DNA of 64,000 bases from Paenibacillus ihumii. GTDB lineage: Bacteria > Bacillota > Bacilli > Paenibacillales > Paenibacillaceae. A program made the translations under genes and the position numbers. Positions 1-64,000 of this stretch are shown piece by piece; the stretch's first letter is position 1, and each line of letters opens with the position of its first letter. The notes under the pieces are model-generated. The model saw nothing but the letters and a program-made list of their open reading frames with translations. It did not search any database and was not told the origin of the DNA. The DNA lies in the NCBI RefSeq assembly GCF_001403875.1, contig NZ_LN884299.1:1302117-1366116 (forward strand), given 5' to 3'.

Positions 1-99
1 CTGTGTCTGCGAACCCGGGCCGGGCTGCGGAAACAGCGAGAAGACAGCTATCGCCGCAGCGCAGGACGTGCCGATAATGACCCATCTGCCCCATTTCAT
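1..99 (-). CDS. Hypothetical exported or membrane protein, N-terminal part only
   Basis: A reading frame on the minus strand starts at an ATG at 99 and is still open at the window edge, so only about 33 residues are seen. The ATG has a good ribosome site (AGGAGGG, 7 bases upstream). The visible part starts MKWGRWVIIG and continues as a hydrophobic stretch rich in Ala, Ile, Val and Phe followed by Pro/Gly/Gln, which looks like a signal peptide or membrane anchor. An overlapping ATG at 106 in another frame gives no such pattern and was not chosen. The family cannot be told from this fragment. Confidence 0.55.
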   Translation of the reverse strand, partial: MKWGRWVIIGTSCAAAIAVFSLFPQPGPGSQTQ

Positions 100-245
100 G
101 ACTCATCCCTCCTGCTGTAATTTCATATACCTGTAGGTTGAGGAATTGCCCCTCATTTTATTCCTGAATTTCTGCATCGATTTGACATTAATTCGGCCGC
201 ATAGCCGTCATCCTGACGGGGGAAAATGTATGCGAGGTGATCATC

Positions 246-473
246 ATGCCAAATGGCAATAAACCGATTGTCAAATGCAGTGTCTCCAATTGCGCCTATT
301 GGGGAGAACAGAATTTTTGCAATGCGGATCTGATCATGATCGATATCGACAAGCATGCGGATCGCAAATATCATGCGGAATTCGCAGGCGAGGAGTTCGA
401 CAGCGATCATAAGGATACCGCCAGTTCATCCGCAGCGACATGCTGCCATACGTTCAAGCCGAAATCATCGTAG
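246..473 (+). CDS. DUF1540 domain protein, Cys-rich small protein
   Basis: Small protein of 75 residues. The ATG at 246 has an AGGTGA site 5 bases upstream; an in-frame upstream ATG at 237 lacks one. Cysteines are arranged as VKCSVSNCAYW near the start, then FCNAD, and a closing CCHTFKP, the pattern of DUF1540 proteins, which are common in spore-forming Clostridia and Bacilli and probably bind metal. No function is established that I can name with confidence. It sits just ahead of a small membrane protein gene. Assignment to the family rests on the Cys pattern; a role in spores is only inferred from where the family occurs. Confidence 0.8.
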   Translation: MPNGNKPIVKCSVSNCAYWGEQNFCNADLIMIDIDKHADRKYHAEFAGEEFDSDHKDTASSSAATCCHTFKPKSS

Positions 474-511
474 GCAGCAGGGGAAGCCAATATTACTTGG
501 AGGTGTTGAAG

Positions 512-940
512 ATGACGGACGAAAACAAGAATAATGTGGAATTGCATGACGATGAGCTGGCCAGCGACCCGGAGCGCGTGGATTATCCTCGCCGTACTCA
601 TCAGGAGGAATATTCCGATGAAGTAGCTCCAACACACAAGGAGGAGTATTCCGCCGAGGTAGCGCCAACGGGCACGTTCGAGAGCTCCCGTGCGGACCGT
701 GAGGCCGACCAAGGCGGTGCCGCCGAAGACACGGGCACAGCCAGCCGTACCGTTGGCTATGTAGGTGTAGGTCTAGGCATAGCCTCCTTGTTCGTTTGGT
801 CGATTATTCTGGGGCCGCTTGCCGCTGTAATGGGATTCTATGCCTACAGCCAGGGAAGCAAGACCTCTGGGGCTTGGGCCGTTGGCCTTGGCGCCATCGC
901 TACTCTTAGCTATTTCTTCTTGATTCCTTTCACGCGATAA
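512..940 (+). CDS. Small two-helix membrane protein with repeated acidic N-terminus (DUF4190-like)
   Basis: Protein of 142 residues. The start at 512 has a GGAGGTG site 6 bases away; the frame opens earlier (440) but without a ribosome site. The first half is soluble, acidic and contains two copies of a ten-residue unit, EEYS(D/A)EVAPT, encoded at about 607-669. The second half has two hydrophobic segments (GLGIASLFVWSIILGPLAAV and the region ending FFLIPF) separated by a short Gly/Ser turn with YAYSQGSKTSGAW, an arrangement like DUF4190 proteins. No enzymatic motif is visible. The gene ends just before a strong terminator, so it closes a transcription unit. Confidence 0.7.
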   Translation: MTDENKNNVELHDDELASDPERVDYPRRTHQEEYSDEVAPTHKEEYSAEVAPTGTFESSRADREADQGGAAEDTGTASRTVGYVGVGLGIASLFVWSIILGPLAAVMGFYAYSQGSKTSGAWAVGLGAIATLSYFFLIPFTR

Positions 941-1523
941 TCCATTGCTCTAATCTGCCGGAGACTTTCGTCTATTCAGACGAAGGTCTTTTGCCGTATG
1001 GCGTGCCCAGCTAAGCACGCATCTTCTAGCCGGTGAAAGTCCGGTCGCGGGAAGGGCCAAGCCCCCGCGTAGCTAGGATACCTACGTATGGCGAAATCTG
1101 TACGTAGAAGCGTATCGACGAAAGTACCTGTCAGAGGCAGGGCGAGCAACATACCAGGCCGTAACATGAAAGTGAATCCTGCCGCGTCGTCAAAAAGGCC
1201 TCGCAAGAGGGAAAAGAGGAAGCCGAGTCCCGCGTACATGGACGAAGGCCATGGAAGCTGCCTAGAACTTGGAGCGGCAGTGAAGAATCCTCCGGCGTAG
1301 AGGGAACGGCATGGTATGAAAGAGGATGCAGGGAACTGGGGGGGGCCGCCCCGGGACGGTTGCAGAAACCGTAGAGAGGCCGTCTATAAGCCCCAGAGGT
1401 GAAGTGAACGGTCTGCAGGAAGGGAGTCCGAGGGGCTCATAGTACCGTGGAACGCAGGACAACACAACCTGCGGGAGGGAAGGAGCCCTGCTTTGTTCAA
1501 GTTTCTTGAGGAGGTACGAGTCA
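941..1523 (+). ncRNA. Intergenic stretch: terminator plus intron RNA domains I-III
   Basis: No protein gene lies here. After the terminator, the sequence is the ribozyme part of the group II intron up to the start of its ORF. It is rich in short paired segments, for example GCGTGC/GCACGC at 1001-1020 and CTACGTA/TACGTAG near 1080-1110. Short open frames in this stretch are chance frames across RNA structure. Confidence 0.7.
962..992 (+). terminator. Rho-independent terminator behind the membrane protein gene
   Basis: A 12-base-pair stem (962-973 with 978-989, one G-U pair) closes a 4-base loop and is followed by TTTT. It lies 21 bases past the stop codon at 940. The group II intron begins within about 10 bases of its T-run, which is the usual target for class C introns. 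Confidence 0.85.
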
Positions 1524-2917
1524 GTGAATGCCAAACGGCTAACAACACCAGAGGAAAACGTTCAACAACTCCAAGGGAAACTCGGTCATGCGGCCAAGGA
1601 GAACAAGAAGCGAAGATTTCACGCGCTGTACGACAAGGTCTATCGGGTAGACATCTTATGGGAAGCGTGGCGAAGGGTACGAGCCAACGAGGGCTCGGCA
1701 GGAGTGGATGGAGAGACGTTGGCAGACATCGAGAAACAGGGAGAAATGCGTTTTGTGCTTGAATGTCAACGGCTACTGAAAGAAGGGAAGTACCATCCAC
1801 AACCCGTTAGACGCCACTACATCCCGAAGAAAGATGGCAAACTGCGACCGCTGGGGATCCCGACGGTGAGAGACCGCGTCATCCAGATGGCGACCAAACT
1901 CGTCATGGAACCCATTTTCGAGGCGGATTTTCAGGACACGTCTTTCGGTTTTCGGCCTAAGCGGAGCGCGAAACAGGCGTTGGAGCGAATCCGGAAAGCA
2001 TGCAACCGCAAAGGAAATTGGGTGGTCGACGTCGACATCCAAGGCTACTTCGACAACATCAATCAGGAGAAACTGATGAAGCTGATCGAAATGCGGATCA
2101 GTGACAGGCGAATCTTGAAGTTGGTGAGGAAGTGGTTAGGTGCGGGAGTGATGGAAGAAGGAAACATCCGACGCTCAGACTTGGGTACACCGCAAGGGGG
2201 AGTGATCTCACCACTGCTGGCGAACATCTACCTGAATTACTTTGATCTTCTGTGGGAACGACATGGCGGTAAGCTTGGGGAACTGACGCGTTATGCAGAT
2301 GATCTGGTGATCATCTGCAAGACGAAGAAGGACGCACAGCGGGCCTATGAACTCATACGAGCGATTATGGAACGCCTGGAATTAACCCTGCACCCCACGA
2401 AAACGCGCATCGTTGGACTTTGGACTGGGGAAGAAGGCTTCGATTTTCTGGGCATGCATCATCGAAAGACGAAGGCCGAAACATCCAAAGGCCAAGTGTA
2501 CTACACAACCCACCAGTTCTTCTTCCTGAAAGCGGGAGATCGAATACAGGTACGGGTACACGGTCGGTTCGATCCGACCGGTCTGCGTCGCCCCAGGTTC
2601 GAAGAGCACGTGGAGTACCTGAATCCAAAGATTCAAGGCTGGCGCAATTACTACTACACAGCTTACAGCCAGAGGAAGATGGCGAAGTTGGATTGGTATA
2701 TCCGGCAGCGGTTTGCGAAGTGGTATGCTAAGAAACACAAACGCAGACGATGGTTGAGTTCGCTGCGCGAAGTGAAGTCTTTGTCTATTCAATATGGACT
2801 TAAAACGCTCTTGTAATCTGCATGCTCATGATGACGAACATCGGAAAGCCGTATGAGGGAAAACCTCACGTACGGTTTGATGAGGAGGGGCTGGGCCCCG
2901 CCCAGCCTTTCACTCTA
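1001..2917 (+). mobile_element. Group II intron (probably class C) with its own reverse transcriptase
   Basis: The element starts at about 1001 with GCGTGCCCAGC, close to the GUGYG-type 5' end of known group IIC introns, and its first helix pairs GCGTGC with GCACGC 8 bases on. Domain I-like sequence (GGTGAAAGTCCGG at about 1032) follows. Domain V is clear at about 2844-2883: AGCCGTATGAGG, GAAA-type loop, CCTCACGTACGG. Domain VI is the hairpin GGGCTGGG/CCCAGCC near 2887-2907. The 3' end is near 2917 (TTTCACTCTA), by analogy only. The internal ORF is intact. Insertion directly behind a terminator and lack of an endonuclease domain both fit class C. Boundaries are good to perhaps 10 bases. Confidence 0.85.
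1524..2816 (+). CDS. ltrA: Group II intron reverse transcriptase/maturase
   Basis: About 430 residues, encoded inside the intron. It binds the intron RNA, helps it splice, and copies it into DNA at a target site. Visible blocks: RT-0 and RT-1 region (KVYRVDILWEAW, GSAGVDGET), RT fingers (IPKKDGKLRPLGIPTVRDRVIQ split over RT-2), FGFRPKRSA, the palm motif YADD at residues 257-260, GTPQGGVISPLLANIYL, and a maturase X domain with NPKIQGWRNYY near the end. No HNH endonuclease follows, as in class C elements. The frame opens at a TTG at 1506, but that lies inside the ribosome site (GAGGAGG); the GTG at 1524, 10 bases downstream, is the better start. Confidence 0.93.
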   Translation: MNAKRLTTPEENVQQLQGKLGHAAKENKKRRFHALYDKVYRVDILWEAWRRVRANEGSAGVDGETLADIEKQGEMRFVLECQRLLKEGKYHPQPVRRHYIPKKDGKLRPLGIPTVRDRVIQMATKLVMEPIFEADFQDTSFGFRPKRSAKQALERIRKACNRKGNWVVDVDIQGYFDNINQEKLMKLIEMRISDRRILKLVRKWLGAGVMEEGNIRRSDLGTPQGGVISPLLANIYLNYFDLLWERHGGKLGELTRYADDLVIICKTKKDAQRAYELIRAIMERLELTLHPTKTRIVGLWTGEEGFDFLGMHHRKTKAETSKGQVYYTTHQFFFLKAGDRIQVRVHGRFDPTGLRRPRFEEHVEYLNPKIQGWRNYYYTAYSQRKMAKLDWYIRQRFAKWYAKKHKRRRWLSSLREVKSLSIQYGLKTLL

Positions 2918-3013
2918 GCGAAATATTTTCGAAAAAAGGTGGTTATTGTCGCATTTCAAGTGTAAAATATAGGATATATAATTCCGCGGGGAGAAAGAGG
3001 AGTCAAGATTAAG

Positions 3014-3763
3014 ATGGAAATCGATACACGCACGATGGGACAGCTGATCAAGCTCCAAATGATGAATGATATTGACCTTCAAGGCACTTCTGTTCAAAGA
3101 ACCTCTTCCGGCAGTGAAGGTTCTTTATTCGATATATTGCTGCAGGAATTAATGACTGCGGAAGGGCAAGAGAAGACCGGGGCTAGCGGCTTGCCTGAAG
3201 CCGGTGCTATGCTGCCCGGAACGCTGGAGGATGCGCTGTGGTATTTTATCGGGCAGCCGATGTACAACGAATCGGATAGCATGGCTATCCCTAGTGACGG
3301 CTCTTTGCAGGCAGCAGCATTATCTGCAGCCGCATCGGCAGGGGCCGGAGGGAATATCGACGAGCTTGTTACCCGTGCCAGCCGGACTTATGGCGTCGCT
3401 GAGAGCCTGATTAAGGCTGTCATCGAGACCGAGTCTTCCTTTAACGCCAATGCGGTCTCCTCTGCAGGAGCCAAAGGGCTGATGCAGCTTATGGATGGAA
3501 CGGCAAGAGGCCTTGGCGTAAGCAATCCGTTTGACCCTGCCCAGAACATCGATGGGGGCACGCGCTATCTGTCCTATCAGCTTCAGCGCTTCGGCGGTCA
3601 AGAGAAGACGGCGCTTGCAGCTTATAATGCGGGACCTGGCCGGGTCCAGCGTCTCGGCATCAGCAATGACCAGGAATTGATGGAGAAGCTGCATTTGCTT
3701 CCCGTAGAGACACAGAACTATATCAGAAAGATCGAAAACGCCCGATCCAAGTATGAGAGATAA
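3014..3763 (+). CDS. Lytic transglycosylase (SLT/Goose-lysozyme-like domain), CwlQ/YjbJ type
   Basis: 249 residues. Soluble lytic transglycosylases cleave the glycan strand between MurNAc and GlcNAc. The catalytic domain fills the second half: SLIKAVIETESSFNANAVSS with the catalytic Glu in ETESSF, then AKGLMQLM, and AALAAYNAGPGRV, the three signature motifs of the SLT family. The first 110 residues are low in known motifs, with no obvious signal peptide, as in B. subtilis YjbJ. The ribosome site (AGAGGAG) is rather far (about 13 bases) from the ATG at 3014. The gene is monocistronic, directly downstream of the intron. A candidate -10 TATAAT lies at 2977-2982. Confidence 0.88.
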   Translation: MEIDTRTMGQLIKLQMMNDIDLQGTSVQRTSSGSEGSLFDILLQELMTAEGQEKTGASGLPEAGAMLPGTLEDALWYFIGQPMYNESDSMAIPSDGSLQAAALSAAASAGAGGNIDELVTRASRTYGVAESLIKAVIETESSFNANAVSSAGAKGLMQLMDGTARGLGVSNPFDPAQNIDGGTRYLSYQLQRFGGQEKTALAAYNAGPGRVQRLGISNDQELMEKLHLLPVETQNYIRKIENARSKYER

Positions 3764-3932
3764 CGATACGGGGCGACTGGCCTTATATTCAGATACTCAT
3801 GAAGTCAGAGATCAATTGAGAAAACGCCGATTCGCTGCGATTTCCCATTTGGTCTTTTTTTTGACAATGACGGTGTTGCTGTGAATCCGTTACAATAGAC
3901 AAGGATAATATTGATGATTAGGGGGGGATGAA

Positions 3933-5084
3933 ATGAAGTACTTTGATTTAGCCGCCACAACCCCGCCTCATGAAGAGGTCATACGCACTGTGGCGGAAGT
4001 GATGGCTCAGCACTACGGAAACCCGTCCTCCCTGCATCGCTTGGGAGAAGACAGCGGCAAGCTGCTGTCCAAGGCAAGAGAAGTATGCGCACAGGCGCTT
4101 CAGGTGGATTCGGGGGAAATTATGTTTACATCTGGGGCAACCGAGAGCAACAATATGGCAATCAGGGGGGCCATGACGGCGTATCGTCAGCGCGGGAATC
4201 ATATCGTGACGACCATGGTGGAACACCCTTCTGTATATGAGACCTGCAGATATCTGGAGCAGCAGGGCTGCAAGGTTACTTATGTCCCCGTCCAGGCTGG
4301 CGGATCAGTTTGTGCGGAGGATGTCCTGGCTGCGGTAAGAGAGGACACGGTTCTCGTGTCGGTCATGCACGTTAATAACGAGACAGGAGCGGTTCAGCCG
4401 ATCGAAGACATCGGGAGGGTCTTGAAGAACCGTCATCCTCGTGTGCTCTTTCACGTTGACGGCGTCCAGGGGTTCGGCAAACTGCCTTTATCCATTAAGG
4501 ATAGCCGAATTGATCTGTACAGCTTGTCAGCCCATAAATTTCGAGGGCCTAAAGGAATCGGCCTGCTGTATGTCAGGGAAGGTGTAATTCTGGCTCCGCT
4601 GATTACGGGCGGCGGCCAGGAAGGAGGATTCCGCTCCGGTACGGAGAACCTTCCTTATATCGTTGGCATGGCCAAGGCCGTCAGAATGGCGGCAGAACGC
4701 CAGCCTGCCCTTGCGGAGCATTTGTCCAGGCTGGCCCATGAACTTTACGAGGGCTTGCAGAGCCTGCCTGGCCTGCAAATTAACTCATCGTTGGCAGGAG
4801 CGCCCCATATCATCCATTTCTCTTCTCCCGGGATGAAGGCGGAGACGATGCTCCATATGCTGGAGGAGGAGGGCTTCTTCGTCTCGACCCAATCTGCCTG
4901 CTCCTCGAAGCGAAGCGAGCCAAGCCGCGTGCTGCTTGCTATGGGCAGAGACAGGGATAGCGCTTTGTCGGGGATTCGCATCAGTCTGGGGGAAGAGCAT
5001 ACCGAGGAGGATGTCAGACAATTGCTTGGGGCTATTAAGCGTACAATCGGACGTCTGCAAAGATTGAAAGGTGGAAACAGTTAA
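3933..5084 (+). CDS. nifZ: Cysteine desulfurase, NifS/IscS family, partner of ThiI
   Basis: 383 residues, PLP enzyme that takes sulfur from cysteine and carries it as a persulfide. The Schiff-base lysine is K202 in SAHKFRGPKG, and the persulfide cysteine is C323 in TQSACSSKRSEPS. The cofactor motif TSGATESNN lies near residue 70, and the HVDGVQ Asp region is also present. The short gap to thiI and the shared order with B. subtilis (nifZ-thiI) indicate that it feeds sulfur to ThiI for 4-thiouridine in tRNA. It is not next to iscU/sufU, so a main role in Fe-S cluster assembly is unlikely. The start at 3933 has a GGGGGG-type site. Upstream at 3891 is a TACAAT -10. Confidence 0.92.
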   Translation: MKYFDLAATTPPHEEVIRTVAEVMAQHYGNPSSLHRLGEDSGKLLSKAREVCAQALQVDSGEIMFTSGATESNNMAIRGAMTAYRQRGNHIVTTMVEHPSVYETCRYLEQQGCKVTYVPVQAGGSVCAEDVLAAVREDTVLVSVMHVNNETGAVQPIEDIGRVLKNRHPRVLFHVDGVQGFGKLPLSIKDSRIDLYSLSAHKFRGPKGIGLLYVREGVILAPLITGGGQEGGFRSGTENLPYIVGMAKAVRMAAERQPALAEHLSRLAHELYEGLQSLPGLQINSSLAGAPHIIHFSSPGMKAETMLHMLEEEGFFVSTQSACSSKRSEPSRVLLAMGRDRDSALSGIRISLGEEHTEEDVRQLLGAIKRTIGRLQRLKGGNS

Positions 5085-5085
5085 T

Positions 5086-6321
5086 ATGCTGCAATATGAT
5101 ATGCTTCTGCTGCGCTTCGGCGAAATTACCGTAAAAGGAAGAAACCGCAACCGCTTTGAGAAAGCGGCGTTAGCGCATGTGCAAGACCTGCTGCGGGCTT
5201 ATCCTGCAACCGAGATCAAGAAGGAGTACGGACGGATCTACGTCGTGCTGAACGGGGAGCCTGCGGCGAAAATCATCGAGGTGCTTAGAAATGTGTTCGG
5301 TGTCACTTCGATCAGTCCGGTGAAGGTAGCCGAGCCCGATATCGGCGAAATTACCGCCCAAGCCATCCGCTTCATCGAGAGCTTGGGGATTGCCAGGGAA
5401 ACAACCTTCAAGCTGAATGCGAGAAGGGTATGGAAGAAGTTCCCGGTGTCCTCCCAGGAAATGAACCAGATTGTAAGCTCGCCCATACTGAAGTCCTGTC
5501 CTCATTTAAAGGTCGATGTACGGCATCCGGAAATCGAGCTGCGGATCGAAGTCAGGGAGCAGGGAGCCTATCTCTATTCTGAGGTCGTTCCCGCTGCAGG
5601 CGGCTTTCCGCGGGGAACGAACGGGAAGGCGATGCTGCTCTTGTCCGGGGGCATTGACAGCCCTGTTGCCGGCTGGGCGGCGATGCGGCGCGGGCTGGAA
5701 ATCGAATGCGTGCATTTTCACAGCTACCCGTTTACGAGCAAAAAAGCGGAGGAGAAGGTTATTGACCTTGCTCAGGTTCTGTCTGGCTACTACGGCCAAG
5801 TCAAGCTTCATCTCGTTCCCTTTACGGAAATCCAGACGACGCTCGCCCAGGGCAATCATGAGAACGTCATGATAACGCTAATGCGCAGAGCGATGCTCCG
5901 GATCGCCACCTCTCTGGCGGAACGAAACGGCGCGCTTGCCTTGGTTACCGGAGACAGCCTTGGTCAGGTGGCAAGCCAGACGCTGGGCAGCATGAATGTC
6001 ATTGGAAGGGTTACGTCGCTGCCGATTCTTCGGCCGCTGGTGACGACCGATAAAGAGGAAATTATCGGCCTTGCCCAGCAAATCGGCACTTATCAGCTTT
6101 CCATCCTGCCTTATGAGGACTGCTGTACTCTGTTTGTGCCGAAATCTCCGTCGACGAACCCTAATCTCCATATCATCGAGAAGATCGAGACTTCGCTGCC
6201 TCAGCTGGACGAGCAGATCAAAGAGGCGGTTGCCAACACAGAGACTATCGTCATCAAGCCAGGTGAAGCGGTAGTTAGAAAAACGCAAGGAGAGCCCGTC
6301 GTTCAGGATAAATGGTTCTAA
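5086..6321 (+). CDS. thiI: tRNA 4-thiouridine synthase ThiI
   Basis: 411 residues. It adenylates and thiolates U8 of tRNA with sulfur from the cysteine desulfurase just upstream. The order is an N-terminal ferredoxin-like domain, THUMP domain (about 60-165), then the PP-loop ATPase with SGGIDSP at residues 187-193. There is no C-terminal rhodanese domain, as in Bacillus ThiI. The start at ATG 5086 (MLQYDMLLLRFGEITVKG) matches the family start and has AAAGGTGG upstream; a GTG at 5071 in the same frame would overlap nifZ and lies inside this ribosome site. The stop of nifZ is one base before the start, so the pair is co-transcribed. Confidence 0.95.
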   Translation: MLQYDMLLLRFGEITVKGRNRNRFEKAALAHVQDLLRAYPATEIKKEYGRIYVVLNGEPAAKIIEVLRNVFGVTSISPVKVAEPDIGEITAQAIRFIESLGIARETTFKLNARRVWKKFPVSSQEMNQIVSSPILKSCPHLKVDVRHPEIELRIEVREQGAYLYSEVVPAAGGFPRGTNGKAMLLLSGGIDSPVAGWAAMRRGLEIECVHFHSYPFTSKKAEEKVIDLAQVLSGYYGQVKLHLVPFTEIQTTLAQGNHENVMITLMRRAMLRIATSLAERNGALALVTGDSLGQVASQTLGSMNVIGRVTSLPILRPLVTTDKEEIIGLAQQIGTYQLSILPYEDCCTLFVPKSPSTNPNLHIIEKIETSLPQLDEQIKEAVANTETIVIKPGEAVVRKTQGEPVVQDKWF

Positions 6322-6439
6322 CGGAAACAAATAAATACCAGCTAATACTTTGCCCCAGACAGTTTTGTAGGAAAGAGTTTTTGAAATACTGCTTTTAAAG
6401 CACGGCAAATAAGCCTCCACTTATGAGGAAGCCTGTGGA

Positions 6440-6960
6440 ATAAGCAGTTTCTGAGAAGCGAAAGGCGCCCTTTTTTGAGTATAGCGTAGACGTGATGTAA
6501 CACTTTTTTGCGCAAGCGATCACGGCTACTTTATGGGGCTTACCCTTCGCTTTTTTTTCTTGTCATCATATCCTCTTCAGCACGGGTTTAATCTCTTAAT
6601 CCGCATATAAATGATTCATTAACAAAATCGACAAACTGCTCCTGAAGCATAGAGCACCTGCGCACCTTAAGCAATAGCAAGAAGTGATTGCCTCAAACCG
6701 AGCCCAATTGTCGTAACGGGATTCATTTAACATATCGTACGCACCAAATTGACCTTTTTATTCAACCAAACCATGCGACCGAGCGAGAGGCTTGAGCCGC
6801 TTCCTTAATCGTTTCGTACAACTATCCCCAACTATCCCCTGTTCTTGAATTCCCTTGGGCGACGGACAGTCTTCCAACAGGTTTAAGGATATTTTAGAGA
6901 ATATAGCCGTAAACACGCTTCAGCCATCCGTTCAGTCTTATCGGTTCGTCGAAGTTCCAG
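6440..6960 (-). pseudogene. Decayed IS110-family transposase remnant
   Basis: Read on the minus strand with frame changes and stops, this stretch gives fragments in the right order for an IS110-type transposase. At about 6858-6918 it encodes FTAIFSKISLNLLEDCPSPK, similar to the conserved 'SLxxLExYPSP' segment. Near 6790-6830 lies IKEAAQAS. At about 6680-6720 is LRQSLLAIA, resembling the 'LRQALxxAA' block. At about 6505-6555 it encodes GKPHKVAVIACAKK, the C-terminal 'KPxKVAxxACxxK' motif. Several in-frame stops and at least two frameshifts break it, and the N-terminal DEDD half was not found. I assign the family from these motifs by eye; no element ends were identified. Confidence 0.6.
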
Positions 6961-7230
6961 AAAACATATCCAAAAAACTGTTTGTATCCTGGAGTGCCTT
7001 AATCGATCAGTGCACTTTACTCAAGCATGAGTCGCAGGATTTTCGTTCTAAATGGATTTATAGTAGTTAGTTTTTGCGGCGAAGAAAGAAAAGTAGATTT
7101 AAATGGATTTCATGTCGTTATAAGAAAGGAGATCGCATCATAGGGGCGGGATTACTGATTTTAGGTGCTTGAAATCCATCTAATCCCCTGGAACATTCGT
7201 TTAGAGCATAATTGGATACATGAATTCCAT

Positions 7231-7358
7231 TTAGTGCTCGAGTTCAATAGTTTATATAAGATGAGCCAAACAATGGGATTTTAGTGTTCGAGTCGATAGG
7301 GTTATATAAAATGGGCCAAAGATATCGAAAGCTTATATAGGGTGCGCTAAGAACGGGA
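7231..7358. repeat. Degenerate ~45-50-base tandem repeat, about three copies
   Basis: Copy one starts AGTGCTCGAGTTCAATAG and runs TTTATATAAGATGAGCC, AAACAATGGGA. Copy two starts AGTGTTCGAGTCGATAGG and runs TTATATAAAATGGGCCAAA. A third, partial copy has TATCGAAAGC, TTATATAGGGTGCGCTAAG, AACGGGA. The core TTATATARRRTGNGCYAA is kept in all three. There is no coding frame through them and the function is unknown. Confidence 0.6.
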
Positions 7359-7378
7359 TGCAGGCAAGGGAGACGTTG

Positions 7379-7465
7379 ATTCTACGGAAATGGATTCCAA
7401 AGAAATTGATTTTGCAGGAATTGATTCTACTGAAAATGATTCTACTGAAAATGATTCCTGCAGAA
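7379..7465. repeat. 15-base minisatellite, about six imperfect copies
   Basis: The unit is close to CTGAAAATGATTCTA. Two adjacent copies are nearly identical (about 7426-7456) and the flanking copies diverge (CGGAAATGGATTCCA, AAGAAATTGATTTTG, CAGGAATTGATTCTA). Because 15 is a multiple of three, the repeat leaves an open frame with a repeating five-residue pattern, but no ribosome site precedes it. Confidence 0.7.
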
Positions 7466-7483
7466 ACGGATAGCTTTCTAAAA

Positions 7484-7538
7484 GAAAGGGCCGCCCCTCA
7501 GTCATCTATGATGGCTTGGGACAGGCCCCTTTTGTTTT
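7484..7538 (-). terminator. Probable terminator for the minus-strand TerC gene
   Basis: GGGCC at 488-492 (7488-7492) pairs with GGCCC near 7524-7528, extended by CCC/GGG, around a long loop. T-rich tracts occur on both sides, so it could act in either direction. The nearest gene that needs a terminator is the TerC gene ending at 7675. Confidence 0.45.
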
Positions 7539-7674
7539 AGAAGAGTTTTTAAGTATCTTCCACTTGCTTCCCGGTGCGGGGCTGGAAAAGCCCCTTTGTC
7601 ATCAGAAAGGCCAGCCAGCCCCCCAAGGGGGGCGTGCTCCATCCTCCGTTCTGGAACAGCCCTTTAGAAAAGGC

Positions 7675-8379
7675 TTAGCGCGTGGCAGGCCGGGAGGAAC
7701 GCTTCTCGTTCCGCTTTCGCTGCCGCTGCTTTGCCGTATAACCGGCGCCGAGCACACCCAGGATGATTAAGGCGATAAAGCCATAGCGCAGAATCGGCTT
7801 GTCCGCAAAAAAAGGCAGTAAATTCGGCTCCTCCGTGATCATGTGGGAAGCGGTATAGGCGAGTACAGCCGAGCCTGCATAAGCGATCCAGGGAAAGCGC
7901 CCGAGCAGCTTGATGAAGAGCGTGCTGCCCCAAATGACGATCGGGACGCTGATCAATAGCCCCAGGACGACGAGGATCATATGCTGCTTGGAGGCTCCGG
8001 CTACGGCGATCACGTTATCCAGCCCCATGGCTGCGTCGGCGATGACGATTGTTCTTACCGCAGGCCAAAGGGAATCCTTCGCATCTATTTTCTCGTGTCC
8101 GCCTTCATCGGCAAGCACTTTATAAGCGATATAGACGAGCATTACGCCGCCGATCGCCAGCAGCCAGGGGATTTTAAGCAGCCATACGACGACTAGCGTC
8201 GCAGCGATTCTTAACAGAACCGCTCCGGCTGTGCCGAGCATAATTGCTTTCTTCTGTATATGGGCGGGGAGCTTTCTGGCGGCCATACCGATGACGATCG
8301 CATTATCTCCCGCAAGAATCAGATCGATGAAAATAATATTGGCCAGGGCAATAAAAAAAGCGGCGCTAAACAGTTCCAC
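7675..8379 (-). CDS. TerC-family integral membrane protein (YjbE-like)
   Basis: 234 residues with about seven hydrophobic segments. The family signature is at the start, FIDLILAGDNAIVIGMA, and repeats in the middle as DAAMGLDNVIAVAG, the two acidic motifs (AGDNA and LDNV) that line the proposed metal path. Family members are linked to manganese export in Bacillus and to tellurite resistance elsewhere. The tail is short and very basic (KQRQRKRNEKR). The GTG start at 8379 has GAGGAAGAAGG upstream. It is transcribed divergently from a second TerC gene at 8522. The 142-base gap is too short for the yybP-ykoY manganese riboswitch often seen with such genes, so control is unknown. Confidence 0.9.
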   Translation of the reverse strand: MELFSAAFFIALANIIFIDLILAGDNAIVIGMAARKLPAHIQKKAIMLGTAGAVLLRIAATLVVVWLLKIPWLLAIGGVMLVYIAYKVLADEGGHEKIDAKDSLWPAVRTIVIADAAMGLDNVIAVAGASKQHMILVVLGLLISVPIVIWGSTLFIKLLGRFPWIAYAGSAVLAYTASHMITEEPNLLPFFADKPILRYGFIALIILGVLGAGYTAKQRQRKRNEKRSSRPATR

Positions 8380-8521
8380 TATTGAACCTTCTTCCTCATT
8401 TTTGTGGGATGTACTTTAATATTAATTCACTAAAAATGGATTTTGTCCAGTGTTGATTTTGAAAAAGAAACGGTATAGCTTGGCACATCCTCTCATACAA
8501 GTGTAATGGAGGGATAAGCCG

Positions 8522-9175
8522 ATGGAGCATTTGTTATTGTTATCGGAAATACTCATTATCAATTTGGTGCTTAGCGGCGATAATGCCGTTGTCATTGCGA
8601 TGGCCAGCAAAAATCTTCCCCTTCACCAGCGCAAGCAGGCCGTATGGTGGGGAGCGTTTGGCGCGGTGCTGATGCGATGCGTTCTTACATGGCTTGCGGC
8701 AGTTCTGCTGCAAATACCCTATATCCAGGCAGCGGGAGGGCTGCTGCTGGCCATCATTGCCTTCAAGCTGCTCCAGCGCCGCGAGCAAGCTGCGGAGGAC
8801 AAGCAGGCCAATACGATCTGGAAGGCGATTCAAACGATCCTCGTGGCCGATTTCATCATGAGCCTGGACAATGTTCTGGCGATTGCCGCGCTGGCGGACG
8901 GGGATCTTGCGATCCTGGTCATTGGTATTGCTATCAGCATACCCATTGTCATATGGGGAAGTAATCTGATCTCGGACTGGCTGCAGCGATTCCCGGCATT
9001 GACGTTTGCCGGCGCAGGCATATTGGGCTATACGGCCGGGGATATGATGCTGAAGGATGCGAAGCTAGGCTTTTTTCTAATGGAGAGGCTTCCCGCTTTG
9101 CACAATTGGATTCCGCTCCTTATTGCCGCGGTTGTTATTATGTTCGGCTGGCTCAACAATTATAAGAAGGCTTGA
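8522..9175 (+). CDS. TerC-family integral membrane protein, second paralogue
   Basis: 217 residues, same fold as its divergent neighbour: IINLVLSGDNAVVIAMA at the start and DFIMSLDNVLAIAA in the middle, again with the paired acidic motifs. It lacks the basic tail of the other copy and has a shorter central loop (about residues 80-95, charged). The ATG at 8522 follows GGAGGGATAAGCCG. Head-to-head placement and similar lengths suggest duplication followed by divergence. Likely substrate is a divalent metal such as manganese, inferred from family knowledge only. Confidence 0.9.
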   Translation: MEHLLLLSEILIINLVLSGDNAVVIAMASKNLPLHQRKQAVWWGAFGAVLMRCVLTWLAAVLLQIPYIQAAGGLLLAIIAFKLLQRREQAAEDKQANTIWKAIQTILVADFIMSLDNVLAIAALADGDLAILVIGIAISIPIVIWGSNLISDWLQRFPALTFAGAGILGYTAGDMMLKDAKLGFFLMERLPALHNWIPLLIAAVVIMFGWLNNYKKA

Positions 9176-9211
9176 GGGAGTGGCATTTTCACCCATCTTC
9201 ATATAAACTGG

Positions 9212-9254
9212 AATTAGGTGGGATGTCACAAAAATGGTGACTCTGTCCCTAATT
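9212..9254 (+). other. Inverted repeat between terC and the next gene
   Basis: AATTAGG at 9212-9218 pairs with CCTAATT at 9248-9254, and inside it GTCAC pairs with GTGAC around AAAAATG. No T-run follows, so it is not a classical terminator. It lies 25 bases before the start of the next gene and could be an operator or a leader structure. Confidence 0.5.
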
Positions 9255-9278
9255 GTCAACTGGAAGGTGAGTGACGGA

Positions 9279-9776
9279 ATGTCCGACAATAACAAGCTAA
9301 TGACCGGAATACTGATCTTGGCTGCGGGGATTATCATTTTGCTGGGCAAATGGGGAGTGTTCAGCTTTCTTGGCAAAGCGCTCTGGCCGCTGATTCTCCT
9401 GATCCCGGGCATACTGCTGCATCTATGGGTATTTGCCAGAAGGGCTTCTTCCGAATTGCTTCTGCCGGCAGGTATTCTCGTCGTCTACTCGATTTTGTTT
9501 TTTATCGGCATTATCGGGGGCTGGACATTCCTCTTTCATAAATTGTGGCCCGCTTTCATACTCGGCATTGCCGTCGGCTTGTTCGAGTATTATGCCTATG
9601 CGTCGCAGCGTCAGAGCGGGATGCTGCTGACGGCTGTCGTGCTCGCGGCGGTGTCTGTTATTTTGCTGGGCTGGAGCGTGTTCTCAATCTCTTTCGTCTA
9701 TTTGTTGGCGATTGTGTTGATTGCTGCAGGGGCCTGGCTGATCCTGGCCCGCGGGAATAGCGGCCGGTTCTGGTAG
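9279..9776 (+). CDS. Hypothetical membrane protein with LiaF/DUF5668-like helices
   Basis: 165 residues, nearly all hydrophobic, with about six membrane segments in three hairpins; the first runs LMTGILILAAGIIILLGK. The arrangement of short repeated helix pairs (LWPLILLIPGILL, LWPAFILGIAVGLF) is like the membrane half of LiaF/LiaI-type and DUF5668 proteins, but no soluble C-terminal domain follows. I do not recognise a precise family. The ATG at 9279 has GAAGGTGA 8 bases upstream, whereas the longer frame (9234) lacks a site and runs through the inverted repeat. A TATAAT promoter for the next gene follows its stop. Confidence 0.7.
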   Translation: MSDNNKLMTGILILAAGIIILLGKWGVFSFLGKALWPLILLIPGILLHLWVFARRASSELLLPAGILVVYSILFFIGIIGGWTFLFHKLWPAFILGIAVGLFEYYAYASQRQSGMLLTAVVLAAVSVILLGWSVFSISFVYLLAIVLIAAGAWLILARGNSGRFW

Positions 9777-9791
9777 ATCTCTGGAAAGTTC

Positions 9792-9819
9792 TTGAATTAT
9801 TTCTGGTTTTGCGTATAAT
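9792..9819 (+). promoter_or_regulatory. Sigma-A type promoter of typA
   Basis: TTGAAT at 9792-9797 and TATAAT at 9814-9819 with a 16-base spacer. Transcription would start near 9826, giving a leader of about 107 bases that contains a terminator-like hairpin. Confidence 0.7.
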
Positions 9820-9833
9820 ATTAAGGATAGATT

Positions 9834-9865
9834 AGCGTCGGAAGTTTTCGTCCGGCGCTTCTTTG
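9834..9865 (+). terminator. Terminator-like hairpin in the typA leader
   Basis: AGCGTCGGA (9834-9842) pairs with TCCGGCGCT (9851-9859), one G-U pair, followed by TCTTT. It lies between the promoter and the gene, about 8 bases after the predicted start of transcription, so it may be an attenuator or a stabilising 5' hairpin rather than an end signal. Confidence 0.5.
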
Positions 9866-9932
9866 GGTGGTACAGCCGTTATATGTCAACCTGCTGTAAA
9901 GACACAGACATGAAAGGATTTGGAGAAAACAT

Positions 9933-11774
9933 ATGCATGATAGAAAAAACATTCGCAATATAGCCATTATCGCTCACGTAGACCATGGCAAGACAACGCT
10001 TGTCGATAAGCTTCTTCAGCAGTCGGGCATTTATCGCGACAATGAGACGGTACAGGAGCGCGTGATGGACTCCAATGATTTGGAGCGCGAGCGGGGCATT
10101 ACGATTCTGGCCAAGAACACGGCAATTACGTACAAGGATTATTTGATTAATATCGTCGATACACCGGGACACGCCGACTTCGGCGGTGAAGTGGAACGGA
10201 TCATGAAAATGGTCGACGGCGTCCTGCTTGTGGTGGATGCTTACGAAGGCTGCATGCCGCAGACGAAATTCGTACTTAGCAAAGCGCTGGAACACCAGCT
10301 TACTCCGATCGTCGTCGTGAATAAAATCGACCGTCCGGCCGCTCGCCCGGCGGAGGTTATTGATGAGGTGCTTGATTTGTTCATCGAGCTTGAGGCGAAC
10401 GATGAGCAGTTGGAGTTCCCCGTGGTGTATGCGTCCGCTTTGAACGGTACCTCCAGCCTCGACCCGGGGCAGCAGGACAGCAATATGCAGGCTCTCTACG
10501 ATACGATCGTCGAGCATATCCCGGCACCGACCGAGAATGTGGAAGAGCCGCTGCAGTTTCTGGTTACTCTGATGGATTATAACGAATATCTGGGACGCAT
10601 TGCGATCGGCAGAGTTAACCGGGGAGTTATCCGCCAGGGACAGCCGGTTGCCGTAATGACGCGGGAAGGCGGCAAAAAGTCGGCCCGGATCGAGAAGCTG
10701 TTCGGATTCAAAGGCCTCAACCGTGTTGAAGTCGATGAAGCAGGAGCGGGAGATATTGTGGCTATCGCAGGCATTAAAGATATCAACATCGGGGAGACAA
10801 TCGCCGATCCGAACCATCCGGAAGCTCTGCCGGTGCTCAAAATCGACGAGCCGACGCTGCAAATGACGTTCCTTGTTAATAACAGCCCGTTTGCAGGCCG
10901 CGAAGGCAAGTGGGTCACTTCCCGCAAACTGCGGGAGCGCCTCATGAAGGAGCTGGAGACCGATGTGTCCCTTCGGGTCGACGAGACGGACAGCCCTGAC
11001 GCCTTCATCGTATCGGGCCGCGGCGAGCTGCATCTTGGCATCTTGATCGAGAACATGCGCAGAGAGGGCTACGAGCTTCAGGTATCCAAGCCTGAAGTTA
11101 TCGTCAAGGAGATCGACGGTGTCAAAATGGAGCCGATCGAGCGCCTGATGATCGATGTGCCAGAGGAGCATATGGGAACGGTTATGGAGAGTCTCGGCTC
11201 GCGTAAAGCGGAAATGGTTAATATGATCAACAGCGGCACAGGCCAGGTTCGCTTGGAGTTCCTGATTCCGGCCAGAGGGCTGATCGGCTACGGTACGCAT
11301 TTCCTGACGCTGACCCGCGGCTACGGCATTATGAACCATGCGTTCGACAGCTACGGGCCGGTCGTCGGCGGACAGGTCGGCGGACGCCATCAGGGAGTGC
11401 TCGTATCGAGTGAGAACGGCGTGTCGACGATGTACGGCATTCTGTCCATCGAGGACCGCGGCATACTGTTCCTAGAGCCAGGCACCGAGATTTACGAAGG
11501 GATGATCGTCGGAGAGCATAACCGCGATAATGATATCGTCGTGAATATCTGCAAGGAGAAGCAGCTGACCAACGTCCGTTCGGCTACAAAGGAAGAGACG
11601 GTCAAAATGAAGACACCGCGTCTATTCTCCCTGGAGCAGGCTCTGGAATATCTGAATGACGATGAATACTGCGAGATCACGCCGAAAAATATTCGCCTGC
11701 GGAAGAAGATTCTGAACAAAAGCGAGCGCGAGCGTGCCGAAAAACATCGCAAAATGTCTGAAGCCAACTTATAA
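9933..11774 (+). CDS. typA: Ribosome-binding translational GTPase TypA/BipA
   Basis: 613 residues, the normal length. It binds the 70S/50S ribosome at the EF-G site and supports 50S assembly and growth at low temperature. The GTPase motifs are plain: P-loop AHVDHGKT at residues 14-21, switch region RERGITI, DTPGH, and NKID at 130-133. Then come a beta-barrel domain (about 205-290), the EF-G-like domains III and V, and the TypA-specific C-terminal domain with the basic tail [18 protein letters not shown]. The following gene, ylaH, is its neighbour in B. subtilis (ylaG-ylaH). Start at ATG 9933, preceded by AAAGGATTTGGAG. Confidence 0.97.
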
Positions 11775-11833
11775 TGGTTAAGTAAGGCCGTAAGAAAACA
11801 ATAATTAGTACTGCCTCGAAGGAGGGAACTGTA

Positions 11834-12148
11834 TTGCAACAATGGTTTGCCGATCACCCGGTGATCGCGTATATTCTCATTTTTGTATTGGTTACTTTCG
11901 TGTACAATAAGGTGTTTCGGGCTCAGCAGAAGCTCCCCTTATGGAAAGAAATCATCTTGTATGTGCTGATGGCAATCGGCTCGTTCATGCTGCTGATTTT
12001 TCAAATCGACAAGCTGCCGATTATCCAATGTCTTCTGGTCGCAGTCGTTCTTATGCTAATGGTGCGCATCCGCTATTTCGTGGAAGGGCGGCGCAGCAAG
12101 AAGAATGGCTCATCTGTCGCTGAAGGAGACGGAGGAACTACACCGTAA
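11834..12148 (+). CDS. ylaH: YlaH-like membrane protein
   Basis: 104 residues with three hydrophobic segments (AYILIFVLVTFVYNKVF, EIILYVLMAIGSFMLLIF, IIQCLLVAVVLMLMV) and a charged C-terminal tail RYFVEGRRSKK. It matches the YlaH family, of unknown function, found directly after typA in Bacilli. The TTG start at 11834 follows GGAGGG at 7 bases. It is likely co-transcribed with typA, since no terminator separates them. Confidence 0.82.
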   Translation: MQQWFADHPVIAYILIFVLVTFVYNKVFRAQQKLPLWKEIILYVLMAIGSFMLLIFQIDKLPIIQCLLVAVVLMLMVRIRYFVEGRRSKKNGSSVAEGDGGTTP

Positions 12149-12246
12149 GGGCTGCAGGGGGACATGTTTGTAACCTTTTGCAGTGCCGATACGTTTTTTA
12201 GATGAAGCTCAAGCTGCTAATTCACATGAAAAAGGTGTTTTAATCC

Positions 12247-13338
12247 ATGAGTTCTACACGTAGTGGCCTGCCTCCTCGGGAGCAAAGCCATAAAAAAAGA
12301 TCACCGAAGAAAGGCTCTCGCAAGAAGAAAAAGAAGGCTAGCGCGTTAACGATATTTTTGCGGACACTGCTAACGCTCATGTTTGTGCTAGCGCTGGGCG
12401 TTGGTTTGTATATCGGACATTTATCCGTAACGCTGGATCAGGTCATTGAAGACACGGGCACCGAGGAGAAGGTGGCACCGGAGCAGTCGGCCAAGGTCAA
12501 GCCGCTCACCATGCTGCTTCTGGGCACGGATTACCGTCCGGAGACGAAGACGCATCTTACCGACGTGATGATGGTTATCGCCATGAATCCGGAGACGAAG
12601 TCGGCTACCGTCGTCTCGCTTCCGCGCGATACGCTTGTGGAGCTGAAGGGTTATAAGGCGGACAAGCTGAATCATTTCTATCCGAATTTCCTCGTTCAGG
12701 AGAAGAAAACGGGAATTACGGCCAAGTATGAGATGAAGACGATGATGAGCAAATTTTTCGATTTGAATATCGATTACGTTACCGTCGTGAACTTCCAGGG
12801 CTTCCGCGATGTGGTGGACGCGCTTGGCGGCATTGATGTCAACGTTGATGCGGACATGTGCTATCGCGACCGCGCGGATAATACGAACATCAATCTGAAG
12901 AAGGGGCCGCAGCATTTATCTGGAGAGGATGCGCTGGGCTACGTAAGGTACCGCAAATCCAATTGCAGACCTAAGACGAAGGCTTCCGATGATTTCGACC
13001 GCAACCGCCGCCAGAACGAAGTGCTGCATGCGCTCATCGACCAGGCGAAGTCGCTCGATGGTGTTCTCGGGGCTGCCAAGGTGATTCAATCGGTAGGCAA
13101 GAATATGGAGACCGATCTGGAGTCTCAGCAGATGAAGAATATTATTGGGGCCTACTGGAATATTTCTAAGGAAAATGTGGCGTTCATGCCAGTGACGGGA
13201 CAGTGGAAGAATCCATATGTTTATTTGAACGGGGAAGAGCTCGACAAAGCCAAGCAGGCGCTCAAGGATGAATTGGCCGGAATCAAGCCCAAAGCCGATG
13301 AAGCCGGAGGCGCCGAGGCGGCAGAGGCGGGCGGCTGA
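12247..13338 (+). CDS. LytR-CpsA-Psr (LCP) family cell-wall polymer ligase
   Basis: 363 residues. LCP enzymes move wall teichoic acid or other undecaprenyl-linked glycans onto peptidoglycan outside the membrane. A Lys-rich cytoplasmic start (residues 10-30) is followed by one membrane helix (FLRTLLTLMFVLALGVGLYIG region, about 36-58). The catalytic LCP domain contains LLLGTDYRPE, TDVMMVIAMNPETK, VVSLPRDTLVEL with the conserved Arg, and the late motif GYVRYRKS...DFDRNRRQ with the Arg pair. The tail is rich in Ala/Glu/Gly. Paralogues (TagT, TagU, TagV) cannot be told apart from the sequence alone. The ATG at 12247 follows AAAGGTGTTTTAATCC. Confidence 0.92.
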   Translation: MSSTRSGLPPREQSHKKRSPKKGSRKKKKKASALTIFLRTLLTLMFVLALGVGLYIGHLSVTLDQVIEDTGTEEKVAPEQSAKVKPLTMLLLGTDYRPETKTHLTDVMMVIAMNPETKSATVVSLPRDTLVELKGYKADKLNHFYPNFLVQEKKTGITAKYEMKTMMSKFFDLNIDYVTVVNFQGFRDVVDALGGIDVNVDADMCYRDRADNTNINLKKGPQHLSGEDALGYVRYRKSNCRPKTKASDDFDRNRRQNEVLHALIDQAKSLDGVLGAAKVIQSVGKNMETDLESQQMKNIIGAYWNISKENVAFMPVTGQWKNPYVYLNGEELDKAKQALKDELAGIKPKADEAGGAEAAEAGG

Positions 13339-13341
13339 TGA

Positions 13342-13371
13342 TTGAAGGCAAGTTTTGCAGCATGCTATAAT
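13342..13371 (+). promoter_or_regulatory. Sigma-A promoter of the split-barrel protein gene
   Basis: TTGAAG (13342-13347), 18-base spacer, TATAAT (13366-13371) with an extended -10 TGC directly upstream. It lies 38 bases before the start codon at 13409. Confidence 0.75.
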
Positions 13372-13408
13372 ACAATCATATAGAAGGATTGTATAGGAGG
13401 GCTGGTTC

Positions 13409-13861
13409 ATGTCCGATATTGTTACGCAATTATCCGAACCGTTATATACCGCTTTCCAGTCCGAAATGTTTGTATTGCTGAGCACGGTAGATGCCGAGTC
13501 CGGCGGGCCGACGTCAAGCGCGATTTCCTGGGTCTATGCGCGGGATCATTCCACGCTTCGCCTTGCACTTGATCATCGCTCGCGTCTGGTTGGTAATATT
13601 AAGGCCCGGCCGAAGGTAACCATTACGGTCTTCGGCGAGGGAACCATCTACGCCATCAATGGTCGCGCTTCCGTGGCCCAGGATCCGCTCGAAGGGGTTC
13701 CTTTCAAAATGTGCTGCTTTGACGTGCATATTGAAGCCGTCCGGAACGCTCTGTTCTATGGAGCGCAGCTTGTCTCTGCTCCCGTATATAACAAAGTTTA
13801 TGATCGCCGTGCAGCGGACATGCTGGACGCGCAAGTATTTGATGCCATGAAAAAAGCCTAG
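13409..13861 (+). CDS. FMN-binding split-barrel protein (pyridoxamine 5'-phosphate oxidase family)
   Basis: 150 residues with the layout of the small split-barrel flavoproteins: an N-terminal helix, a strand with FVLLSTVDAESGGPTSSAISWVYA, then ALDHRSRLVGNIKARPKVTITVFG, the strand pair around the cofactor pocket, and a helical end. The substrate is not predictable; many members reduce or sense flavins or haem-like ligands. The ATG at 13409 follows TAGGAGGGCTGG. The gene has its own promoter and terminator and so is a single-gene unit. Confidence 0.8.
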   Translation: MSDIVTQLSEPLYTAFQSEMFVLLSTVDAESGGPTSSAISWVYARDHSTLRLALDHRSRLVGNIKARPKVTITVFGEGTIYAINGRASVAQDPLEGVPFKMCCFDVHIEAVRNALFYGAQLVSAPVYNKVYDRRAADMLDAQVFDAMKKA

Positions 13862-13888
13862 CGAATTCTTTTTCGCCGGGCTTTTTTT
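13854..13888 (+). terminator. Terminator overlapping the stop codon of the split-barrel gene
   Basis: AAGCC..GCGAA (13854-13865) pairs with TTCGC..GGCTT (13872-13883) with a two-base internal mismatch, then a T-run. The stop codon TAG is inside the stem. It may also serve the convergent lipoprotein gene from the other side. Confidence 0.75.
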
Positions 13889-13907
13889 CGTTGTCATGTC
13901 AGTCAAA

Positions 13908-14555
13908 TTATTTTTGTCCTTGAGGGGCCATTTGCATATTTTGCTGGTGCTGCGTATTCGATGGGGATTTGGTTCTGTAGTTTTGAGTGGACGGGTTGAT
14001 CTCCGGCGTTCCAGGTCTGCGTCCCTGAATGTCTGTTTCGCCTCTTGGAACCGTGTCGCTCGGCATTTGCGGAATAATTCGTCCGATAATATCGGCTAAT
14101 TCTGTGGCAAAGCCGGATACGGGGTGTCCCTGCCGGATTTTGGAGCCAATTTCGGCAATCCGATGGTTCAGGTCGATATCGGCAGTAACGATCGCCCCGG
14201 CGCCCTGCGGATCCTTCCGCAGCGCTTCGGCTACCGTGTACTTGATATTCCCTACGCGGGCTCTTTCCAGATCGCCTTCCACATCAATGCCGACAACGGC
14301 GGTGTTCCCCATAACGACGCAGTGAGCTCCCTTGACGCCTGGAACCCGCATGGCGAGCTGCTCCAGATGGGCCTGCTTATCGAGCTGGTTTCGGGTGCCA
14401 GCGTTGTTGGCGATAGGCTGTCCGCCGTTTGGCGCGCTTTGGGCTCGCGGTTTAGGATTTGCTTGACCTTGAGGAGAGGGTGATGCATTTTGTGAAGCTG
14501 TATTACAGCCTGTAAGAAGAACAGCCGTCAGTAATATACACAGCCAAATTCGCAT
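13908..14555 (-). CDS. ylaJ: YhcN/YlaJ-family sporulation lipoprotein
   Basis: 215 residues. A lipoprotein signal peptide (MRIWLCILLTAVLLTGC) gives a lipidated Cys after cleavage. A Pro/Gln/Asn-rich linker follows, then the YhcN/YlaJ domain (QLDKQAHLEQLAMRVPGVKGAHCVV, GNTAVVGIDVEGD, VAEALRKDPQGAGAIVTADID). Members are found in the spore inner membrane or coat region. The tail is rich in Gln/Asn/Pro. The frame extends upstream to 14648, but the ATG at 14555 has a GAAAGGA site and starts the signal peptide. Convergent to the gene before it and divergent from ylaK, as ylaJ-ylaK neighbours in B. subtilis. Confidence 0.85.
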   Translation of the reverse strand: MRIWLCILLTAVLLTGCNTASQNASPSPQGQANPKPRAQSAPNGGQPIANNAGTRNQLDKQAHLEQLAMRVPGVKGAHCVVMGNTAVVGIDVEGDLERARVGNIKYTVAEALRKDPQGAGAIVTADIDLNHRIAEIGSKIRQGHPVSGFATELADIIGRIIPQMPSDTVPRGETDIQGRRPGTPEINPSTQNYRTKSPSNTQHQQNMQMAPQGQK

Positions 14556-14665
14556 GTTGATCGTCCTTTCAGGAATAATGTCTGTCTTTAACCTTCCCGC
14601 CCGCGGGAAGAAATATGTATGTATCATGCAGATAGGCTGCAAATCCAAGCGGTGGAGGGGATACT

Positions 14666-15997
14666 GTGAAAAAGATATTTGTACTGGATACGAATGTATT
14701 GCTGCACGATCCCAATGCGATTTTTGCTTTCGAGGAAAACGAGGTCGTTATTCCGGCCATCGTTCTGGAGGAAATCGATTCCAAAAAGAGGAACGCCGAT
14801 GAGCTTGGCCGAAATGCGCGGGGGGTCTCCAGGCTGCTGGATGGGCTGCGCGAGAAGGGGCATCTTCATGATGGAGTGAGGTTGGATAACGGCGGAACGG
14901 TTAAGGTGGAGCTGAATCACCGCAGCTTCGCCAAAGTACAGGAGATGTTCGGCGACATTTCAAATGATAACCGCATATTGGCGGTCGCCCTCAATTATCA
15001 TCTTGAAGAAGCCGAGCTTGGCTCCGGCAGAACGGTCGTGCTCGTAAGCAAAGATGTTCTTGTCCGGATTAAGGCGGATGTGCTTGGCCTAACGGCTCAG
15101 GACTACTTGTCCGACCGTACGGCAGGACTTAGCGAGCAATATTCCGGACACTCCACGATCAAGGTGCACCCCGCCGTCATTGACGAATTTTATTCTTATC
15201 GATCCCTGCCCACCAAGCCGTTAGGATTGTCTTATCCGTTGTATCCGCATGAGTTCGTTATATTGAAAGATGAAATGGGAGGCGGCAAGTCGGCTCTGCT
15301 CAAGGTTAGCGAGGACAGCCTGAAGCTGGCACCGCTCTATCTCAGCAATGAGCCCGTATGGGGGATTAGTGCCCGTAATGCACAACAGCGGATGGCGCTC
15401 GAGCTGCTGTTAAACGACGAAATCCCGCTTGTGACGATTACAGGCAAAGCCGGAACCGGTAAGACGCTGCTGGCTCTGGCCGCCGGATTGCTGAAGGTAG
15501 AGGATGAACATAAATATAAGAAATTGCTGATCGCCCGCCCTGTCGTTCCAATGGGCAAGGATATCGGTTATTTGCCGGGCGAGAAGGAAGAGAAGCTCCG
15601 GCCATGGATGCAGCCTATTTATGATAACCTGGAGTACCTGTTCGATACGAAGAAATCGGGGGATATCGATAAAATCCTTATGGGGCTTGGCAGCATACAG
15701 GTCGAGGCCCTGACCTACATTCGCGGCCGTTCGATTCCGGGCCAGTTCATCATTATCGACGAAGCCCAGAACCTGACGCGGCACGAAGTGAAGACGATCG
15801 TCTCTCGGGTCGGGGAGGGTAGTAAAATCGTCCTGCTCGGGGATCCAGAGCAAATCGATCATCCGTATCTGGATTCAGCCAGCAACGGACTGACCTATCT
15901 GGTAGAACGCTTTAAAGAGCAAGGCTTAAGCGGCCATATTACATTGGAGAAGGGCGAGCGCTCCAAGTTGGCCCAGGCCGCGGCTGACCTGCTCTAA
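14666..15997 (+). CDS. ylaK: PhoH-type ATPase with N-terminal PIN nuclease domain (YlaK/PhoH2)
   Basis: 443 residues. The first 130 form a PIN-domain nuclease (KIFVLDTNVLLHDP with the first acidic residue, IVLEEIDSKKR, DNRILAVAL). The second half is a PhoH ATPase with Walker A GKAGTGKT at residues 260-267, ARPVVPMGKDIGYLPG, Walker B FIIIDEAQNLT, and the sensor LLGDPEQID. PhoH2 proteins combine sequence-specific RNA cleavage with helicase activity and in some bacteria form toxin-antitoxin pairs, but no antitoxin gene precedes this one. The ATG at 14666 follows GTGGAGGGGATACTGTG. Confidence 0.93.
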   Translation: MKKIFVLDTNVLLHDPNAIFAFEENEVVIPAIVLEEIDSKKRNADELGRNARGVSRLLDGLREKGHLHDGVRLDNGGTVKVELNHRSFAKVQEMFGDISNDNRILAVALNYHLEEAELGSGRTVVLVSKDVLVRIKADVLGLTAQDYLSDRTAGLSEQYSGHSTIKVHPAVIDEFYSYRSLPTKPLGLSYPLYPHEFVILKDEMGGGKSALLKVSEDSLKLAPLYLSNEPVWGISARNAQQRMALELLLNDEIPLVTITGKAGTGKTLLALAAGLLKVEDEHKYKKLLIARPVVPMGKDIGYLPGEKEEKLRPWMQPIYDNLEYLFDTKKSGDIDKILMGLGSIQVEALTYIRGRSIPGQFIIIDEAQNLTRHEVKTIVSRVGEGSKIVLLGDPEQIDHPYLDSASNGLTYLVERFKEQGLSGHITLEKGERSKLAQAAADLL

Positions 15998-16028
15998 GTC
16001 GTTTGTCTCGCGGAATTTCATGCTTATG

Positions 16029-16057
16029 AGCCGCCGGACTTAGCTTCGGCGGTTTTT
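16029..16057 (+). terminator. Terminator of ylaK
   Basis: GCCGCCG pairs with CGGCGGT around GACTTAGCTT, followed by TTTTT. It lies about 30 bases beyond the ylaK stop. Confidence 0.85.
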
Positions 16058-16154
16058 GCCATGATTTGTAGGGGACAAAGTATGAGGTAATTTGTTACAA
16101 TAAGGGTTGATTGGTCGTCGGAAGAAGATCGGAACGCGGAGAGGAAGAACAGGT

Positions 16155-17429
16155 GTGAAGCGTAGAAATCATTGGGTGCTTTTTGCAATCCTATTACTTG
16201 CTTTAATTAACTTGTCTCCAAGCAAGCAATCGACCCTTATTCGTAACGAGGAAGGCGTTATTCCGGAGCCCGTAACGCTTCCGAACCCAAAAGAGGTACA
16301 GGAGCCCAGGCATTTCCGGGTCGCCGTCCAAATGAATGAAGGAGAATTCCTGCGGTTGCAGCAGATGAACTATGAATATATGAATGAGCATGCGGATCAG
16401 GTGGAGCTGGTCAATTTGTCGGCCGATGCCTCGCCTTTTGATGTGCTGCGGCAATTTGAGCTGGGCGAATCGCCGGATGTCCTGCTGCTGGATAATGACT
16501 GGATACGCAAGTTCGCCTCCAGCGGTTACTTGATGCCTGCTGAGCGCTATTATTCGAGCCCTCTGTCTGGCGAAGTGCTGAGCGTTTCGCTAGGCCAGAA
16601 CGAATGGAACGGCTACATATGGGGAGTTCCTTTTGATATCGATCCTTATGTATTCGCATACAATCCCGATTTGATCAGAGAATTCGGATTTGAGCAGCCT
16701 CCGAAAACGGCCGATGACTGGGAGAAGCTCCTGGCCGCGTTCAAGAAGCAGAGCCGGGTACCCGCGCTTCTGGCCATTGATTTGAATGAGCCTTACGCTG
16801 CGCTGTCGCTGCTCTGGCAGCTTGGCGGAAATACGGGCGCAGACGGCTCATCTATTTTTGAAATCACGGAAGGAATGCGCCGCGGAATACGCAATATGGA
16901 GGATATTCGGCCCTATTTGCTGCGGTATTCCGCAGAAGCTTCGGCTGCACCTAACATATGGAAGCGGATGTACGACGGGGAGGTGGCGATTTGCCTTACC
17001 CGGGCGTCTGCAATGAGGGAGAGGCAGCATCCGCAGATGGAGGCCTTCATACCGGAGCCTGGAAATACGGGCAAAGCGATGTGGAGCTACGGGCGCAGCT
17101 TCGTGGTTTCCTCGAAGAGCTCAAACGCCCAAGCGGCCGGTGCCTGGATCGCTGAAATGGCTGCGTCCGGCAGGCAGCGGGAATGGCACGAAATAACAGG
17201 GAATTTACCTGTGTTGAAGTCGCTGTACTTTGAGTTCGAGAGAAATCAAATCCCGGCATGGGTACCGGCCTCGCTAATAGGCAGCAAACCGGATGCCCTG
17301 CCCGTCAGCAGCATGCTCCCCGAGCAAATGGAGCAATTTGCCCGGCATTCGGCTGATTTCATGAACAGCCGTTTAGGAGCTGAGCAGTATGCCAAAGAGA
17401 TTGCACAAATCGGCATAAAGTATAAGTGA
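16155..17429 (+). CDS. Extracellular solute-binding protein, membrane-anchored, without transporter partners
   Basis: About 424 residues, SBP_bac_1/8-like fold for sugars or oligosaccharides: HFRVAVQMNEGEFLRLQ, then SPDVLLLDNDWIRKFASSGYLMP, WNGYIWGVPFDIDPYVFAYNPDLIRE, and GGNTGADGSS. The start is hydrophobic (WVLFAILLLALINLSP) but has no lipobox Cys, so a non-lipid anchor or signal peptidase I site is expected. No permease or ATPase gene is beside it. The GTG at 16155 has AGAGGAAG 8 bases upstream; the longer frame from 16107 lacks a site. Possible roles are sensing or supplying a transporter encoded elsewhere; both are inference. Confidence 0.8.
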   Translation: MKRRNHWVLFAILLLALINLSPSKQSTLIRNEEGVIPEPVTLPNPKEVQEPRHFRVAVQMNEGEFLRLQQMNYEYMNEHADQVELVNLSADASPFDVLRQFELGESPDVLLLDNDWIRKFASSGYLMPAERYYSSPLSGEVLSVSLGQNEWNGYIWGVPFDIDPYVFAYNPDLIREFGFEQPPKTADDWEKLLAAFKKQSRVPALLAIDLNEPYAALSLLWQLGGNTGADGSSIFEITEGMRRGIRNMEDIRPYLLRYSAEASAAPNIWKRMYDGEVAICLTRASAMRERQHPQMEAFIPEPGNTGKAMWSYGRSFVVSSKSSNAQAAGAWIAEMAASGRQREWHEITGNLPVLKSLYFEFERNQIPAWVPASLIGSKPDALPVSSMLPEQMEQFARHSADFMNSRLGAEQYAKEIAQIGIKYK

Positions 17430-17440
17430 ACATACAGCAA

Positions 17441-17463
17441 AGAAGCTCTCTATAAAGAGAGCT
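17441..17463. terminator. Convergent hairpin shared by two genes
   Basis: AAGCTCTCT pairs with AGAGAGCTT around ATAA. The stop codon of the minus-strand coiled-coil gene is inside it, and the plus-strand binding protein ends 12 bases before it. T-tracts are weak on both sides. Confidence 0.5.
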
Positions 17464-18541
17464 TCAGCTTCACGGTCAAGGTTCCCTTCTGAATGACAGC
17501 CTCGTCGGCCTTCACGAAGGGAACTATTTGTTGTGGATAAAAGCCGAGATCAAAGCCTTTCTCCAGCTCCATGCGCGTTGTGTCCGGCAGCTCCAGGCCG
17601 TTAAAAACGAGCCGGTCTACATGGAATACTATGGCGTTCTGCGGCTCGTTCTCTACGGTGTAATGGCCTTCAACCCGCAGATTGAGACCCTCCCGGCTTC
17701 CCGTAGCGACAATTTTCCCCTCTTCGAAGATGAATGCCATATTGCTGAGCAGCTTATTTTTACCGTGCAGAAAGGCATTCAAATCTTCTTCGCGGATTAC
17801 AAGCACATAGCCCCCATTCTCGGAGACCAGGCTGTCTTGATGGTCCTTCAGAAAATCCTGAAAATCCATCATTGCGGAGGCAAGGGCGCTAAAATAGCGG
17901 CGAACCTCGTGCAATCCAACATTCTCCCAATACGTCGTCAGTTCCTCTATCATGGCCCGAAGATGCTCAGGATCGGCGCTTGCACCGAGCTTTCCGTCCA
18001 CGCTCCGCTGCAGCTCCATTACACGCTCACGCTGCTTTAGCAAATTATCCTTCATTTGCTCGAGCTCGTTTGACAATGCTGTTAGCTGCTTTCTTGACTT
18101 GTTCAGCTTTGTCAGATCGTTCCGGTATGATGCTAGCACATCACGGTCCCTCTCCATGATCAGTTGATAATAATCCAATACTGTAAAAAAGTCCTTCCAG
18201 CTGTTGACGGACAGCAGAGCGGTGAGCAAATCCTCGCGTTCTCCCATATAATAGGCTCTGAGCCTGACCCCGGCACGTTCTTGGCTGATCCGCATTTGCC
18301 CTTCCTTCTCGGCAAGCTCCCCGGACAATTTGCGTATGGAGCGCCCGGTTTCCTGTTGCTTGTGTTCAATTCTGGCGATTTCCCGGTCAATTTCTACAAT
18401 GGACAAGCTCTTCTCCAAAATTTCCTGTTCCTCTTCCGACATCGGGAATGCGCGAGCGGAGGAGAGAGGGAAGACTGCGGCAAAAAATAACGACACGATA
18501 AGTACGCAAGAGGAGCAGAAGGATATGATACGTCTGTTCAA
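17450..18541 (-). CDS. Secreted coiled-coil protein (PcsB/YvcE-type N-terminal coil, no hydrolase domain)
   Basis: 363 residues. A signal peptide (ISFCSSCVLIVSLFFAAVFPLSSARA) precedes a long coiled coil at about 35-190 (EEEQEILEKSL, IEHKQQETGRSIRKLSGELAEKEGQ, LTALSNELEQMKDN), with the VRLRAYYMGEREDLLTALLSVNSWKDFF stretch that is typical of the N-terminal coils of PcsB and CwlO-like hydrolases. The C-terminal half (200-363) is a beta-rich domain (YVLVIREEDLNAFL, VEGHYTVENEP, FDLGFYPQQIVPFVKADEAVI) rather than NlpC/P60 or CHAP. The TTG start at 18541 follows GGAGAGGAACGCTC. The function is unknown; it may regulate an envelope hydrolase. Confidence 0.75.
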   Translation of the reverse strand: MNRRIISFCSSCVLIVSLFFAAVFPLSSARAFPMSEEEQEILEKSLSIVEIDREIARIEHKQQETGRSIRKLSGELAEKEGQMRISQERAGVRLRAYYMGEREDLLTALLSVNSWKDFFTVLDYYQLIMERDRDVLASYRNDLTKLNKSRKQLTALSNELEQMKDNLLKQRERVMELQRSVDGKLGASADPEHLRAMIEELTTYWENVGLHEVRRYFSALASAMMDFQDFLKDHQDSLVSENGGYVLVIREEDLNAFLHGKNKLLSNMAFIFEEGKIVATGSREGLNLRVEGHYTVENEPQNAIVFHVDRLVFNGLELPDTTRMELEKGFDLGFYPQQIVPFVKADEAVIQKGTLTVKLKLSL

Positions 18542-18664
18542 GAGCGTTCCTCTCCTTGGGTTGATCTATAAATATATATGATAGCAGGACAAGAAATAGC
18601 AGGGATAGTACAAATATTCAAATATCCCTAGCCGCCTCCGGGATTTCGAAGGTATTCCTTAACG

Positions 18665-18699
18665 AAAAAAGGGCGCTCGGCCTCGGCCGAATCGCCCTT
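18665..18699 (-). terminator. Terminator of the DUF2626-like gene
   Basis: Read on the minus strand, AAGGGCG pairs with CGCCCTT, with an inner TCGGC/GCCGA helix, then TTTTTT. It sits 46 bases beyond the stop of the minus-strand gene ending at 18745. Confidence 0.85.
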
Positions 18700-18744
18700 G
18701 ATTGAAAGAGTGAGTTGATCCTACTCGTTCATCACATCTATAGA

Positions 18745-18981
18745 TTAGAGAGGCAATCCCATCTGGAAAACCGTCCAGTAACTGAAGCCTGTGAAGGCGA
18801 CAATCATGTATCCCCAGAAAAGCAGGATATACGTTCTCTCCGTAAACTTCAAGTAACCAAAAATAACGAAAAAAGCCGTTTGCAGGAAAAATAGCAGGGC
18901 CATTTCGATATGGTTACCGGCAAAAGCCATTAGTCCAATCGTTAGTGTGAAGAAGCCAAGGACGCGGTACATGCGTGCCAC
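18745..18981 (-). CDS. DUF2626-like small membrane protein
   Basis: 78 residues with three hydrophobic segments. MARMYRVLGFFTLTIGLMAF at the start, ALLFFLQTAFFVIFGYLKFTERTYI in the middle, and YWTVF near the end match the DUF2626 family of Bacilli as I remember it; function unknown. The GTG start at 18981 follows GAAAGGGGGA. It has a strong promoter and its own terminator, so it is expressed alone. Confidence 0.75.
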   Translation of the reverse strand: MARMYRVLGFFTLTIGLMAFAGNHIEMALLFFLQTAFFVIFGYLKFTERTYILLFWGYMIVAFTGFSYWTVFQMGLPL

Positions 18982-19032
18982 AAATAAGTCCCCCTTTCGT
19001 ATGTATCGGCGACATCCAATTTTCTATACCTC

Positions 19033-19061
19033 ATTATACCCGTAACCCTAACAACTGTAAA
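19033..19061 (-). promoter_or_regulatory. Sigma-A promoter of the DUF2626-like gene
   Basis: On the minus strand TTTACA, 17-base spacer, TATAAT. In window coordinates the -10 is 19033-19038 and the -35 is 19056-19061. Confidence 0.8.
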
Positions 19062-19113
19062 CGAAAAGTCATGAAAGTTTAACGATTGTTTCCCAAGCAA
19101 GTGATTTCGGTTA

Positions 19114-19171
19114 TAGGAGGTCCAATTTTCGAGATGTCAGAAAGCAGCCGCTGGGGAGTCTGAACCTCCTA
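19114..19171 (+). other. Inverted repeat that buries a perfect ribosome site
   Basis: TAGGAGGT at 19114-19121 is complementary to ACCTCCTA at 19164-19171, with a smaller TCAGA/TCTGA pair inside. The first arm is an ideal Shine-Dalgarno sequence, followed by ATG at 19135 and a 9-codon frame. A second such site, GAGGAGGT directly joined to ATG (19249), opens a 10-codon frame. The 430 bases between 18982 and 19411 hold these signals and no larger gene. Confidence 0.5.
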
Positions 19172-19411
19172 ATACCGGAAAAAAAGCAGCTGAGAAAACA
19201 GCCTGTCTGCAGGGAAGTATATCGGAGGATGTTTTTCTTGTGAGGAGGTATGACAGCCCTTTATTTTGGACATACAAAATAGTATCAAATAGATTCTATG
19301 AACTCTATGAGAGGCATAGGATGGAATATGAAGCTTTTTTACCGATACACCGGCCCGGAATCGTGCCCGGAGGACGGTTATATTAGGATGTCGTTAGGAG
19401 GTTTTTATAGC

Positions 19412-20065
19412 ATGACAGCTGTGAGACAAGATGCATGGAGCGCGGAGGATGATTTGATTCTGGCCGAGGTAACCTTGCGCCATATCCGCGAAGGAAGTAC
19501 CCAACTGACTGCATTTGAAGAGGTGGGAGAACGTATCGGGAGAACGGCGGCCGCCTGCGGCTTCCGCTGGAACAGCTGCGTTCGCAAAAAGTACGAGGCG
19601 GCGATCAGCATCGCCAAAGCGCAGCGGCAAAAACGGAACTATATGAAAAAACAGGGATCGATCCCGAGTCATTCATCGATCGCTTCCTTGGCTTCTGTAG
19701 ATCTGGAAGAGGGAATCTATAAAAGTGAAGGCGTAACGGAAGAGACGATTTCCATCGATGCGGTTATCCGGTTCTTGCGGGGGTGGAAGAATACGGTTCA
19801 GGAAACAAGCAGATATGTGAAGCAATTGGAGAAAGAGCTTCGCGAGAAGGATGAAGAACTGGCTGCGCTTCGTGAAGAAAAGGAGCGTTTGTCTGATCAG
19901 GTCAATGAAGTGCAAACCGACTACCGCGTCGTTAACGATGATTATAAGGCGCTGATTCAAATTATGGATCGGGCTCGCAGGCTGGCATTCCTGAACGAAG
20001 AGGATGAAGAGCTGAAAACAAGATTCAAAATGGATGCGAACGGCAACCTTGAACGAATCGAATGA
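19412..20065 (+). CDS. ylbO: RsfA/YlbO-family sporulation transcription factor
   Basis: 217 residues. The N-terminal Myb/SANT-like domain (WSAEDDLILAEVTLRHIREGSTQLTAFEEVGERIGRTAAACGFRWNS) is the DNA-binding part of RsfA/YlbO proteins, which tune sigma-F or sigma-E dependent genes. A long coiled coil fills about 125-195 (QETSRYVKQLEKELREKDEELAALREEKERL). The frame is open from 19298, but the ATG at 19412 has TAGGAGGT 9 bases upstream and begins the conserved domain. In B. subtilis ylbO lies close to panE (ylbQ), as it does here, which favours YlbO over RsfA. Confidence 0.85.
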   Translation: MTAVRQDAWSAEDDLILAEVTLRHIREGSTQLTAFEEVGERIGRTAAACGFRWNSCVRKKYEAAISIAKAQRQKRNYMKKQGSIPSHSSIASLASVDLEEGIYKSEGVTEETISIDAVIRFLRGWKNTVQETSRYVKQLEKELREKDEELAALREEKERLSDQVNEVQTDYRVVNDDYKALIQIMDRARRLAFLNEEDEELKTRFKMDANGNLERIE

Positions 20066-20085
20066 AATAGTCCGAGACTGAAATT

Positions 20086-20119
20086 GAAATTCCGGCATCT
20101 TTGATGCCGGAATTTCTTT
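20086..20119 (+). terminator. Terminator of ylbO
   Basis: A perfect 14-base-pair stem GAAATTCCGGCATC (20086-20099) with its complement at 20103-20116, 3-base loop, then TTTG. Confidence 0.9.
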
Positions 20120-20180
20120 GTGCTGCACAGGTAAGGTCTGGTATAAAGGAAATAACAGTAACACGAAAAGGGTGGACAAA

Positions 20181-21137
20181 ATGAAAGTTGAAATCGTTGG
20201 AGCGGGTGCGCTCGGTTTGCTATTCGGAGGCAAGTTGGCTAGTTCCGGGGAGGAGGTCAGATTCTGGACAAAATCGGAGGAACAGGCCAGGCTGTTGGCT
20301 GAGGAAGGAATTCTCCTGCAGGAAGGAGAGAACGGAGCCCCTGCCATTATATCTGGTCTTGCCGCCTATCCGCTTCAAAAGGCTGCGTCCCGCTGCATAG
20401 GGCAAGAAAATCCGGATTGGGTGCTGGTGGCGGCGAAGCAGCATCATATCGATAACGCGTTGGTTAGCGCCATTGGGCCGCTATTAGGCGAAGGCACACA
20501 AATATTATGCTTTCAGAATGGGATCGGGCATTTGGAGCTTCTGGCTAAAGCTTTTCCGGGGACAGGGGTGTATGCAGCCATTACGACTGAAGGAGCGAAG
20601 CGGCCCAGTATCCGGCACGTGATTCGTTCGGGGAAAGGGACGACCTCTATCGGCCTGTCTGCAAAAGAGGGGGAAAAGGCGGATTTATACTCAAAAAATG
20701 CGGCTGAAAAATTAATTGTCGCCCTTGAAACGGCAGGATTTTCCGCTCATCTGTCGAAAGACATCGATAGGGAAATTTATAGAAAACTGCTTATTAATGC
20801 GGCAATTAATCCGCTTACCGCGATTTGGCGCATTTCGAACGGGGAATTGCTGGAGAAGGCGGAGCGAAGACTGCTGCTGAAGCAGCTTTGCGAGGAGGCT
20901 TTAGCGGTTTATGCTGCGGAGGGCATCGTGTTCGAGGGAGATGCCTATGACGCTGTGGCTGAGGTATGCCGCCTGACGTCAAGCAATATGTCCTCGATGC
21001 TGAAGGATGTTCTGCAAGGAACGCCAACGGAAATTGATTATATCAACGGACGGCTTGTAGAGATGGCCAAGCAGACCGGGACCCCGGTTCCCGGACATGA
21101 AACCGTGTGGCGTCTCATCCGTGGATTCCATCAATAA
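20181..21137 (+). CDS. panE: 2-dehydropantoate 2-reductase (ketopantoate reductase)
   Basis: 318 residues. It reduces ketopantoate to pantoate with NADPH in the pantothenate/CoA pathway. The NADP site is at the start: KVEIVGAGALGLLFGGKLA (GxGxxG type). The catalytic region has LVAAKQHHIDNAL (the conserved Lys), then DIDREIYRKLLINAAINPLTAI with the conserved Lys and Asn, and the C-terminal EIDYINGRLVEMAKQTGTPVPGHETV. The ATG at 20181 follows AGGGTGG; the frame extends to 20118 without a site. B. subtilis ylbQ occupies the same position. Confidence 0.93.
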   Translation: MKVEIVGAGALGLLFGGKLASSGEEVRFWTKSEEQARLLAEEGILLQEGENGAPAIISGLAAYPLQKAASRCIGQENPDWVLVAAKQHHIDNALVSAIGPLLGEGTQILCFQNGIGHLELLAKAFPGTGVYAAITTEGAKRPSIRHVIRSGKGTTSIGLSAKEGEKADLYSKNAAEKLIVALETAGFSAHLSKDIDREIYRKLLINAAINPLTAIWRISNGELLEKAERRLLLKQLCEEALAVYAAEGIVFEGDAYDAVAEVCRLTSSNMSSMLKDVLQGTPTEIDYINGRLVEMAKQTGTPVPGHETVWRLIRGFHQ

Positions 21138-21210
21138 TATTCCAAATTTTGGGAGGTAAAACGAAAATTTAATTAATGCATTTTGATGCAATTTTGCAGG
21201 AGGTGGAACT

Positions 21211-21594
21211 ATGAGCTTTTTGAGTAACACTTTAGCTGTTCTCGGCATTTTACCGATCATTCCATTTATGCTCGTTTATTTTATTCATTATTATGTGAAA
21301 AAAGATAAAAAAACGGCTCTGCTTCTTGCGATGGATGTAACGACGGTATTTCTAATCTTAGCGGCTGCGGCCCTGTTCAATATCGTGTTTAATTCCGGAT
21401 TCGGGATCTATCTGATCCTTCTTGTGCTGCTTATCGCTGCAGGGCTGATCGGCGGCGCGCAGAATCGCCTGAAGGGAAGGGTCGATGTCAGACGGCTGCT
21501 TCGCGCCGTATGGAGACTTGCCTTCGCCGGAACAGGAGCTGCCTATATCCTGTTATTCCTGATCAGCTTTATTACATATATTACGGCAGTTTAA
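21211..21594 (+). CDS. DUF3397-like membrane protein
   Basis: 127 residues with four hydrophobic segments and short polar loops: LAVLGILPIIPFMLVYFIHYY, then KKDKKTALLLAMDVTTVFLILAAAALFNIVF, IYLILLVLLIAAGLIGGAQ, and a final LAFAGTGAAYILLFLISFITYI. This matches DUF3397 proteins, which often lie next to panE or bshC in Bacilli. Function unknown. The start at 21211 follows AGGAGGTGGAACT. Confidence 0.7.
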   Translation: MSFLSNTLAVLGILPIIPFMLVYFIHYYVKKDKKTALLLAMDVTTVFLILAAAALFNIVFNSGFGIYLILLVLLIAAGLIGGAQNRLKGRVDVRRLLRAVWRLAFAGTGAAYILLFLISFITYITAV

Positions 21595-21723
21595 TTTACA
21601 ACAACTTATATATACGTTATTCTCCTTAACTTTTGCGGTCAAAAATCGGGCATAGTCTGATGCCAATAATGTGAAAACGACTATTTTGTTAAGAAACTGC
21701 AAAGGATTTTATTAACAATAGTT

Positions 21724-21738
21724 CAATTTCTGAAATTA
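21724..21738 (+). promoter_or_regulatory. CodY-like palindrome upstream of oppA
   Basis: The 13-base palindrome AATTTCTGAAATT lies 5 bases upstream of the oppA -35 box. It agrees with the CodY consensus AATTTTCWGAAAATT at 11 of 15 positions. CodY represses peptide permeases in many Firmicutes, so control by amino acid and GTP supply is plausible. With 4 mismatches this remains a candidate. Confidence 0.4.
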
Positions 21739-21742
21739 TGTA

Positions 21743-21771
21743 TTGGATTTTTTGACCGGTGGTTGTATAAT
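21743..21771 (+). promoter_or_regulatory. Sigma-A promoter of the opp operon
   Basis: TTGGAT (21743-21748), 17-base spacer, TATAAT (21766-21771). It lies 42 bases before the oppA start. Confidence 0.75.
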
Positions 21772-21813
21772 CTAAAAACATATACCACAAAATTTTAAGG
21801 GGGATATTGCTAG

Positions 21814-23448
21814 ATGAAGAAGAAAAAGAGCCTTTTGCTTCTTTTGACACTGGTATTGGCGCTCAGCACGCTGCTAGCTGCCTGCGGATCCAGTCAAAAA
21901 GGCGACGACGGAACGTTTAGAGTCAATTTGAGCGCCGAACCTCCAACATTCGACCCTGCCATGGCACAAGATAGCCAAGCCAACACTGTCCTCAAAACGA
22001 TGTACGAAGGCCTGACCCGAATGAACGAGGATGGACAACCTATTCCGGCCGCAGCGGAAGAATGGGACGTGGACGGCACGAAGTATACATTCAAACTTCG
22101 TAAAGATGCGAAATGGAGCAACGGCGACCCTGTAACAGCACATGATTTCGTGTTCGCTTGGGAGCGCGTTCTGAGCCCGGAAACACAACCGGCACCACCT
22201 TATGCATATCAACTGTACTACTTGAAAAATGCTCAAGAATATAATGAAGGAAAAATTACCGATTTCAGTCAAGTCGGCGTAAAAGCAGCGGATGACTACA
22301 CTTTGGAAGTTGAACTCGTAGCACCAACGCCTTATTTCCTTGGATTGACTTCCTTTTATACGTTCTACCCTGTTCACCAATCCGTTAAGGACGATGCGAA
22401 ATGGGCGGTAGATGCAAACAAAATGATCGTTAATGGCGCGTTTACATTGACAAGTTGGGTTAAAGGCCAAACGATTGAAGTGACTAAGAACGAAAATTAT
22501 TGGGATAAAGACAACATCAAGTTGAACAAAATCAAAATGTCCCTTGTAAATAGCGGTGCAACCGAGCTTACGAGCTACAGAAACAATGAACTGGATCGTG
22601 CAGGACATCCGAACGGTGAAATTCCTACCGATCAGATTCCAGTTGTCCAAAAGGAACTGAAAGACGAGTATAAAGTTCATAACATTGCAAGTACCTACTA
22701 CTATCAATTCAATTTGACAGCCAAGCCGTTCGATAATGCTAAGATCCGCAAAGCATTCGCCATGTCCATCGATCGTCAAACCATCGTTGACAAGATAACC
22801 CTTGGCGGACAAGCTCCAGCATTCGGATTCATTCCTCCACGTATTAACGGGGTAAACGATGAATTCCGCAATGAGAACAAAGATGATTATTTTACGGAAA
22901 ATGTAGAGGAAGCCAAAAAGCTTCTTGAAGAAGGCATGAAAGAAGAAGGTTACACGACACTGCCTGAAATTACACTGATTTACAACTCTAGCGAAGCCCA
23001 TAAGAAATTGGCTCTTGCTGTAGCTGATATGTGGAAGAACAATCTTGGCGTTGACGTAAAAACGGAAAACCAAGAGTGGGCCGTGTTTATCGAGAACCGT
23101 AAAAATCTGAACTATCAAATTGCACGTGCCGGCTGGAGCGCAGACTATAACGATCCGATGACCTTCATCGATTTGTGGACCTCCAACAGCGGCAACAATG
23201 ACATTGGCTTCAAGAACGAGGAATACGACAAGCTGGTCGCTGAAACCAAAGTATTGGAAGATAACGTAAAACGTAACGAGAACTTGCGAAAAGCGGAAGA
23301 AATCCTCATTAAAGACACCATGGCTATTTTGCCGGTTTACTACTACACGAACGTTGCGGTAGAGAAACCATGGCTCAAAGGCGTATCGCTTGATTTTAGC
23401 GGTGCGATCGACTATAGCCGCGCTTACTTTACCGACGAGCGCAAGTAA
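21814..23448 (+). CDS. oppA: Oligopeptide ABC transporter, substrate-binding lipoprotein OppA
   Basis: 544 residues, SBP_bac_5 family. The lipoprotein signal ends in LLAAC with Cys24 as the lipid site. Family motifs include FRVNLSAEPPTFDPAMAQ, YEGLTRMNEDGQPIPAAAEEW, FKLRKDAKWSNGDPVTAHDFVFAWERVL, and FDNAKIRKAFAMSIDR. It captures peptides outside the cell for OppBC. Codon use is richer in A/T than its neighbours, as often seen for abundant binding proteins. It has its own terminator before oppB, so it can be made in excess over the membrane parts. The ATG at 21814 follows AAGGGGGATATTGCTAG. Confidence 0.95.
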   Translation: MKKKKSLLLLLTLVLALSTLLAACGSSQKGDDGTFRVNLSAEPPTFDPAMAQDSQANTVLKTMYEGLTRMNEDGQPIPAAAEEWDVDGTKYTFKLRKDAKWSNGDPVTAHDFVFAWERVLSPETQPAPPYAYQLYYLKNAQEYNEGKITDFSQVGVKAADDYTLEVELVAPTPYFLGLTSFYTFYPVHQSVKDDAKWAVDANKMIVNGAFTLTSWVKGQTIEVTKNENYWDKDNIKLNKIKMSLVNSGATELTSYRNNELDRAGHPNGEIPTDQIPVVQKELKDEYKVHNIASTYYYQFNLTAKPFDNAKIRKAFAMSIDRQTIVDKITLGGQAPAFGFIPPRINGVNDEFRNENKDDYFTENVEEAKKLLEEGMKEEGYTTLPEITLIYNSSEAHKKLALAVADMWKNNLGVDVKTENQEWAVFIENRKNLNYQIARAGWSADYNDPMTFIDLWTSNSGNNDIGFKNEEYDKLVAETKVLEDNVKRNENLRKAEEILIKDTMAILPVYYYTNVAVEKPWLKGVSLDFSGAIDYSRAYFTDERK

Positions 23449-23463
23449 TTTGAATAGCTGCAC

Positions 23464-23505
23464 CGGGATATATATGTAGGTATTCCATATATATCCCGTT
23501 TTTTT
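23464..23505 (+). terminator. Terminator between oppA and oppB
   Basis: A perfect 13-base-pair stem CGGGATATATATG (23464-23476) with 23486-23498, followed by TTTTTTT. Readthrough, or the weak promoter TTGAAT-17-TATCCT at 23554-23582, would be needed to express oppBCDF. Confidence 0.9.
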
Positions 23506-23627
23506 GTATTCGGTCAGGAAACTTCCAAGAATGACGTACTTATGGCAATTATATTGAATAGACATTGTGAAATAGTTATCCTAAAATCGATTTATGTCGA
23601 AAATTATCAAAGGAGGTGCTAACGGGC

Positions 23628-24560
23628 ATGGTTCGTTATATTGCCAATAAGTTTTTTTATATGTTGCTTTCGTTGTTTATTCTAATCTCGGCCACCTTCT
23701 TTCTGATGCAAGCAATTCCCGGGGATCCATTAACCTCAGAGAAGCAGGTGCCGCCTGCGATTCAAGAGCGACTTCGTGAACAATTAGGTTTGGATAAGCC
23801 CGTTTATCAGCAATATGTTAAATATTTAGGAAACGTCGTTCAAGGGGACTTTGGGATTTCGATGAAGAAGATCAATCAGGATGTCTCTTCCATTATCGGT
23901 CAGACGTTCTCCACTTCATTGAAACTCGGATTGGTTGCTATCATCGTAGCTGTTATCGTTGGCGTCTTGCTTGGAATGCTGGCAGCGCTGTATCATCGCA
24001 AGCTGATCGATAACGTGGCGATGGTGTTAGCGGTGCTTGGCATTGCTGTGCCCAGCTTCGTCGTAGCCACTCTATTGCAATACGTCTTTGCTTCCAAGCT
24101 CGGATGGCTGCCTACGATGGGCTTTAATGGGCCGCTGTTCTATGTCCTGCCGGTTGCCGCGTTGACGGCACAGCCGATCGCGTTCATCGCCCGCTTGACC
24201 CGTTCGAGTATGCTGGAGGTGCTGCATGCCGATTACATCAAGACGGCTAAAGCGAAGGGGCTGGGCTGGATGGCCATTCTGTTCCGTCACGTCATTCGCA
24301 ACGGGATTATGCCGGTTGTCACTTATTTAGGCCCGATGACGGCCAATATCGTTACCGGTTCCGTTGTTATCGAGCAAATTTTCGGAATCGGCGGTATTGG
24401 GAAGCAGTTCGTTGAGGCCATTAGCACCCGCGATTATCCGGTCATTATGGGGATTACGATTTTCTATGGAATCCTGCTGATGCTGGCCCGCTTTATTACG
24501 GATATCATTTACGTGTTTGTAGATCCCCGCATTAAACTCAATAAAGGAAAGGAGGGGTAA
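23628..24560 (+). CDS. oppB: Oligopeptide ABC transporter permease OppB
   Basis: 310 residues, six membrane helices. N-terminal MVRYIANKFFYMLLSLFILISATFFLMQAIPGDPL is typical of OppB/DppB. The ATPase-contacting EAA loop is at about 205-225 (EVLHADYIKTAKAKGLGW) and the closing region is VVIEQIFGIGGIGKQFVEAISTRDYPVIMGI. It forms the channel with OppC. The ATG at 23628 has a perfect AGGAGGTG 9 bases upstream; an upstream in-frame start at 23616 would place the codon inside the ribosome site. Confidence 0.95.
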   Translation: MVRYIANKFFYMLLSLFILISATFFLMQAIPGDPLTSEKQVPPAIQERLREQLGLDKPVYQQYVKYLGNVVQGDFGISMKKINQDVSSIIGQTFSTSLKLGLVAIIVAVIVGVLLGMLAALYHRKLIDNVAMVLAVLGIAVPSFVVATLLQYVFASKLGWLPTMGFNGPLFYVLPVAALTAQPIAFIARLTRSSMLEVLHADYIKTAKAKGLGWMAILFRHVIRNGIMPVVTYLGPMTANIVTGSVVIEQIFGIGGIGKQFVEAISTRDYPVIMGITIFYGILLMLARFITDIIYVFVDPRIKLNKGKEG

Positions 24561-24563
24561 CGG

Positions 24564-25514
24564 ATGGATCTAAAACCGATGAAAGCAATGCCGGCCCCTG
24601 CTGACCTGAAGCCAGAGGACTTCCGCAAAATCGGTACGGACGAGAAGGAAGCGGAAGTCATTCAGCGTGAAAGTATTTCCGCATGGAAAGATGCCTGGTA
24701 CCGCTTACGCAGTAATAAGCTGGCGATGGGGGCATTGATCGTTCTGGCGTTAATCACTCTAGCGGCTATTTTTGGCCCGATGATTTCAGAATATAACTAT
24801 TATTCTAATGATTATGCGAATACCAACTCGCCGCCGTCTGCGGTGCATTGGTTCGGAACCGATGATCTCGGACGTGACATGTTCGTCCGTACCTGGATGG
24901 GAGCAAGAATCTCCCTGATCGTAGGCTTGGCCGCTGCTTGTATCGATTTACTGATCGGCGTCATTTACGGCGGCATCATGGGTTATTTCGGCGGTCGTGT
25001 AGATGAGATTATGAATAAATTTTCCGAGATTCTCTATTCGATCCCTTATCTTCTGGTAACCATCCTGCTCCTTGTGGTGATGGAGCCGAGTCTGGGTACG
25101 ATTATTCTGGCTTTAACAATTACCGGATGGATCAATATGTCTTGGATTGTCCGCGGTGAAATCATGCAGCTCAAAAACCGTGAATTCGTTCTTGCTTCCC
25201 GTTCTATGGGTGCGGGCTCGGGACGGCTGCTGTTCCGTCACCTGCTGCCGAACGCCGTGGGACCGATTATTGTAACCGTCACGCTGTCCGTGCCAAACGC
25301 GATTTTCGCTGAAGCTTTCCTCAGCTTCCTCGGGCTCGGCGTGCAAGCGCCAATCGCCTCGCTCGGTTCGATGATCAGCGATGCGCTTACCGGTTGGTTG
25401 TACTATCCATGGCGCATGATGTTCCCGGCCATTCTGATCAGCTTGACCATGCTGTCGTTTAACATTTTCGGCGACGGTCTTCGCGACGCGCTGGATCCAA
25501 AACTGAAGAAATAG
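24564..25514 (+). CDS. oppC: Oligopeptide ABC transporter permease OppC
   Basis: 316 residues. A soluble start of about 45 residues precedes the first helix (LAMGALIVLALITLAAIFGPMIS). The OppC signature WFGTDDLGRDMFVRTWMGARISL follows, then the EAA loop EFVLASRSMGAGSGRLLFRHLLPN and the end DGLRDALDPKLKK. Second half of the peptide channel. Separated from oppB by 3 bases; the site AAAGGAGGGG overlaps the oppB end, so translation is coupled. Confidence 0.95.
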   Translation: MDLKPMKAMPAPADLKPEDFRKIGTDEKEAEVIQRESISAWKDAWYRLRSNKLAMGALIVLALITLAAIFGPMISEYNYYSNDYANTNSPPSAVHWFGTDDLGRDMFVRTWMGARISLIVGLAAACIDLLIGVIYGGIMGYFGGRVDEIMNKFSEILYSIPYLLVTILLLVVMEPSLGTIILALTITGWINMSWIVRGEIMQLKNREFVLASRSMGAGSGRLLFRHLLPNAVGPIIVTVTLSVPNAIFAEAFLSFLGLGVQAPIASLGSMISDALTGWLYYPWRMMFPAILISLTMLSFNIFGDGLRDALDPKLKK

Positions 25515-25522
25515 GAGGTGGA

Positions 25523-26521
25523 ATGATGGAACCAATTTTACAAGTTAAGGATCTGCATGTATCCTTCAAGGTTAAAGGCGGAGAAGTAAAAGCCGTTCGC
25601 GGCATGAACTTTGAAATAGGTAAAGGGGAAACGGTTGCTATCGTCGGCGAATCGGGCAGCGGCAAGAGCGTTACAGCCCAAACCGTCATGCGCCTGATTC
25701 CGTCCCCTCCATCGATCATTAAGCAGGGTGAAATCCTGTTCCAAGGACAGAATTTGCTCAAGAAAAGCAATAAAGAAATGGAAACGATTCGCGGTAAAGA
25801 TATTGGCATGATCTTTCAGGATCCGATGACCTCCTTGAATCCGACGATCAGAATCGGCAAGCAAATTACCGAAGTGCTCATCAAACATCAGAATATGTCA
25901 GCGGCTGAAGCGAAGGCCCAAGCGATTGAAATGCTGAAGCTTGTCGGCATCAAAAATGCGGAAGCCCGCTTTAATCAATATCCTCATGAATTTTCCGGGG
26001 GGATGCGTCAACGCGCAATGATCGCGATCGCGCTGGCTTGCCGGCCGGCCCTGCTGATCGCTGACGAGCCGACGACCGCCCTTGACGTAACGATACAGGC
26101 ACAAATCATGGATGTCATGAAAGACATGCAGCAGCGTCTCGGTACGTCGATCATTCTGATTACGCATGATCTTGGCGTAGTAGCCGGCATGTGCGATCGT
26201 GTAATCGTCATGTATGCGGGGGAAGTCGTGGAAACAGGAACCAAATGGGAGATCTTTAAAAACCCTCAGCATCCTTATACCAAGGGCCTGCTGCGTTCCA
26301 TGCCGCGTCTGGATCAAAAGAAGGACGAGCCGCTTATTCCGATTATCGGGACTCCTCCAGATTTGATTAAACCGCCGCTGGGCTGCCCGTTTGCCGCCCG
26401 CTGCGATCACGCCATGAAGATTTGTGAGCGGATCGATCCTGGAGCTACTGTGTTCAGTGATACGCATACAGCACGGTGCTGGGATTTGCATCCGATGGCG
26501 AAGGAGGCGCAATCGTCTTGA
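25523..26521 (+). CDS. oppD: Oligopeptide ABC transporter ATPase OppD
   Basis: 332 residues. Walker A is GESGSGKS at residues 42-49, the Q-loop is [12 protein letters not shown], the signature is [12 protein letters not shown], Walker B is [13 protein letters not shown], and the H-loop is LITHDLGVV. The C-terminal extension holds [20 protein letters not shown], the Cys-rich motif shared by OppD/DppD that can hold an Fe-S cluster in related ATPases. Two in-frame ATGs (25523 and 25526) follow AGGAGGTGGA; the first is used here. Confidence 0.95.
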
Positions 26522-27456
26522 AGAAAAATTTAATCGAGGTTGAAGGCTTAAAGAAATACTTCGATGTCGGCAATGGAAATGTGCTTAAGGCCGTCAATGA
26601 TATCAGCTTCTCTATTGCGGAGGGCGAGACGCTTGGGCTAGTGGGCGAGTCCGGCTGCGGCAAATCGACGGCGGGGCGCACGATCCTTCGTTTGTATGAG
26701 CCAACGGCAGGCAGCGTGAAGTTCAACGGCGTAGACATCAGCAAGCTGCCTCCGAAGCAAATGAAGGCGATGCGCCGTGATATGCAGATGATTTTTCAGG
26801 ATCCGTATGCATCGTTGAACCCGAGATTCACCGTCACGGATATTATCGGCGAGGCGCTGGACATTCATAAGATGGCCGGCAGCCGGACGGAGCGGAAGAG
26901 ACGGGTGGAAGAACTGCTTGATATGGTCGGCCTCAACCCGGATCACGCGACGCGCTATCCGCATGAATTCTCCGGCGGCCAGCGCCAGCGGATCGGAATA
27001 GCCCGTGCCCTGGCTGTCAATCCGAAATTCATTATTTGCGATGAGCCGATCTCCGCTCTGGACGTATCGATCCAGGCCCAGGTCGTTAACCTGCTCAAGG
27101 ATTTGCAGGATCGCCTGGGATTGACTTACCTGTTCATCGCGCATGACCTCTCCATGGTCAAGCATATCAGCGACAGGGTAGCGGTAATGTATCTGGGCCG
27201 CATTGTGGAGCTTGCAGAGAGCGAGGAGCTGTATGCCAATCCAATGCATCCTTATACGAAAACACTTCTGTCCGCTATTCCGATCCCGGATCCGGAGATC
27301 GAGGCCAACAAGAAACGCATCCTGCTGGAAGACGACGCCAACGGGCCGATCCAATCGGCTAAAGACGGCGCTTCGAGCGGCGGAGCTTACAATTTGGAGA
27401 ACTCCGAGCTTGTGGAGGTGTCCAAAGGACACTGGGTATCCATGCCAAAGAAATAG
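26518..27456 (+). CDS. oppF: Oligopeptide ABC transporter ATPase OppF
   Basis: 312 residues. Walker [10 protein letters not shown]-loop [13 protein letters not shown], signature [15 protein letters not shown], Walker [14 protein letters not shown] and H-loop FIAHDLSMV are all intact. It pairs with OppD to drive peptide uptake. The TTG start at 26518 follows AAGGAGG and overlaps the oppD stop by 4 bases (TTGA). The frame is open from 26476, but that part lies inside oppD. The usual C-terminal Cys-rich OppF tail is shortened here; the end is instead [21 protein letters not shown]. Confidence 0.95.
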
Positions 27457-27467
27457 CGAGCAGAGAC

Positions 27468-27510
27468 AAGCTCTCTCAGCGGCGCATTGCGCTGCTGGGA
27501 GAGCTTTTTT
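27468..27510 (+). terminator. Terminator of the opp operon
   Basis: AAGCTCTC..CAGC..GCGC pairs with GCGC..GCTG..GAGAGCTT with small mismatches, followed by TTTTTT. It begins 12 bases past the oppF stop. Confidence 0.9.
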
Positions 27511-27592
27511 CTCCATTTAACAGAATCGCTTTGACGGGGAAGGAGTACATTCGGTACAATCGAATGGAGGTTTCCGATAAGAACAGGAGGAT

Positions 27593-29239
27593 ATGAACCT
27601 GATGAACGTTGTTCAAGAGCCTTTACAATCCGGTCAGCCGCTCGCAGAGTCTTATGTATCGGACTATCAGAGAGTGGAGCGCTTCTATGGCGGAAATCCG
27701 GCGGACGAGCGGAGCTGGATGGCCAGACTGCAGTGGCTGGATCAGACGGAGCGCTTGCGGGCTGAGCGGAAGGAAGTTGTCGACCGGCTTCGCCAATATA
27801 ATGAACGGTTTAATCCGGACGCCGCTGTAGCGGAAGCGTTGAACAAGCTGGAACAGCCGGGAACCGCAGTGATCGCTGGCGGACAGCAAAGCGGACTGTT
27901 TACAGGGCCCTTGCTTGTCATATATAAAGCAATAACCATCATCAAGGCCGCGGAGCAGGCTTCATCCATGCTGGGCAGAGATGTTGTGCCGGTGTTCTGG
28001 ATCGCCGGCGAGGATCATGACTGGGATGAGGTGAACCATACATATGTCCTCTCCCCCGATCTAGAAATCAGCCGCATTCGCATTCCGCGCGAAGAGGGCC
28101 CCAGAGGTCCGGTCAGCCAGACCCCGGTCAGCGAGGAAGAGTGGAGCAGTGCCGCCAGGGAGCTGGAGCAACTGCTGCCGGATAGTGAATTCAAGGGGGA
28201 TTTGCTGCAGCATTTGCGGGATGCCTTGAACGCATCCGCTTCGTTGACCGAAGCCTTCGCAAGATTGCTGGGGGCCTGGTTCGGCAAGTACGGGCTAGTC
28301 CTGCTAGATTCTGCGGATCCAGCACTGCGCCGGCTGGAGATGCCGATGTTTGAAGCGATGATCCGAAGCAATGATGAGCTGGAATCGGCTTATCAGGCTG
28401 CATCCAGAGAAATTGCTGCAAAGGGCTATCTTCCGCAGGCGGAGGTGGCCGAGGGTGGAGCAAATCTGTTCTACATTTCGCAGGGAGAACGCTTGCTGCT
28501 GTTTAAGAGGGACGGTCGTTACGTCGATCGCAAAGGCTCGGTTGCCTTCACCCCTGATCAGCTTATCGCCGAGCTGCACAGTCATCCCGAGCGGTTCAGC
28601 AACAACGTGCTGACCCGCCCGGTGATGCAGGATTACCTGCTTCCCGTACTCGGCAGTGTGCTGGGCAACGGGGAAATCGCATACTGGGGCCTTACGGGGC
28701 AGGCGTTCGAGCAGCTTGGGCTGCGAATGCCCATCCTGCTGCCGCGGATGTCGTTTACGATCGTGGACGGGACGCTGCAGAAGCATATGGACAAATATGG
28801 GCTGGCATGGGAAGATGTAATGGATCCTGCCGCATTCGGAAGGATTAAGGCCGAATGGCTGAGACGCCAGGATAAGCTGCGCCTGGATGAACAGTTCGAG
28901 GAGATGAAGCAGGCCTTCGCCGGCATGTATGATCCGCTGTTGGAGCAGCTAGCCAGCGTTGAGAAGGGGCTGCTTAAGCTTGGCGATACGAACAAAGCTA
29001 AAATCATCGCGCAGATTGACTTCATGCAGGCGCGTGTCAAGGATGCGCTGGCAAGAAGCAATGAAGCTGGACTGCGCCAGTTTGACCGGATTGAATTGTC
29101 CCTATTTCCGCAGCATAAGCCGCAGGAACGGGTCTTCAATATTTTTGCCTATATCAATCGCTACGGATTCGATTGGATCGACCGTTTGATGGAGGTTCCG
29201 TACGAGTTGATGGGGCAGCATAGAATGATCTATGCATAG
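27593..29239 (+). CDS. bshC: Bacillithiol biosynthesis cysteine-adding enzyme BshC
   Basis: 548 residues, the usual size. BshC joins cysteine to GlcN-malate in the last step of bacillithiol synthesis. Recognisable parts are AVIAGGQQSGLFTGPLLVIYKAITIIKAA (nucleotide-binding-like Rossmann start), VPVFWIAGEDHDWDEVNHTY, and, near the end, QERVFNIFAYINRYG. A central coiled coil lies at about 420-480. B. subtilis yllA (bshC) is also just upstream of mraZ. AGGAGG lies only 2 bases before the ATG at 27593 and 11 bases before a second in-frame ATG at 27602, so the true start could be either. Confidence 0.95.
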   Translation: MNLMNVVQEPLQSGQPLAESYVSDYQRVERFYGGNPADERSWMARLQWLDQTERLRAERKEVVDRLRQYNERFNPDAAVAEALNKLEQPGTAVIAGGQQSGLFTGPLLVIYKAITIIKAAEQASSMLGRDVVPVFWIAGEDHDWDEVNHTYVLSPDLEISRIRIPREEGPRGPVSQTPVSEEEWSSAARELEQLLPDSEFKGDLLQHLRDALNASASLTEAFARLLGAWFGKYGLVLLDSADPALRRLEMPMFEAMIRSNDELESAYQAASREIAAKGYLPQAEVAEGGANLFYISQGERLLLFKRDGRYVDRKGSVAFTPDQLIAELHSHPERFSNNVLTRPVMQDYLLPVLGSVLGNGEIAYWGLTGQAFEQLGLRMPILLPRMSFTIVDGTLQKHMDKYGLAWEDVMDPAAFGRIKAEWLRRQDKLRLDEQFEEMKQAFAGMYDPLLEQLASVEKGLLKLGDTNKAKIIAQIDFMQARVKDALARSNEAGLRQFDRIELSLFPQHKPQERVFNIFAYINRYGFDWIDRLMEVPYELMGQHRMIYA

Positions 29240-29290
29240 TGGCAGTTCAGCAATCAAAATCATATTTTTGAATATTGGGAGGTTACTGCA

Positions 29291-30559
29291 TTGACGACGA
29301 AAGCGATTCAGAATAGTGTCATTACTGACTTGAAGCTGGCCCCGGAGGGTCACTTGAAAATCGACTGGGTTGAAGCTCATATGCCGGTGCTCAGCCGGAT
29401 CCGCAAGCAATTTGAGCAGGAGCAGCCCTTCAAAGGCTTGAAGGTGGCTATATCTCTGCACCTGGAGGCCAAAACCGCTTATCTGGCCAAGGTGGTGCAA
29501 GCGGGCGGAGCTGAGGTTACCATTACGGGAAGCAACCCGCTCTCCACACAGGATGATGTGTGCGCCGCGCTTGTCGAGGATGGCGTGACGGTATTCGCGA
29601 AGTACAATCCCGATCCTAAGGAATATAAAGAGCTGATGATCCGCGCCCTGGAGAACAAGCCGGATCTAATTATCGACGATGGAGGCGATTTGGTCAGCAT
29701 TCTGCATTCTGAGCGTCCCGACCTGCTGGATAACGTACGCGGCGGAGCGGAAGAGACGACCACGGGCATTCTGCGCCTTAAAGCGATGGATAAGGAAGGC
29801 CAGCTGAAGTTCCCGATGGTAGCGGTAAACGATGCTTACTGCAAGTACTTGTTCGACAATCGTTACGGGACGGGCCAATCGGTATGGGATGGCATCAACC
29901 GGACGACGAACCTCGTCGTTGCCGGCAAAACGGTCGTTGTCGTCGGCTACGGCTGGTGCGGCAAAGGGGTAGCGATGCGGGCCAAGGGCCTCGGAGCCAA
30001 CGTAATCGTGACCGAGATTGACGCCATCAAAGCGGTCGAGGCTTACATGGACGGGTTCCATGTCATGCCGATGATCGAGGCGGCCAAGGTAGGTGATTTC
30101 TTCGTTACCGTGACAGGCAACCGCGACGTGATTCGCGGAGAGCACTATGATGTCATGAAGGACGGGGCAATCCTGGCCAATGCGGGACATTTCGACGTCG
30201 AGGTGAATAAGCCGGAGCTGGAGGAGCGCTCCACTTCCGTGCGCACGGTTAGACGCAACATTGAGGAATATCAACTGAAGGACGGGCGCAAAATGTATAT
30301 CTTGGCAGAAGGCCGGCTGGTAAACCTGGCAGCAGGTGATGGACACCCTGCCGAAATTATGGATATGACCTTCGCGCTCCAAGCCTTGTCCTTGAAATAC
30401 GTGAACGAGCGTTATAAAGAAATCGGCGCTGCGGTCGTTAACGTGCCGTATGAATTGGATGAACAGGTAGCCCGCTACAAGCTGGAGAGCCTCGGAATCG
30501 GAATTGATCAGCTGACCGAAGAGCAGCGCGCTTATTTGGATAGCTGGCAGGAGCATTAA
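29291..30559 (+). CDS. ahcY: Adenosylhomocysteinase (S-adenosylhomocysteine hydrolase)
   Basis: 422 residues. It splits S-adenosylhomocysteine to adenosine and homocysteine with bound NAD. The NAD loop is GYGWCGKG at residues 219-226 (normally GYGxVGKG), followed by [14 protein letters not shown]. Other landmarks are [22 protein letters not shown] and NAGHFDVEV. The TTG start at 29291 has GGGAGGTT 6 bases upstream. Bacilli commonly use the Pfs/LuxS route instead, so this one-step route is a metabolic choice worth noting. No S-adenosylhomocysteine riboswitch fits the 51-base gap after bshC. Confidence 0.95.
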
Positions 30560-30597
30560 GAAATAAGCCAGATTCACATATTTGGATGATTTATGGA

Positions 30598-30638
30598 AAA
30601 AGCAGCCCGGGAATCCAATTTCCCGGCTGCTTTTTTTG
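30598..30638 (+). terminator. Terminator of ahcY
   Basis: AGCAGCC(C)GGGAA pairs with TTCCCGGCTGCT with one bulge, followed by TTTTTTT. It separates ahcY from the division cluster. Confidence 0.9.
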
Positions 30639-30868
30639 CGTGCTCAGAAACAGAGATTGCTGTATCGGGTCTTTTATCCTTCTTTCAGCAAAGTGCATCT
30701 TAAAATCAAAATAATAGGACTTTAGTCCCTTTGTCAATGCACTTAATACCTAACTATTTTATGTAAAAGCTGGCATAATTCAAGGGTTCGTAAAAATAGT
30801 TGTCTGCTATAAAAAATAATTTGCTTTATAGGAGGATTTTGCGCTAGAATGCAGAATAACTAGTCATG

Positions 30869-30900
30869 AGTGGTGGAAAGTGGTGCAAAGTGGGGGAAAG
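30869..30900 (+). promoter_or_regulatory. MraZ operator: three 10-base direct repeats
   Basis: TGGTGGAAAG, TGGTGCAAAG and TGGGGGAAAG lie head to tail at 30871-30900, just before the mraZ ribosome site. MraZ is known to bind short G-rich direct repeats (TGGGN-type boxes) spaced by one helix turn in its own promoter and to repress the cluster. The position and period here fit autoregulation. Confidence 0.8.
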
Positions 30901-30919
30901 AGGTAAGGAGTGACGTTCA

Positions 30920-31357
30920 ATGTTTATGGGGGAGTTCCAACATAGCATTGATGACAAGGGCCGGATTATTATACCGGCTAAATTTCGTGATCTCCTCGGA
31001 GCCTCTTTTGTTGTTACCCGCGGTTTGGACCAGTGCCTCTTTGTATATCCGATGCAGGAATGGGCCGTGCTGGAGCAGAAGCTCAAAGCCCTCCCGCTGA
31101 TGAAGTCCGACGCGCGCGCGTTTACCCGGTTTTTTTTCTCGGGTGCGACAGAATGCGAGTGGGACAAACAGGGAAGGGTAAATTTACCGGGAAATTTACG
31201 GCAGTACGCCAAGCTGGAGAAGGATTGCGTTGTGCTCGGTGTGTCGAACCGTGTTGAAATTTGGAGCCGCGACACCTGGGAGCAATATTTCCAGCAATCG
31301 GAGGACACCTTCAATGACATTGCAGAGAAGCTTGTTGATTTTGACTTTGATTTGTAG
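30920..31357 (+). CDS. mraZ: Transcriptional regulator MraZ
   Basis: 145 residues with two AbrB-like swapped-hairpin halves: [22 protein letters not shown] and [19 protein letters not shown], each carrying the DxxGRxxxP motif. MraZ is a ring-shaped DNA-binding protein that controls the division and cell-wall cluster which it heads. Three candidate operator repeats are immediately upstream. The ATG at 30920 has AAGGAG at 9 bases. Confidence 0.97.
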
Positions 31358-31377
31358 ACGGTCTGGAGGGCTGCAGC

Positions 31378-32331
31378 TTGTTTCATCACATCACAGTGCT
31401 TAAGGAAGAGGCGACAGAAGGGCTGCGCATCAAGCCGAATGGTATTTATGTAGATTGTACCTTGGGAGGCGGCGGGCACAGCTCGGTAATTCTGTCCAAG
31501 CTCGGAGCCGAAGGCAGGCTGATCGCCTTTGATCAGGATGACTGGGCGCATGAGCATGCCAGAGCCAATTTGTCTTCCTACGCGGAGCGCTTGACCTTGG
31601 TACGAAGCAATTTTCGATATTTGCAGGATAAGCTGTCCGAATTGGATGGGGTGCCTAAGAAGGATGGAGTGCCGCAGGTGGATGGAATCCTGTTCGATTT
31701 AGGCGTGTCCTCTCCCCAGTTTGACGAGGGTGAGCGGGGCTTCAGCTACAATGCGGATGCGCCGCTGGATATGCGTATGGATCAGACAGCGGACCTGACC
31801 GCCAGAGAGATCGTCAATGAATGGCCGGAGCGTGAGCTCGCGCGCATCTTGTTTCAATACGGCGAAGAGAAATTTTCGAGGCGGATCGCGAAGGTGATTG
31901 CCGAGAAGCGGGCCGAGCATCCGATCGAAACAACAGGCCAGCTGGTCGAACTGATTAAAGAGGGGATCCCGGCGGCCGCGAGAAGGACCGGCGGACACCC
32001 GGCCAAACGGAGCTTTCAGGCGCTGCGGATCGCTGTCAATGACGAATTGGGCGCCTTCGAGGATGGCCTGCATGCGGCCATTCGCTGCCTGGCACCGGGC
32101 GGAAGAGTTTCGGTGATCACTTTTCACTCGTTGGAGGACCGAATTTGCAAGCAGATTTTTGCGAAATATGTCGAGAGATGTACATGCCCGCCGGATTTTC
32201 CAATGTGCGTTTGCGGAGGGAAGGGAGAACTCAAGCTGGTTAACCGGAAGCCGATGGTTCCTTCAGAGCAGGAATTGGTCGATAATCCCCGGGCGCGTTC
32301 TGCGAAGCTGCGCGTAGCGGAGAAATTGTAA
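31378..32331 (+). CDS. rsmH: 16S rRNA m4C1402 methyltransferase RsmH
   Basis: 317 residues. SAM-dependent N4-methylation of C1402 in 16S rRNA. Motifs: [29 protein letters not shown] (SAM loop), [29 protein letters not shown] and [14 protein letters not shown], ending with [11 protein letters not shown] and [15 protein letters not shown] Cys cluster ([15 protein letters not shown]) lies near residue 265-280. The TTG start at 31378 follows GGAGGGCTGCAGC. Confidence 0.96.
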
Positions 32332-32353
32332 TCTTTAGCGGAGGAAAATTGAT

Positions 32354-32782
32354 ATGGCCTATACACGGGGTAATTTGGCAGTAAAGGAAAAAGCTCAAGA
32401 ACGAGGCTACCAGTCGCAGCGTTATCGCGAAACGACGAAGGTTGTCACCCGCAGATCTGCACTCCCCGTCCGGGAGAAGCTGCTGTATATGTTCACGGTC
32501 GTGTTCTGTGTAGCCGTGATGGGCGGACTGCTGTGGCAAAATGCCAATCTTTATAGTATCAAGCGGGAAATGTACAATTTGAATTCCGACATGCAGACGC
32601 TGAACGCCGAGATGAACGAGCTGATGATTCAGAAGGAGAAGCTTGAAGAGCAAATTCCTCAGGAAGCCGCTAAGCTGGGTTACACGGAATCCAACGAGGA
32701 AGGGTTCCATGTGCAAATTTCGACGGAGTCTGGAAGCAAAGCTGGGGATTCGGGAGATGCCGCTAGGGTTGCCCGGAAATAA
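32354..32782 (+). CDS. ftsL: Cell division protein FtsL
   Basis: 142 residues. A basic cytoplasmic start of about 45 residues, one membrane helix (LLYMFTVVFCVAVMGGLLW), then a coiled coil (YSIKREMYNLNSDMQTLNAEMNELMIQKEKLEEQI) that pairs with DivIC and contacts DivIB at the septum. The C-terminal tail is Ser/Gly-rich. Position between rsmH and a division PBP is the standard one. The ATG at 32354 follows GGAGGAAAATTGAT. Confidence 0.88.
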   Translation: MAYTRGNLAVKEKAQERGYQSQRYRETTKVVTRRSALPVREKLLYMFTVVFCVAVMGGLLWQNANLYSIKREMYNLNSDMQTLNAEMNELMIQKEKLEEQIPQEAAKLGYTESNEEGFHVQISTESGSKAGDSGDAARVARK

Positions 32783-32803
32783 AGACTTAAAGAGGTTCTA
32801 GCC

Positions 32804-35110
32804 ATGATCAAAAGAATCAAACTGCGGACGCTGCTTATAGGGGGAATTATTACCCTCTTTTTTGCTGTCTTGATGGGTAAAGTGTTTTGGATTCAGGTGG
32901 TAGAGGCGGATTTCTGGCAAGCCCATGCCGAAAAGGTATGGTCCAAGAAAAAGGTCATTCCGGCCAGCCGCGGCAAAATAACGGATCGAAACGGGGACAT
33001 CCTCGCGGTAGATGCTCCCGCCTATACCGTGGCGATCAATCCCAAGCTGATTCAGGAGATCGGCATCCAGGAAGATATCATTAAGGGGCTTCATAGCATT
33101 CTCGGGAAGAAAGAGGATGAGCTGCGCGAATTGGTAAACGCCAAAAATGAGAACGGCGAGTATTACCGGCAAAGAGAAGTGCGCCGAGAGGGCTGGAAGG
33201 TCGATCAGGACGTGAAAGAGCAGGTCGAGAAGCTGAGAGATGACCTGATGAAGAAGCATGAACGGGAAGATGTTGGCATTATTCTCATCAAGGAGCAGAA
33301 GCGCTATTATCCGAAGAATAGTCTGGCGTCGCATATTCTCGGGTATGTCAACCGCGAGGGCGAGGCTGTACAGGGGACAGGCATCGAGGCTTATTACGAC
33401 GAGATGCTCAAAGGCCAGGACGGCTCCTTGGAATATAAGAGCGACGGCCGCGGAATCGAGATCCCAAAGGCAAGCGAAATCTATACGCCGGTGAAAAATG
33501 GTAAGGATTTACGGCTGACGATTGACTATACGATCCAGTATTATATCGAAGAGGCGATGAAGGAGGCTTTCGCTGAGCTCAAGCCTATCAGTATGACGGT
33601 CATTGCCGCAGATCCTAATACGATGGAGATATTAGGCATGGCCAACATGCCGACCTACAATCCGAATGAATATTGGAAGGGCGTCGATCAGAAGAACTTC
33701 TATAACCATGCGATTAAATCCGTTTATGAACCGGGCTCGACGTTCAAGATCGTAACGCTGGCGGGTGCGGTTGAGGAAGGAATGTTCGACCCGGACGATA
33801 GCTTCATGTCCGGAAGTATTCGCGTGCCGGGACAGACGATTCATGACGTGAAGCGTTCCGGCTGGGGGGCTATATCGTATCTTGAAGGTGTCAAGCGCTC
33901 CAGTAACGTTGCTTTTGTCAAGCTTGGCTACGAGAAGCTGGGGCCGGAGCTGCTTAAGCAGTATGTCGACGATTTCGGCTTTGGCCAGAAGACGGGCATT
34001 GAGCTGCCCGGCGAGGCAAAGGGTATGGTTAATCCGGTGTACAAAGCCGACTATGCTGCCATGTCATACGGGCACGGCACGCTGCTCGTAACCCCGATTC
34101 AGCAGTTGACTGCAGTAGCGGCGGTCGCTAATGGCGGCAAATTGATGGAACCGCATATCGTCAAATCCGTTACCGATCCTCATACTGGGGAGACGGTGAA
34201 TACACAGCCGAAGGTCGTTCGTCAGGTCATATCGACGGAGAAGGCGAAGGAAGTGAGCGGCTACTTGGAACAGGTCGTCTCGGATCTCAAGATCGGGACC
34301 GGCCGCCACGCCTATATCGAAGGCTACCGTATCGCCGGCAAGACGGGAACCGCGGTCAAGCCGGCCAAGGGCGGCGGATATGATTATAAGAAGCAGGTCG
34401 TGTCTTTTGCCGGCTACGCTCCTGTAGATGATCCGAAGATTGCTATTCTCGTTCTCATTGACGAACCGAGCAATTCCGAGCTTGGCGGAGGCACTGCCGC
34501 AGGCCCGGTAGTCAAGAAGATTCTCAATCAAGTGCTGCAGTACATGGGAGTACCGAAGCAGCCTGCTCAGGCGTCCAGCACGGCCGTTTCCTCTACGAGC
34601 AGTTTGAAGGCTCCGGATCTGGGCGGGCTGCCTGTCCAAGATGCCAAGAATTTGCTTGCGGGCAAGGGCATCTCCTATGCTACTCTCGGGAACGGAAGCG
34701 AGGTTGTGTCTCAATTCCCGAAGGCAGGCAGCTATATAAAGTCCGGTCAGCATATGTACATTTTGACGGAAGAAGGCCGGAATTTGAACATCCCTAATGT
34801 AAGAGGACAATCACTGCGCGATGCTATGGAGCTTCTGTCGGTGCTTCAGGTGTCGGTAAAAACGGCAGGAGAGGGATATGTCGTGGATCAGCAGGTGACG
34901 GAGGTTCGAGGCCAAAGGCAGGTGTCGCTGGTGCTTGAGCCTATCCGTGAGGAAGAAGCGCAGGAAGAGGCAGAAGAGGAGCAGGCAGCTTCCGATGGGG
35001 ACGGCGCCGCTGACGAGACACCTTCGAACTCTGATTCAAACTTAGACTCAGAAGCTTCGAACTCGGACTCGAACCCAGATTCATCTGAATCCGGCAGTTC
35101 GTCCCCATAG
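32804..35110 (+). CDS. pbpB: Division-specific class B penicillin-binding protein with PASTA domains (PBP2B type)
   Basis: 768 residues. Transpeptidase of the septum. One membrane anchor (TLLIGGIITLFFAVLMGKVFWIQ), a dimerisation domain with RGKITDRNGDILA, then the catalytic domain with Ser312 in YEPGSTFK, SSN at 366-368 and KTGT at 513-516. Two PASTA repeats follow (about 600-720, PDLGGLPVQDAKNLLAG, NIPNVRGQSLRDAMELL). The last 45 residues are an acidic, Ser/Asp/Asn repeat (SDSN, SNSDSNPDS), an unusual low-complexity end. The ATG at 32804 follows AGAGGTTCTAGCC. Confidence 0.96.
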   Translation: MIKRIKLRTLLIGGIITLFFAVLMGKVFWIQVVEADFWQAHAEKVWSKKKVIPASRGKITDRNGDILAVDAPAYTVAINPKLIQEIGIQEDIIKGLHSILGKKEDELRELVNAKNENGEYYRQREVRREGWKVDQDVKEQVEKLRDDLMKKHEREDVGIILIKEQKRYYPKNSLASHILGYVNREGEAVQGTGIEAYYDEMLKGQDGSLEYKSDGRGIEIPKASEIYTPVKNGKDLRLTIDYTIQYYIEEAMKEAFAELKPISMTVIAADPNTMEILGMANMPTYNPNEYWKGVDQKNFYNHAIKSVYEPGSTFKIVTLAGAVEEGMFDPDDSFMSGSIRVPGQTIHDVKRSGWGAISYLEGVKRSSNVAFVKLGYEKLGPELLKQYVDDFGFGQKTGIELPGEAKGMVNPVYKADYAAMSYGHGTLLVTPIQQLTAVAAVANGGKLMEPHIVKSVTDPHTGETVNTQPKVVRQVISTEKAKEVSGYLEQVVSDLKIGTGRHAYIEGYRIAGKTGTAVKPAKGGGYDYKKQVVSFAGYAPVDDPKIAILVLIDEPSNSELGGGTAAGPVVKKILNQVLQYMGVPKQPAQASSTAVSSTSSLKAPDLGGLPVQDAKNLLAGKGISYATLGNGSEVVSQFPKAGSYIKSGQHMYILTEEGRNLNIPNVRGQSLRDAMELLSVLQVSVKTAGEGYVVDQQVTEVRGQRQVSLVLEPIREEEAQEEAEEEQAASDGDGAADETPSNSDSNLDSEASNSDSNPDSSESGSSSP

Positions 35111-35122
35111 CTTGTTCTAACC

Positions 35123-35180
35123 CCTGTTTGTCCTGAATAGTCATGATAGCAGTATGATCATGTCTTAGAGGACGAACAGG
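35123..35180 (+). other. Long hairpin just before spoVD
   Basis: CCTGTTTGTCCT (35123-35134) pairs with AGGACGAACAGG (35169-35180), with one G-U pair, and CATGAT/ATCATG pair within. The 3' arm ends at the spoVD ribosome site (GGGAGGG, 35179-35185). No T-run follows, so it is more likely a translational or mRNA-processing element than a terminator. Confidence 0.55.
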
Positions 35181-35191
35181 GAGGGCAATCT

Positions 35192-37162
35192 ATGAAAGTA
35201 TCCAAAGTTACCGTCAGGCGAAGACTGCTGCTGTTGCTGATGCTGCTGGTTCTGTTATTTGCGGCCCTGGTCATAAGGCTAGCTTACGTTCAATTGGGGC
35301 AAGGCGCAGAGCTGTCGGCCAAAGCGGAGGACTCCTGGCGCCGCAATATCCCTTTTTCAGCTAAACGCGGGGAAATCAGCGATCGTAACGGGGTTACACT
35401 CGCTTATAATATAACGACGCCGACCGTGATGGCGATTCCGGTGCAGATTAAGTCCCCGGAGGCTACGGCTCGCAGCTTGGCGCCTCTGCTCGGGATGAGC
35501 GAAGAACAGATTCTGAAGACGATCACGAAGCGACAATCGATAGTGAGGCTGCAGCCCGGCGGACGCAAAATTACGATGGAAAAAGGACAGCAAATTCGTG
35601 ATTTGGCTCTCCCGGGTATTGTTGTTGCTGAGGATAACAAAAGGTATTATCCTTATGGAGGGCTTGCCTCGCATATTCTCGGTTTCACCGGAAGCTATAA
35701 TCAGGGCCTTACCGGTATCGAGCAAAAATACGACAGCAAGCTTAGCGGAATGAGTGGCAGTATCTCGTATTTATCCGATGCGGGCGGCCGGCTGATGCCG
35801 GGCTCGTCGGAGAAATACGTGGAGCCGAAGGATGGGCTTAATTTACAGCTGACGATTGACAAGACGATCCAGAGCATTATGGAGCGGGAGCTCGATCAGG
35901 CGATGGCCAGATTGCAGGCGAATTCAGCGATCTCCATCGCCATGAATCCCAATAACGGTGAAATATTAGCCATGGCGGCGCGCCCCGGTTATGACCCGGG
36001 AAATTATCAGGAGTATGCCGCCGAGGTGTATAATCGAAATCTGCCGATCTGGATGACCTATGAGCCGGGCTCGACGTTCAAGATCATCACGCTTGCAGCG
36101 GCTCTCGAGGAGAAGAAGGTAAATCTTAACGAAGGTTTTTTCGATCCAGGCTATATTAAAGTAGCCGGCGCTTCGCTGCGCTGCTGGAAGAGAGGCGGCC
36201 ACGGCAGTCAAACCTTCCTTCAGGTCGTGGAGAATTCCTGTAACCCCGGCTTTGTTACGCTAGGACAAAGGCTTGGCAAGGAGACCCTGTTCAAATATAT
36301 CAAGGACTTTGGATTTGGCAGCAAGACGGGGATCGATCTGAGCGGGGAAGAGAACGGCATCCTGTTCAAGCTCTCCCAGGTCGGTCCGGTGGAGCTGGCC
36401 ACGACCTCCTTCGGCCAAGGGGTATCGGTCACCCCGATTCAGCAGATCACTGCTGTATCAGCAGCCATAAACGGCGGGAAGCTGTATAAGCCTCATGTAA
36501 CGAAGTCATGGACCAATCCGGATACCGGACAGGTTGTCGATGAGGTCAAGCCTACCGTCGTTCGGCAGGTCATTTCCGAGGAGACCTCGAAGCAGGTGAG
36601 AAGCGCGCTGGAGAGCGTCGTGGCCAACGGAACGGGGGGCAATGCTTTTATCGACGGCTACCGGGTCGGCGGAAAGACGGGAACAGCGCAGAAGGTCGTG
36701 AATGGGCGTTATTCGACAAGCGAGCACATCGTCTCGTTTATCGGCTTTGCCCCTGCCGATGATCCGCAAATCGTCGTTTACACTGCCGTTGACAACCCGC
36801 AGGGAATTCAATTCGGAGGTGTCGTGGCGGCGCCGATCGTCCGGAATATTTTAACCGATGCTCTGGAATACATGGAAGTTCCTCCGCGGAAGGATCAGGT
36901 GGCTAAAAAGTATAAATATGGGGAAACGAAGATCGTAACTGTACCGGATTTAATCGGCCATAGCGTACAAGAAATTTATGAGGATTTGAACATGAACTTT
37001 TCCCTCGCTAAATCGGGGGTAGGCGATATCGTCATTAATCAGGCGCCGAAGCCGGGCACGAGGGTAGAGAGCGGCTCAACGATCCGGATTTATATGGGGA
37101 AGGAATCGGAGGCCGGGATCGAGCATGACCATAGCGGAAACGAGCATGAACACAGTGAATAA
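35192..37162 (+). CDS. spoVD: Stage V sporulation protein D, cortex-specific PBP
   Basis: 656 residues, paralogue of the preceding PBP. It is needed for spore cortex peptidoglycan with SpoVE. One membrane anchor (LLLLLMLLVLLFAALVIRLAYVQ), RGEISDRNGVTLAYN, catalytic Ser294 in YEPGSTFK, ENSCNPGF in place of SxN, and KTGTAQK. One PASTA domain (about 585-645, VPDLIGHSVQEIYEDL). The tail ends with a short His-rich run (EHDHSGNEHEHSE). The ATG at 35192 follows GGGAGGG, next to the hairpin arm. Confidence 0.95.
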   Translation: MKVSKVTVRRRLLLLLMLLVLLFAALVIRLAYVQLGQGAELSAKAEDSWRRNIPFSAKRGEISDRNGVTLAYNITTPTVMAIPVQIKSPEATARSLAPLLGMSEEQILKTITKRQSIVRLQPGGRKITMEKGQQIRDLALPGIVVAEDNKRYYPYGGLASHILGFTGSYNQGLTGIEQKYDSKLSGMSGSISYLSDAGGRLMPGSSEKYVEPKDGLNLQLTIDKTIQSIMERELDQAMARLQANSAISIAMNPNNGEILAMAARPGYDPGNYQEYAAEVYNRNLPIWMTYEPGSTFKIITLAAALEEKKVNLNEGFFDPGYIKVAGASLRCWKRGGHGSQTFLQVVENSCNPGFVTLGQRLGKETLFKYIKDFGFGSKTGIDLSGEENGILFKLSQVGPVELATTSFGQGVSVTPIQQITAVSAAINGGKLYKPHVTKSWTNPDTGQVVDEVKPTVVRQVISEETSKQVRSALESVVANGTGGNAFIDGYRVGGKTGTAQKVVNGRYSTSEHIVSFIGFAPADDPQIVVYTAVDNPQGIQFGGVVAAPIVRNILTDALEYMEVPPRKDQVAKKYKYGETKIVTVPDLIGHSVQEIYEDLNMNFSLAKSGVGDIVINQAPKPGTRVESGSTIRIYMGKESEAGIEHDHSGNEHEHSE

Positions 37163-37255
37163 TATTCCTGATAAGCGATAGTCTTGGTGATAATATTATG
37201 GATGGTTCATTTTTAATTAGGATATCGACGTAACCATTTGACGGAGGGGTCTTAA

Positions 37256-38746
37256 ATGCTGCTATCAGAACTGGCTACATATTTAATTGCATCTAGAATA
37301 CACGGCGACGGCGGAACGGCTTGCCAGGGCATCGCCATCGATTCAAGGCAGGTGCAGGCTGGAGACCTGTTCGTCTGCCTGCCGGGACATACGGTGGATG
37401 GGCATGATTTCGCTCCGCAGGCCGCAGAGCGGGGTGCTGCTGCGCTTGTTGTAGAACGGCATTTGGAGCATATCGGCCTGCCGCAGCTTGAAGTGGGCGA
37501 CAGCAGGCTGGCGATGGCGATTTTGGGCAATGTATTCTATCGCATGCCAAGCAAGCGGCTGAAGGTCATCGGAGTGACGGGGACGAATGGAAAGACGACG
37601 ACGACATATCTCATCGATCGCATCTTGGCGGATCAGGGCATCAATACGGGCTTGATCGGGACTATCGAGCGCAAATACGCAGGGCAAGCCTTTCCGATGC
37701 CGAGAACGACGCCGGAGTCGCTGGATCTGCAGCGGTATTTGGATGAAATGACGCAGAGCGGCGTGGATTATTGCGTCATGGAGGTATCTTCGCATGCGCT
37801 TGAGCAGGGAAGGGTCAAAGGGACGAGATTCCGTACGGCGGTCTTCACGAATCTGACGCAGGATCATTTGGACTATCACCATACAATGGAGGAGTATCGC
37901 GCCGCCAAGGGGCTGTTCTTCTCCCGGCTGGGGAATACCTATGAAGAGGATCCCGGGCTCCGGAGCTATGCGGTGCTGAACGCAGACGACCCGGCTTCGG
38001 CTTATTTCGCGAAGCAAACGGCAGCGGAGGTCATCACCTACGGCGTCGAGAACCCGGCGGATATCCGGGCAACGGACATTTCTATCACGGCCAGGGGAAC
38101 TTCCTTTCATGTTGATACGTTTCAGGGCAGCACCGACGTAGCGCTTCGAATGGTAGGCAAATTCAACGTTTACAATGCCCTGGCGGCCATTGCCGCAGCC
38201 CTGCTGGAGGGTGTTCCGCTGAATCGTATCAAAGAAAGCCTGGAAGCTCTCAAGGGAGTTGACGGACGGGTTGAGGCCGTGGATGAAGGCCAGCCGTTCG
38301 CCGTTATCGTCGATTATGCCCATACGCCGGACGGTCTCGAGAACGTGCTGCGCACAGTTTCGGAGTTTGCAGTAGGACGGGTAATTTGCGTATTCGGCTG
38401 CGGCGGGGACCGGGACCGGATGAAGCGGCCGATCATGGGAAGAATAGCTGCCCGTTACGCGCAGCATGTCATCGTCACGTCCGACAATCCCCGCACGGAG
38501 GATCCAGTGGCTATCCTGAGCGATATTGCGACCGGGCTGGAGGAGGACAAAGTGCCAAAAGAGCGCTACGAGCTTATTGCCGATCGCCGGGAAGCCATCC
38601 AAAAGGCTATTGAAATGGCAAGCAGTGAAGATGTAGTATTGATTGCGGGGAAAGGTCATGAGACCTATCAACTGATCGGAACAGCGGTGTACGATTTCGA
38701 TGATCGGATCGTTGCCAAAGAAGCGATAAGGGGCTTGAGCAAGTGA
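37256..38746 (+). CDS. murE: UDP-MurNAc-tripeptide synthetase MurE
   Basis: 496 residues. Adds meso-diaminopimelate, or lysine in some species, to UDP-MurNAc-L-Ala-D-Glu. Motifs: GVTGTNGKTTTTYLI (ATP loop), NLTQDHLDYHHTMEEY, EVSSHALEQGRV, DYAHTPDGLENVL, and TSDNPRTEDP, the DNPR motif typical of meso-diaminopimelate-adding MurE. The ATG at 37256 follows GGAGGGGTCTTAA. Overlaps murF by 4 bases (GTGA). Confidence 0.97.
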   Translation: MLLSELATYLIASRIHGDGGTACQGIAIDSRQVQAGDLFVCLPGHTVDGHDFAPQAAERGAAALVVERHLEHIGLPQLEVGDSRLAMAILGNVFYRMPSKRLKVIGVTGTNGKTTTTYLIDRILADQGINTGLIGTIERKYAGQAFPMPRTTPESLDLQRYLDEMTQSGVDYCVMEVSSHALEQGRVKGTRFRTAVFTNLTQDHLDYHHTMEEYRAAKGLFFSRLGNTYEEDPGLRSYAVLNADDPASAYFAKQTAAEVITYGVENPADIRATDISITARGTSFHVDTFQGSTDVALRMVGKFNVYNALAAIAAALLEGVPLNRIKESLEALKGVDGRVEAVDEGQPFAVIVDYAHTPDGLENVLRTVSEFAVGRVICVFGCGGDRDRMKRPIMGRIAARYAQHVIVTSDNPRTEDPVAILSDIATGLEEDKVPKERYELIADRREAIQKAIEMASSEDVVLIAGKGHETYQLIGTAVYDFDDRIVAKEAIRGLSK

Positions 38747-40143
38747 TAAAGAGAAATTTGAGCGAAATAGCGGCGATGTGCGGCGGGGAACTCCGCAGGC
38801 CGGAAGACGCTGATTTGAAAATACAAGGTGTAACGACGGATTCCCGCAGCATCTCGAAGGGCTGCTTGTTTATTCCGCTTGCAGGCGAGCGGTTTGACGG
38901 ACATGATTTTGCCGCGGATTGCCTGGCGGCGGGAGCCGATGCCGTGTTATGGGACAAAGCCAAGGGCAATCCCCCGGGGCCGGCCGTTATCGTGAAGGAC
39001 ACGCTGGTGGCCCTGCAGCAGCTCGCGCACAGCTATCTGAAAGAGAGCGGAGCTAGAGTTGTAGGCATTACCGGAAGCAATGGCAAAACGACGACCAAGG
39101 ATATCGTATTTTCCCTGCTGTCGACCACCTTCAACGTGCATAAGACGCAAGGAAATTTCAATAATCATATCGGCCTGCCGCTGACGATTCTCGCCATGCC
39201 AGAGGATGCGGAAATTGCCGTGCTGGAGATGGGGATGAGCGGGCGGCATGAAATCGAGCTGCTCTCGAAGCTCGCCGAGCCGGAGGTGGCGGTTATCACC
39301 AACATCGGCGAGGCCCATTTGATGCAGTTGGGCTCCAGGCTGGAAATCGCCCGGGCCAAGCTGGAAATACTGGCAGGGCTGAAATCCGGGGGCACGCTGA
39401 TCTATGACGGCGATGAGCCGCTGATTCCAGAGGTGCTCCGGGAGCCAGACACGCTGAAGCCGGAGAGCTTTCATACGGCGACCTTCGGCCTGCAGCCGCA
39501 TAATGACGATTATCCGGTCGGCTTAATGTTCCTTGAGGATGGCACCGTGTTTACGTCCAGCGCCGGAGGGGGCGAGCCGCTTCATCTGCCGCTGCTGGGA
39601 CAGCACAACGTCGTTAACGGCCTTGCGGCCATCGCCGTAGCCCGCTATTTCGGCGTGACGGAGGCGGCCATCAAGGAAGGGCTGTCCCGGATCCAGCTGA
39701 CGGGCATGCGGATTGAGGTTGTGAAGGGCCGCAGCGGAATTACGATTTTGAATGATGCTTACAATGCAAGCCCTACGGCCATGAAGGCGGCTATCGGCGT
39801 ACTCGAGAACATGAAGGGTTACCGCTGCAAAGTTGCCGTATTGGGCGACATGCTGGAGCTAGGGGAGACTGAGGGCGATTTGCACCGGGAGGTGGGCGCC
39901 TTCTTGAAGGGCGGCAAGATAGACCGGCTGTTCACCTATGGGACGCTGGGCGAGAAGATTGCAGAAGGCGCCGCAGAGCATCTGGACCCACAGAGTATTC
40001 ATGCATATACTGATAAAGCTGAGCTCATAGCGGGGCTGCTGGACGTACTGCATCCCGGGGATGTCGTTCTCGTCAAGGCGTCCCGGGGAATGCGGCTCGA
40101 GGAAGTCGTCGAAGCTGTGAAAAACAGCGACTTACATCAATAA
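38743..40143 (+). CDS. murF: UDP-MurNAc-pentapeptide synthetase MurF
   Basis: 466 residues. Ligates D-Ala-D-Ala to the tripeptide. ATP loop GITGSNGKTTTKD; then NFNNHIGLPLTILAM, EMGMSGRHEIELLSKLAEPEVAVITNIGEAH, and LNDAYNASPTAMKAAI, all MurF-specific. The GTG start at 38743 overlaps the murE stop, so the two are translationally coupled. The gene length matches the family. Confidence 0.97.
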   Translation: MIKRNLSEIAAMCGGELRRPEDADLKIQGVTTDSRSISKGCLFIPLAGERFDGHDFAADCLAAGADAVLWDKAKGNPPGPAVIVKDTLVALQQLAHSYLKESGARVVGITGSNGKTTTKDIVFSLLSTTFNVHKTQGNFNNHIGLPLTILAMPEDAEIAVLEMGMSGRHEIELLSKLAEPEVAVITNIGEAHLMQLGSRLEIARAKLEILAGLKSGGTLIYDGDEPLIPEVLREPDTLKPESFHTATFGLQPHNDDYPVGLMFLEDGTVFTSSAGGGEPLHLPLLGQHNVVNGLAAIAVARYFGVTEAAIKEGLSRIQLTGMRIEVVKGRSGITILNDAYNASPTAMKAAIGVLENMKGYRCKVAVLGDMLELGETEGDLHREVGAFLKGGKIDRLFTYGTLGEKIAEGAAEHLDPQSIHAYTDKAELIAGLLDVLHPGDVVLVKASRGMRLEEVVEAVKNSDLHQ

Positions 40144-40167
40144 TACCGGCTATAAGGGGGTGATCCC

Positions 40168-41133
40168 ATGGATTTTGGACTTATATTGCTAACAATCGGA
40201 GTGTCCTTCATACTTGCTGTCATTCTGGCTCCGCTGCTTATCCCGCTTTTGCGGCGGTTGAAATTCGGCCAGCAGATTCGCGGCGAAGGACCGCAGAGCC
40301 ATCAGAAGAAGGCGGGGACGCCGACGATGGGCGGTATCGTCATTATTTTAGCTTTTGCACTGGCGTTCCTGAAATTCTCGGTCGTTAATACGGATTTTTA
40401 CGTGCTGCTCGTAGCTACACTTGGATTCGGTCTGGTCGGCTTTCTGGATGATTACATTAAAATTGTATTCAAACGCTCCTTGGGACTAACGCCTAGACAG
40501 AAGCTGTTCGGACAGCTCCTGTTCGCCGGCATCGTCTGCGTCCTGTTGATTTCCGAGGGGCACAGCACCGCGCTGGGCATTCCGGGCACGAAAGTCTCCT
40601 TCGATTGGGGAGGCTGGTTCTATTATCCTTTCATTATTCTAATGATGCTGGCGATCAGCAACGCGGTGAATTTCACCGATGGACTTGACGGCCTGCTGTC
40701 GGGCGTGAGCGCTATTGCCTTCGGTGCGTATGCCGTGATTGCGATGCAGGCGACATCCATCCCGGCGGCGGTCTGCGCAGCGGCGATGATTGGCGCTGTA
40801 CTGGGCTTTCTCGTCTTCAATGCCCACCCGGCAAAAGTATTTATGGGAGATACCGGATCGCTCGGGATCGGGGGCGCTATCGCTGCTATTGCAATCATCA
40901 CGAAGAGCGAGCTTCTGTTTCTCGTCATCGGCGGGGTCTTCGTTATTGAGATGCTGTCCGTCGTGCTGCAGGTCATTTCCTTCAAAACTCGCGGCAAACG
41001 AATTTTCAAAATGAGTCCGATTCACCACCATTTCGAACTGTCGGGCTGGTCGGAGTGGCGTGTCGTCGTTACTTTCTGGGCCGTCGGCTTGCTGCTCGCA
41101 GGGATTGGACTTTATTTAAACAAGGGGTTGTAA
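40168..41133 (+). CDS. mraY: Phospho-MurNAc-pentapeptide transferase MraY
   Basis: 321 residues and about ten membrane helices. Makes lipid I from UDP-MurNAc-pentapeptide and undecaprenyl phosphate. Motifs: [19 protein letters not shown] (Asp pair), [25 protein letters not shown] and the HHH region MSPIHHHFE. The ATG at 40168 follows AAGGGGGTGATCCC. Confidence 0.97.
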
Positions 41134-41137
41134 AATC

Positions 41138-42562
41138 ATGAAGCATCCAGAACAATACCGGGGGCGGCAGGTCGTCGTCCTGGGCCTGGCCAAAAGCGGC
41201 GTTCAAGTGGCCAAAACCCTCCATCGCCATGGGGCGATCGTAACCGTAAACGACAAGAAGGACAGAGATCTATGTCCCGAAGCTTCTGAATTAGAGGCTT
41301 TGGGAATTTCTGTTCTATGCGGGGGACATCCGGACGAGCTGATACATCAAGGGATTGAACTGGTCGTAAAGAACCCAGGCATTCCCTACAGTGCACCGCC
41401 CGTCGTCCAAGCGTCCCGGCTTGGCATTGACGTCGTAACCGAGGTTGAGGTCGCCTTCCACTTGTGCGCGGCGCCGATGATCGGCATTACGGGCTCCAAC
41501 GGGAAGACCACGACGACGACCTGGATCGGCAGCTTGCTGCAATCGGCCGGACTGAACCCGATCGTTGCAGGCAATATCGGAACGCCGCTCTGCGAGGCTG
41601 CCGAGAAAGCCCGCGCGGACAACTGGATGGTCGCGGAGCTGAGCAGCTTCCAGCTCAAGGGAACGCAGCAGTTTCGGCCTACAATCGGCGTGCTGCTCAA
41701 TGTCGCTGAGACGCATCTGGATTACCACGGCTCGATGGAGGATTACATTTCCTCCAAGGCCAAGCTGTTTGCCAATCAGACGGAATCGGACACAGCGGTT
41801 ATCAACTGGGACGATCCGGTATGCCGGGGGCTTGTCCCTTATATATCGGCTAGACTTGTCCCGTTCTCTATGTCGGAGCGCCTGATGTCGGAAGGAGTCT
41901 ACATTGAGCCTCCGTATCTGCCTAATGAGACGGACGGGGGACCAAGAACGGCGGTCTACCGAGACTCAGACGGGTCTGTCATCGATATTATTCGCGTGGA
42001 CGAGATCGGCCTGCCTGGACGCTTCAATGTGGAGAATGCACTTGCTGCTATAGCTGCCTGCCTTGCTGCAGGAGCCAGCCCGGATCAGCTAATCGAACAG
42101 TTGCGAGCGTTCCGCGGCGTGGAGCACCGTCTGGAGCATGTTGCTGTTAAAGAGGGCGTGGCCTACTATAATAATTCGAAGGCTACCAATTCCAAGGCGA
42201 CAACAATGGCGATCGAGGCGCTGGATGCGCCGATCGTGCTCATTGCCGGCGGGCTGGATCGCGGCTCTGATTATATGGAGCTGGTTCCTGTATTTCGGAA
42301 CAAGGTCAAAGCCGTCGTGGCGCTGGGAGAGACGAAGGAGAAAATAGCCCGCATTGCTGAGCTTGCCGGATTATCGGACGCCCTGCTTGTCGATACTGAA
42401 GACAATGCCGCCGAGACGCTGCGTACCGCTACTCGCAAGGCTGCCGCTCTAGCGGAGCCGGGGGATATCGTTCTGCTATCGCCAGCCTGTGCAAGCTGGG
42501 ATATGTTTGCTTCTTACGAGGAACGGGGACGCATTTTTAAAGAGGCGGTGCATACCCTTTAA
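41138..42562 (+). CDS. murD: UDP-MurNAc-L-Ala:D-Glu ligase MurD
   Basis: 474 residues. Adds D-glutamate to UDP-MurNAc-L-Ala. N-terminal Rossmann start VVVLGLAKSGVQVAKTL, ATP loop GITGSNGKTTTTTWIG, then NIGTPLCEAAE, NVAETHLDYHGSMEDY, NNSKATNSKATTMAIEAL and the end LLSPACASWDMFASYEERGRIF. Starts 4 bases after mraY, with a ribosome site (AAGGGGTTG) inside the mraY end. Confidence 0.97.
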   Translation: MKHPEQYRGRQVVVLGLAKSGVQVAKTLHRHGAIVTVNDKKDRDLCPEASELEALGISVLCGGHPDELIHQGIELVVKNPGIPYSAPPVVQASRLGIDVVTEVEVAFHLCAAPMIGITGSNGKTTTTTWIGSLLQSAGLNPIVAGNIGTPLCEAAEKARADNWMVAELSSFQLKGTQQFRPTIGVLLNVAETHLDYHGSMEDYISSKAKLFANQTESDTAVINWDDPVCRGLVPYISARLVPFSMSERLMSEGVYIEPPYLPNETDGGPRTAVYRDSDGSVIDIIRVDEIGLPGRFNVENALAAIAACLAAGASPDQLIEQLRAFRGVEHRLEHVAVKEGVAYYNNSKATNSKATTMAIEALDAPIVLIAGGLDRGSDYMELVPVFRNKVKAVVALGETKEKIARIAELAGLSDALLVDTEDNAAETLRTATRKAAALAEPGDIVLLSPACASWDMFASYEERGRIFKEAVHTL

Positions 42563-42611
42563 GTAGGGGGGTGGAAAAGCCCCTACTTTCGGTTAAGAGG
42601 TGGCTTCCACG

Positions 42612-43709
42612 ATGGGCAAAAATCGCATGGCACCGGATTTCTGGTTAATGTCCAGCATTTTGGGACTGTTGTCTATAGGGCTTGTAATGGTATATAGCGC
42701 GGGCTCCGTTCTCGCTTTTCATGATTACGGCGATTCGTTCTATTTCGTCAAGCGGCAGCTTCTGTTCGCCGTGCTTGGTCTGGTGGCCATGTTCTTCATG
42801 ATGAACCTGGATTACCGCCATCTCCGCAAGTATGCGAAGATCGGCCTGCTGGTCTGCTTCGCCCTGCTCGTCATCGTGCTTGTTCCCGGAATCGGCGTGG
42901 TGCGCGGCGGAGCGAGAAGCTGGCTCGGCATTAGTTCTTTCGGCATTCAGCCCTCCGAGTTCATGAAGCTCGGCATGATTCTGTTTCTCTCTTATTGGCT
43001 TAGCAAGGAAGATTACAAGATTACGATATTTACAAGGGGGCTGCTGCCTCCGCTGGCCGTCATGGGGCTTGCATTCGGTCTTATCATGCTGCAGCCGGAT
43101 TTAGGCACCGGTACGGTCATGATGGGCGCATCTCTGCTGATCGTATTTACCGCTGGGGCGAGAATCAAGCATTTGGCCGGACTGGCCGCGATCGGCGTGA
43201 TCGGTTTCGTCGGACTCATACTAGCTGCGCCGTACCGTCTGCAGCGGATTACCGCTTTTCTTGACCCGTGGTCCGACCCGCTTGGCGCCGGGTATCAAAT
43301 CATTCAATCGCTCTATGCAATCGGTCCTGGCGGACTAGCTGGCCTGGGGCTCGGGATGAGCCGCCAGAAATACAGTTATGTTCCCGAGCCGCAGACGGAT
43401 TTCATTTTTTCTATTCTGGCCGAGGAGCTCGGCTTTATCGGCGGATTGCTGGTTCTTCTTCTGTTTCTTGTATTGGTATGGAGGGGCATGAGAGTGGCGA
43501 TGACAGTAGAAGACAGCTTCGGAAGCTTGCTTGCCGTCGGCATTGTCGGTATGGTAGCTGTACAGGTTGTCATCAATATCGGCGTCGTCATCGGTCTCAT
43601 GCCTGTCACGGGCATCACCCTGCCGCTGATCAGCTACGGAGGCTCGTCGCTTACGCTAATGCTGACAGCGTTAGGTATTTTATTGAACTTATCCCGTTAT
43701 GCGAGGTGA
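42612..43709 (+). CDS. spoVE: SEDS glycosyltransferase SpoVE (FtsW/RodA family)
   Basis: 365 residues, about ten membrane helices. SEDS proteins polymerise lipid II with a partner class B PBP. Motifs: ARSWLGISSFGIQPSEFMKLG, LGTGTVMMGA, and QPEPQTDFIFSILAEELGF-type loop (VPEPQTDF). Sitting between murD and murG it matches B. subtilis spoVE, the cortex partner of SpoVD. Whether it also serves septation cannot be read from the sequence. The ATG at 42612 has AAGAGGTGG 9 bases upstream; the frame is open from 42600. Confidence 0.93.
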   Translation: MGKNRMAPDFWLMSSILGLLSIGLVMVYSAGSVLAFHDYGDSFYFVKRQLLFAVLGLVAMFFMMNLDYRHLRKYAKIGLLVCFALLVIVLVPGIGVVRGGARSWLGISSFGIQPSEFMKLGMILFLSYWLSKEDYKITIFTRGLLPPLAVMGLAFGLIMLQPDLGTGTVMMGASLLIVFTAGARIKHLAGLAAIGVIGFVGLILAAPYRLQRITAFLDPWSDPLGAGYQIIQSLYAIGPGGLAGLGLGMSRQKYSYVPEPQTDFIFSILAEELGFIGGLLVLLLFLVLVWRGMRVAMTVEDSFGSLLAVGIVGMVAVQVVINIGVVIGLMPVTGITLPLISYGGSSLTLMLTALGILLNLSRYAR

Positions 43710-43715
43710 ATATGT

Positions 43716-44834
43716 ATGCGCGTCGTGCTTAGCGGCGGCGGGACGGGAGGGCATATTTATCCCGCTCTGGCAATCGCGAATCAATGCGGTGCGGAATACC
43801 CTGATTCCGAGTTTTTATATATTGGCGGCGAAAGGGGGCTGGAGAGCTCCCTGGTGCCCAAAGAGAATATACCTTTTAAAGCTATTAATATCACCGGCTT
43901 TCGCCGGAAGCTGTCGTTTGACAATGTCAAGACGATTATGCGTTTTCTGAAGGGCGTGCGTACTTCCAAGCGAATGCTGCGTGAATTCAAGCCGGATGTG
44001 GTCATCGGCACGGGAGGCTACGTCTGCGGACCGGTCGTCTATGCGGCGGCTAAGCTAGGCATTCCGAGCATTATTCATGAGCAGAATGCCGTTCCCGGGC
44101 TGACGAACCGCTTCTTGAGCAAATACGTATCGACGGTGGCCGTCAGCTTCGAGGGGTCAGGCGCTGCCTTTCCAGCGGCGAAGAAGATTCTGTATACCGG
44201 AAATCCTCGGGCCACGACTGTTTTTGAGGCGGATAAAAACAAGGGATATGCTTCATTAGGACTCCCTCCGAACAGCCTGATTGTTCTCGTTGTGGGAGGA
44301 AGCCGCGGGGCGAAGGCGATTAACGACGCGATGGTGGACATGTCGCCTTCTGTCAGCAGGCTGGAGCATATTTCTTTTATTTATGTTACCGGTGAAAGCT
44401 ACTATGAAACTACGAAGTCGAATATCCTTGCGAGAGTCGGTGAAATGCCTGGAAATTTACGGGTACTGCCTTATGTGCACAACATGCCTGAGGTGCTGGC
44501 CAGCACCTCGCTGATTGTGAACCGGGCGGGCGCATCCTTCCTGGCGGAGATTACCGCGCTGGGGATTCCGTCTATCCTGATCCCGTCGCCGAACGTAACG
44601 AACAATCATCAGGAGAAGAATGCCAGATCGTTGGAGAAGGCCGGAGCGGCCGAGGTGATTTCCGAGCCGGAGCTTAGCGGCGGCTCATTGTTCGCAGCGA
44701 TCGAACGCATCATGACGGACGGGTCCCTTCACCGATCGATGTCGGCGGCTGCGAGGAAGCTCGGCAAGCCGGAATCGGCACATTTGATCGTGGAGGAAAT
44801 GCGGCGCCTCGTTCGCAGTCAAGGAACACGCTAG
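43716..44834 (+). CDS. murG: Lipid II synthase MurG
   Basis: 372 residues. Adds GlcNAc to lipid I at the inner face of the membrane. The N-terminal G-loop is VVLSGGGTGGHIYPALAIA, the second is VVGGSRGAKAIN, the acceptor region is HEQNAVPGLTNR, and the donor-site region is NRAGASFLAEITALGIPSILIPSP. GTG is not needed: the ATG at 43716 follows GAGGTGA, which overlaps the spoVE stop. Confidence 0.97.
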   Translation: MRVVLSGGGTGGHIYPALAIANQCGAEYPDSEFLYIGGERGLESSLVPKENIPFKAINITGFRRKLSFDNVKTIMRFLKGVRTSKRMLREFKPDVVIGTGGYVCGPVVYAAAKLGIPSIIHEQNAVPGLTNRFLSKYVSTVAVSFEGSGAAFPAAKKILYTGNPRATTVFEADKNKGYASLGLPPNSLIVLVVGGSRGAKAINDAMVDMSPSVSRLEHISFIYVTGESYYETTKSNILARVGEMPGNLRVLPYVHNMPEVLASTSLIVNRAGASFLAEITALGIPSILIPSPNVTNNHQEKNARSLEKAGAAEVISEPELSGGSLFAAIERIMTDGSLHRSMSAAARKLGKPESAHLIVEEMRRLVRSQGTR

Positions 44835-44998
44835 AGCTCTGCCGGAGGCTGGGCCTTTGTCACACTCTTACTTATGGGGGCATAAGATACCATATAAATC
44901 GTGACAATCCATGCGGCGAACGGCAGGAATAACGCTACCCTGCGCCGTTTCCGCGAACCCTGCAGCCGGTGGACGATATTACGGATGGAACCGATCAT
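44831..44998 (-). CDS. Possible small membrane protein antisense to the operon
   Basis: A 55-residue frame on the minus strand starts at ATG 44998 and its stop overlaps the murG stop codon region. It begins with a basic segment (RLQGSRKRRR), followed by one hydrophobic helix (VALFLPFAAWIVTIYMVSY) and a short polar end. The helix follows the positive-inside rule. No clear ribosome site is seen and the direction is against the whole cluster, so the frame may be chance. It lies in the 219-base gap between murG and murB. Confidence 0.3.
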   Translation of the reverse strand: MIGSIRNIVHRLQGSRKRRRVALFLPFAAWIVTIYMVSYAPISKSVTKAQPPAEL

Positions 44999-45053
44999 CG
45001 GACGGCCTGATACCGGACGGGATTCGGCATGTTAGTCAAGGAGGGATTTTCAG
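44835..45053 (+). other. Gap between murG and murB with a small hairpin
   Basis: Nothing is clearly coding on the plus strand. CTTATG/CATAAG (44871-44876 with 44881-44886) around GGGG forms a short hairpin. The same stretch contains CATAAGATA, which fits the sigma-K -10 pattern CATANNNTA, but no matching -35 stands out. Confidence 0.4.
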
Positions 45054-45959
45054 ATGCAGCAGTGGATATCGAAATTGTCGGAGCAGGAAGTAGGCACGGT
45101 CTTGCCCAACGAGCCGATGTCGAAGTACACGACATGGAAAATAGGAGGGCCGGCCGATGCGCTGATCGTCCCGGAAAATAAGCAGCAGCTGGCCAATTTG
45201 ATCCGCCGGCTTTACGAAGAACAGATTCCTTGGTTAATGGTAGGAAAGGGCTCCAACATGCTCGTATCCGATAGGGGCATTAGGGGTGCGGTTATCAAGC
45301 TGGGCAGGGGAATGGAGCAGATCCAATTTCGGGGAACCGAGGTCGAAGCGGGGGGAGGCGCCTCGTTCGTTAGACTGAGCATTATGGCGGGGAAAGAAGG
45401 CATGACCGGACTGGAATTTGCTGGGGGTATTCCAGGAACCGTTGGTGGAGCCGTATATATGAACGCCGGCGCTCACGGGTCTGATGTGTCACGCATATTT
45501 AAATCCGCTGAAATTGTTCTGGAGACGGGTGAGTTGGTAACTTACAATGCTCGGGATATGGAATTTGCATACCGCCATTCCATCCTGCACGGGAGCCGAG
45601 GCGTGGTGGCCAATGCCATCTTCACCCTGGAGGAGGGGGATCGCCTGGAGATCGCGGCTGCCATGGCTACTTATAAGGATCGCCGGCGGAAGACCCAGCC
45701 GCTTCAGCAGCCCTGCGCGGGCAGCGTGTTCCGCAATCCTGCAGGGGATCACGCGGCCAGGCTGATCGAAGCGGCGGGACTCAAGGGGCGGACTATAGGC
45801 GGCGCGCAAATATCCGAGCTGCATGCCAATTTCATTGTCAATACGGGGCAAGCGACAGCAGAGGACGTTCTCGCGCTCATGGAGCTGATCAAAGACACCA
45901 TTGCCACCAAATATGATATCGCTCTGGTGCCTGAGGTTTACTTCGTGGGTGAACGGTAA
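45054..45959 (+). CDS. murB: UDP-N-acetylenolpyruvoylglucosamine reductase MurB
   Basis: 301 residues, type II MurB (no extra loop). FAD-linked reduction of the enolpyruvyl group to give UDP-MurNAc. Motifs: YTTWKIGGPADALIVPEN, LMVGKGSNMLVSDRGIRGAVI (FAD-binding), GIPGTVGGAVYMNAGAHG, GSVFRNPAGDHAARLIEAAGLKG (catalytic Ser in GSVFRNP), and EVYFVGE. The ATG at 45054 has AAGGAGGG upstream. Confidence 0.97.
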   Translation: MQQWISKLSEQEVGTVLPNEPMSKYTTWKIGGPADALIVPENKQQLANLIRRLYEEQIPWLMVGKGSNMLVSDRGIRGAVIKLGRGMEQIQFRGTEVEAGGGASFVRLSIMAGKEGMTGLEFAGGIPGTVGGAVYMNAGAHGSDVSRIFKSAEIVLETGELVTYNARDMEFAYRHSILHGSRGVVANAIFTLEEGDRLEIAAAMATYKDRRRKTQPLQQPCAGSVFRNPAGDHAARLIEAAGLKGRTIGGAQISELHANFIVNTGQATAEDVLALMELIKDTIATKYDIALVPEVYFVGER

Positions 45960-45975
45960 ACTCGGAGGTGATACA

Positions 45976-47256
45976 TTGGACAAATTGGTGATTGAAGGCG
46001 GGAGACCCCTATCAGGAACCATCCAAATCCATGGTGCTAAAAATGCCGCACTGCCTATTTTGGCGGCCAGCCTGCTGTCTGAAGGGGCGGTGCAACTTCG
46101 AAATGTTCCTCGTTTGCTCGATATTGATGTTATGCTTGGCATTTTGAGCCGACTAGGCTGCAAAACGGTTCATAAGGGCGACACCGTCATGGTCGACGCC
46201 AGCGGCGCAGATTCCAGCCATGTGCCGGAGGATTTGATGAAGCAGATGCGCTCTTCCATTTTTCTGATGGGCCCGCTGCTTGCGAGATTCAAGGAGGTAT
46301 GCATATACCAGCCCGGCGGCTGCGCGATCGGTGAACGGAAAATCGATTTGCATTTGCGGGGATTACAGGCTCTTGGAGCCGTTATCGAGGAGCATGATCA
46401 ACAAATATGGTGCAGGGCGAGCAGGCTTGTGGGCAGCGACATCCATCTGGATTTCCCGAGTGTGGGCGCTACGGAAAATATTATGATGGCTGCCGCGCTG
46501 GCTGAAGGCACGACCGTCATTACGAATGCGGCACGGGAGCCCGAAATTCAGGATCTGCAAAATTTCCTTAACGCGATGGGTGCAAGTATTATGGGAGCGG
46601 GTACTGATACGATTACAATAAAGGGTGTAACTCGTCTCTATCCCTGCGATTACGAGATCATTCCCGACCGGATTGTGGCTGGAACGGCGCTGATTGCCGC
46701 GGCTGCAACGAGAGGGACGATTACACTGACGCACTGCAATCCATCCCACCTGGTCTCGCTGCTGCATGTGCTGCGCCGGGCCGGTGTTCAAATCAGTACC
46801 TGCAATGATATAATAACGGTAAGCGGGGTAGGCCGCCTTAAAGCGGTAGAACGGATCGTAACCTCGCCGTACCCTTCCTTTCCCACCGACCTGCAGTCCC
46901 AGGTCATGGTATTGTTATCTTTGGCGGATGGCGTAAGCCTGATGAAAGAGACGGTTTTTGAAGGCCGATTCAAGCATGTCGATGAATTGGTAAGGATGGG
47001 TGCAGATATTTCCGTGGACATGAATGCAGCGATTATCCGCGGCGTGCCGAGATTGTATGGCGCTACTGTGGAAGCGACGGATTTGAGAGCCGGTGCCGCA
47101 CTCGTGATAGCCGGATTGGCCGCGCAAGGCAAGACGGTCGTTGAGCAGGTGTACCATATTGACCGTGGATATGATCGAATAGAAGTGATGTTTCAGCGGC
47201 TGGGAGGCATCGTAAGCCGGGATGCTCCTGTCCTGAAGCAGCTGGATCTAGCCTGA
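45976..47256 (+). CDS. murA: UDP-N-acetylglucosamine 1-carboxyvinyltransferase MurA
   Basis: 426 residues. First committed step of peptidoglycan synthesis. Catalytic Cys116 lies in PGGCAIGERK, so the enzyme should be fosfomycin-sensitive. Family landmarks: IHGAKNAALPILAASLL, PSVGATENIMMAAALAEG, and YPSFPTDLQSQ. The TTG start at 45976 follows GGAGGTG and is 16 bases after murB; the frame is open inside murB from 45901. In B. subtilis the murA genes are elsewhere, so placement here between murB and divIB is a difference. Confidence 0.96.
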   Translation: MDKLVIEGGRPLSGTIQIHGAKNAALPILAASLLSEGAVQLRNVPRLLDIDVMLGILSRLGCKTVHKGDTVMVDASGADSSHVPEDLMKQMRSSIFLMGPLLARFKEVCIYQPGGCAIGERKIDLHLRGLQALGAVIEEHDQQIWCRASRLVGSDIHLDFPSVGATENIMMAAALAEGTTVITNAAREPEIQDLQNFLNAMGASIMGAGTDTITIKGVTRLYPCDYEIIPDRIVAGTALIAAAATRGTITLTHCNPSHLVSLLHVLRRAGVQISTCNDIITVSGVGRLKAVERIVTSPYPSFPTDLQSQVMVLLSLADGVSLMKETVFEGRFKHVDELVRMGADISVDMNAAIIRGVPRLYGATVEATDLRAGAALVIAGLAAQGKTVVEQVYHIDRGYDRIEVMFQRLGGIVSRDAPVLKQLDLA

Positions 47257-47269
47257 TGATGCCTTGAAC

Positions 47270-47292
47270 TATCCCCTCCGCAGGAGGGGATA
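47270..47292 (+). terminator. Hairpin after murA without a T-run
   Basis: TATCCCCTCC pairs perfectly with GGAGGGGATA around GCA. No T-tract follows, so it is a weak terminator at best; it may protect the mRNA end or reduce expression of divIB. Confidence 0.5.
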
Positions 47293-47328
47293 AAGGCTTT
47301 GTACATTACAATATATCGGAGAAATGTT

Positions 47329-48084
47329 ATGTCTAAAGCCAATATGCCAGTGTTGAAGCAACCAAAACCGAAGAAGAGAAGCAGCAAGAAAGTCGCCGGG
47401 ATATTGATTCTGTTGTTCTTGGCTTTGCTCGCGGTGCTTTTTTTTCGTTCCTCGCTGAGTAAAATATCCAGCATTACCTTTGAAGGCAGCTCTTACACGT
47501 CTGATGAGGTGTTGCTGGAAGTCAGCGGCTTGAAGCTAGGCGCTCCGTTCTTCGGGACAAGTTCCGAAACGATTGCCAAGCGGATGACGAAGATTCCATC
47601 CGTCGAGTCGGCGGAGGTGGACAAGTCCTTCCCCGGAGGGATAACGATCCGGATTAAGGAGCACCCGCTCGCAGCTTACGAGCTAAGTGTGGACGAGGGG
47701 TTGAAGGGCCTGCTTGCAAACGGGACTAAAATCCCACTGGGGATCGGCTCCATGCCGATGGAGAGGCCGATCCTGACGGGATGGAAAGATGATGATCCCT
47801 ATTTGGCCAAGCTCTGTGAGGTACTGGCTCAAATTCCGGATGACCAGGTCTCTGATATTTCGGAGATTGTCCCGTCGCCCACCGTGTCCTACCCCGACCG
47901 GGTCAAGCTGTACACGGGCTCTAAATTCGAGGTGGTAACGGCCATTTCTTTGCTCCCGGCAAAGCTGGAATATTTGAACTCTATTCTGGAGTCCCAGGAT
48001 CCCGGCACGCTGACCTTGCTGGAGGCCGACTCATATATCCCTTACGAGCCGGAGGGAGAGCAAAATGACACTACTCATAAGTAA
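47329..48084 (+). CDS. divIB: Cell division protein DivIB/FtsQ
   Basis: 251 residues. A Lys/Arg-rich cytoplasmic start, one helix (ILILLFLALLAVLFF), then a POTRA domain (ISSITFEGSSYTSDEVLLEVSGLKLGAPFF) and the beta domain (MERPILTGWKDDD). It is part of the DivIB-FtsL-DivIC bridge of the divisome. The ATG at 47329 follows CGGAGA; the longer frame from 47299 has no site. Confidence 0.92.
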   Translation: MSKANMPVLKQPKPKKRSSKKVAGILILLFLALLAVLFFRSSLSKISSITFEGSSYTSDEVLLEVSGLKLGAPFFGTSSETIAKRMTKIPSVESAEVDKSFPGGITIRIKEHPLAAYELSVDEGLKGLLANGTKIPLGIGSMPMERPILTGWKDDDPYLAKLCEVLAQIPDDQVSDISEIVPSPTVSYPDRVKLYTGSKFEVVTAISLLPAKLEYLNSILESQDPGTLTLLEADSYIPYEPEGEQNDTTHK

Positions 48085-48149
48085 AAATTAATGGTAAAAT
48101 ACATTTTATGGGCTAGTTTTTACAGTGGCCTTTTTTCTAAATCCACAAC

Positions 48150-48178
48150 TTGGACAAAAAGGACTACAAACCTATTCT
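48150..48178 (+). promoter_or_regulatory. Candidate sigma-A promoter for ftsAZ
   Basis: TTGGAC (48150-48155), 17-base spacer, TATTCT (48173-48178) in the 243-base AT-rich gap before ftsA. A second weak set (TTGAAT at 48258, TAATTA at 48280) is closer to the gene. No clear sigma-H box was found. Confidence 0.5.
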
Positions 48179-48327
48179 ATCGTTACCTTTATCCTACTTT
48201 ATGCAAAAGATGGAATTCAAAAATATTGTAGAAAAAAGAGGGAAAGGTCAAACGGTGTTGAATATGTAAAGAGTGCATTTAATTAGGGTTAAACCAATTT
48301 TGAATGGGAAGCAGGAGGTGCCAGGGC

Positions 48328-49581
48328 TTGAGCAACAATGACATCATTGTTAGTTTGGACATCGGTACATCCAAAGTTCGTGCTATTATTGGGGAAATTA
48401 GTAATGGAACCTTTAATATTATTGGAGTTGGATCTGCCGACTCGGAAGGAATTCGCAAAGGCGCGATTGTAGATATTGACCAAACCGTTCAATCGATCCG
48501 CAGTGCTGTTGATCATGCGGAACGAATGGTAGGTATTCAAATATCGGAAGTATACGTCGGCATTTCGGGTAATCACATCGGACTCCAGACGAGCCATGGG
48601 GTAGTAGCCGTACAGAATGAAGACCGCGAAATCGGGGAAGAGGACATCGATCGCGTGCTGAAAGCCGCGGAAGTGATTGCTCTGCCTCCGGAGCGGGAAA
48701 TTATTGATGTGGTCGCGAAGCAATACGTGGTGGACGGGCTGGAAGGAATCCAAGACCCGCGGGGGATGATCGGGGTTCGCTTGGAAGTCGAGGCTACGAT
48801 CGTTACAGGCGCTAAGACAGCAATACATAATTTGCTTCGGTGCGTTGAGAAGGCGGGATTGAAGGTAAGCGATCTCGTATTGCTGTCCCTTGGAGCAGGT
48901 CAGCTTGCGCTATCCAAGGATGAGAAGACGATGGGCTCCGTGCTGGTAGACATCGGCGCGGGCTCCACCACAATCGCAGTGTTCGAAAGCGGCACAATCA
49001 CAGCGACATCCACGCTTCCGATAGGGGGAGAATTTATAACGAATGACATTGCTTACGGCCTCCGTACGCTGACGGATCAGGCGGAGAAAGTGAAGCTGAA
49101 ATACGGCTGCGCCTCAATCGAGGATTCAGCGGCGGACGTGACGTTCAAGGTTACGAGAATCGGCAGCAATGTGGACAAGGAATTCAGCCAGGAGGATCTG
49201 GCGGCGATCGCTGAGCCTCGCGTCCAGGAAATATTTCAAATGATCCGGCAGGAAGTCAAAAGACTCGGTTACAATGAGCTGCCCGGAGGTTATATACTTA
49301 CGGGAGGAACCGTGTCAATGCCGGGGCTTCTCAAAGTTGCACAAGAGGAATTGGCCGCTTCCGTGCGGGTCGCTGTGCCGGATTATATCGGTGTCCGTGA
49401 TCCCGGCTATACGGGAGGCGTTGGCATATTGTATAAGGTTATCAAGAATATCCGCGTCCGGAATACCGGTAACGGTGGCAAGAAAGCAACTAATCGGAAT
49501 AAACCGGTAGCTGCCCAAGAGAGCGCGAGCAAACCGGGGATTATGGAACGTCTGAAGAGCTTATTCAGTGAATTCATTTAA
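48328..49581 (+). CDS. ftsA: Cell division protein FtsA
   Basis: 417 residues. Actin-like ATPase that tethers FtsZ to the membrane. Motifs: [16 protein letters not shown] (phosphate 1), the 1C domain with [32 protein letters not shown] (phosphate 2), and [12 protein letters not shown] (adenosine). It ends with the amphipathic membrane helix [14 protein letters not shown]. The TTG start at 48328 follows AGGAGGTG; the frame extends to 48304 without a site. Confidence 0.96.
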
Positions 49582-49631
49582 CTTCAAGATGGACGGGCCA
49601 TCCATGGACAATGAGGGGGAGATGGAAGAGT

Positions 49632-50747
49632 ATGTTGGAATTTGATTTCGAAATGGAGAGTTTGGCTCAAATAAAAGTCATTGGTGTTGGCGGTGGCGGT
49701 AGCAACGCTGTGAACAGAATGATCGAGAACGGGGTGCAGGGCGTCGAGTTCATTACGGTGAATACGGATGCCCAGGCCCTTCATTTAGCTAAGTCCGAGC
49801 ACAAGCTGCAAATCGGGGATAAGCTGACTCGCGGACTTGGAGCAGGGGCGAACCCTGAGGTAGGCAAGAAAGCGGCAGAAGAGTCGCGCGAACTGATTGC
49901 CAATACGCTTAAGGGCGCGGATATGGTGTTCGTAACTGCCGGAATGGGCGGCGGAACGGGAACGGGGGCAGCCCCGGTCATTGCCGAAATCGCTAAAGAG
50001 TGCGGAGCTCTGACTGTAGGCGTGGTTACTCGCCCGTTTACCTTTGAGGGACGCAAGCGCTCATCCCATGCGGAGCATGGCATTGAAGCTTTGAAGGAGA
50101 AGGTAGACACCCTTATCGTGATTCCTAACGATCGCCTCCTTGAAATTGTGGACAAGAAGACGCCGATGCTCGAAGCGTTCCGCGAGGCGGATAATGTGCT
50201 GCGTCAAGCGGTTCAAGGCATTTCCGACCTGATCGCTGTCCCGGGCCTCATCAACCTCGACTTTGCAGACGTGAAGACGATAATGACGGAGCGCGGTTCC
50301 GCCCTGATGGGAATCGGCGAAGCTACAGGCGAGAACCGTGCGGCCGAGGCAGCGCGCAAAGCCATCATGAGTCCCCTGCTTGAGACTTCGATCGAAGGCG
50401 CTCGCGGTGTAATTATGAACATTACAGGCGGATCGAACCTGTCCTTGTATGAAGTCAATGAGGCGGCTGAGATCGTTATTTCTGCTTCTGATCCGGAAGT
50501 GAACATGATATTTGGTGCTATTATCGATGAGAATTTGAAGGAAGAGATCAAGGTAACGGTCATCGCGACCGGATTTGAGCATAAGTCCTCGGCAGCGCCG
50601 GTACGCAAACCAGCTCCGGACGCCGCTGGAACGCCAGAGAACCGCGCGGCCTCTTCCCTGAGACCTTTCGGAAATCAACCGAGCAGCGGTGATCAATTGG
50701 ATATCCCGACCTTTCTTCGCAACCGTTCCCGTCACAATAACGATTAA
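49632..50747 (+). CDS. ftsZ: Cell division protein FtsZ
   Basis: 371 residues. Tubulin-like GTPase that forms the Z ring. GTP motifs: [12 protein letters not shown], and the tubulin signature [14 protein letters not shown] (residues about 104-117). The catalytic loop includes [12 protein letters not shown] variable linker (about 318-350) is followed by the conserved C-terminal peptide DIPTFLRNR that binds FtsA, SepF and EzrA. The ATG at 49632 is preceded by AGGGGGAG. The start from 49611 was rejected because [20 protein letters not shown] is the family start. Confidence 0.98.
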
Positions 50748-50772
50748 TTTTGACCAAATCTCCCCAAAATCT

Positions 50773-50811
50773 AAACCTCTGTTCCACAGTATTGTGGAAT
50801 GGAGGTTTTTT
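50773..50811 (+). terminator. Terminator of ftsZ
   Basis: AACCTC..TTCCAC pairs with GTGGAA..GAGGTT around a short loop, then TTTTTT. It separates the division cluster from the spoIIG operon. Confidence 0.9.
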
Positions 50812-50817
50812 GCATTG

Positions 50818-50884
50818 CTCGACAAAACTAGTACTTATCCTCGCCCAATTTTAGACAGACTTTACGACCGCTTCTCATTATACT
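50818..50884 (+). promoter_or_regulatory. Spo0A-type promoter of spoIIGA
   Basis: A -10 TATACT (50879-50884) and a -35-like TAGACA (50852-50857) are spaced 21 bases apart, too far for an ordinary sigma-A promoter. CTCGACAAA (50818-50826) is the complement of an almost perfect Spo0A box (8 of 9 to TTYGACAAA) and TTAGACAGA (50851-50859) is a 7-of-9 match overlapping the -35. The spoIIG promoter of B. subtilis has the same plan: a long spacer and Spo0A boxes. Confidence 0.6.
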
Positions 50885-50969
50885 GATAGCAACTCCTTTG
50901 GCTTAACTTAAGTACGCTCTTCTAGCATACCGGGAAGAAGATTAGGGAGCGCTAGGCAGGTGAAGCAAA

Positions 50970-51938
50970 ATGGTCGTCTATCTCGATCTAATATTCCTGA
51001 TGAATCTGTTGATCGATGCGTGCTTGCTGCTGTTGACAGCGTGGATCAGGAAGCAGCGGGTCAGGGCATGGCGAATCATGGCTTCGTCGGCTGTGGGTGC
51101 TGCTTATGTAGTGATGATGTTTCTCCCGGAACTATCTTTTTTGTTTACTTTCCTCATAAAGTTCCTATTCTCGGTCGTCATGCTATGGATTGCCTTCGGT
51201 TACGCTAGTCTGCAAAACTATTTGCGGAATATGGGAGCCTTTTACATGGTGAATTTTGCAGCTGCCGGCGGGATATTGGGCATTCATTATTTGCTGCAAA
51301 ATTCCGGAGAGGTGTGGAGCGGAATATGGTATTCAGCATCCGGGGGGCTTGGCTTTACGCTTGAAGTGGGCTCATTATTCACGCTCGTTGTTTTCTTTAT
51401 AGTGGTTCTATGGTTCAAAATGGTGGTTTCCTCCCGGCGTTCTCTAGAGCGTGTAGCAAGCTGTCTGGCCGAGGTGGAGGTGCGCATTGATGACACGACG
51501 GTATATTGCACCGGCCTGGTCGATACCGGCAATCAGCTGAAGGATCCGTTGACGAGATGGCCCGTTATGGTCATGGAAGCCTCGCTATGGGATCAGGTGC
51601 TGCCGGAGGATTGGCTGGCCAAGCTAGCTGCAGAGCAAGCGGACAACCTCATTATGGAATGGAGCGACGAAGAATCGTTTCCCTGGAGGGATCGCCTGCG
51701 GCTTGTGCCTTACCGGGGAATTAACAAGGGCTCGCAATTCATGATCGCCCTGAAGCCGGATGAAGTGTCGATTATTCAGGGCGGAAGGGCAACGACGGCG
51801 GCCCGGGTGCTTATCGGATTGGACGGGGGCTGCTTATCTGCGGATGCGGCTTATCGGGCGATTATCCATCCGGTGCTGCTTGAAGACAGCGCTGCAGAGG
51901 CGGAAGGGGATTATCTTGCAGGTACATCAGGATCGTGA
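50970..51938 (+). CDS. spoIIGA: Sporulation sigma-E processing protease SpoIIGA
   Basis: 322 residues. Membrane aspartic protease that removes the pro-sequence of sigma-E in the mother cell. Five hydrophobic segments fill the first 160 residues, and the catalytic Asp185 is in [10 protein letters not shown] (retroviral-type DTG). The C-terminal half forms the soluble protease domain that reacts to SpoIIR. The ATG at 50970 follows GCAGGTG. sigE starts 17 bases after it. Confidence 0.94.
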
Positions 51939-51955
51939 TATTAGGAGGAAAAGAA

Positions 51956-52678
51956 ATGCGTGTTAGATGGAAGTTGATGTTGCAATTGCAGTATTACCGG
52001 CTGTTGTTCCTGTTCGGGCTTAAGAGCGAGGAAATCTACTATATCGGCGGCAGTGAGGCGCTCCCCCCTCCGTTGACGAGAGAGGAAGAAGAGTATTTGC
52101 TGCAGCGCTTGTCCACGGGAGATTCCGCGATCCGGGCTATGCTCATCGAACGAAATCTGCGCCTAGTCGTATATATCGCCCGCAAATTCGAGAATACGGG
52201 CATCAATATCGAGGATCTCGTGTCGATCGGAGCTATCGGGCTGATCAAGGCCGTCAATACGTTCGATCCGGAGAAGAAAATCAAGCTGGCAACGTATGCT
52301 TCCCGCTGCATCGAGAATGAAATACTTATGTATTTACGGCGCAACAGCAAAATTCGTACGGAAGTGTCCTTTGACGAGCCGCTCAACATTGACTGGGATG
52401 GCAATGAGCTGCTGCTCTCCGACGTGCTTGGAACGGAGAATGACACCATTTACCGCAATATAGAGGAGCAGGTGGATCGCAAGCTGCTCCACAAAGCGCT
52501 CGATAAGCTGACCGAGCGGGAGAGGATGATTATGGAGCTGCGCTTCGGCCTGGTGGATGGTGACGAGAAGACGCAAAAAGACGTAGCCGACCTGTTGGGA
52601 ATATCGCAATCTTATATTTCCCGGCTGGAGAAAAGGATCATTAAACGACTCCGCAAGGAATTCAATAAGATGGTCTAG
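51956..52678 (+). CDS. sigE: RNA polymerase sigma-E factor, pro-form
   Basis: 240 residues. Early mother-cell sigma factor. The first ~27 residues are the membrane-bound pro-sequence ([30 protein letters not shown]), cleaved by SpoIIGA. Region 2 contains [57 protein letters not shown] and region 4 the helix-turn-helix [27 protein letters not shown]. The ATG at 51956 follows AGGAGGAAAAGA. Confidence 0.97.
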
Positions 52679-52733
52679 GGGGCGAAATAAAGGAATAAAA
52701 ATGCAGTCCCGGGAGATAATGATCATTAAGTTT

Positions 52734-52750
52734 CTCCTTGGGAGGTAAAG
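52734..52750 (+). promoter_or_regulatory. Hairpin over the sigG ribosome site
   Basis: CTCC (52734-52737) pairs with GGAG (52741-52744) around TTG, with flanking TTT and AAA able to extend it across a bulge. The Shine-Dalgarno sequence is thus folded in, which would lower sigG translation. A palindrome AATGATCATT lies just upstream (52718-52727). Confidence 0.4.
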
Positions 52751-52755
52751 ACACG

Positions 52756-53538
52756 ATGACCCGAAACAAAGTCGAGATTTGCGGTGTTGATACTGCAAAA
52801 TTGCCCGTTCTAACCAATGTGGAAATGCGCGAGTTGTTCCGCTCCCTGCAGCAGGACAATGTAAGATCAGCCAGAGAAAAGTTAGTGAATGGCAACCTTA
52901 GGCTAGTGCTGAGTGTCATCCAGCGATTCAATAATCGGGGGGAGTTTGTAGACGACTTATTTCAGGTCGGCTGCATCGGACTCATGAAAGCCATCGATAA
53001 TTTCGATTTATCGCAAAATGTAAAATTCTCGACCTATGCCGTGCCGATGATCATCGGCGAGATCAGGCGTTATTTAAGGGATAATAATCCGATCAGGGTA
53101 TCCCGGAGCCTGCGGGACATTGCCTATAAAGCGCTGCAAATGCGCGACAGCCTGACCAACCAGAATTCCCGGGAGCCGACGATCTTCGAAATTTCCGAAG
53201 CGCTGGGCTTGCCGAAGGAGGACGTGGTCTTCGCCCTGGACGCGATCCAGGATCCGGTATCCTTGTTCGAGCCGATTTATCATGATGGCGGAGATCCGAT
53301 CTACGTCATGGATCAAATCAGCGATGACAAGAACAAGGATGTATCCTGGATTGAGGAAATCGCCTTGCGGGAGGCGATGCAGCGCCTGAACCGGCGCGAG
53401 AAGATGATTCTGTCGATGCGGTTCTTCGAAGGGAAGACGCAGATGGAGGTCGCTGACGAGATCGGCATATCCCAGGCGCAGGTGTCCAGGCTCGAGAAAT
53501 CCGCCATTTTACAAATGCAGAAGCACGTCAAGTCTTAG
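52756..53538 (+). CDS. sigG: RNA polymerase sigma-G factor
   Basis: 260 residues. Late forespore sigma factor. N-terminal MTRNKVEICGVDTAKLPVLTN is the sigma-G start. Region 2: NLRLVLSVIQRFNNRGEFVDDLFQVGCIGLMKAIDNFDLSQNVKFSTYAVPMIIGEIRRYLRD. Region 4: MEVADEIGISQAQVSRLEKSAI. The ATG at 52756 follows GGGAGGTAAAGACACG. No clean sigma-F promoter was seen in the gap, so readthrough from sigE is expected, plus possibly an unrecognised forespore promoter. Confidence 0.97.
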   Translation: MTRNKVEICGVDTAKLPVLTNVEMRELFRSLQQDNVRSAREKLVNGNLRLVLSVIQRFNNRGEFVDDLFQVGCIGLMKAIDNFDLSQNVKFSTYAVPMIIGEIRRYLRDNNPIRVSRSLRDIAYKALQMRDSLTNQNSREPTIFEISEALGLPKEDVVFALDAIQDPVSLFEPIYHDGGDPIYVMDQISDDKNKDVSWIEEIALREAMQRLNRREKMILSMRFFEGKTQMEVADEIGISQAQVSRLEKSAILQMQKHVKS

Positions 53539-53542
53539 ATCA

Positions 53543-53567
53543 TAGGTTCCTTCGGGAGCCTTTTTTT
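53543..53567 (+). terminator. Terminator of sigG
   Basis: AGGTTCC pairs with GGAGCCT around TTCG, followed by TTTTTTT. Confidence 0.85.
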
Positions 53568-53702
53568 AATATATCGATGTTTTTTGTTTCCGAAGCAGGT
53601 TCACTTAAATGTTTTGCGGACGATCATCATATACATAAATACATGGTGCTGCACGTGACGCAAGGGGTGCCGCAAATTATGTGCGACAGGCGGGAGGCTG
53701 GC

Positions 53703-54011
53703 ATGAAAATATCTGATTTTCAAACGAAGGATGTCATCAACGTCGTAGACGGCAAGCGGCTAGGACATATTAGCGACTTGGAGCTCGATTTGCGGCAGGG
53801 GATCATCGAAGCCATCGTAGTTCCGGTCAACAGCAAGTTCATGGGGTTGTTCGGGGGAGGCAGCGATTTGATCATTCCCTGGAAAAATATCGTGAAAATC
53901 GGCTCGGATGTCGTGCTGGTTAAAATGGATAGCTTGGCCCAGGACGAAGTACAGCAGTTCGAAACGACCGTCTACATCGATCGGGACGGGAGAGCGGAAC
54001 GACGCGGGTAG
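53703..54011 (+). CDS. ylmC: YlmC/YmxH-family PRC-barrel sporulation protein
   Basis: 102 residues. A PRC-barrel domain (MKISDFQTKDVINVVDGKRLGHISDLELDLRQG, then GLFGGGSDLIIPWKNIVKIGSDVVLV). YlmC/YmxH proteins are conserved in endospore formers; function unknown. The start at 53703 follows GGGAGGCTGGC; the frame is open from 53577, but that part is non-coding in character. It sits between sigG and ylmD, as in B. subtilis. Confidence 0.88.
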   Translation: MKISDFQTKDVINVVDGKRLGHISDLELDLRQGIIEAIVVPVNSKFMGLFGGGSDLIIPWKNIVKIGSDVVLVKMDSLAQDEVQQFETTVYIDRDGRAERRG

Positions 54012-54158
54012 GGGAGTTTTCGGCGTAAACGGCGTTTCCTATAAATGGCTCTGCGATTTCTCTGATGAGGGTTCCCTGCCTGTTCTTCGAAAAGCCATTC
54101 CTCTTATGGTACACTTGAATCTATAAGTCATTCAGGATATGAAAACATAAAGAGGTGG

Positions 54159-55010
54159 ATGATGGAGCCGTTTAAATGGAAAGCTACAGAAACAACCGGG
54201 GAGCCAGAAGCCTTTATGCTGGAGGGCTGGAGCAGCGCGCTGCCCGGACTTAGCGCAGGCTTCACCGGGCGAAACGGCGGGGTGGGCAGTTCTCCTTACG
54301 AGTCGCTAAACCTCGCCTATCATGTTGGCGACGACCCGGTGCAGGTGCTGGAGAACCGCCGGATTCTGGCGGAATTCCTCGGCTTTGCTCCGGAAATGTG
54401 GACCTGCGGCGAGCAGGTTCATGGAACGCGCGTGGCCGTTGTGAAGCAGGCGGACAGGGGCAAGGGGCAGCTTGACCGTGAGAGCGCCTTTCAGAATACG
54501 GATGGTCTGGTCACGAATGTTCGGGGAGTTTTGCTGACATCGTTCTATGCTGATTGCGTCCCGCTGTACTTCCTGGATCCGTCACAAGGGGCCATAGGCC
54601 TGGCTCACGCAGGCTGGAAAGGGACGGTGGGCCAAATTGCTGCGGCGGTCATCAAGACGATGGAGAGGGAGTTTGGAAGCCGCAGAGAGGAAATTCTGGC
54701 TGCGATCGGCCCGTCGATCGGGGATTGCTGCTATGAGGTGGATGAAGCGGTGATGTCCAGGGTCAGAGCGGCGTTGGATGAAGGGAAGGATGTGTCTGCA
54801 TGTGCGTCCCCATCCGCCAATCCGGACAGATGGATGCTGAACTTGAAAGAATTGAATCGAATCATTATGATAAAAGCAGGAATATTGCCGACTCATATCG
54901 AATGTACAAGGTGGTGTACAAGCTGCCATCCCGATAAGTTCTTTTCTTATCGCAAGCAGAACGGAATAACCGGAAGGATGGCGAGCTGGATTGGCATGAA
55001 AGAGAGGTGA
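54159..55010 (+). CDS. ylmD: Peptidoglycan editing factor PgeF/YlmD (laccase-domain protein)
   Basis: 283 residues, Cu-oxidase_4/YfiH family. Members remove L-Ser-containing errors from wall precursors or oxidise polyphenols. The signature histidines and Cys lie in GEQVHGTRV, FYADCVPLYFLDP (with Cys), LAHAGWKGTVGQIA (His) and IGPSIGDCCYEVD. Two in-frame ATGs, 54159 and 54162, follow AGAGGTGG at 0 and 3 bases, so the exact start is uncertain. ylmE follows with an overlap region. Confidence 0.92.
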   Translation: MMEPFKWKATETTGEPEAFMLEGWSSALPGLSAGFTGRNGGVGSSPYESLNLAYHVGDDPVQVLENRRILAEFLGFAPEMWTCGEQVHGTRVAVVKQADRGKGQLDRESAFQNTDGLVTNVRGVLLTSFYADCVPLYFLDPSQGAIGLAHAGWKGTVGQIAAAVIKTMEREFGSRREEILAAIGPSIGDCCYEVDEAVMSRVRAALDEGKDVSACASPSANPDRWMLNLKELNRIIMIKAGILPTHIECTRWCTSCHPDKFFSYRKQNGITGRMASWIGMKER

Positions 55011-55018
55011 TCCTTTCT

Positions 55019-55711
55019 TTGTCGCTCAAAGAACGGATACAGCAGGTGGAACGCCGCATTCAAGCGGCTTGCGAGCGAAGCGGCCGCCGGCGGGAGGACG
55101 TCAGCGTCGTCGCGGTAACGAAGTACGTAAGCCTGGAGACGACAGGCTTGCTGCTGGATGAAGGCATCGTTCATATCGGCGAGAATCGCCCGCAGAATGC
55201 CGTCCCGAAATGGGAGGCGCTGGAAGGGCGGGGAGTTTGGCACTTCATCGGCCATCTGCAAAGCAATAAAGTTAAGGACGTCATTGGCAAATTTCAATAT
55301 ATTCATTCCTTGGATCGCCTGTCCCTGGCCAAGGAGCTGGAGAAGAGGGCGGCGGCGCAAGGGATTACCGTATCTGCATTCCTGCAGGTGAACGTATCCG
55401 GAGAAGCGTCCAAGCATGGCGTTCGCCCGGAAGAGGCGGCGGACCTGCTGCGGGAAATCGCTTCGTATTCCCATGTGAGAATCATTGGACTTATGACCAT
55501 GGCGCCGATCGAAGACGATCCGGAGCAGACGCGTCCGGTGTTCCGCGGGCTGCGCGAGCTGAGAGACCGGCTAAATGCCCAGCAAATCACGAAGGAACCG
55601 TTAACCGAGCTGTCGATGGGCATGTCGGGAGATTTTGAAGTAGCTATTGAGGAAGGGGCAACTTGGGTGCGCTTGGGTACACTTTTAGTAGGGAAAGGGG
55701 AGGAGACGTAA
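55019..55711 (+). CDS. ylmE: Pyridoxal-phosphate homeostasis protein YlmE (YggS family)
   Basis: 230 residues. PLP-binding TIM-barrel protein. Motifs: [14 protein letters not shown] with the PLP lysine, [47 protein letters not shown] and [28 protein letters not shown]. The TTG at 55019 has AGGTGA 8 bases upstream; an in-frame GTG at 55007 would lie inside that site. It sits after ylmD and one base overlaps sepF (TAATG). Confidence 0.94.
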
Positions 55712-56163
55712 TGGGAGTTATGAATCGGTTCATGAATTTTCTGGGTCTTCAGGAAGAAGAAGAAATCGTGGAACGCGAGAAGCTGCAGGAGCAAGGGGAA
55801 GCCGAGCTTGAACCTCCTAGCTTCGAGGCTCGGAGAAATCAAAAGATGAACAATGTCGTCAGTATCCACTCCCAGAAGAACGTAAAGGTCATCCTGTATG
55901 AGCCGCGTTCTTATGATGAGGCGCAGGAAATCGCCGATCATCTGCGTTCGCACCGGTCGGTTGTCGTGAATCTGCAGAGAGTTCGCAACGATCAGGCGAT
56001 GCGCATCATAGATTTTCTCAGCGGAACAATCTATGCGCTCAGCGGCAGCATTTCCAAAATCGGCGGCAACATATTCCTCTGTACGCCGGATACAGTAGAA
56101 ATACAAGGCTCGATTACCGAGATATTGACGGAAGATCACGATTATACCAACAGAATGAGGTGA
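55711..56163 (+). CDS. sepF: Cell division protein SepF
   Basis: 150 residues. Membrane-binding helix at the start ([11 protein letters not shown]), linker, then the SepF domain that makes rings and bundles FtsZ ([67 protein letters not shown]). The ATG at 55711 shares an A with the ylmE stop and follows GGGGAGGAGACGTA. Confidence 0.96.
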
Positions 56164-56170
56164 AGGCAGC

Positions 56171-56443
56171 TTGGGAATTGATATTTATAGCTTAATTTGG
56201 GTGCTTCATGATATATATTTTTACATGATTCTGATCTATATTTTGATGTCGTGGGTGCCGAATGCCCGTGAAAGCTTTATCGGAGAATTATTGGGCAAGG
56301 CGGTCGAGCCCTTTTTGTCCCCGTTCAGACGTTTTATACCGCCGATTATGGGCATGATCGATATTTCGCCGATCGTCGCTATTTTCGTGCTGCGGATGGC
56401 TGTCTTCGGCCTGATCGGCGTGCTGAGCTACGTGCTGGGGTAA
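56171..56443 (+). CDS. ylmG: YggT-family membrane protein
   Basis: 90 residues, two membrane regions: [20 protein letters not shown] and [25 protein letters not shown], with the family motif [22 protein letters not shown]. YggT/YlmG proteins act in membrane organisation and cell division; precise role unclear. The TTG start at 56171 follows AGGTGAAGGCAGC. Confidence 0.9.
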
Positions 56444-56452
56444 CGGAAGCTT

Positions 56453-57235
56453 ATGCGGGTTAACATCTATGAGCACTTTCTCCCGGAAGAGCGCCCGTTC
56501 GTTGACCGGGCCTGGGAGTGGGTTGTAAATGCAGGGGATTATCATGAGGTGAAATTAAGCGACTTCCTTGATCCGCGGCAATGCCAGATTATGGAGAGCC
56601 TTGCTAATCGCCATGCGGATGTCCGCATCCGTTTGGATGGCGGCTTCCCGGAAGCTGAGCGGAGGCGAGCCCTGATCGCGCCGGATTACCGGGAAATCGA
56701 GGCGGAGCCGATGAACATGAAGGTGCTCAGCATCACATCAGATGATCAGAAGCTGGCCTCCCTTCAGCATGGAGACTATTTAGGCGCTATCCTCGGACTC
56801 GGGCTTAAGAGGGACAAAATCGGCGATATCCATGTCCGCGAAGACGGATGCCATGTCATCGTGGCCGAAGAAATCTCCGCGTTCCTGGATACGAATCTTC
56901 GCCAGGTGCACCGGGTGAGCGTGGCGACCGAGGTGCTGGAGCTCGAGGCGCTTAGAACGGCAGATGCTGTCCTTGAGCCGCTGGATATTACGGTGGCTTC
57001 TTTACGTTTGGACGGGATTGCGAGCGACGTGTTCCGCCTAAGCCGGAGCAAGATCGTTGTGCCGATCAAAGCGGGACGCTGCCGTGTGAACTGGAAGACG
57101 GAGGAGGATCCGTCCAAGCCGCTGAAATCCGGCGATATTGTAGCGCTCCAAGGATTCGGCAGATTCAAGGTGTTGGAGACGGACGGCATGACGAAAAAGG
57201 GCAGACACCGTGTCCGAATCGGTAAATTTGTGTGA
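56453..57235 (+). CDS. ylmH: S4-domain RNA-binding protein YlmH
   Basis: 260 residues. An N-terminal YlmH domain of about 180 residues, including DFLDPRQCQIMESLANRHADVRIRLDGGFPEAERRRA, and a C-terminal S4 domain (VASLRLDGIASDVFRLSRSKIVVPIKAGRCRVNWK). YlmH homologues bind stalled 50S subunits and rescue translation. Start ATG 56453 with GGAAGCTT upstream. Confidence 0.92.
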   Translation: MRVNIYEHFLPEERPFVDRAWEWVVNAGDYHEVKLSDFLDPRQCQIMESLANRHADVRIRLDGGFPEAERRRALIAPDYREIEAEPMNMKVLSITSDDQKLASLQHGDYLGAILGLGLKRDKIGDIHVREDGCHVIVAEEISAFLDTNLRQVHRVSVATEVLELEALRTADAVLEPLDITVASLRLDGIASDVFRLSRSKIVVPIKAGRCRVNWKTEEDPSKPLKSGDIVALQGFGRFKVLETDGMTKKGRHRVRIGKFV

Positions 57236-57423
57236 AGGCTATGCAGGAGTTCGGGGATTCCTGTCGAATTTAACATCAACACTTGACTGTACACGCTTCC
57301 CTTGAGTACGTGTTCAAGAGCAGACCTTTAATGCAGGTTCAAGAGAGGCCTTCGCAACCGTGAAGGCCGGTGTTTTGAACAGCTTTTTAGGGGAGGCTTC
57401 GAATTTTCTAGGAGGTGCGCAAT
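57236..57423 (+). other. Gap before divIVA with a hairpin and a direct repeat
   Basis: The nonamer GTTCAAGAG occurs at 57312-57320 and 57337-57345 (25-base period). GGCCTTC (57347-57353) pairs with GAAGGCC (57362-57368), followed by GGTGTTTT, a weak terminator for ylmH. The divIVA promoter is not clear; TTGACT at about 57292 has no good -10. Confidence 0.45.
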
Positions 57424-57942
57424 ATGCCATTAACGCCGCTGGATATACATAATAAAGAGTTTTCCAGACGTATTCGCGGTTACGATGAAGATGAAGTCAA
57501 TGAATTTCTCGATCAGGTCATTAAAGATTACGAGATCGTGATCCGGGAGAATAAAGAGCTCCAAAGCCAGCTGCTGGCCGTGCAGGAGCGGCTGGATCAT
57601 TTTGCAAATATTGAAGAGACGCTCAGCAAGACGATCATCGTGGCGCAGGAAGCGGCGGATGAGGTAAAGAACAACGCGAAGAAGGAAGCTCAGCTCATCG
57701 TGAAGGAAGCCGAGAAGAATGCAGATCGGATCGTCAATGAATCGCTGGCGAAATCACGAAAAATAGCGATGGAGGTCGAGGAGCTGAAGAAGCAGGCTTC
57801 GATCTATCGCGCCCGTTTCCGGACGCTTGTCGAAGCGCAGCTCGATCTGCTCAGCCAGGACGGCTGGGATACCCTGGAGGACCGTGACCGGCTGGAGGAT
57901 CGCGAGCGCAACCGCGACCGCGAAATTAAAGAGATTTACTAA
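57424..57942 (+). CDS. divIVA: Septum-site protein DivIVA
   Basis: 172 residues. Recognises curved membranes at poles and septum. Membrane-binding start MPLTPLDIHNKEFSRRIRGYDEDEVNEFLDQVIKDYE with the conserved Phe and Arg pair, then coiled coils (IRENKELQSQLLAVQERLDHFANIEETLSKTI and AADEVKNNAKKEAQLIVKEAEKNAD). The end is very charged (EDRDRLEDRERNRDREIKE). The ATG at 57424 follows TAGGAGGTGCGC. Confidence 0.96.
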   Translation: MPLTPLDIHNKEFSRRIRGYDEDEVNEFLDQVIKDYEIVIRENKELQSQLLAVQERLDHFANIEETLSKTIIVAQEAADEVKNNAKKEAQLIVKEAEKNADRIVNESLAKSRKIAMEVEELKKQASIYRARFRTLVEAQLDLLSQDGWDTLEDRDRLEDRERNRDREIKEIY

Positions 57943-57955
57943 ACGGCAGCCCTGG

Positions 57956-57985
57956 TTGACAGAGCGGGGTAAAGTAAGTTATAAC
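57956..57985 (+). promoter_or_regulatory. Sigma-A promoter of ileS
   Basis: TTGACA (57956-57961), 18-base spacer, TATAAC (57980-57985). It begins 14 bases after the divIVA stop. Confidence 0.75.
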
Positions 57986-57991
57986 TATAAC

Positions 57992-58306
57992 ATATTAAAT
58001 CGTGCATATGGATTTGATGATGGGAACCAGTACGCTGTGTTTTTGTTCTCAGAGAGTTGATGATTTGCTGCGAGTCAACGTTCAAGACACAGACGGAATA
58101 TCGTCCCGGAGAAGATAAGCCGAGATTTCCGATAAGGAAAGCGTAAGCTCTATCCGGCCGCCGGCCGTTATACCGGCCCCATATGAAGCGTATGGGATCA
58201 AAGTGCCATGCCGCCTGACCGGAGCATTTCGGATTGGAAGCGGCTTGGAACAAGGGTGGTAACGCGAGCGTAGAGTCTCGTCCCTTTTTGGGGCGGGGCT
58301 TTTTTT
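57992..58306 (+). ncRNA. Isoleucine T-box riboswitch
   Basis: The leader has a T-box layout. Stem I begins near 58014 (GATGATGGGAACCAGTACG), with AGAGAG at about 58051. The likely specifier codon is ATC at 58100-58102, followed by GTCCCGGAG, which fits Ile. The T-box AAGGGTGGTAACGCGAG has TGGT at 58257-58260, which pairs with the ACCA end of uncharged tRNA-Ile. The terminator stem is 58274-58284 with 58290-58300, then TTTTTT. Uncharged tRNA-Ile switches it to the antiterminator and allows ileS transcription. Confidence 0.92.
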
Positions 58307-58379
58307 GTTGCCCATAGGAGCCTTAGAAGGTTAGGGCTGCAACTCTAACAATATGGATGGAAAGGAAGTCGCTTCGAAA

Positions 58380-61300
58380 ATGAGAAAAGTAGATGTCAAA
58401 GAACCAGCGCGAGCCCGCGATCAACGCATCCTCGCTAAATGGAAGCAGGAGAATACGTTCAAGCGCAGCATGGAGAACCGCGAGGGACGGCCTAATTATG
58501 TATTCTATGAAGGTCCGCCTACCGCGAACGGAGCCCCGCATATCGGCCACGTTCTAGGCCGTGTCATCAAGGACTTCATCGGCCGTTATCAGACGATGAA
58601 CGGCTACCGCGTGGTCCGCAAAGCCGGCTGGGATACACACGGATTGCCGGTTGAGCTTGGCGTCGAGAAGCAGCTCGGCATTTCCGGCAAGCAGGAAATT
58701 GAGAAATACGGTGTCGAGAAGTTCGTGAAGAAGTGTAAGGATAGCGTGTTCGAATACGAGAAGCAATGGCGTGAATTGACGGAAGGGATCGCATACTGGA
58801 CCGATCTCGATAACCCGTATATCACTTTGCAAAATTCATATATCGAAAGCGTGTGGAATATTCTGTCCACCATTCACCAGAAAGGACTGCTGTACCGCGG
58901 TCATCGTGTTAGCCCGTACTGCCCGTGCTGCCAAACGACGCTCAGCTCCCATGAGGTTGCCCAAGGCTATGAAGACGTCAAGGATTTGAGCGCTACGGCG
59001 AAATTCAAGCTGAAGGACAGCGGCGAATATGTGCTTGCCTGGACGACGACCCCTTGGACGCTGCCTTCGCACGTGGCTCTAGCCGTGAATCCGGAGCTGG
59101 AATATGTTCGTGCCCAGCAAGAGGATGGTGTATATATCGTTGCCAAAAATTTGGCGGATGATGTGTTAAAAGGCGAGTTCACGGTATTGTCCACTTTGAA
59201 GGGATCCGAGCTCGTGGGCCAGTCCTATACTCCTCCTTTCAGCTACGTATCGCCGGAGAACGGTCTCGTTATTCTCGGCGCCGATTTCGTTACGGACGCA
59301 AGCGGTACAGGGATTGTCCATATGGCTCCTGCCCACGGGGAGGATGACTACAAAGTATGCCGCGAGAACAAGGTTGAGTTCGTCAGCGTCGTCAACACGC
59401 AGGGACGATATACGGAAGAAGTGACGGATTTTGCAGGCCGCTTCGTGAAGGATTGCGATCTGGATATTGTAAAATGGCTGTCCGAACGGGGCCTGCTGTA
59501 TTCCAAAGAGAAATACGAGCACAGCTATCCGTTCTGCTGGCGCTGTAAATCGCCGCTGCTCTATTACGCGATGGAGAGCTGGTTCATTCAGACGACCGCG
59601 GTGAAGGATCAATTGATCGCCAATAATAACGGCGTACAATGGTACCCGGGGCATATTCGCGAAGGCCGCTTCGGCAAGTTCCTGGAGGATCTGGTCGATT
59701 GGAACATCAGCCGCAACCGTTATTGGGGCACCCCGCTGAACGTCTGGGTGTGCAGCTCCTGTAAGGGTGAATATGCGCCTTCCAGCCATAAGGATTTGCG
59801 CGAGCATGCCGTAGGCCATGTATCCGAGGATCTTGAGCTGCATAAGCCTTACGTCGATGAAGTGAAGCTGCACTGCCCGCATTGCGAGGGCGGCATAATG
59901 GAGCGAACGTCTGAGGTCATCGACGTCTGGTTCGACAGCGGCTCGATGCCGTTCGCTCAATACCATTATCCGTTCGGCGACCAGAAGGTGTTCGAGGAGC
60001 AGTACCCGGCTGATATGATCTGCGAGGGGATCGACCAGACTCGCGGCTGGTTCTACAGCCTGCTGGCCGTGTCTACGCTGTACAATGGCAAGGCTCCTTA
60101 TAAGGCCGTCATCTCGACTGGCCATATCCTGGATGAAAATGGACAGAAAATGTCCAAGTCTAAAGGAAATGTCATCGATCCTTGGGATATTATCAATGAA
60201 TTCGGAGCAGACGCATTCCGCTGGGCCTTGCTGTCTGACAGCGCGCCGTGGAACAGCAAACGCTTCTCCAAAGGTATCGTCGCCGAGGCGAAATCTAAAG
60301 TGGTGGATACGCTGGTTAATACCCACTCCTTCCTGACGCTGTATGCGGCAATCGATGGATTTAAGCCGGAGGAGCATGAATTCCGCCCGTCGAAGAGCAA
60401 GCTGGACCGCTGGATCCTTTCCCGGTTGAACAGTCTGATCCAGGCAGTGGGCAAAGGACTCGCCGTAAACGACTTCTTGAACCCGGCCAAGGCGATCGAA
60501 GGCTTCATCGACGAGCTAAGCAATTGGTATATCCGGCGTTCACGCGACCGCTTCTGGGGCAGCGGGCTTGGGGAAGATAAGGTATCCGCGTATCAGACTC
60601 TGATTCATGTATTGCTGACGCTGTCCAAACTGATGGCGCCGTACACGCCGCTGTTGTCCGAGGATATTTACACGAATCTGGGTGGCGGCGAGAGCGTACA
60701 TTTAGCCGATTATCCGAAGGCCGACGAAGCGTTAATCGATGTGAAGCTGGAGAACGATATGGAGTCCGCACGTCAAATCGTCGAGCTGGCCCGCAATGTG
60801 CGGAACGAGACGGGAATCAAGACCCGCCAGCCGCTGACGAGCCTGATCGTCTCCATGAACCGTGATTTTGCGGTATCTGAGTACGAAGAAATCATCAAGG
60901 ATGAAATCAACGTCAAGCAGATTGAACTGGAGACGAGCGACAGCGGGTTCGTCGATTTCACGCTGAAGCTGAATCTGAAGGTAGCTGGTAAAAAGTATGG
61001 TAAAAACGTAGGCTTCCTGCAGGGCTTCCTGAAAGGATTGGCGCCTGAGGAGACCCGCCGTGCGGTAGAGGGCGGAGCGATCAACGTGACCTCGCCGGAA
61101 GGGGAGGAGCTGCAGATCACGGCCGAAGAGCTCCTGATCGACAAGCAGGCGAAGCCCGGCTTTGCATCGGCGTCCGGTTACGGCATTACGGTAGCGCTCA
61201 ACACCGATATTACGCCGGAGCTCGAGCAGGAGGGCTGGGTACGCGAGGTTGTCCGCGCCGTTCAGGATACCCGCAAGAAGCTGGATCTGCCGATCGAGCT

Positions 61301-61475
61301 AAGAGTGCATCTGACGCTTGATGTGGACGATGAGCTGCAAGCGGCGATCGTGGCGTTTGAGCAGGTGCTGCGCGACAATGTACTGGTCACGGACGTGGCG
61401 TTCGGCAAGCTGGGAGACGAAGCCGAAATCACTGACCTCGGCGCGAAGAAGGTCGGAATCCTGATTAAGGGCTAA
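58380..61475 (+). CDS. ileS: Isoleucyl-tRNA synthetase, type 2
   Basis: 1031 residues, about 100 longer than Bacillus IleRS. Class I motif HIGH at residues 54-57 and KMSKS at 590-594. The start NYVFYEGPPTANGAPHIGHV, and the long tail, are those of the IleRS2 group (eukaryote-like, as in MupA-type enzymes), which binds mupirocin weakly; type 1 enzymes have DGPPYANG there. The motif is canonical (HIGH), not inverted. Two ATGs are possible: 58353 lacks a ribosome site, whereas 58380 follows AAAGGAAG at 13 bases. Regulated by the Ile T-box. Confidence 0.94.
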   Translation: MRKVDVKEPARARDQRILAKWKQENTFKRSMENREGRPNYVFYEGPPTANGAPHIGHVLGRVIKDFIGRYQTMNGYRVVRKAGWDTHGLPVELGVEKQLGISGKQEIEKYGVEKFVKKCKDSVFEYEKQWRELTEGIAYWTDLDNPYITLQNSYIESVWNILSTIHQKGLLYRGHRVSPYCPCCQTTLSSHEVAQGYEDVKDLSATAKFKLKDSGEYVLAWTTTPWTLPSHVALAVNPELEYVRAQQEDGVYIVAKNLADDVLKGEFTVLSTLKGSELVGQSYTPPFSYVSPENGLVILGADFVTDASGTGIVHMAPAHGEDDYKVCRENKVEFVSVVNTQGRYTEEVTDFAGRFVKDCDLDIVKWLSERGLLYSKEKYEHSYPFCWRCKSPLLYYAMESWFIQTTAVKDQLIANNNGVQWYPGHIREGRFGKFLEDLVDWNISRNRYWGTPLNVWVCSSCKGEYAPSSHKDLREHAVGHVSEDLELHKPYVDEVKLHCPHCEGGIMERTSEVIDVWFDSGSMPFAQYHYPFGDQKVFEEQYPADMICEGIDQTRGWFYSLLAVSTLYNGKAPYKAVISTGHILDENGQKMSKSKGNVIDPWDIINEFGADAFRWALLSDSAPWNSKRFSKGIVAEAKSKVVDTLVNTHSFLTLYAAIDGFKPEEHEFRPSKSKLDRWILSRLNSLIQAVGKGLAVNDFLNPAKAIEGFIDELSNWYIRRSRDRFWGSGLGEDKVSAYQTLIHVLLTLSKLMAPYTPLLSEDIYTNLGGGESVHLADYPKADEALIDVKLENDMESARQIVELARNVRNETGIKTRQPLTSLIVSMNRDFAVSEYEEIIKDEINVKQIELETSDSGFVDFTLKLNLKVAGKKYGKNVGFLQGFLKGLAPEETRRAVEGGAINVTSPEGEELQITAEELLIDKQAKPGFASASGYGITVALNTDITPELEQEGWVREVVRAVQDTRKKLDLPIELRVHLTLDVDDELQAAIVAFEQVLRDNVLVTDVAFGKLGDEAEITDLGAKKVGILIKG

Positions 61476-61523
61476 TCGTTGAATGGCGGCCCGGACTGAC
61501 GGTCATAATATTTAGAACCCAAG

Positions 61524-61576
61524 CACAAACGAGCCTTGGCGATTCCCTTTGTTCAAGGGAGCCCGGCTCGTTTGTG
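61524..61576 (+). terminator. Large hairpin after ileS
   Basis: A 12-base arm CACAAACGAGCC (61524-61535) pairs with GGCTCGTTTGTG (61565-61576), with an inner TTCCC/GGGA helix. The 3' side is only TTCATAAAT, so termination may be partial. Confidence 0.6.
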
Positions 61577-61627
61577 TTCATAAATAACTTCTAAAGTGCG
61601 GCCATCAGTAAAGGGTGGGATAACGGG

Positions 61628-62023
61628 ATGACTCTACAGAGACCGAAAGCAGGCCGAGACCAAGCGGCAGAGGCAGCGGGCATAACGGAAATGGACCATA
61701 TTCATCGCAACCATGGCGGAGCGGCAGAGGAAGAGAAGATAAACGCCATGTACAATTTAACTTTAAAGTGGGCGCAGCAGCTTGAACAATCGCGAATCAT
61801 CGAATACGCCGAACTGCTGCGCCGGCCCTGGAGCCTTATTTGGCGCAATGTACTGGCCGGAACGGCAAGAGGAATCGGGATTGCGATCGGGTTTACTTTT
61901 TTTGCGGCTACGATTATCTATATCCTGCAAATCCTTGGTGCGCTGAATTTGCCGATCATCGGGGATTATATTGCCGATATCGTCAGAATCGTTCAGCGCC
62001 AACTGGAGCTTAATACGTATTAG
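61628..62023 (+). CDS. DUF5665-like membrane protein
   Basis: 131 residues. A polar start of about 50 residues, then NLTLKWAQQLEQSRIIEYAELLRRPWSLIWRNVLAGTARGIGIAIGFTFFAATIIYILQIL with one or two membrane helices, and a short amphipathic end (IADIVRIVQRQLEL). It resembles DUF5665 proteins. Function unknown. ATG at 61628 follows AAGGGTGGGATAACGGG. No counterpart lies between ileS and ylyA in B. subtilis. Confidence 0.7.
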   Translation: MTLQRPKAGRDQAAEAAGITEMDHIHRNHGGAAEEEKINAMYNLTLKWAQQLEQSRIIEYAELLRRPWSLIWRNVLAGTARGIGIAIGFTFFAATIIYILQILGALNLPIIGDYIADIVRIVQRQLELNTY

Positions 62024-62078
62024 CGAGCCCGTTCGATCGGCTGAGACTCCGAATAGGCAAGACCGGGCGGTCTTACGC

Positions 62079-62816
62079 TCAATAGATGTTCGGTCCGTCG
62101 CCAAGCGAGTCCTCGCTTTCCAGATGTTCCGTGGCGCTCATATGCTTACGGTATTGGCCATTGCGGTAAAAAACGACGTTACGGCCGTAAATATCCGTAG
62201 CAACAAAGCTTTCGTACGGTTCGACGAATCCGTCTAGTTCGTTGCTGGCTTCAATTTCCATATCATTGTAATCATCTACTTCGTCCTCCTCCGCCATGGC
62301 GGGAGAATTCGAAGTACCGTAGCTTTCGACAATCTGCCAGGCGTCTTCGCCGTCAAACTCGGTCTCGTCGGCACGCTCGTCCAGGCTCGTTCGGCCGAAC
62401 GGCGGATACAGCACCAGCTCTTCTACAGGCCGGTCTCTCGATACTCTGGACTGCGGACTGTGATCTTTGCAGTAAGCCGTCTCGGGTATGGCTCTTAGCC
62501 GCTCGATGTCAATCGGCTGGTCGCAGGTTAAGCAATAGCCGTAGCTTCCAGCAGCTATCCGATCCAGCGCGTCCTTCACGCGGGTCAACCGCAATTCATC
62601 ATGATTGGTGAGAGCCACATCTTTACCGCGCTCGAACACCTCTGTCCCGATATCGCCAGGGTGATTGTCAACCGTACTAAGCTCGCTTGTATTGTCGCTG
62701 ACGCTCCCGTTTAGGCCGTAGTGATCGTTGGCCGACAGCTTGGTTTCGATGGACTGCTGCTCGGAGCGCAGCTGGGCTTCAAGCTCCGCGAGGAGCTGCT
62801 TGCTAAGATGACTCAT
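62079..62816 (-). CDS. ylyA: DksA/TraR-like zinc-finger protein YlyA/YteA
   Basis: 245 residues. The N-terminal coiled coil (SKQLLAELEAQLRSEQQSIETKL) leads to the globular part with DNTSELSTVDNHPGD, a second helix (LRLTRVKDALDRIAAGSYGYC) and a DksA-type finger: CLTC...AYCKDH, so the fourth ligand is not Cys (Asp or His instead). The C-terminal half (150-245) is acidic and includes VEELVLYPPF and EDAWQIVESYGTSN, the YteA/YlyA extension. B. subtilis YlyA binds RNA polymerase and stimulates sigma-G promoters. In B. subtilis ylyA lies between ileS and lspA as it does here, though here it is on the minus strand. Confidence 0.9.
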   Translation of the reverse strand: MSHLSKQLLAELEAQLRSEQQSIETKLSANDHYGLNGSVSDNTSELSTVDNHPGDIGTEVFERGKDVALTNHDELRLTRVKDALDRIAAGSYGYCLTCDQPIDIERLRAIPETAYCKDHSPQSRVSRDRPVEELVLYPPFGRTSLDERADETEFDGEDAWQIVESYGTSNSPAMAEEDEVDDYNDMEIEASNELDGFVEPYESFVATDIYGRNVVFYRNGQYRKHMSATEHLESEDSLGDGPNIY

Positions 62817-63026
62817 TTGAGGTCAGGTCTCCTTTCGGCCCGAAGGTAGTCGCGCGGGCATTGGTCATGGCTTTATTTTGTGTCAAAGCACGACGATTTA
62901 CCTACGGAAAATACTATCTTACATGGACGACTTAATTCCTGCTGTGCTACAATATACTGGGCCTACATGTGGTTAATCCTACCGCCAGCGGATGCGGGGG
63001 AAATGAAAAACGAGGTGACTTGCCGC

Positions 63027-63527
63027 ATGATTTATTTTTTGATCGCGTTAGTTATTTTCCTGATTGATCAGGGAACGAAGTATTTGATTGCCACGCGAAT
63101 GACCTTAGGAGAGCAAATTCCCATCATCGGAGACTTCTTCCTCATTACTTCGCATCGCAACCGTGGCGCGGCTTTCGGGATTCTGGAGAATCAGCGTTGG
63201 TTTTTTATCATATTTACGATCATCGTCGTGATTGGCGTCATTTGGTATTTACAAAAAGCGAAGCGTTCCTCCAACAAATTGCTGCCGGTTGCGCTTTCCC
63301 TCGTTCTGGGCGGAACGCTTGGCAACTTCCTTGACCGGCTGCTGACCGGGGAAGTTGTTGACTTCCTGCAATTCAATTTTGGCAGCTACACGTTTCCTAT
63401 ATTTAATGTGGCCGATTCCTCCATTGTCATCGGCTTCGGGATGATTGTGCTGGATTCGTTCCTGGAAATGAAGCGGGAGAAAAAGGCCTCGGCCACCGTG
63501 AGTGCGGATTCAGAGGATAAGGCATGA
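63027..63527 (+). CDS. lspA: Signal peptidase II (prolipoprotein)
   Basis: 166 residues, four membrane helices. Removes signal peptides from lipoproteins such as OppA and YlaJ. Motifs: DQGTKYLI, NRGAAFGIL, LGNFLDRL with catalytic Asp103 and FNVADSSI with Asp130. The ATG at 63027 has GAGGTGA 8 bases upstream; the frame opens at 62880 but the extension lacks family features. It overlaps the next gene by 4 bases (ATGA). Confidence 0.96.
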   Translation: MIYFLIALVIFLIDQGTKYLIATRMTLGEQIPIIGDFFLITSHRNRGAAFGILENQRWFFIIFTIIVVIGVIWYLQKAKRSSNKLLPVALSLVLGGTLGNFLDRLLTGEVVDFLQFNFGSYTFPIFNVADSSIVIGFGMIVLDSFLEMKREKKASATVSADSEDKA

Positions 63528-64000
63528 ATGAAATGACATCTTACGAAAATGCAGAGGATCATGAAATGGAATGGCTTATTGATGAAGTGTCGGCCAAGAC
63601 CCGGATCGATAAATTCGTGAAGGAGCAGCTGGGCGACGAAATCTCGCGAACTCAAATCCAAATCTGGATAGAGGGCGGCAGCGTGCTTGTGAATGGCGCG
63701 AAGGTGAAGACAAATTACAAGCTCGCTCCTGGAGACCGCATTACGCTTACGATTCCCGAGGCGGAGTCCGTGGAAATCGTGCCGGAGGATATTCCGCTGG
63801 ATATTTACTACGAGGACAGCGATGTCATCGTCGTTAATAAACCGCGCGGCATGGTCGTACATCCGGCTCCAGGGCATTCCTCCGGGACGCTGGTCAATGC
63901 GCTGATGGCGCACTGCAAGGATTTATCGGGCATTAACGGTGAGCTTCGCCCGGGAATCGTACACCGGATTGATAAGGATACGTCAGGGCTGATCATGGCA
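63524..64000 (+). CDS. ylyB: RluD-family pseudouridine synthase, 5' part
   Basis: 159 residues visible, running off the window. An N-terminal S4 domain (RIDKFVKEQLGDEISRTQIQIWIEGGSVLVNGAKVKTNYKLAPGD) is followed by the RluA/RluD catalytic domain with VVVNKPRGMVVHPAPGH and GIVHRIDKDTSGL, where Asp150 is the catalytic residue. Isomerises uridines in 23S rRNA. The ATG at 63524 overlaps the lspA stop. In B. subtilis ylyB occupies this place, followed by pyrR. Confidence 0.93.
   Translation, partial: MNEMTSYENAEDHEMEWLIDEVSAKTRIDKFVKEQLGDEISRTQIQIWIEGGSVLVNGAKVKTNYKLAPGDRITLTIPEAESVEIVPEDIPLDIYYEDSDVIVVNKPRGMVVHPAPGHSSGTLVNALMAHCKDLSGINGELRPGIVHRIDKDTSGLIMA

Follow-up and report, generated by a model that had tools for sequence, protein, structure and literature searches.

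Our analysis of a 64,000-nucleotide stretch of the Paenibacillus ihumii genome (the window) makes it highly probable that its ileS2 gene encodes the sole housekeeping isoleucyl-tRNA synthetase (IleRS) of the organism, a mupirocin-tolerant type-2 enzyme under T-box control, and that a unit of T-box and ileS2 took over, at the same locus, from a unit of T-box and ileS1 in the family ancestor. In genome-based classification, that family is most likely Paenibacillaceae. The core claim of an initial annotation made from sequence alone, that the organism relies on a type-2 IleRS and should resist mupirocin by nature, is right, yet it is mostly known in kind, because a Paenibacillus IleRS has already been published as a mupirocin-resistance determinant, according to the part of that report available to us (PMC5155152). 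What our analysis adds is how ileS2 reached the locus.

The open reading frame enclosing ileS2 (58353-61475, plus strand) translates to 1,040 residues, and its ATG at 58380, with AAAGGAAG 11 bases before it, gives the protein listed in Table 1, encoded by 58380-61472. The NCBIfam ileS model TIGR00392 scored this protein at 974.6 bits, and both the HIGH and the KMSKS motif are intact. Its top PDB matches were four Priestia megaterium IleRS2 entries, led by 8c8v (1447 bits), against 394 bits for 8c9e, an IleRS1 entry from the same species (entry names from PMC10485003), and these solved relatives span nearly the whole window protein. In a ValRS-rooted tree, the enzyme fell within type 2 and apart from type 1, with an SH-aLRT value of 100 for either clade; this tree came from a quick search on 36 rows (E. 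coli with 14 of the 29 type-1 proteins, and 20 of the 74 type-2 rows) and has long branches for ValRS and E. coli. Start codon, structural matches and phylogeny thus bear out the proposed type-2 enzyme of 1,031 residues. LGRVIKDF and His582, where IleRS1 has the NKIL motif and Phe586, are present in all 29 family enzymes, that of the window included. In the alignment, LNK[IV]LKD occurs in at least 21 of the 29 type-1 rows, and phenylalanine at the IleRS1 586 position in all 28 type-1 rows with an aligned residue. The C-terminus is of type 2, with PF19302 at residues 845-1038 of the 1,040-residue frame. A zinc-finger domain is a feature of IleRS1, and the domain scan of the window protein, run with no type-1 control, listed no zf-FPG_IleRS match. 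An IleRS2 tree placed the family enzymes in one clade (support 98) nested in the IleRS2 of the order. Membership of MupA was ruled out, the window protein scoring 1216.8 bits with NF000257, below the cut-off of 1900.

Table 1. Features in and around the ileS2 locus of the window
Feature	Positions	Strand	Basis
divIVA, upstream, marks the standard ileS locus	57415-57942	+	PF05103, 164.2 bits
Possible sigma-A promoter: TTGACA (57956), 18 nt, TATAAC (57980)	57956-57985	+	By eye
Ile T-box leader, resembling the ileS2 T-box lineage	58008-58288	+	RF00230, 94.8 bits
Specifier codon ATC (Ile)	58100-58102	+	GAA-N-ATC context
T-box TGGT	58257-58260	+	Read from sequence; tRNA pairing predicted
Intrinsic-terminator-like hairpin, overlapping the antiterminator region	58272-58302	+	13 pairs, then a T run
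ileS2, type-2 isoleucyl-tRNA synthetase, 1031 aa	58380-61475	+	ORF, family profiles, PDB matches, tree
DUF5665 protein gene, downstream	61628-62023	+	PF18910, 68.7 bits
YteA-family (TraR/DksA zinc finger) protein gene	62079-62816	-	TIGR02890, 164 bits (cut-off 134.4)
lspA (signal peptidase II), with uncertain start codon	62880-63527	+	TIGR00077, 151.3 bits (cut-off 73.95)

The gene lies between divIVA and lspA, which confirms that it occupies the normal ileS locus. Among the downstream neighbours that the initial annotation had named, lspA stood, whereas the supposed ylyA is the YteA-family gene on the minus strand; the DUF5665 gene was absent from that annotation. The T-box model search returned a complete match to RF00230 (model positions 1-219) above the gathering score of 93, and the predicted ATC specifier and TGGT were both found. 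The specifier is constant among the leaders of relatives and the base before it varies, with G-[ATG]-A-N-ATC-N-N-C fitting 29/29 family leaders, 24/27 non-family ileS2 leaders and 28/29 ileS1 leaders. The promoter-like pair at 57956 accounts for the position at which the earlier description began; a consensus promoter scan listed no promoter. In T-boxes, TGGT pairs with the ACCA of the uncharged tRNA, here tRNA-Ile. From known T-box biology, uncharged tRNA-Ile would pair with both ATC and TGGT and stabilise the antiterminator, transcription would then continue into ileS2, and the gene would be induced when Ile-tRNA is low. Two pattern searches of the same genome found no tRNA-Ile(GAU) gene.

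Mupirocin tolerance is the phenotype to be expected of the organism. The HIGH motif is present in 29/29 family enzymes, including that of the window, which rules out the hyper-resistant class, in which G/AXHH replaces HXGH. GXHH and AXHH enzymes have millimolar Ki values for mupirocin, and HIGH-motif IleRS2 are moderately resistant, with Ki values of 0.20 and 1.08 µM, the latter for P. megaterium IleRS2 (PMC10485003). Because of its HIGH motif, the window enzyme is expected to have a micromolar Ki, like P. megaterium IleRS2, and not a millimolar one, so that the label "mupirocin-insensitive" was too strong. To judge from the solved relatives, binding of the drug would be weak, at such a micromolar Ki, and would permit growth at drug levels that stop users of type 1. 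The moderate resistance of HIGH-motif enzymes would also fit a sole IleRS2 that gives the organism no useful tolerance. We regard this as improbable, given that Paenibacillus sp. LC231 is described as resistant and that its IleRS in E. coli gave a mupirocin MIC of >100 µg/ml, compared to 25 µg/ml for the empty vector, in the part of the report available to us (PMC5155152); LC231 is likened to our organism by description, not by sequence.

Across relatives, the type of the enzyme at the locus follows the family. At the standard locus we found ileS2 not only in the window but also in 23/23 further family genomes fetched and in 5/5 named records scored, and ileS1 at the divIVA-lspA place in 41/41 examined loci outside the family, as well as in G214, a genome of another order. 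All 28 non-family ileS2 loci examined lacked any locus marker in the fetched flanks; a T-box core motif lies upstream of 27 of them, and the remaining one has an Rfam T-box match of 87.8 bits (gathering score 93; E 9.8e-18). These counts of place cover 24 of the 65 genomes in the family, 28 of the 59 ileS2 genes outside it and 41 of the 81 ileS1 genes. In G087, about 5 kb separate divIVA from the T-box downstream, and in G099 the upstream genes are outside the fetched stretch. Flanks were compared using mechanical open reading frames of at least 90 residues, some of which must be spurious, so that the count of unshared families is too high. An ileS2 on a "plasmid" of Paenibacillus cellulosilyticus was considered as a mobile copy and rejected, as it belongs to a ylm-divIVA-ileS2-lspA cluster carried by a replicon of 508 kb. 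The marks of in-place replacement were all found: like flanking genes, a different gene type and relatives with both types.

The leaders suggest that the regulator moved with the enzyme. With profiles built from ileS1 and ileS2 T-boxes, for which a leave-one-out control was correct in 29/29 and 24/24 cases, the window leader scored 141.4 bits with the ileS2 profile compared to 35.4 with the ileS1 profile, and the ileS2 profile was preferred by 29/29 family-locus leaders over the full length and by 29/29 in the 3' half. Among 19 other T-boxes of the same genome, scored on both strands, the highest scores were 41.1 (ileS1 profile) and 37.6 (ileS2 profile), compared to 139.6 for the window leader in this test. 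Three f9 leaders were omitted from the ileS2 profile because their IleRS2 belongs to another branch, and all three score as ileS2-type; loci L183 and L078, without the regex motif, stand outside the scoring. The family-locus leaders are diverged, since their scores of 56-167 bits with the ileS2 profile lie under the 173-343 of the training set (leave-one-out) and their scores of 17-67 with the ileS1 profile reach above the 19-45 that ileS1 leaders obtain under the ileS2 profile. If the coding region alone had been swapped, a resident ileS1 T-box would now drive ileS2. T-boxes could be interchangeable in this way, because what they sense is the tRNA, irrespective of the enzyme, and two of the 29 family leaders showed no ileS2 preference in the 5' half (G075, 25.4 bits with the ileS1 profile compared to 19.1; G087, no usable score). 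The AG elements are unclean lineage markers: AGAGAG, found in 28/29 family and 27/27 non-family ileS2 leaders, also occurs in 9/29 ileS1 leaders, and AGCGA[GAC], found in 28/29 ileS1 and 0/27 non-family ileS2 leaders, also occurs in 4/29 family leaders. Set against the uniform full-length and 3'-half preference and the predominant AG pattern, a swap of the coding region is slightly less probable still than the absence of useful tolerance. Judged by profile preference, not by a leader tree, the family-locus T-box resembles the ileS2 T-box lineage rather than the ileS1 lineage that the locus otherwise carries.

Replacement of ileS1 by the whole ileS2 unit is also consistent with the phylogeny of the flanking genes. 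In a tree of SepF, YlmG, YlmH, DivIVA, YteA and LspA, loci with ileS2 in place formed one clade (support 100/98). The pattern requires three changes, the same number as when the set was widened and another order supplied the outgroup, and we read these as one probable replacement and two ileS1 losses. The wider tree, which holds 16 of 29 family loci and from which L224 was dropped for lack of neighbour genes, gave no firm sister group for the family. The reverse history, with ileS2 as the original occupant of the divIVA locus in the order and ileS1 as a later invader of that place in the other families, is very improbable: IleRS2 is described as old and widespread in Bacillota in the part of PMC4861432 available to us and occurs in 47 of 200 Bacilli, but IleRS1 occurs in 166 of them, ileS1 holds the place throughout the non-family loci examined and in G214 of another order, and one change is enough on the neighbour-gene tree.

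That ileS2 stands alone is indicated by the search for a second ileS, which found in the organism's own assembly (99.95% complete) one match above the TIGR00392 cut-off and all others below it. Across 149 genomes of the order, 65/65 from the window's family carry IleRS2 only, a type-1 query giving no match at E<=1e-150 in any of the 65; the 84 non-family genomes comprise 56 with both types, 25 with type 1 only and three with type 2 only. That a type-1 ileS sits on a missing replicon, making IleRS2 accessory, is barely credible, as the co-occurrence of both types in the order and the nine contigs of the assembly leave room for it, but its completeness and the family genomes, several in a single contig, speak against it. 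Some copies are broken: the ileS1 of G057 and the ileS2 of G064 each lie in two overlapping frames, the ileS2 of G035 has a frame change near its 3' end and that of Paenibacillus sp. P25 is split in two. These were counted as present and carry no argument, since sequencing error is possible for each.

Many non-family relatives likely keep the preceding state, with ileS1 in place and a T-box-ileS2 unit elsewhere. In the family ancestor, ileS2 with its own T-box would then have displaced the resident T-box and ileS1 between divIVA and DUF5665/yteA/lspA. A broader reading, for which we see an even chance, is that T-box and ileS2 form a self-regulated unit that moves horizontally across Bacilli, acts as a resistance switch in genomes with both types and took over the ileS place in the family ancestor. 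Where both types are present, mupirocin would stop IleRS1, uncharged tRNA-Ile would rise and the T-box of ileS2 would switch on the tolerant enzyme. Takeover of the essential ileS place would have made the resident enzyme dispensable in the family ancestor, and ileS1 would have been lost outright in G118 and in G013 and G023, which kept ileS2 elsewhere.

Taken together, one order presents a whole series of genomes, with type 1 alone, with both types, with type 2 alone at a new place and with type 2 alone at the standard locus, which makes it testable among close relatives why lineages keep or drop the drug-sensitive IleRS. Our results suggest that a whole bacterial family tolerates mupirocin through its housekeeping enzyme. 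In addition, the lineage of the riboswitch appears to track the type of the enzyme, though it senses only tRNA.

Zanki et al. 2022 is reportedly the key paper on the IleRS1/IleRS2 pair in Bacilli. In the published view, the IleRS types usually occur alone, and a small group of Bacillaceae has both (PMC10485003). The window enzyme is most like P. megaterium IleRS2 (8c8u, 8c8v, 8c8w and 8c9d; PMC10485003), its best PDB match over residues 10-1035 of the open reading frame, with which it shares HXGH, KMSKS and His582. In contrast to P. megaterium, where IleRS2 is encoded by a second gene beside ileS1, the window ileS2 is the sole copy, at the standard locus. The IleRS of Paenibacillus sp. LC231 is likewise chromosomal and confers mupirocin resistance in E. 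coli; copy number, type, T-box and locus are not stated in the part of that report available to us (PMC5155152). Staphylococcal MupA (NF000257) is also a type-2 IleRS and 49.5% identical to the window protein, but it is encoded on a plasmid. Ile specifier, TGGT and terminator are as in Firmicutes ileS T-box leaders (RF00230; PMC2494555, in the part available), but the window T-box resembles leaders associated with ileS2, a lineage separate from that of the ileS1 leaders in the order. Finally, the history proposed here is like the LysRS1/LysRS2 replacement, in which, as far as the available part of PMC1475646 describes it, synthetase forms were exchanged via transition genomes with both. LysRS1 and LysRS2 are two unrelated classes, whereas IleRS1 and IleRS2 are alternative types of a single class I enzyme, and, unlike LysRS, IleRS would have been replaced at the same chromosomal place, its regulator included.

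In the initial annotation, the isoleucyl-tRNA synthetase (IleRS) of the window was a 1031-residue enzyme of type 2 (IleRS2, gene ileS2), the mupirocin-tolerant class, rather than of the mupirocin-sensitive type 1 (IleRS1, gene ileS1). This length was reproduced with the ATG at 58380, and in a 36-row tree rooted on ValRS, in which the ValRS and Escherichia coli branches are long, the protein grouped inside the type-2 clade, with type 1 forming a separate clade (SH-aLRT 100 each). A PDB search returned four Priestia megaterium IleRS2 entries as the best-matching solved structures (1436-1447 bits), compared with 394 bits for the P. megaterium IleRS1 entry 8c9e; the entry names follow PMC10485003. 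The enzyme carries the catalytic motifs HIGH and KMSKS, has LGRVIKDF where type 1 has LNK[IV]LKD, and places His582 at the position of a type-1 Phe. In P. megaterium IleRS1, mupirocin contacts Asn70 and Phe586, and His582 of P. megaterium IleRS2 is the counterpart of Phe586 (PMC10485003). Searches of the organism's own assembly (5.92 Mb, 9 contigs, 99.95% complete) with Pfam tRNA-synt_1 and NCBIfam ileS yielded a single ileS above the NCBIfam ileS cut-off, in line with IleRS2 being the sole enzyme.

Features of the ileS2 unit and of a group II intron in the window
Feature	Position	Strand	Basis or remark
T-box	58008-58288	+	Rfam, 94.8 bits against a gathering score of 93; only one in the window
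Terminator-like hairpin	58272-58302		downstream of the T-box
IleRS ORF	58353-61475	+	ORF call
ileS2 start ATG	58380	+	good ribosome-binding site AAAGGAAG, read from sequence
Group II intron	1027-2919		Rfam RF02003 at 1027-1169, RF00029 at 2844-2919
436-aa ORF within the intron	1506-2816		translation inspected by eye; looks like a reverse transcriptase/maturase

The Ile T-box proposed upstream of ileS2 was recovered by the Rfam model with a score barely above the gathering threshold, and is one of 20 matches in the organism's genome at E ≤ 0.001. The sequence of its specifier region is GGAATATCG. In relatives ATC is constant, any of the four bases can precede it, and the pattern G-[ATG]-A-N-ATC-N-N-C matches 29/29 leaders of the window's family, 24/27 non-family ileS2 leaders and 28/29 ileS1 leaders. 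The codon is therefore fixed as Ile, and not as the shifted TAT.

We surveyed 149 genomes of the order, each at least 95% complete, with the window protein and one type-1 protein, scoring frame-broken copies (ileS1 of G057, ileS2 of G064) as present. Each of the 65 genomes from the window's family, most probably Paenibacillaceae as defined by genome-based taxonomy, had IleRS2 and none had IleRS1; among the 84 other genomes, 59 had IleRS2 and 81 had IleRS1. Outside the family, 56 genomes carried both types, 25 type 1 only and three (G013, G023 and G118) type 2 only. Frame-broken copies were seen for ileS1 in G057 and for ileS2 in G064, G035 and Paenibacillus sp. P25 (loci L192, L189, L186 and L079), possibly reflecting ongoing decay or sequencing error. 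Across 200 Bacilli genomes, IleRS2 occurred in 47 and IleRS1 in 166; 13 of the 47 had both types and 34 type 2 only, the latter comprising 17 genomes from the window's family, 16 from family f16 and G237. A sole type-2 enzyme is thus not unique to the window's family. Outside the order, genus g82 (family f31) contains type-1-only, both-type and type-2-only genomes side by side (G214, G277, G247, G237), which suggests a recent transition.

Using YlmE, SepF, YlmG, YlmH, DivIVA, DUF5665, YteA and LspA from the window as markers, we found ileS2 at the standard divIVA-lspA locus in the window, 23 further family genomes and five named records; for G099 the fetched stretch held just the downstream genes. 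In G087 (L221 1750-6685), divIVA and the ileS T-box downstream of it are ~5 kb apart, apparently through an insertion. Outside the family, ileS1 adjoined divIVA, lspA or both in 41/41 cases examined (of 81), and ileS2 flanks held no locus marker in 28/28 (of 59), a few of them shortened by contig ends. These ileS2 flanks differ from one another: 138 of 154 ORF families were confined to a single locus, a number inflated by mechanical ORF calling, and of the 15 shared families besides IleRS2, nine link just the f9 trio or the G013/G023 pair. At the standard locus of G013, G023 and G118, divIVA is followed by DUF5665 and yteA, without ileS or any Rfam T-box match at E ≤ 0.01. Four f16 genomes and G237 showed no divIVA-lspA marker within ~5 kb of ileS2, although markers farther away may have escaped; the G237 locus carries the T-box core motif, and of two f16 loci searched in Rfam, one matched the T-box model below threshold (76.1 bits) and the other did not match. 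The T-box core lies 0.6-1.5 kb from ileS at six loci (L188, L158, L164, L163, L171, L202). In Paenibacillus cellulosilyticus (L069, NZ_CP054609.1 261535-280621), a 508 kb replicon recorded as a plasmid bears a ylm-divIVA-ileS2-lspA-pyr cluster and therefore appears to carry essential genes.

In a 61-row tree of the neighbouring genes, genomes with ileS2 at the standard locus formed one clade (support 100/98), and the ileS1/ileS2 pattern required three changes, which we interpret as a single replacement plus the loss of ileS1 on two occasions. A wider, 60-row tree with an outgroup from another order gave the same change count and support, with poorly resolved deep branches; the sister of the window's family is f2 on the first tree and unresolved on the second. 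In a quick-search tree of 74 IleRS2 rows, the family enzymes formed one clade (98) within the IleRS2 of the order. The f9 enzymes clustered with Gottfriedia and Sporosarcina, and that of Brevibacillus reuszeri nested among f6 enzymes, placements that we take as signs of horizontal movement. MupA fell close to Rossellomorea and Sutcliffiella IleRS2; given its long branch, this placement was not relied upon. On a Sutcliffiella horikoshii plasmid (L070, NZ_CP082921.1), T-box and ileS2 are flanked by YcaO/thiopeptide-type bacteriocin genes and a CBASS effector gene. Two human-faeces contigs deposited as phages (H41, MT835484.1; H42, MT835536.1) encode nearly full-length IleRS2 (46-47% identity to the query, covering 100% and 96%) and may be misassigned bacterial DNA.

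Profiles of ileS1 leaders (n = 29) and of non-family ileS2 leaders (n = 24) assigned every leader correctly on leave-one-out (29/29 and 24/24). All 29 leaders at the family locus, the window's included, favoured the ileS2 profile, a preference by profile and not by leader tree. The window leader scored 141.4 bits against 35.4 for the ileS1 profile, and the weakest were G087 (56.1 versus 28.4, lowest of the 29) and G065 (63.0 versus 33.1); the other 19 T-boxes of the organism's genome, scored on both strands, peaked at 41.1 bits under the ileS1 profile and at 37.6 under the ileS2 profile. By halves, the preference held for 27/29 leaders in the 5' half and 29/29 in the 3' half. Short AG elements agree with the profiles without being clean markers: AGAGAG occurs in 28/29 family, 27/27 non-family ileS2 and 9/29 ileS1 leaders, and AGCGA[GAC] in 4/29, 0/27 and 28/29, respectively. 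In Sutcliffiella, Sporosarcina, Neobacillus, Ureibacillus, Gottfriedia and Rossellomorea, too, the leader of ileS2 fits the ileS2 profile better (6/6). Since the leader senses tRNA and not the enzyme, nothing forces it to track enzyme type, and the simplest account is that leader and ileS2 moved together. At the level of sequence, the anatomy of the unit, enzyme type, single copy and leader lineage are established.

From what is known of T-boxes, uncharged tRNA-Ile would induce ileS2. Mupirocin would bind the enzyme weakly, the expected Ki being close to the 1.08 µM of P. megaterium IleRS2, ~3700-fold above the 0.29 nM of P. megaterium IleRS1 (PMC10485003). Support for tolerance comes from the related Paenibacillus sp. 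LC231, which is mupirocin resistant and whose IleRS gave Escherichia coli an MIC of >100 µg/ml, versus 25 with empty vector (PMC5155152).

The two types are generally found individually, with both in a small group of Bacillaceae, and IleRS2 confers resistance whether as sole or second gene (PMC10485003); IleRS2 occurs in Firmicutes and others, with ancient horizontal transfers argued (PMC4861432), and ileS is commonly under T-box control in Firmicutes (PMC2494555). We found no statement in the accessible literature that T-box-ileS2 took the place of T-box-ileS1 at its locus in Paenibacillaceae, and do not claim a first report. Zanki et al. (2022) reportedly stated that Bacillaceae with ileS2 always keep ileS1; if it is true that Bacillaceae always retain ileS1, the order of the window organism is the natural counter-case.
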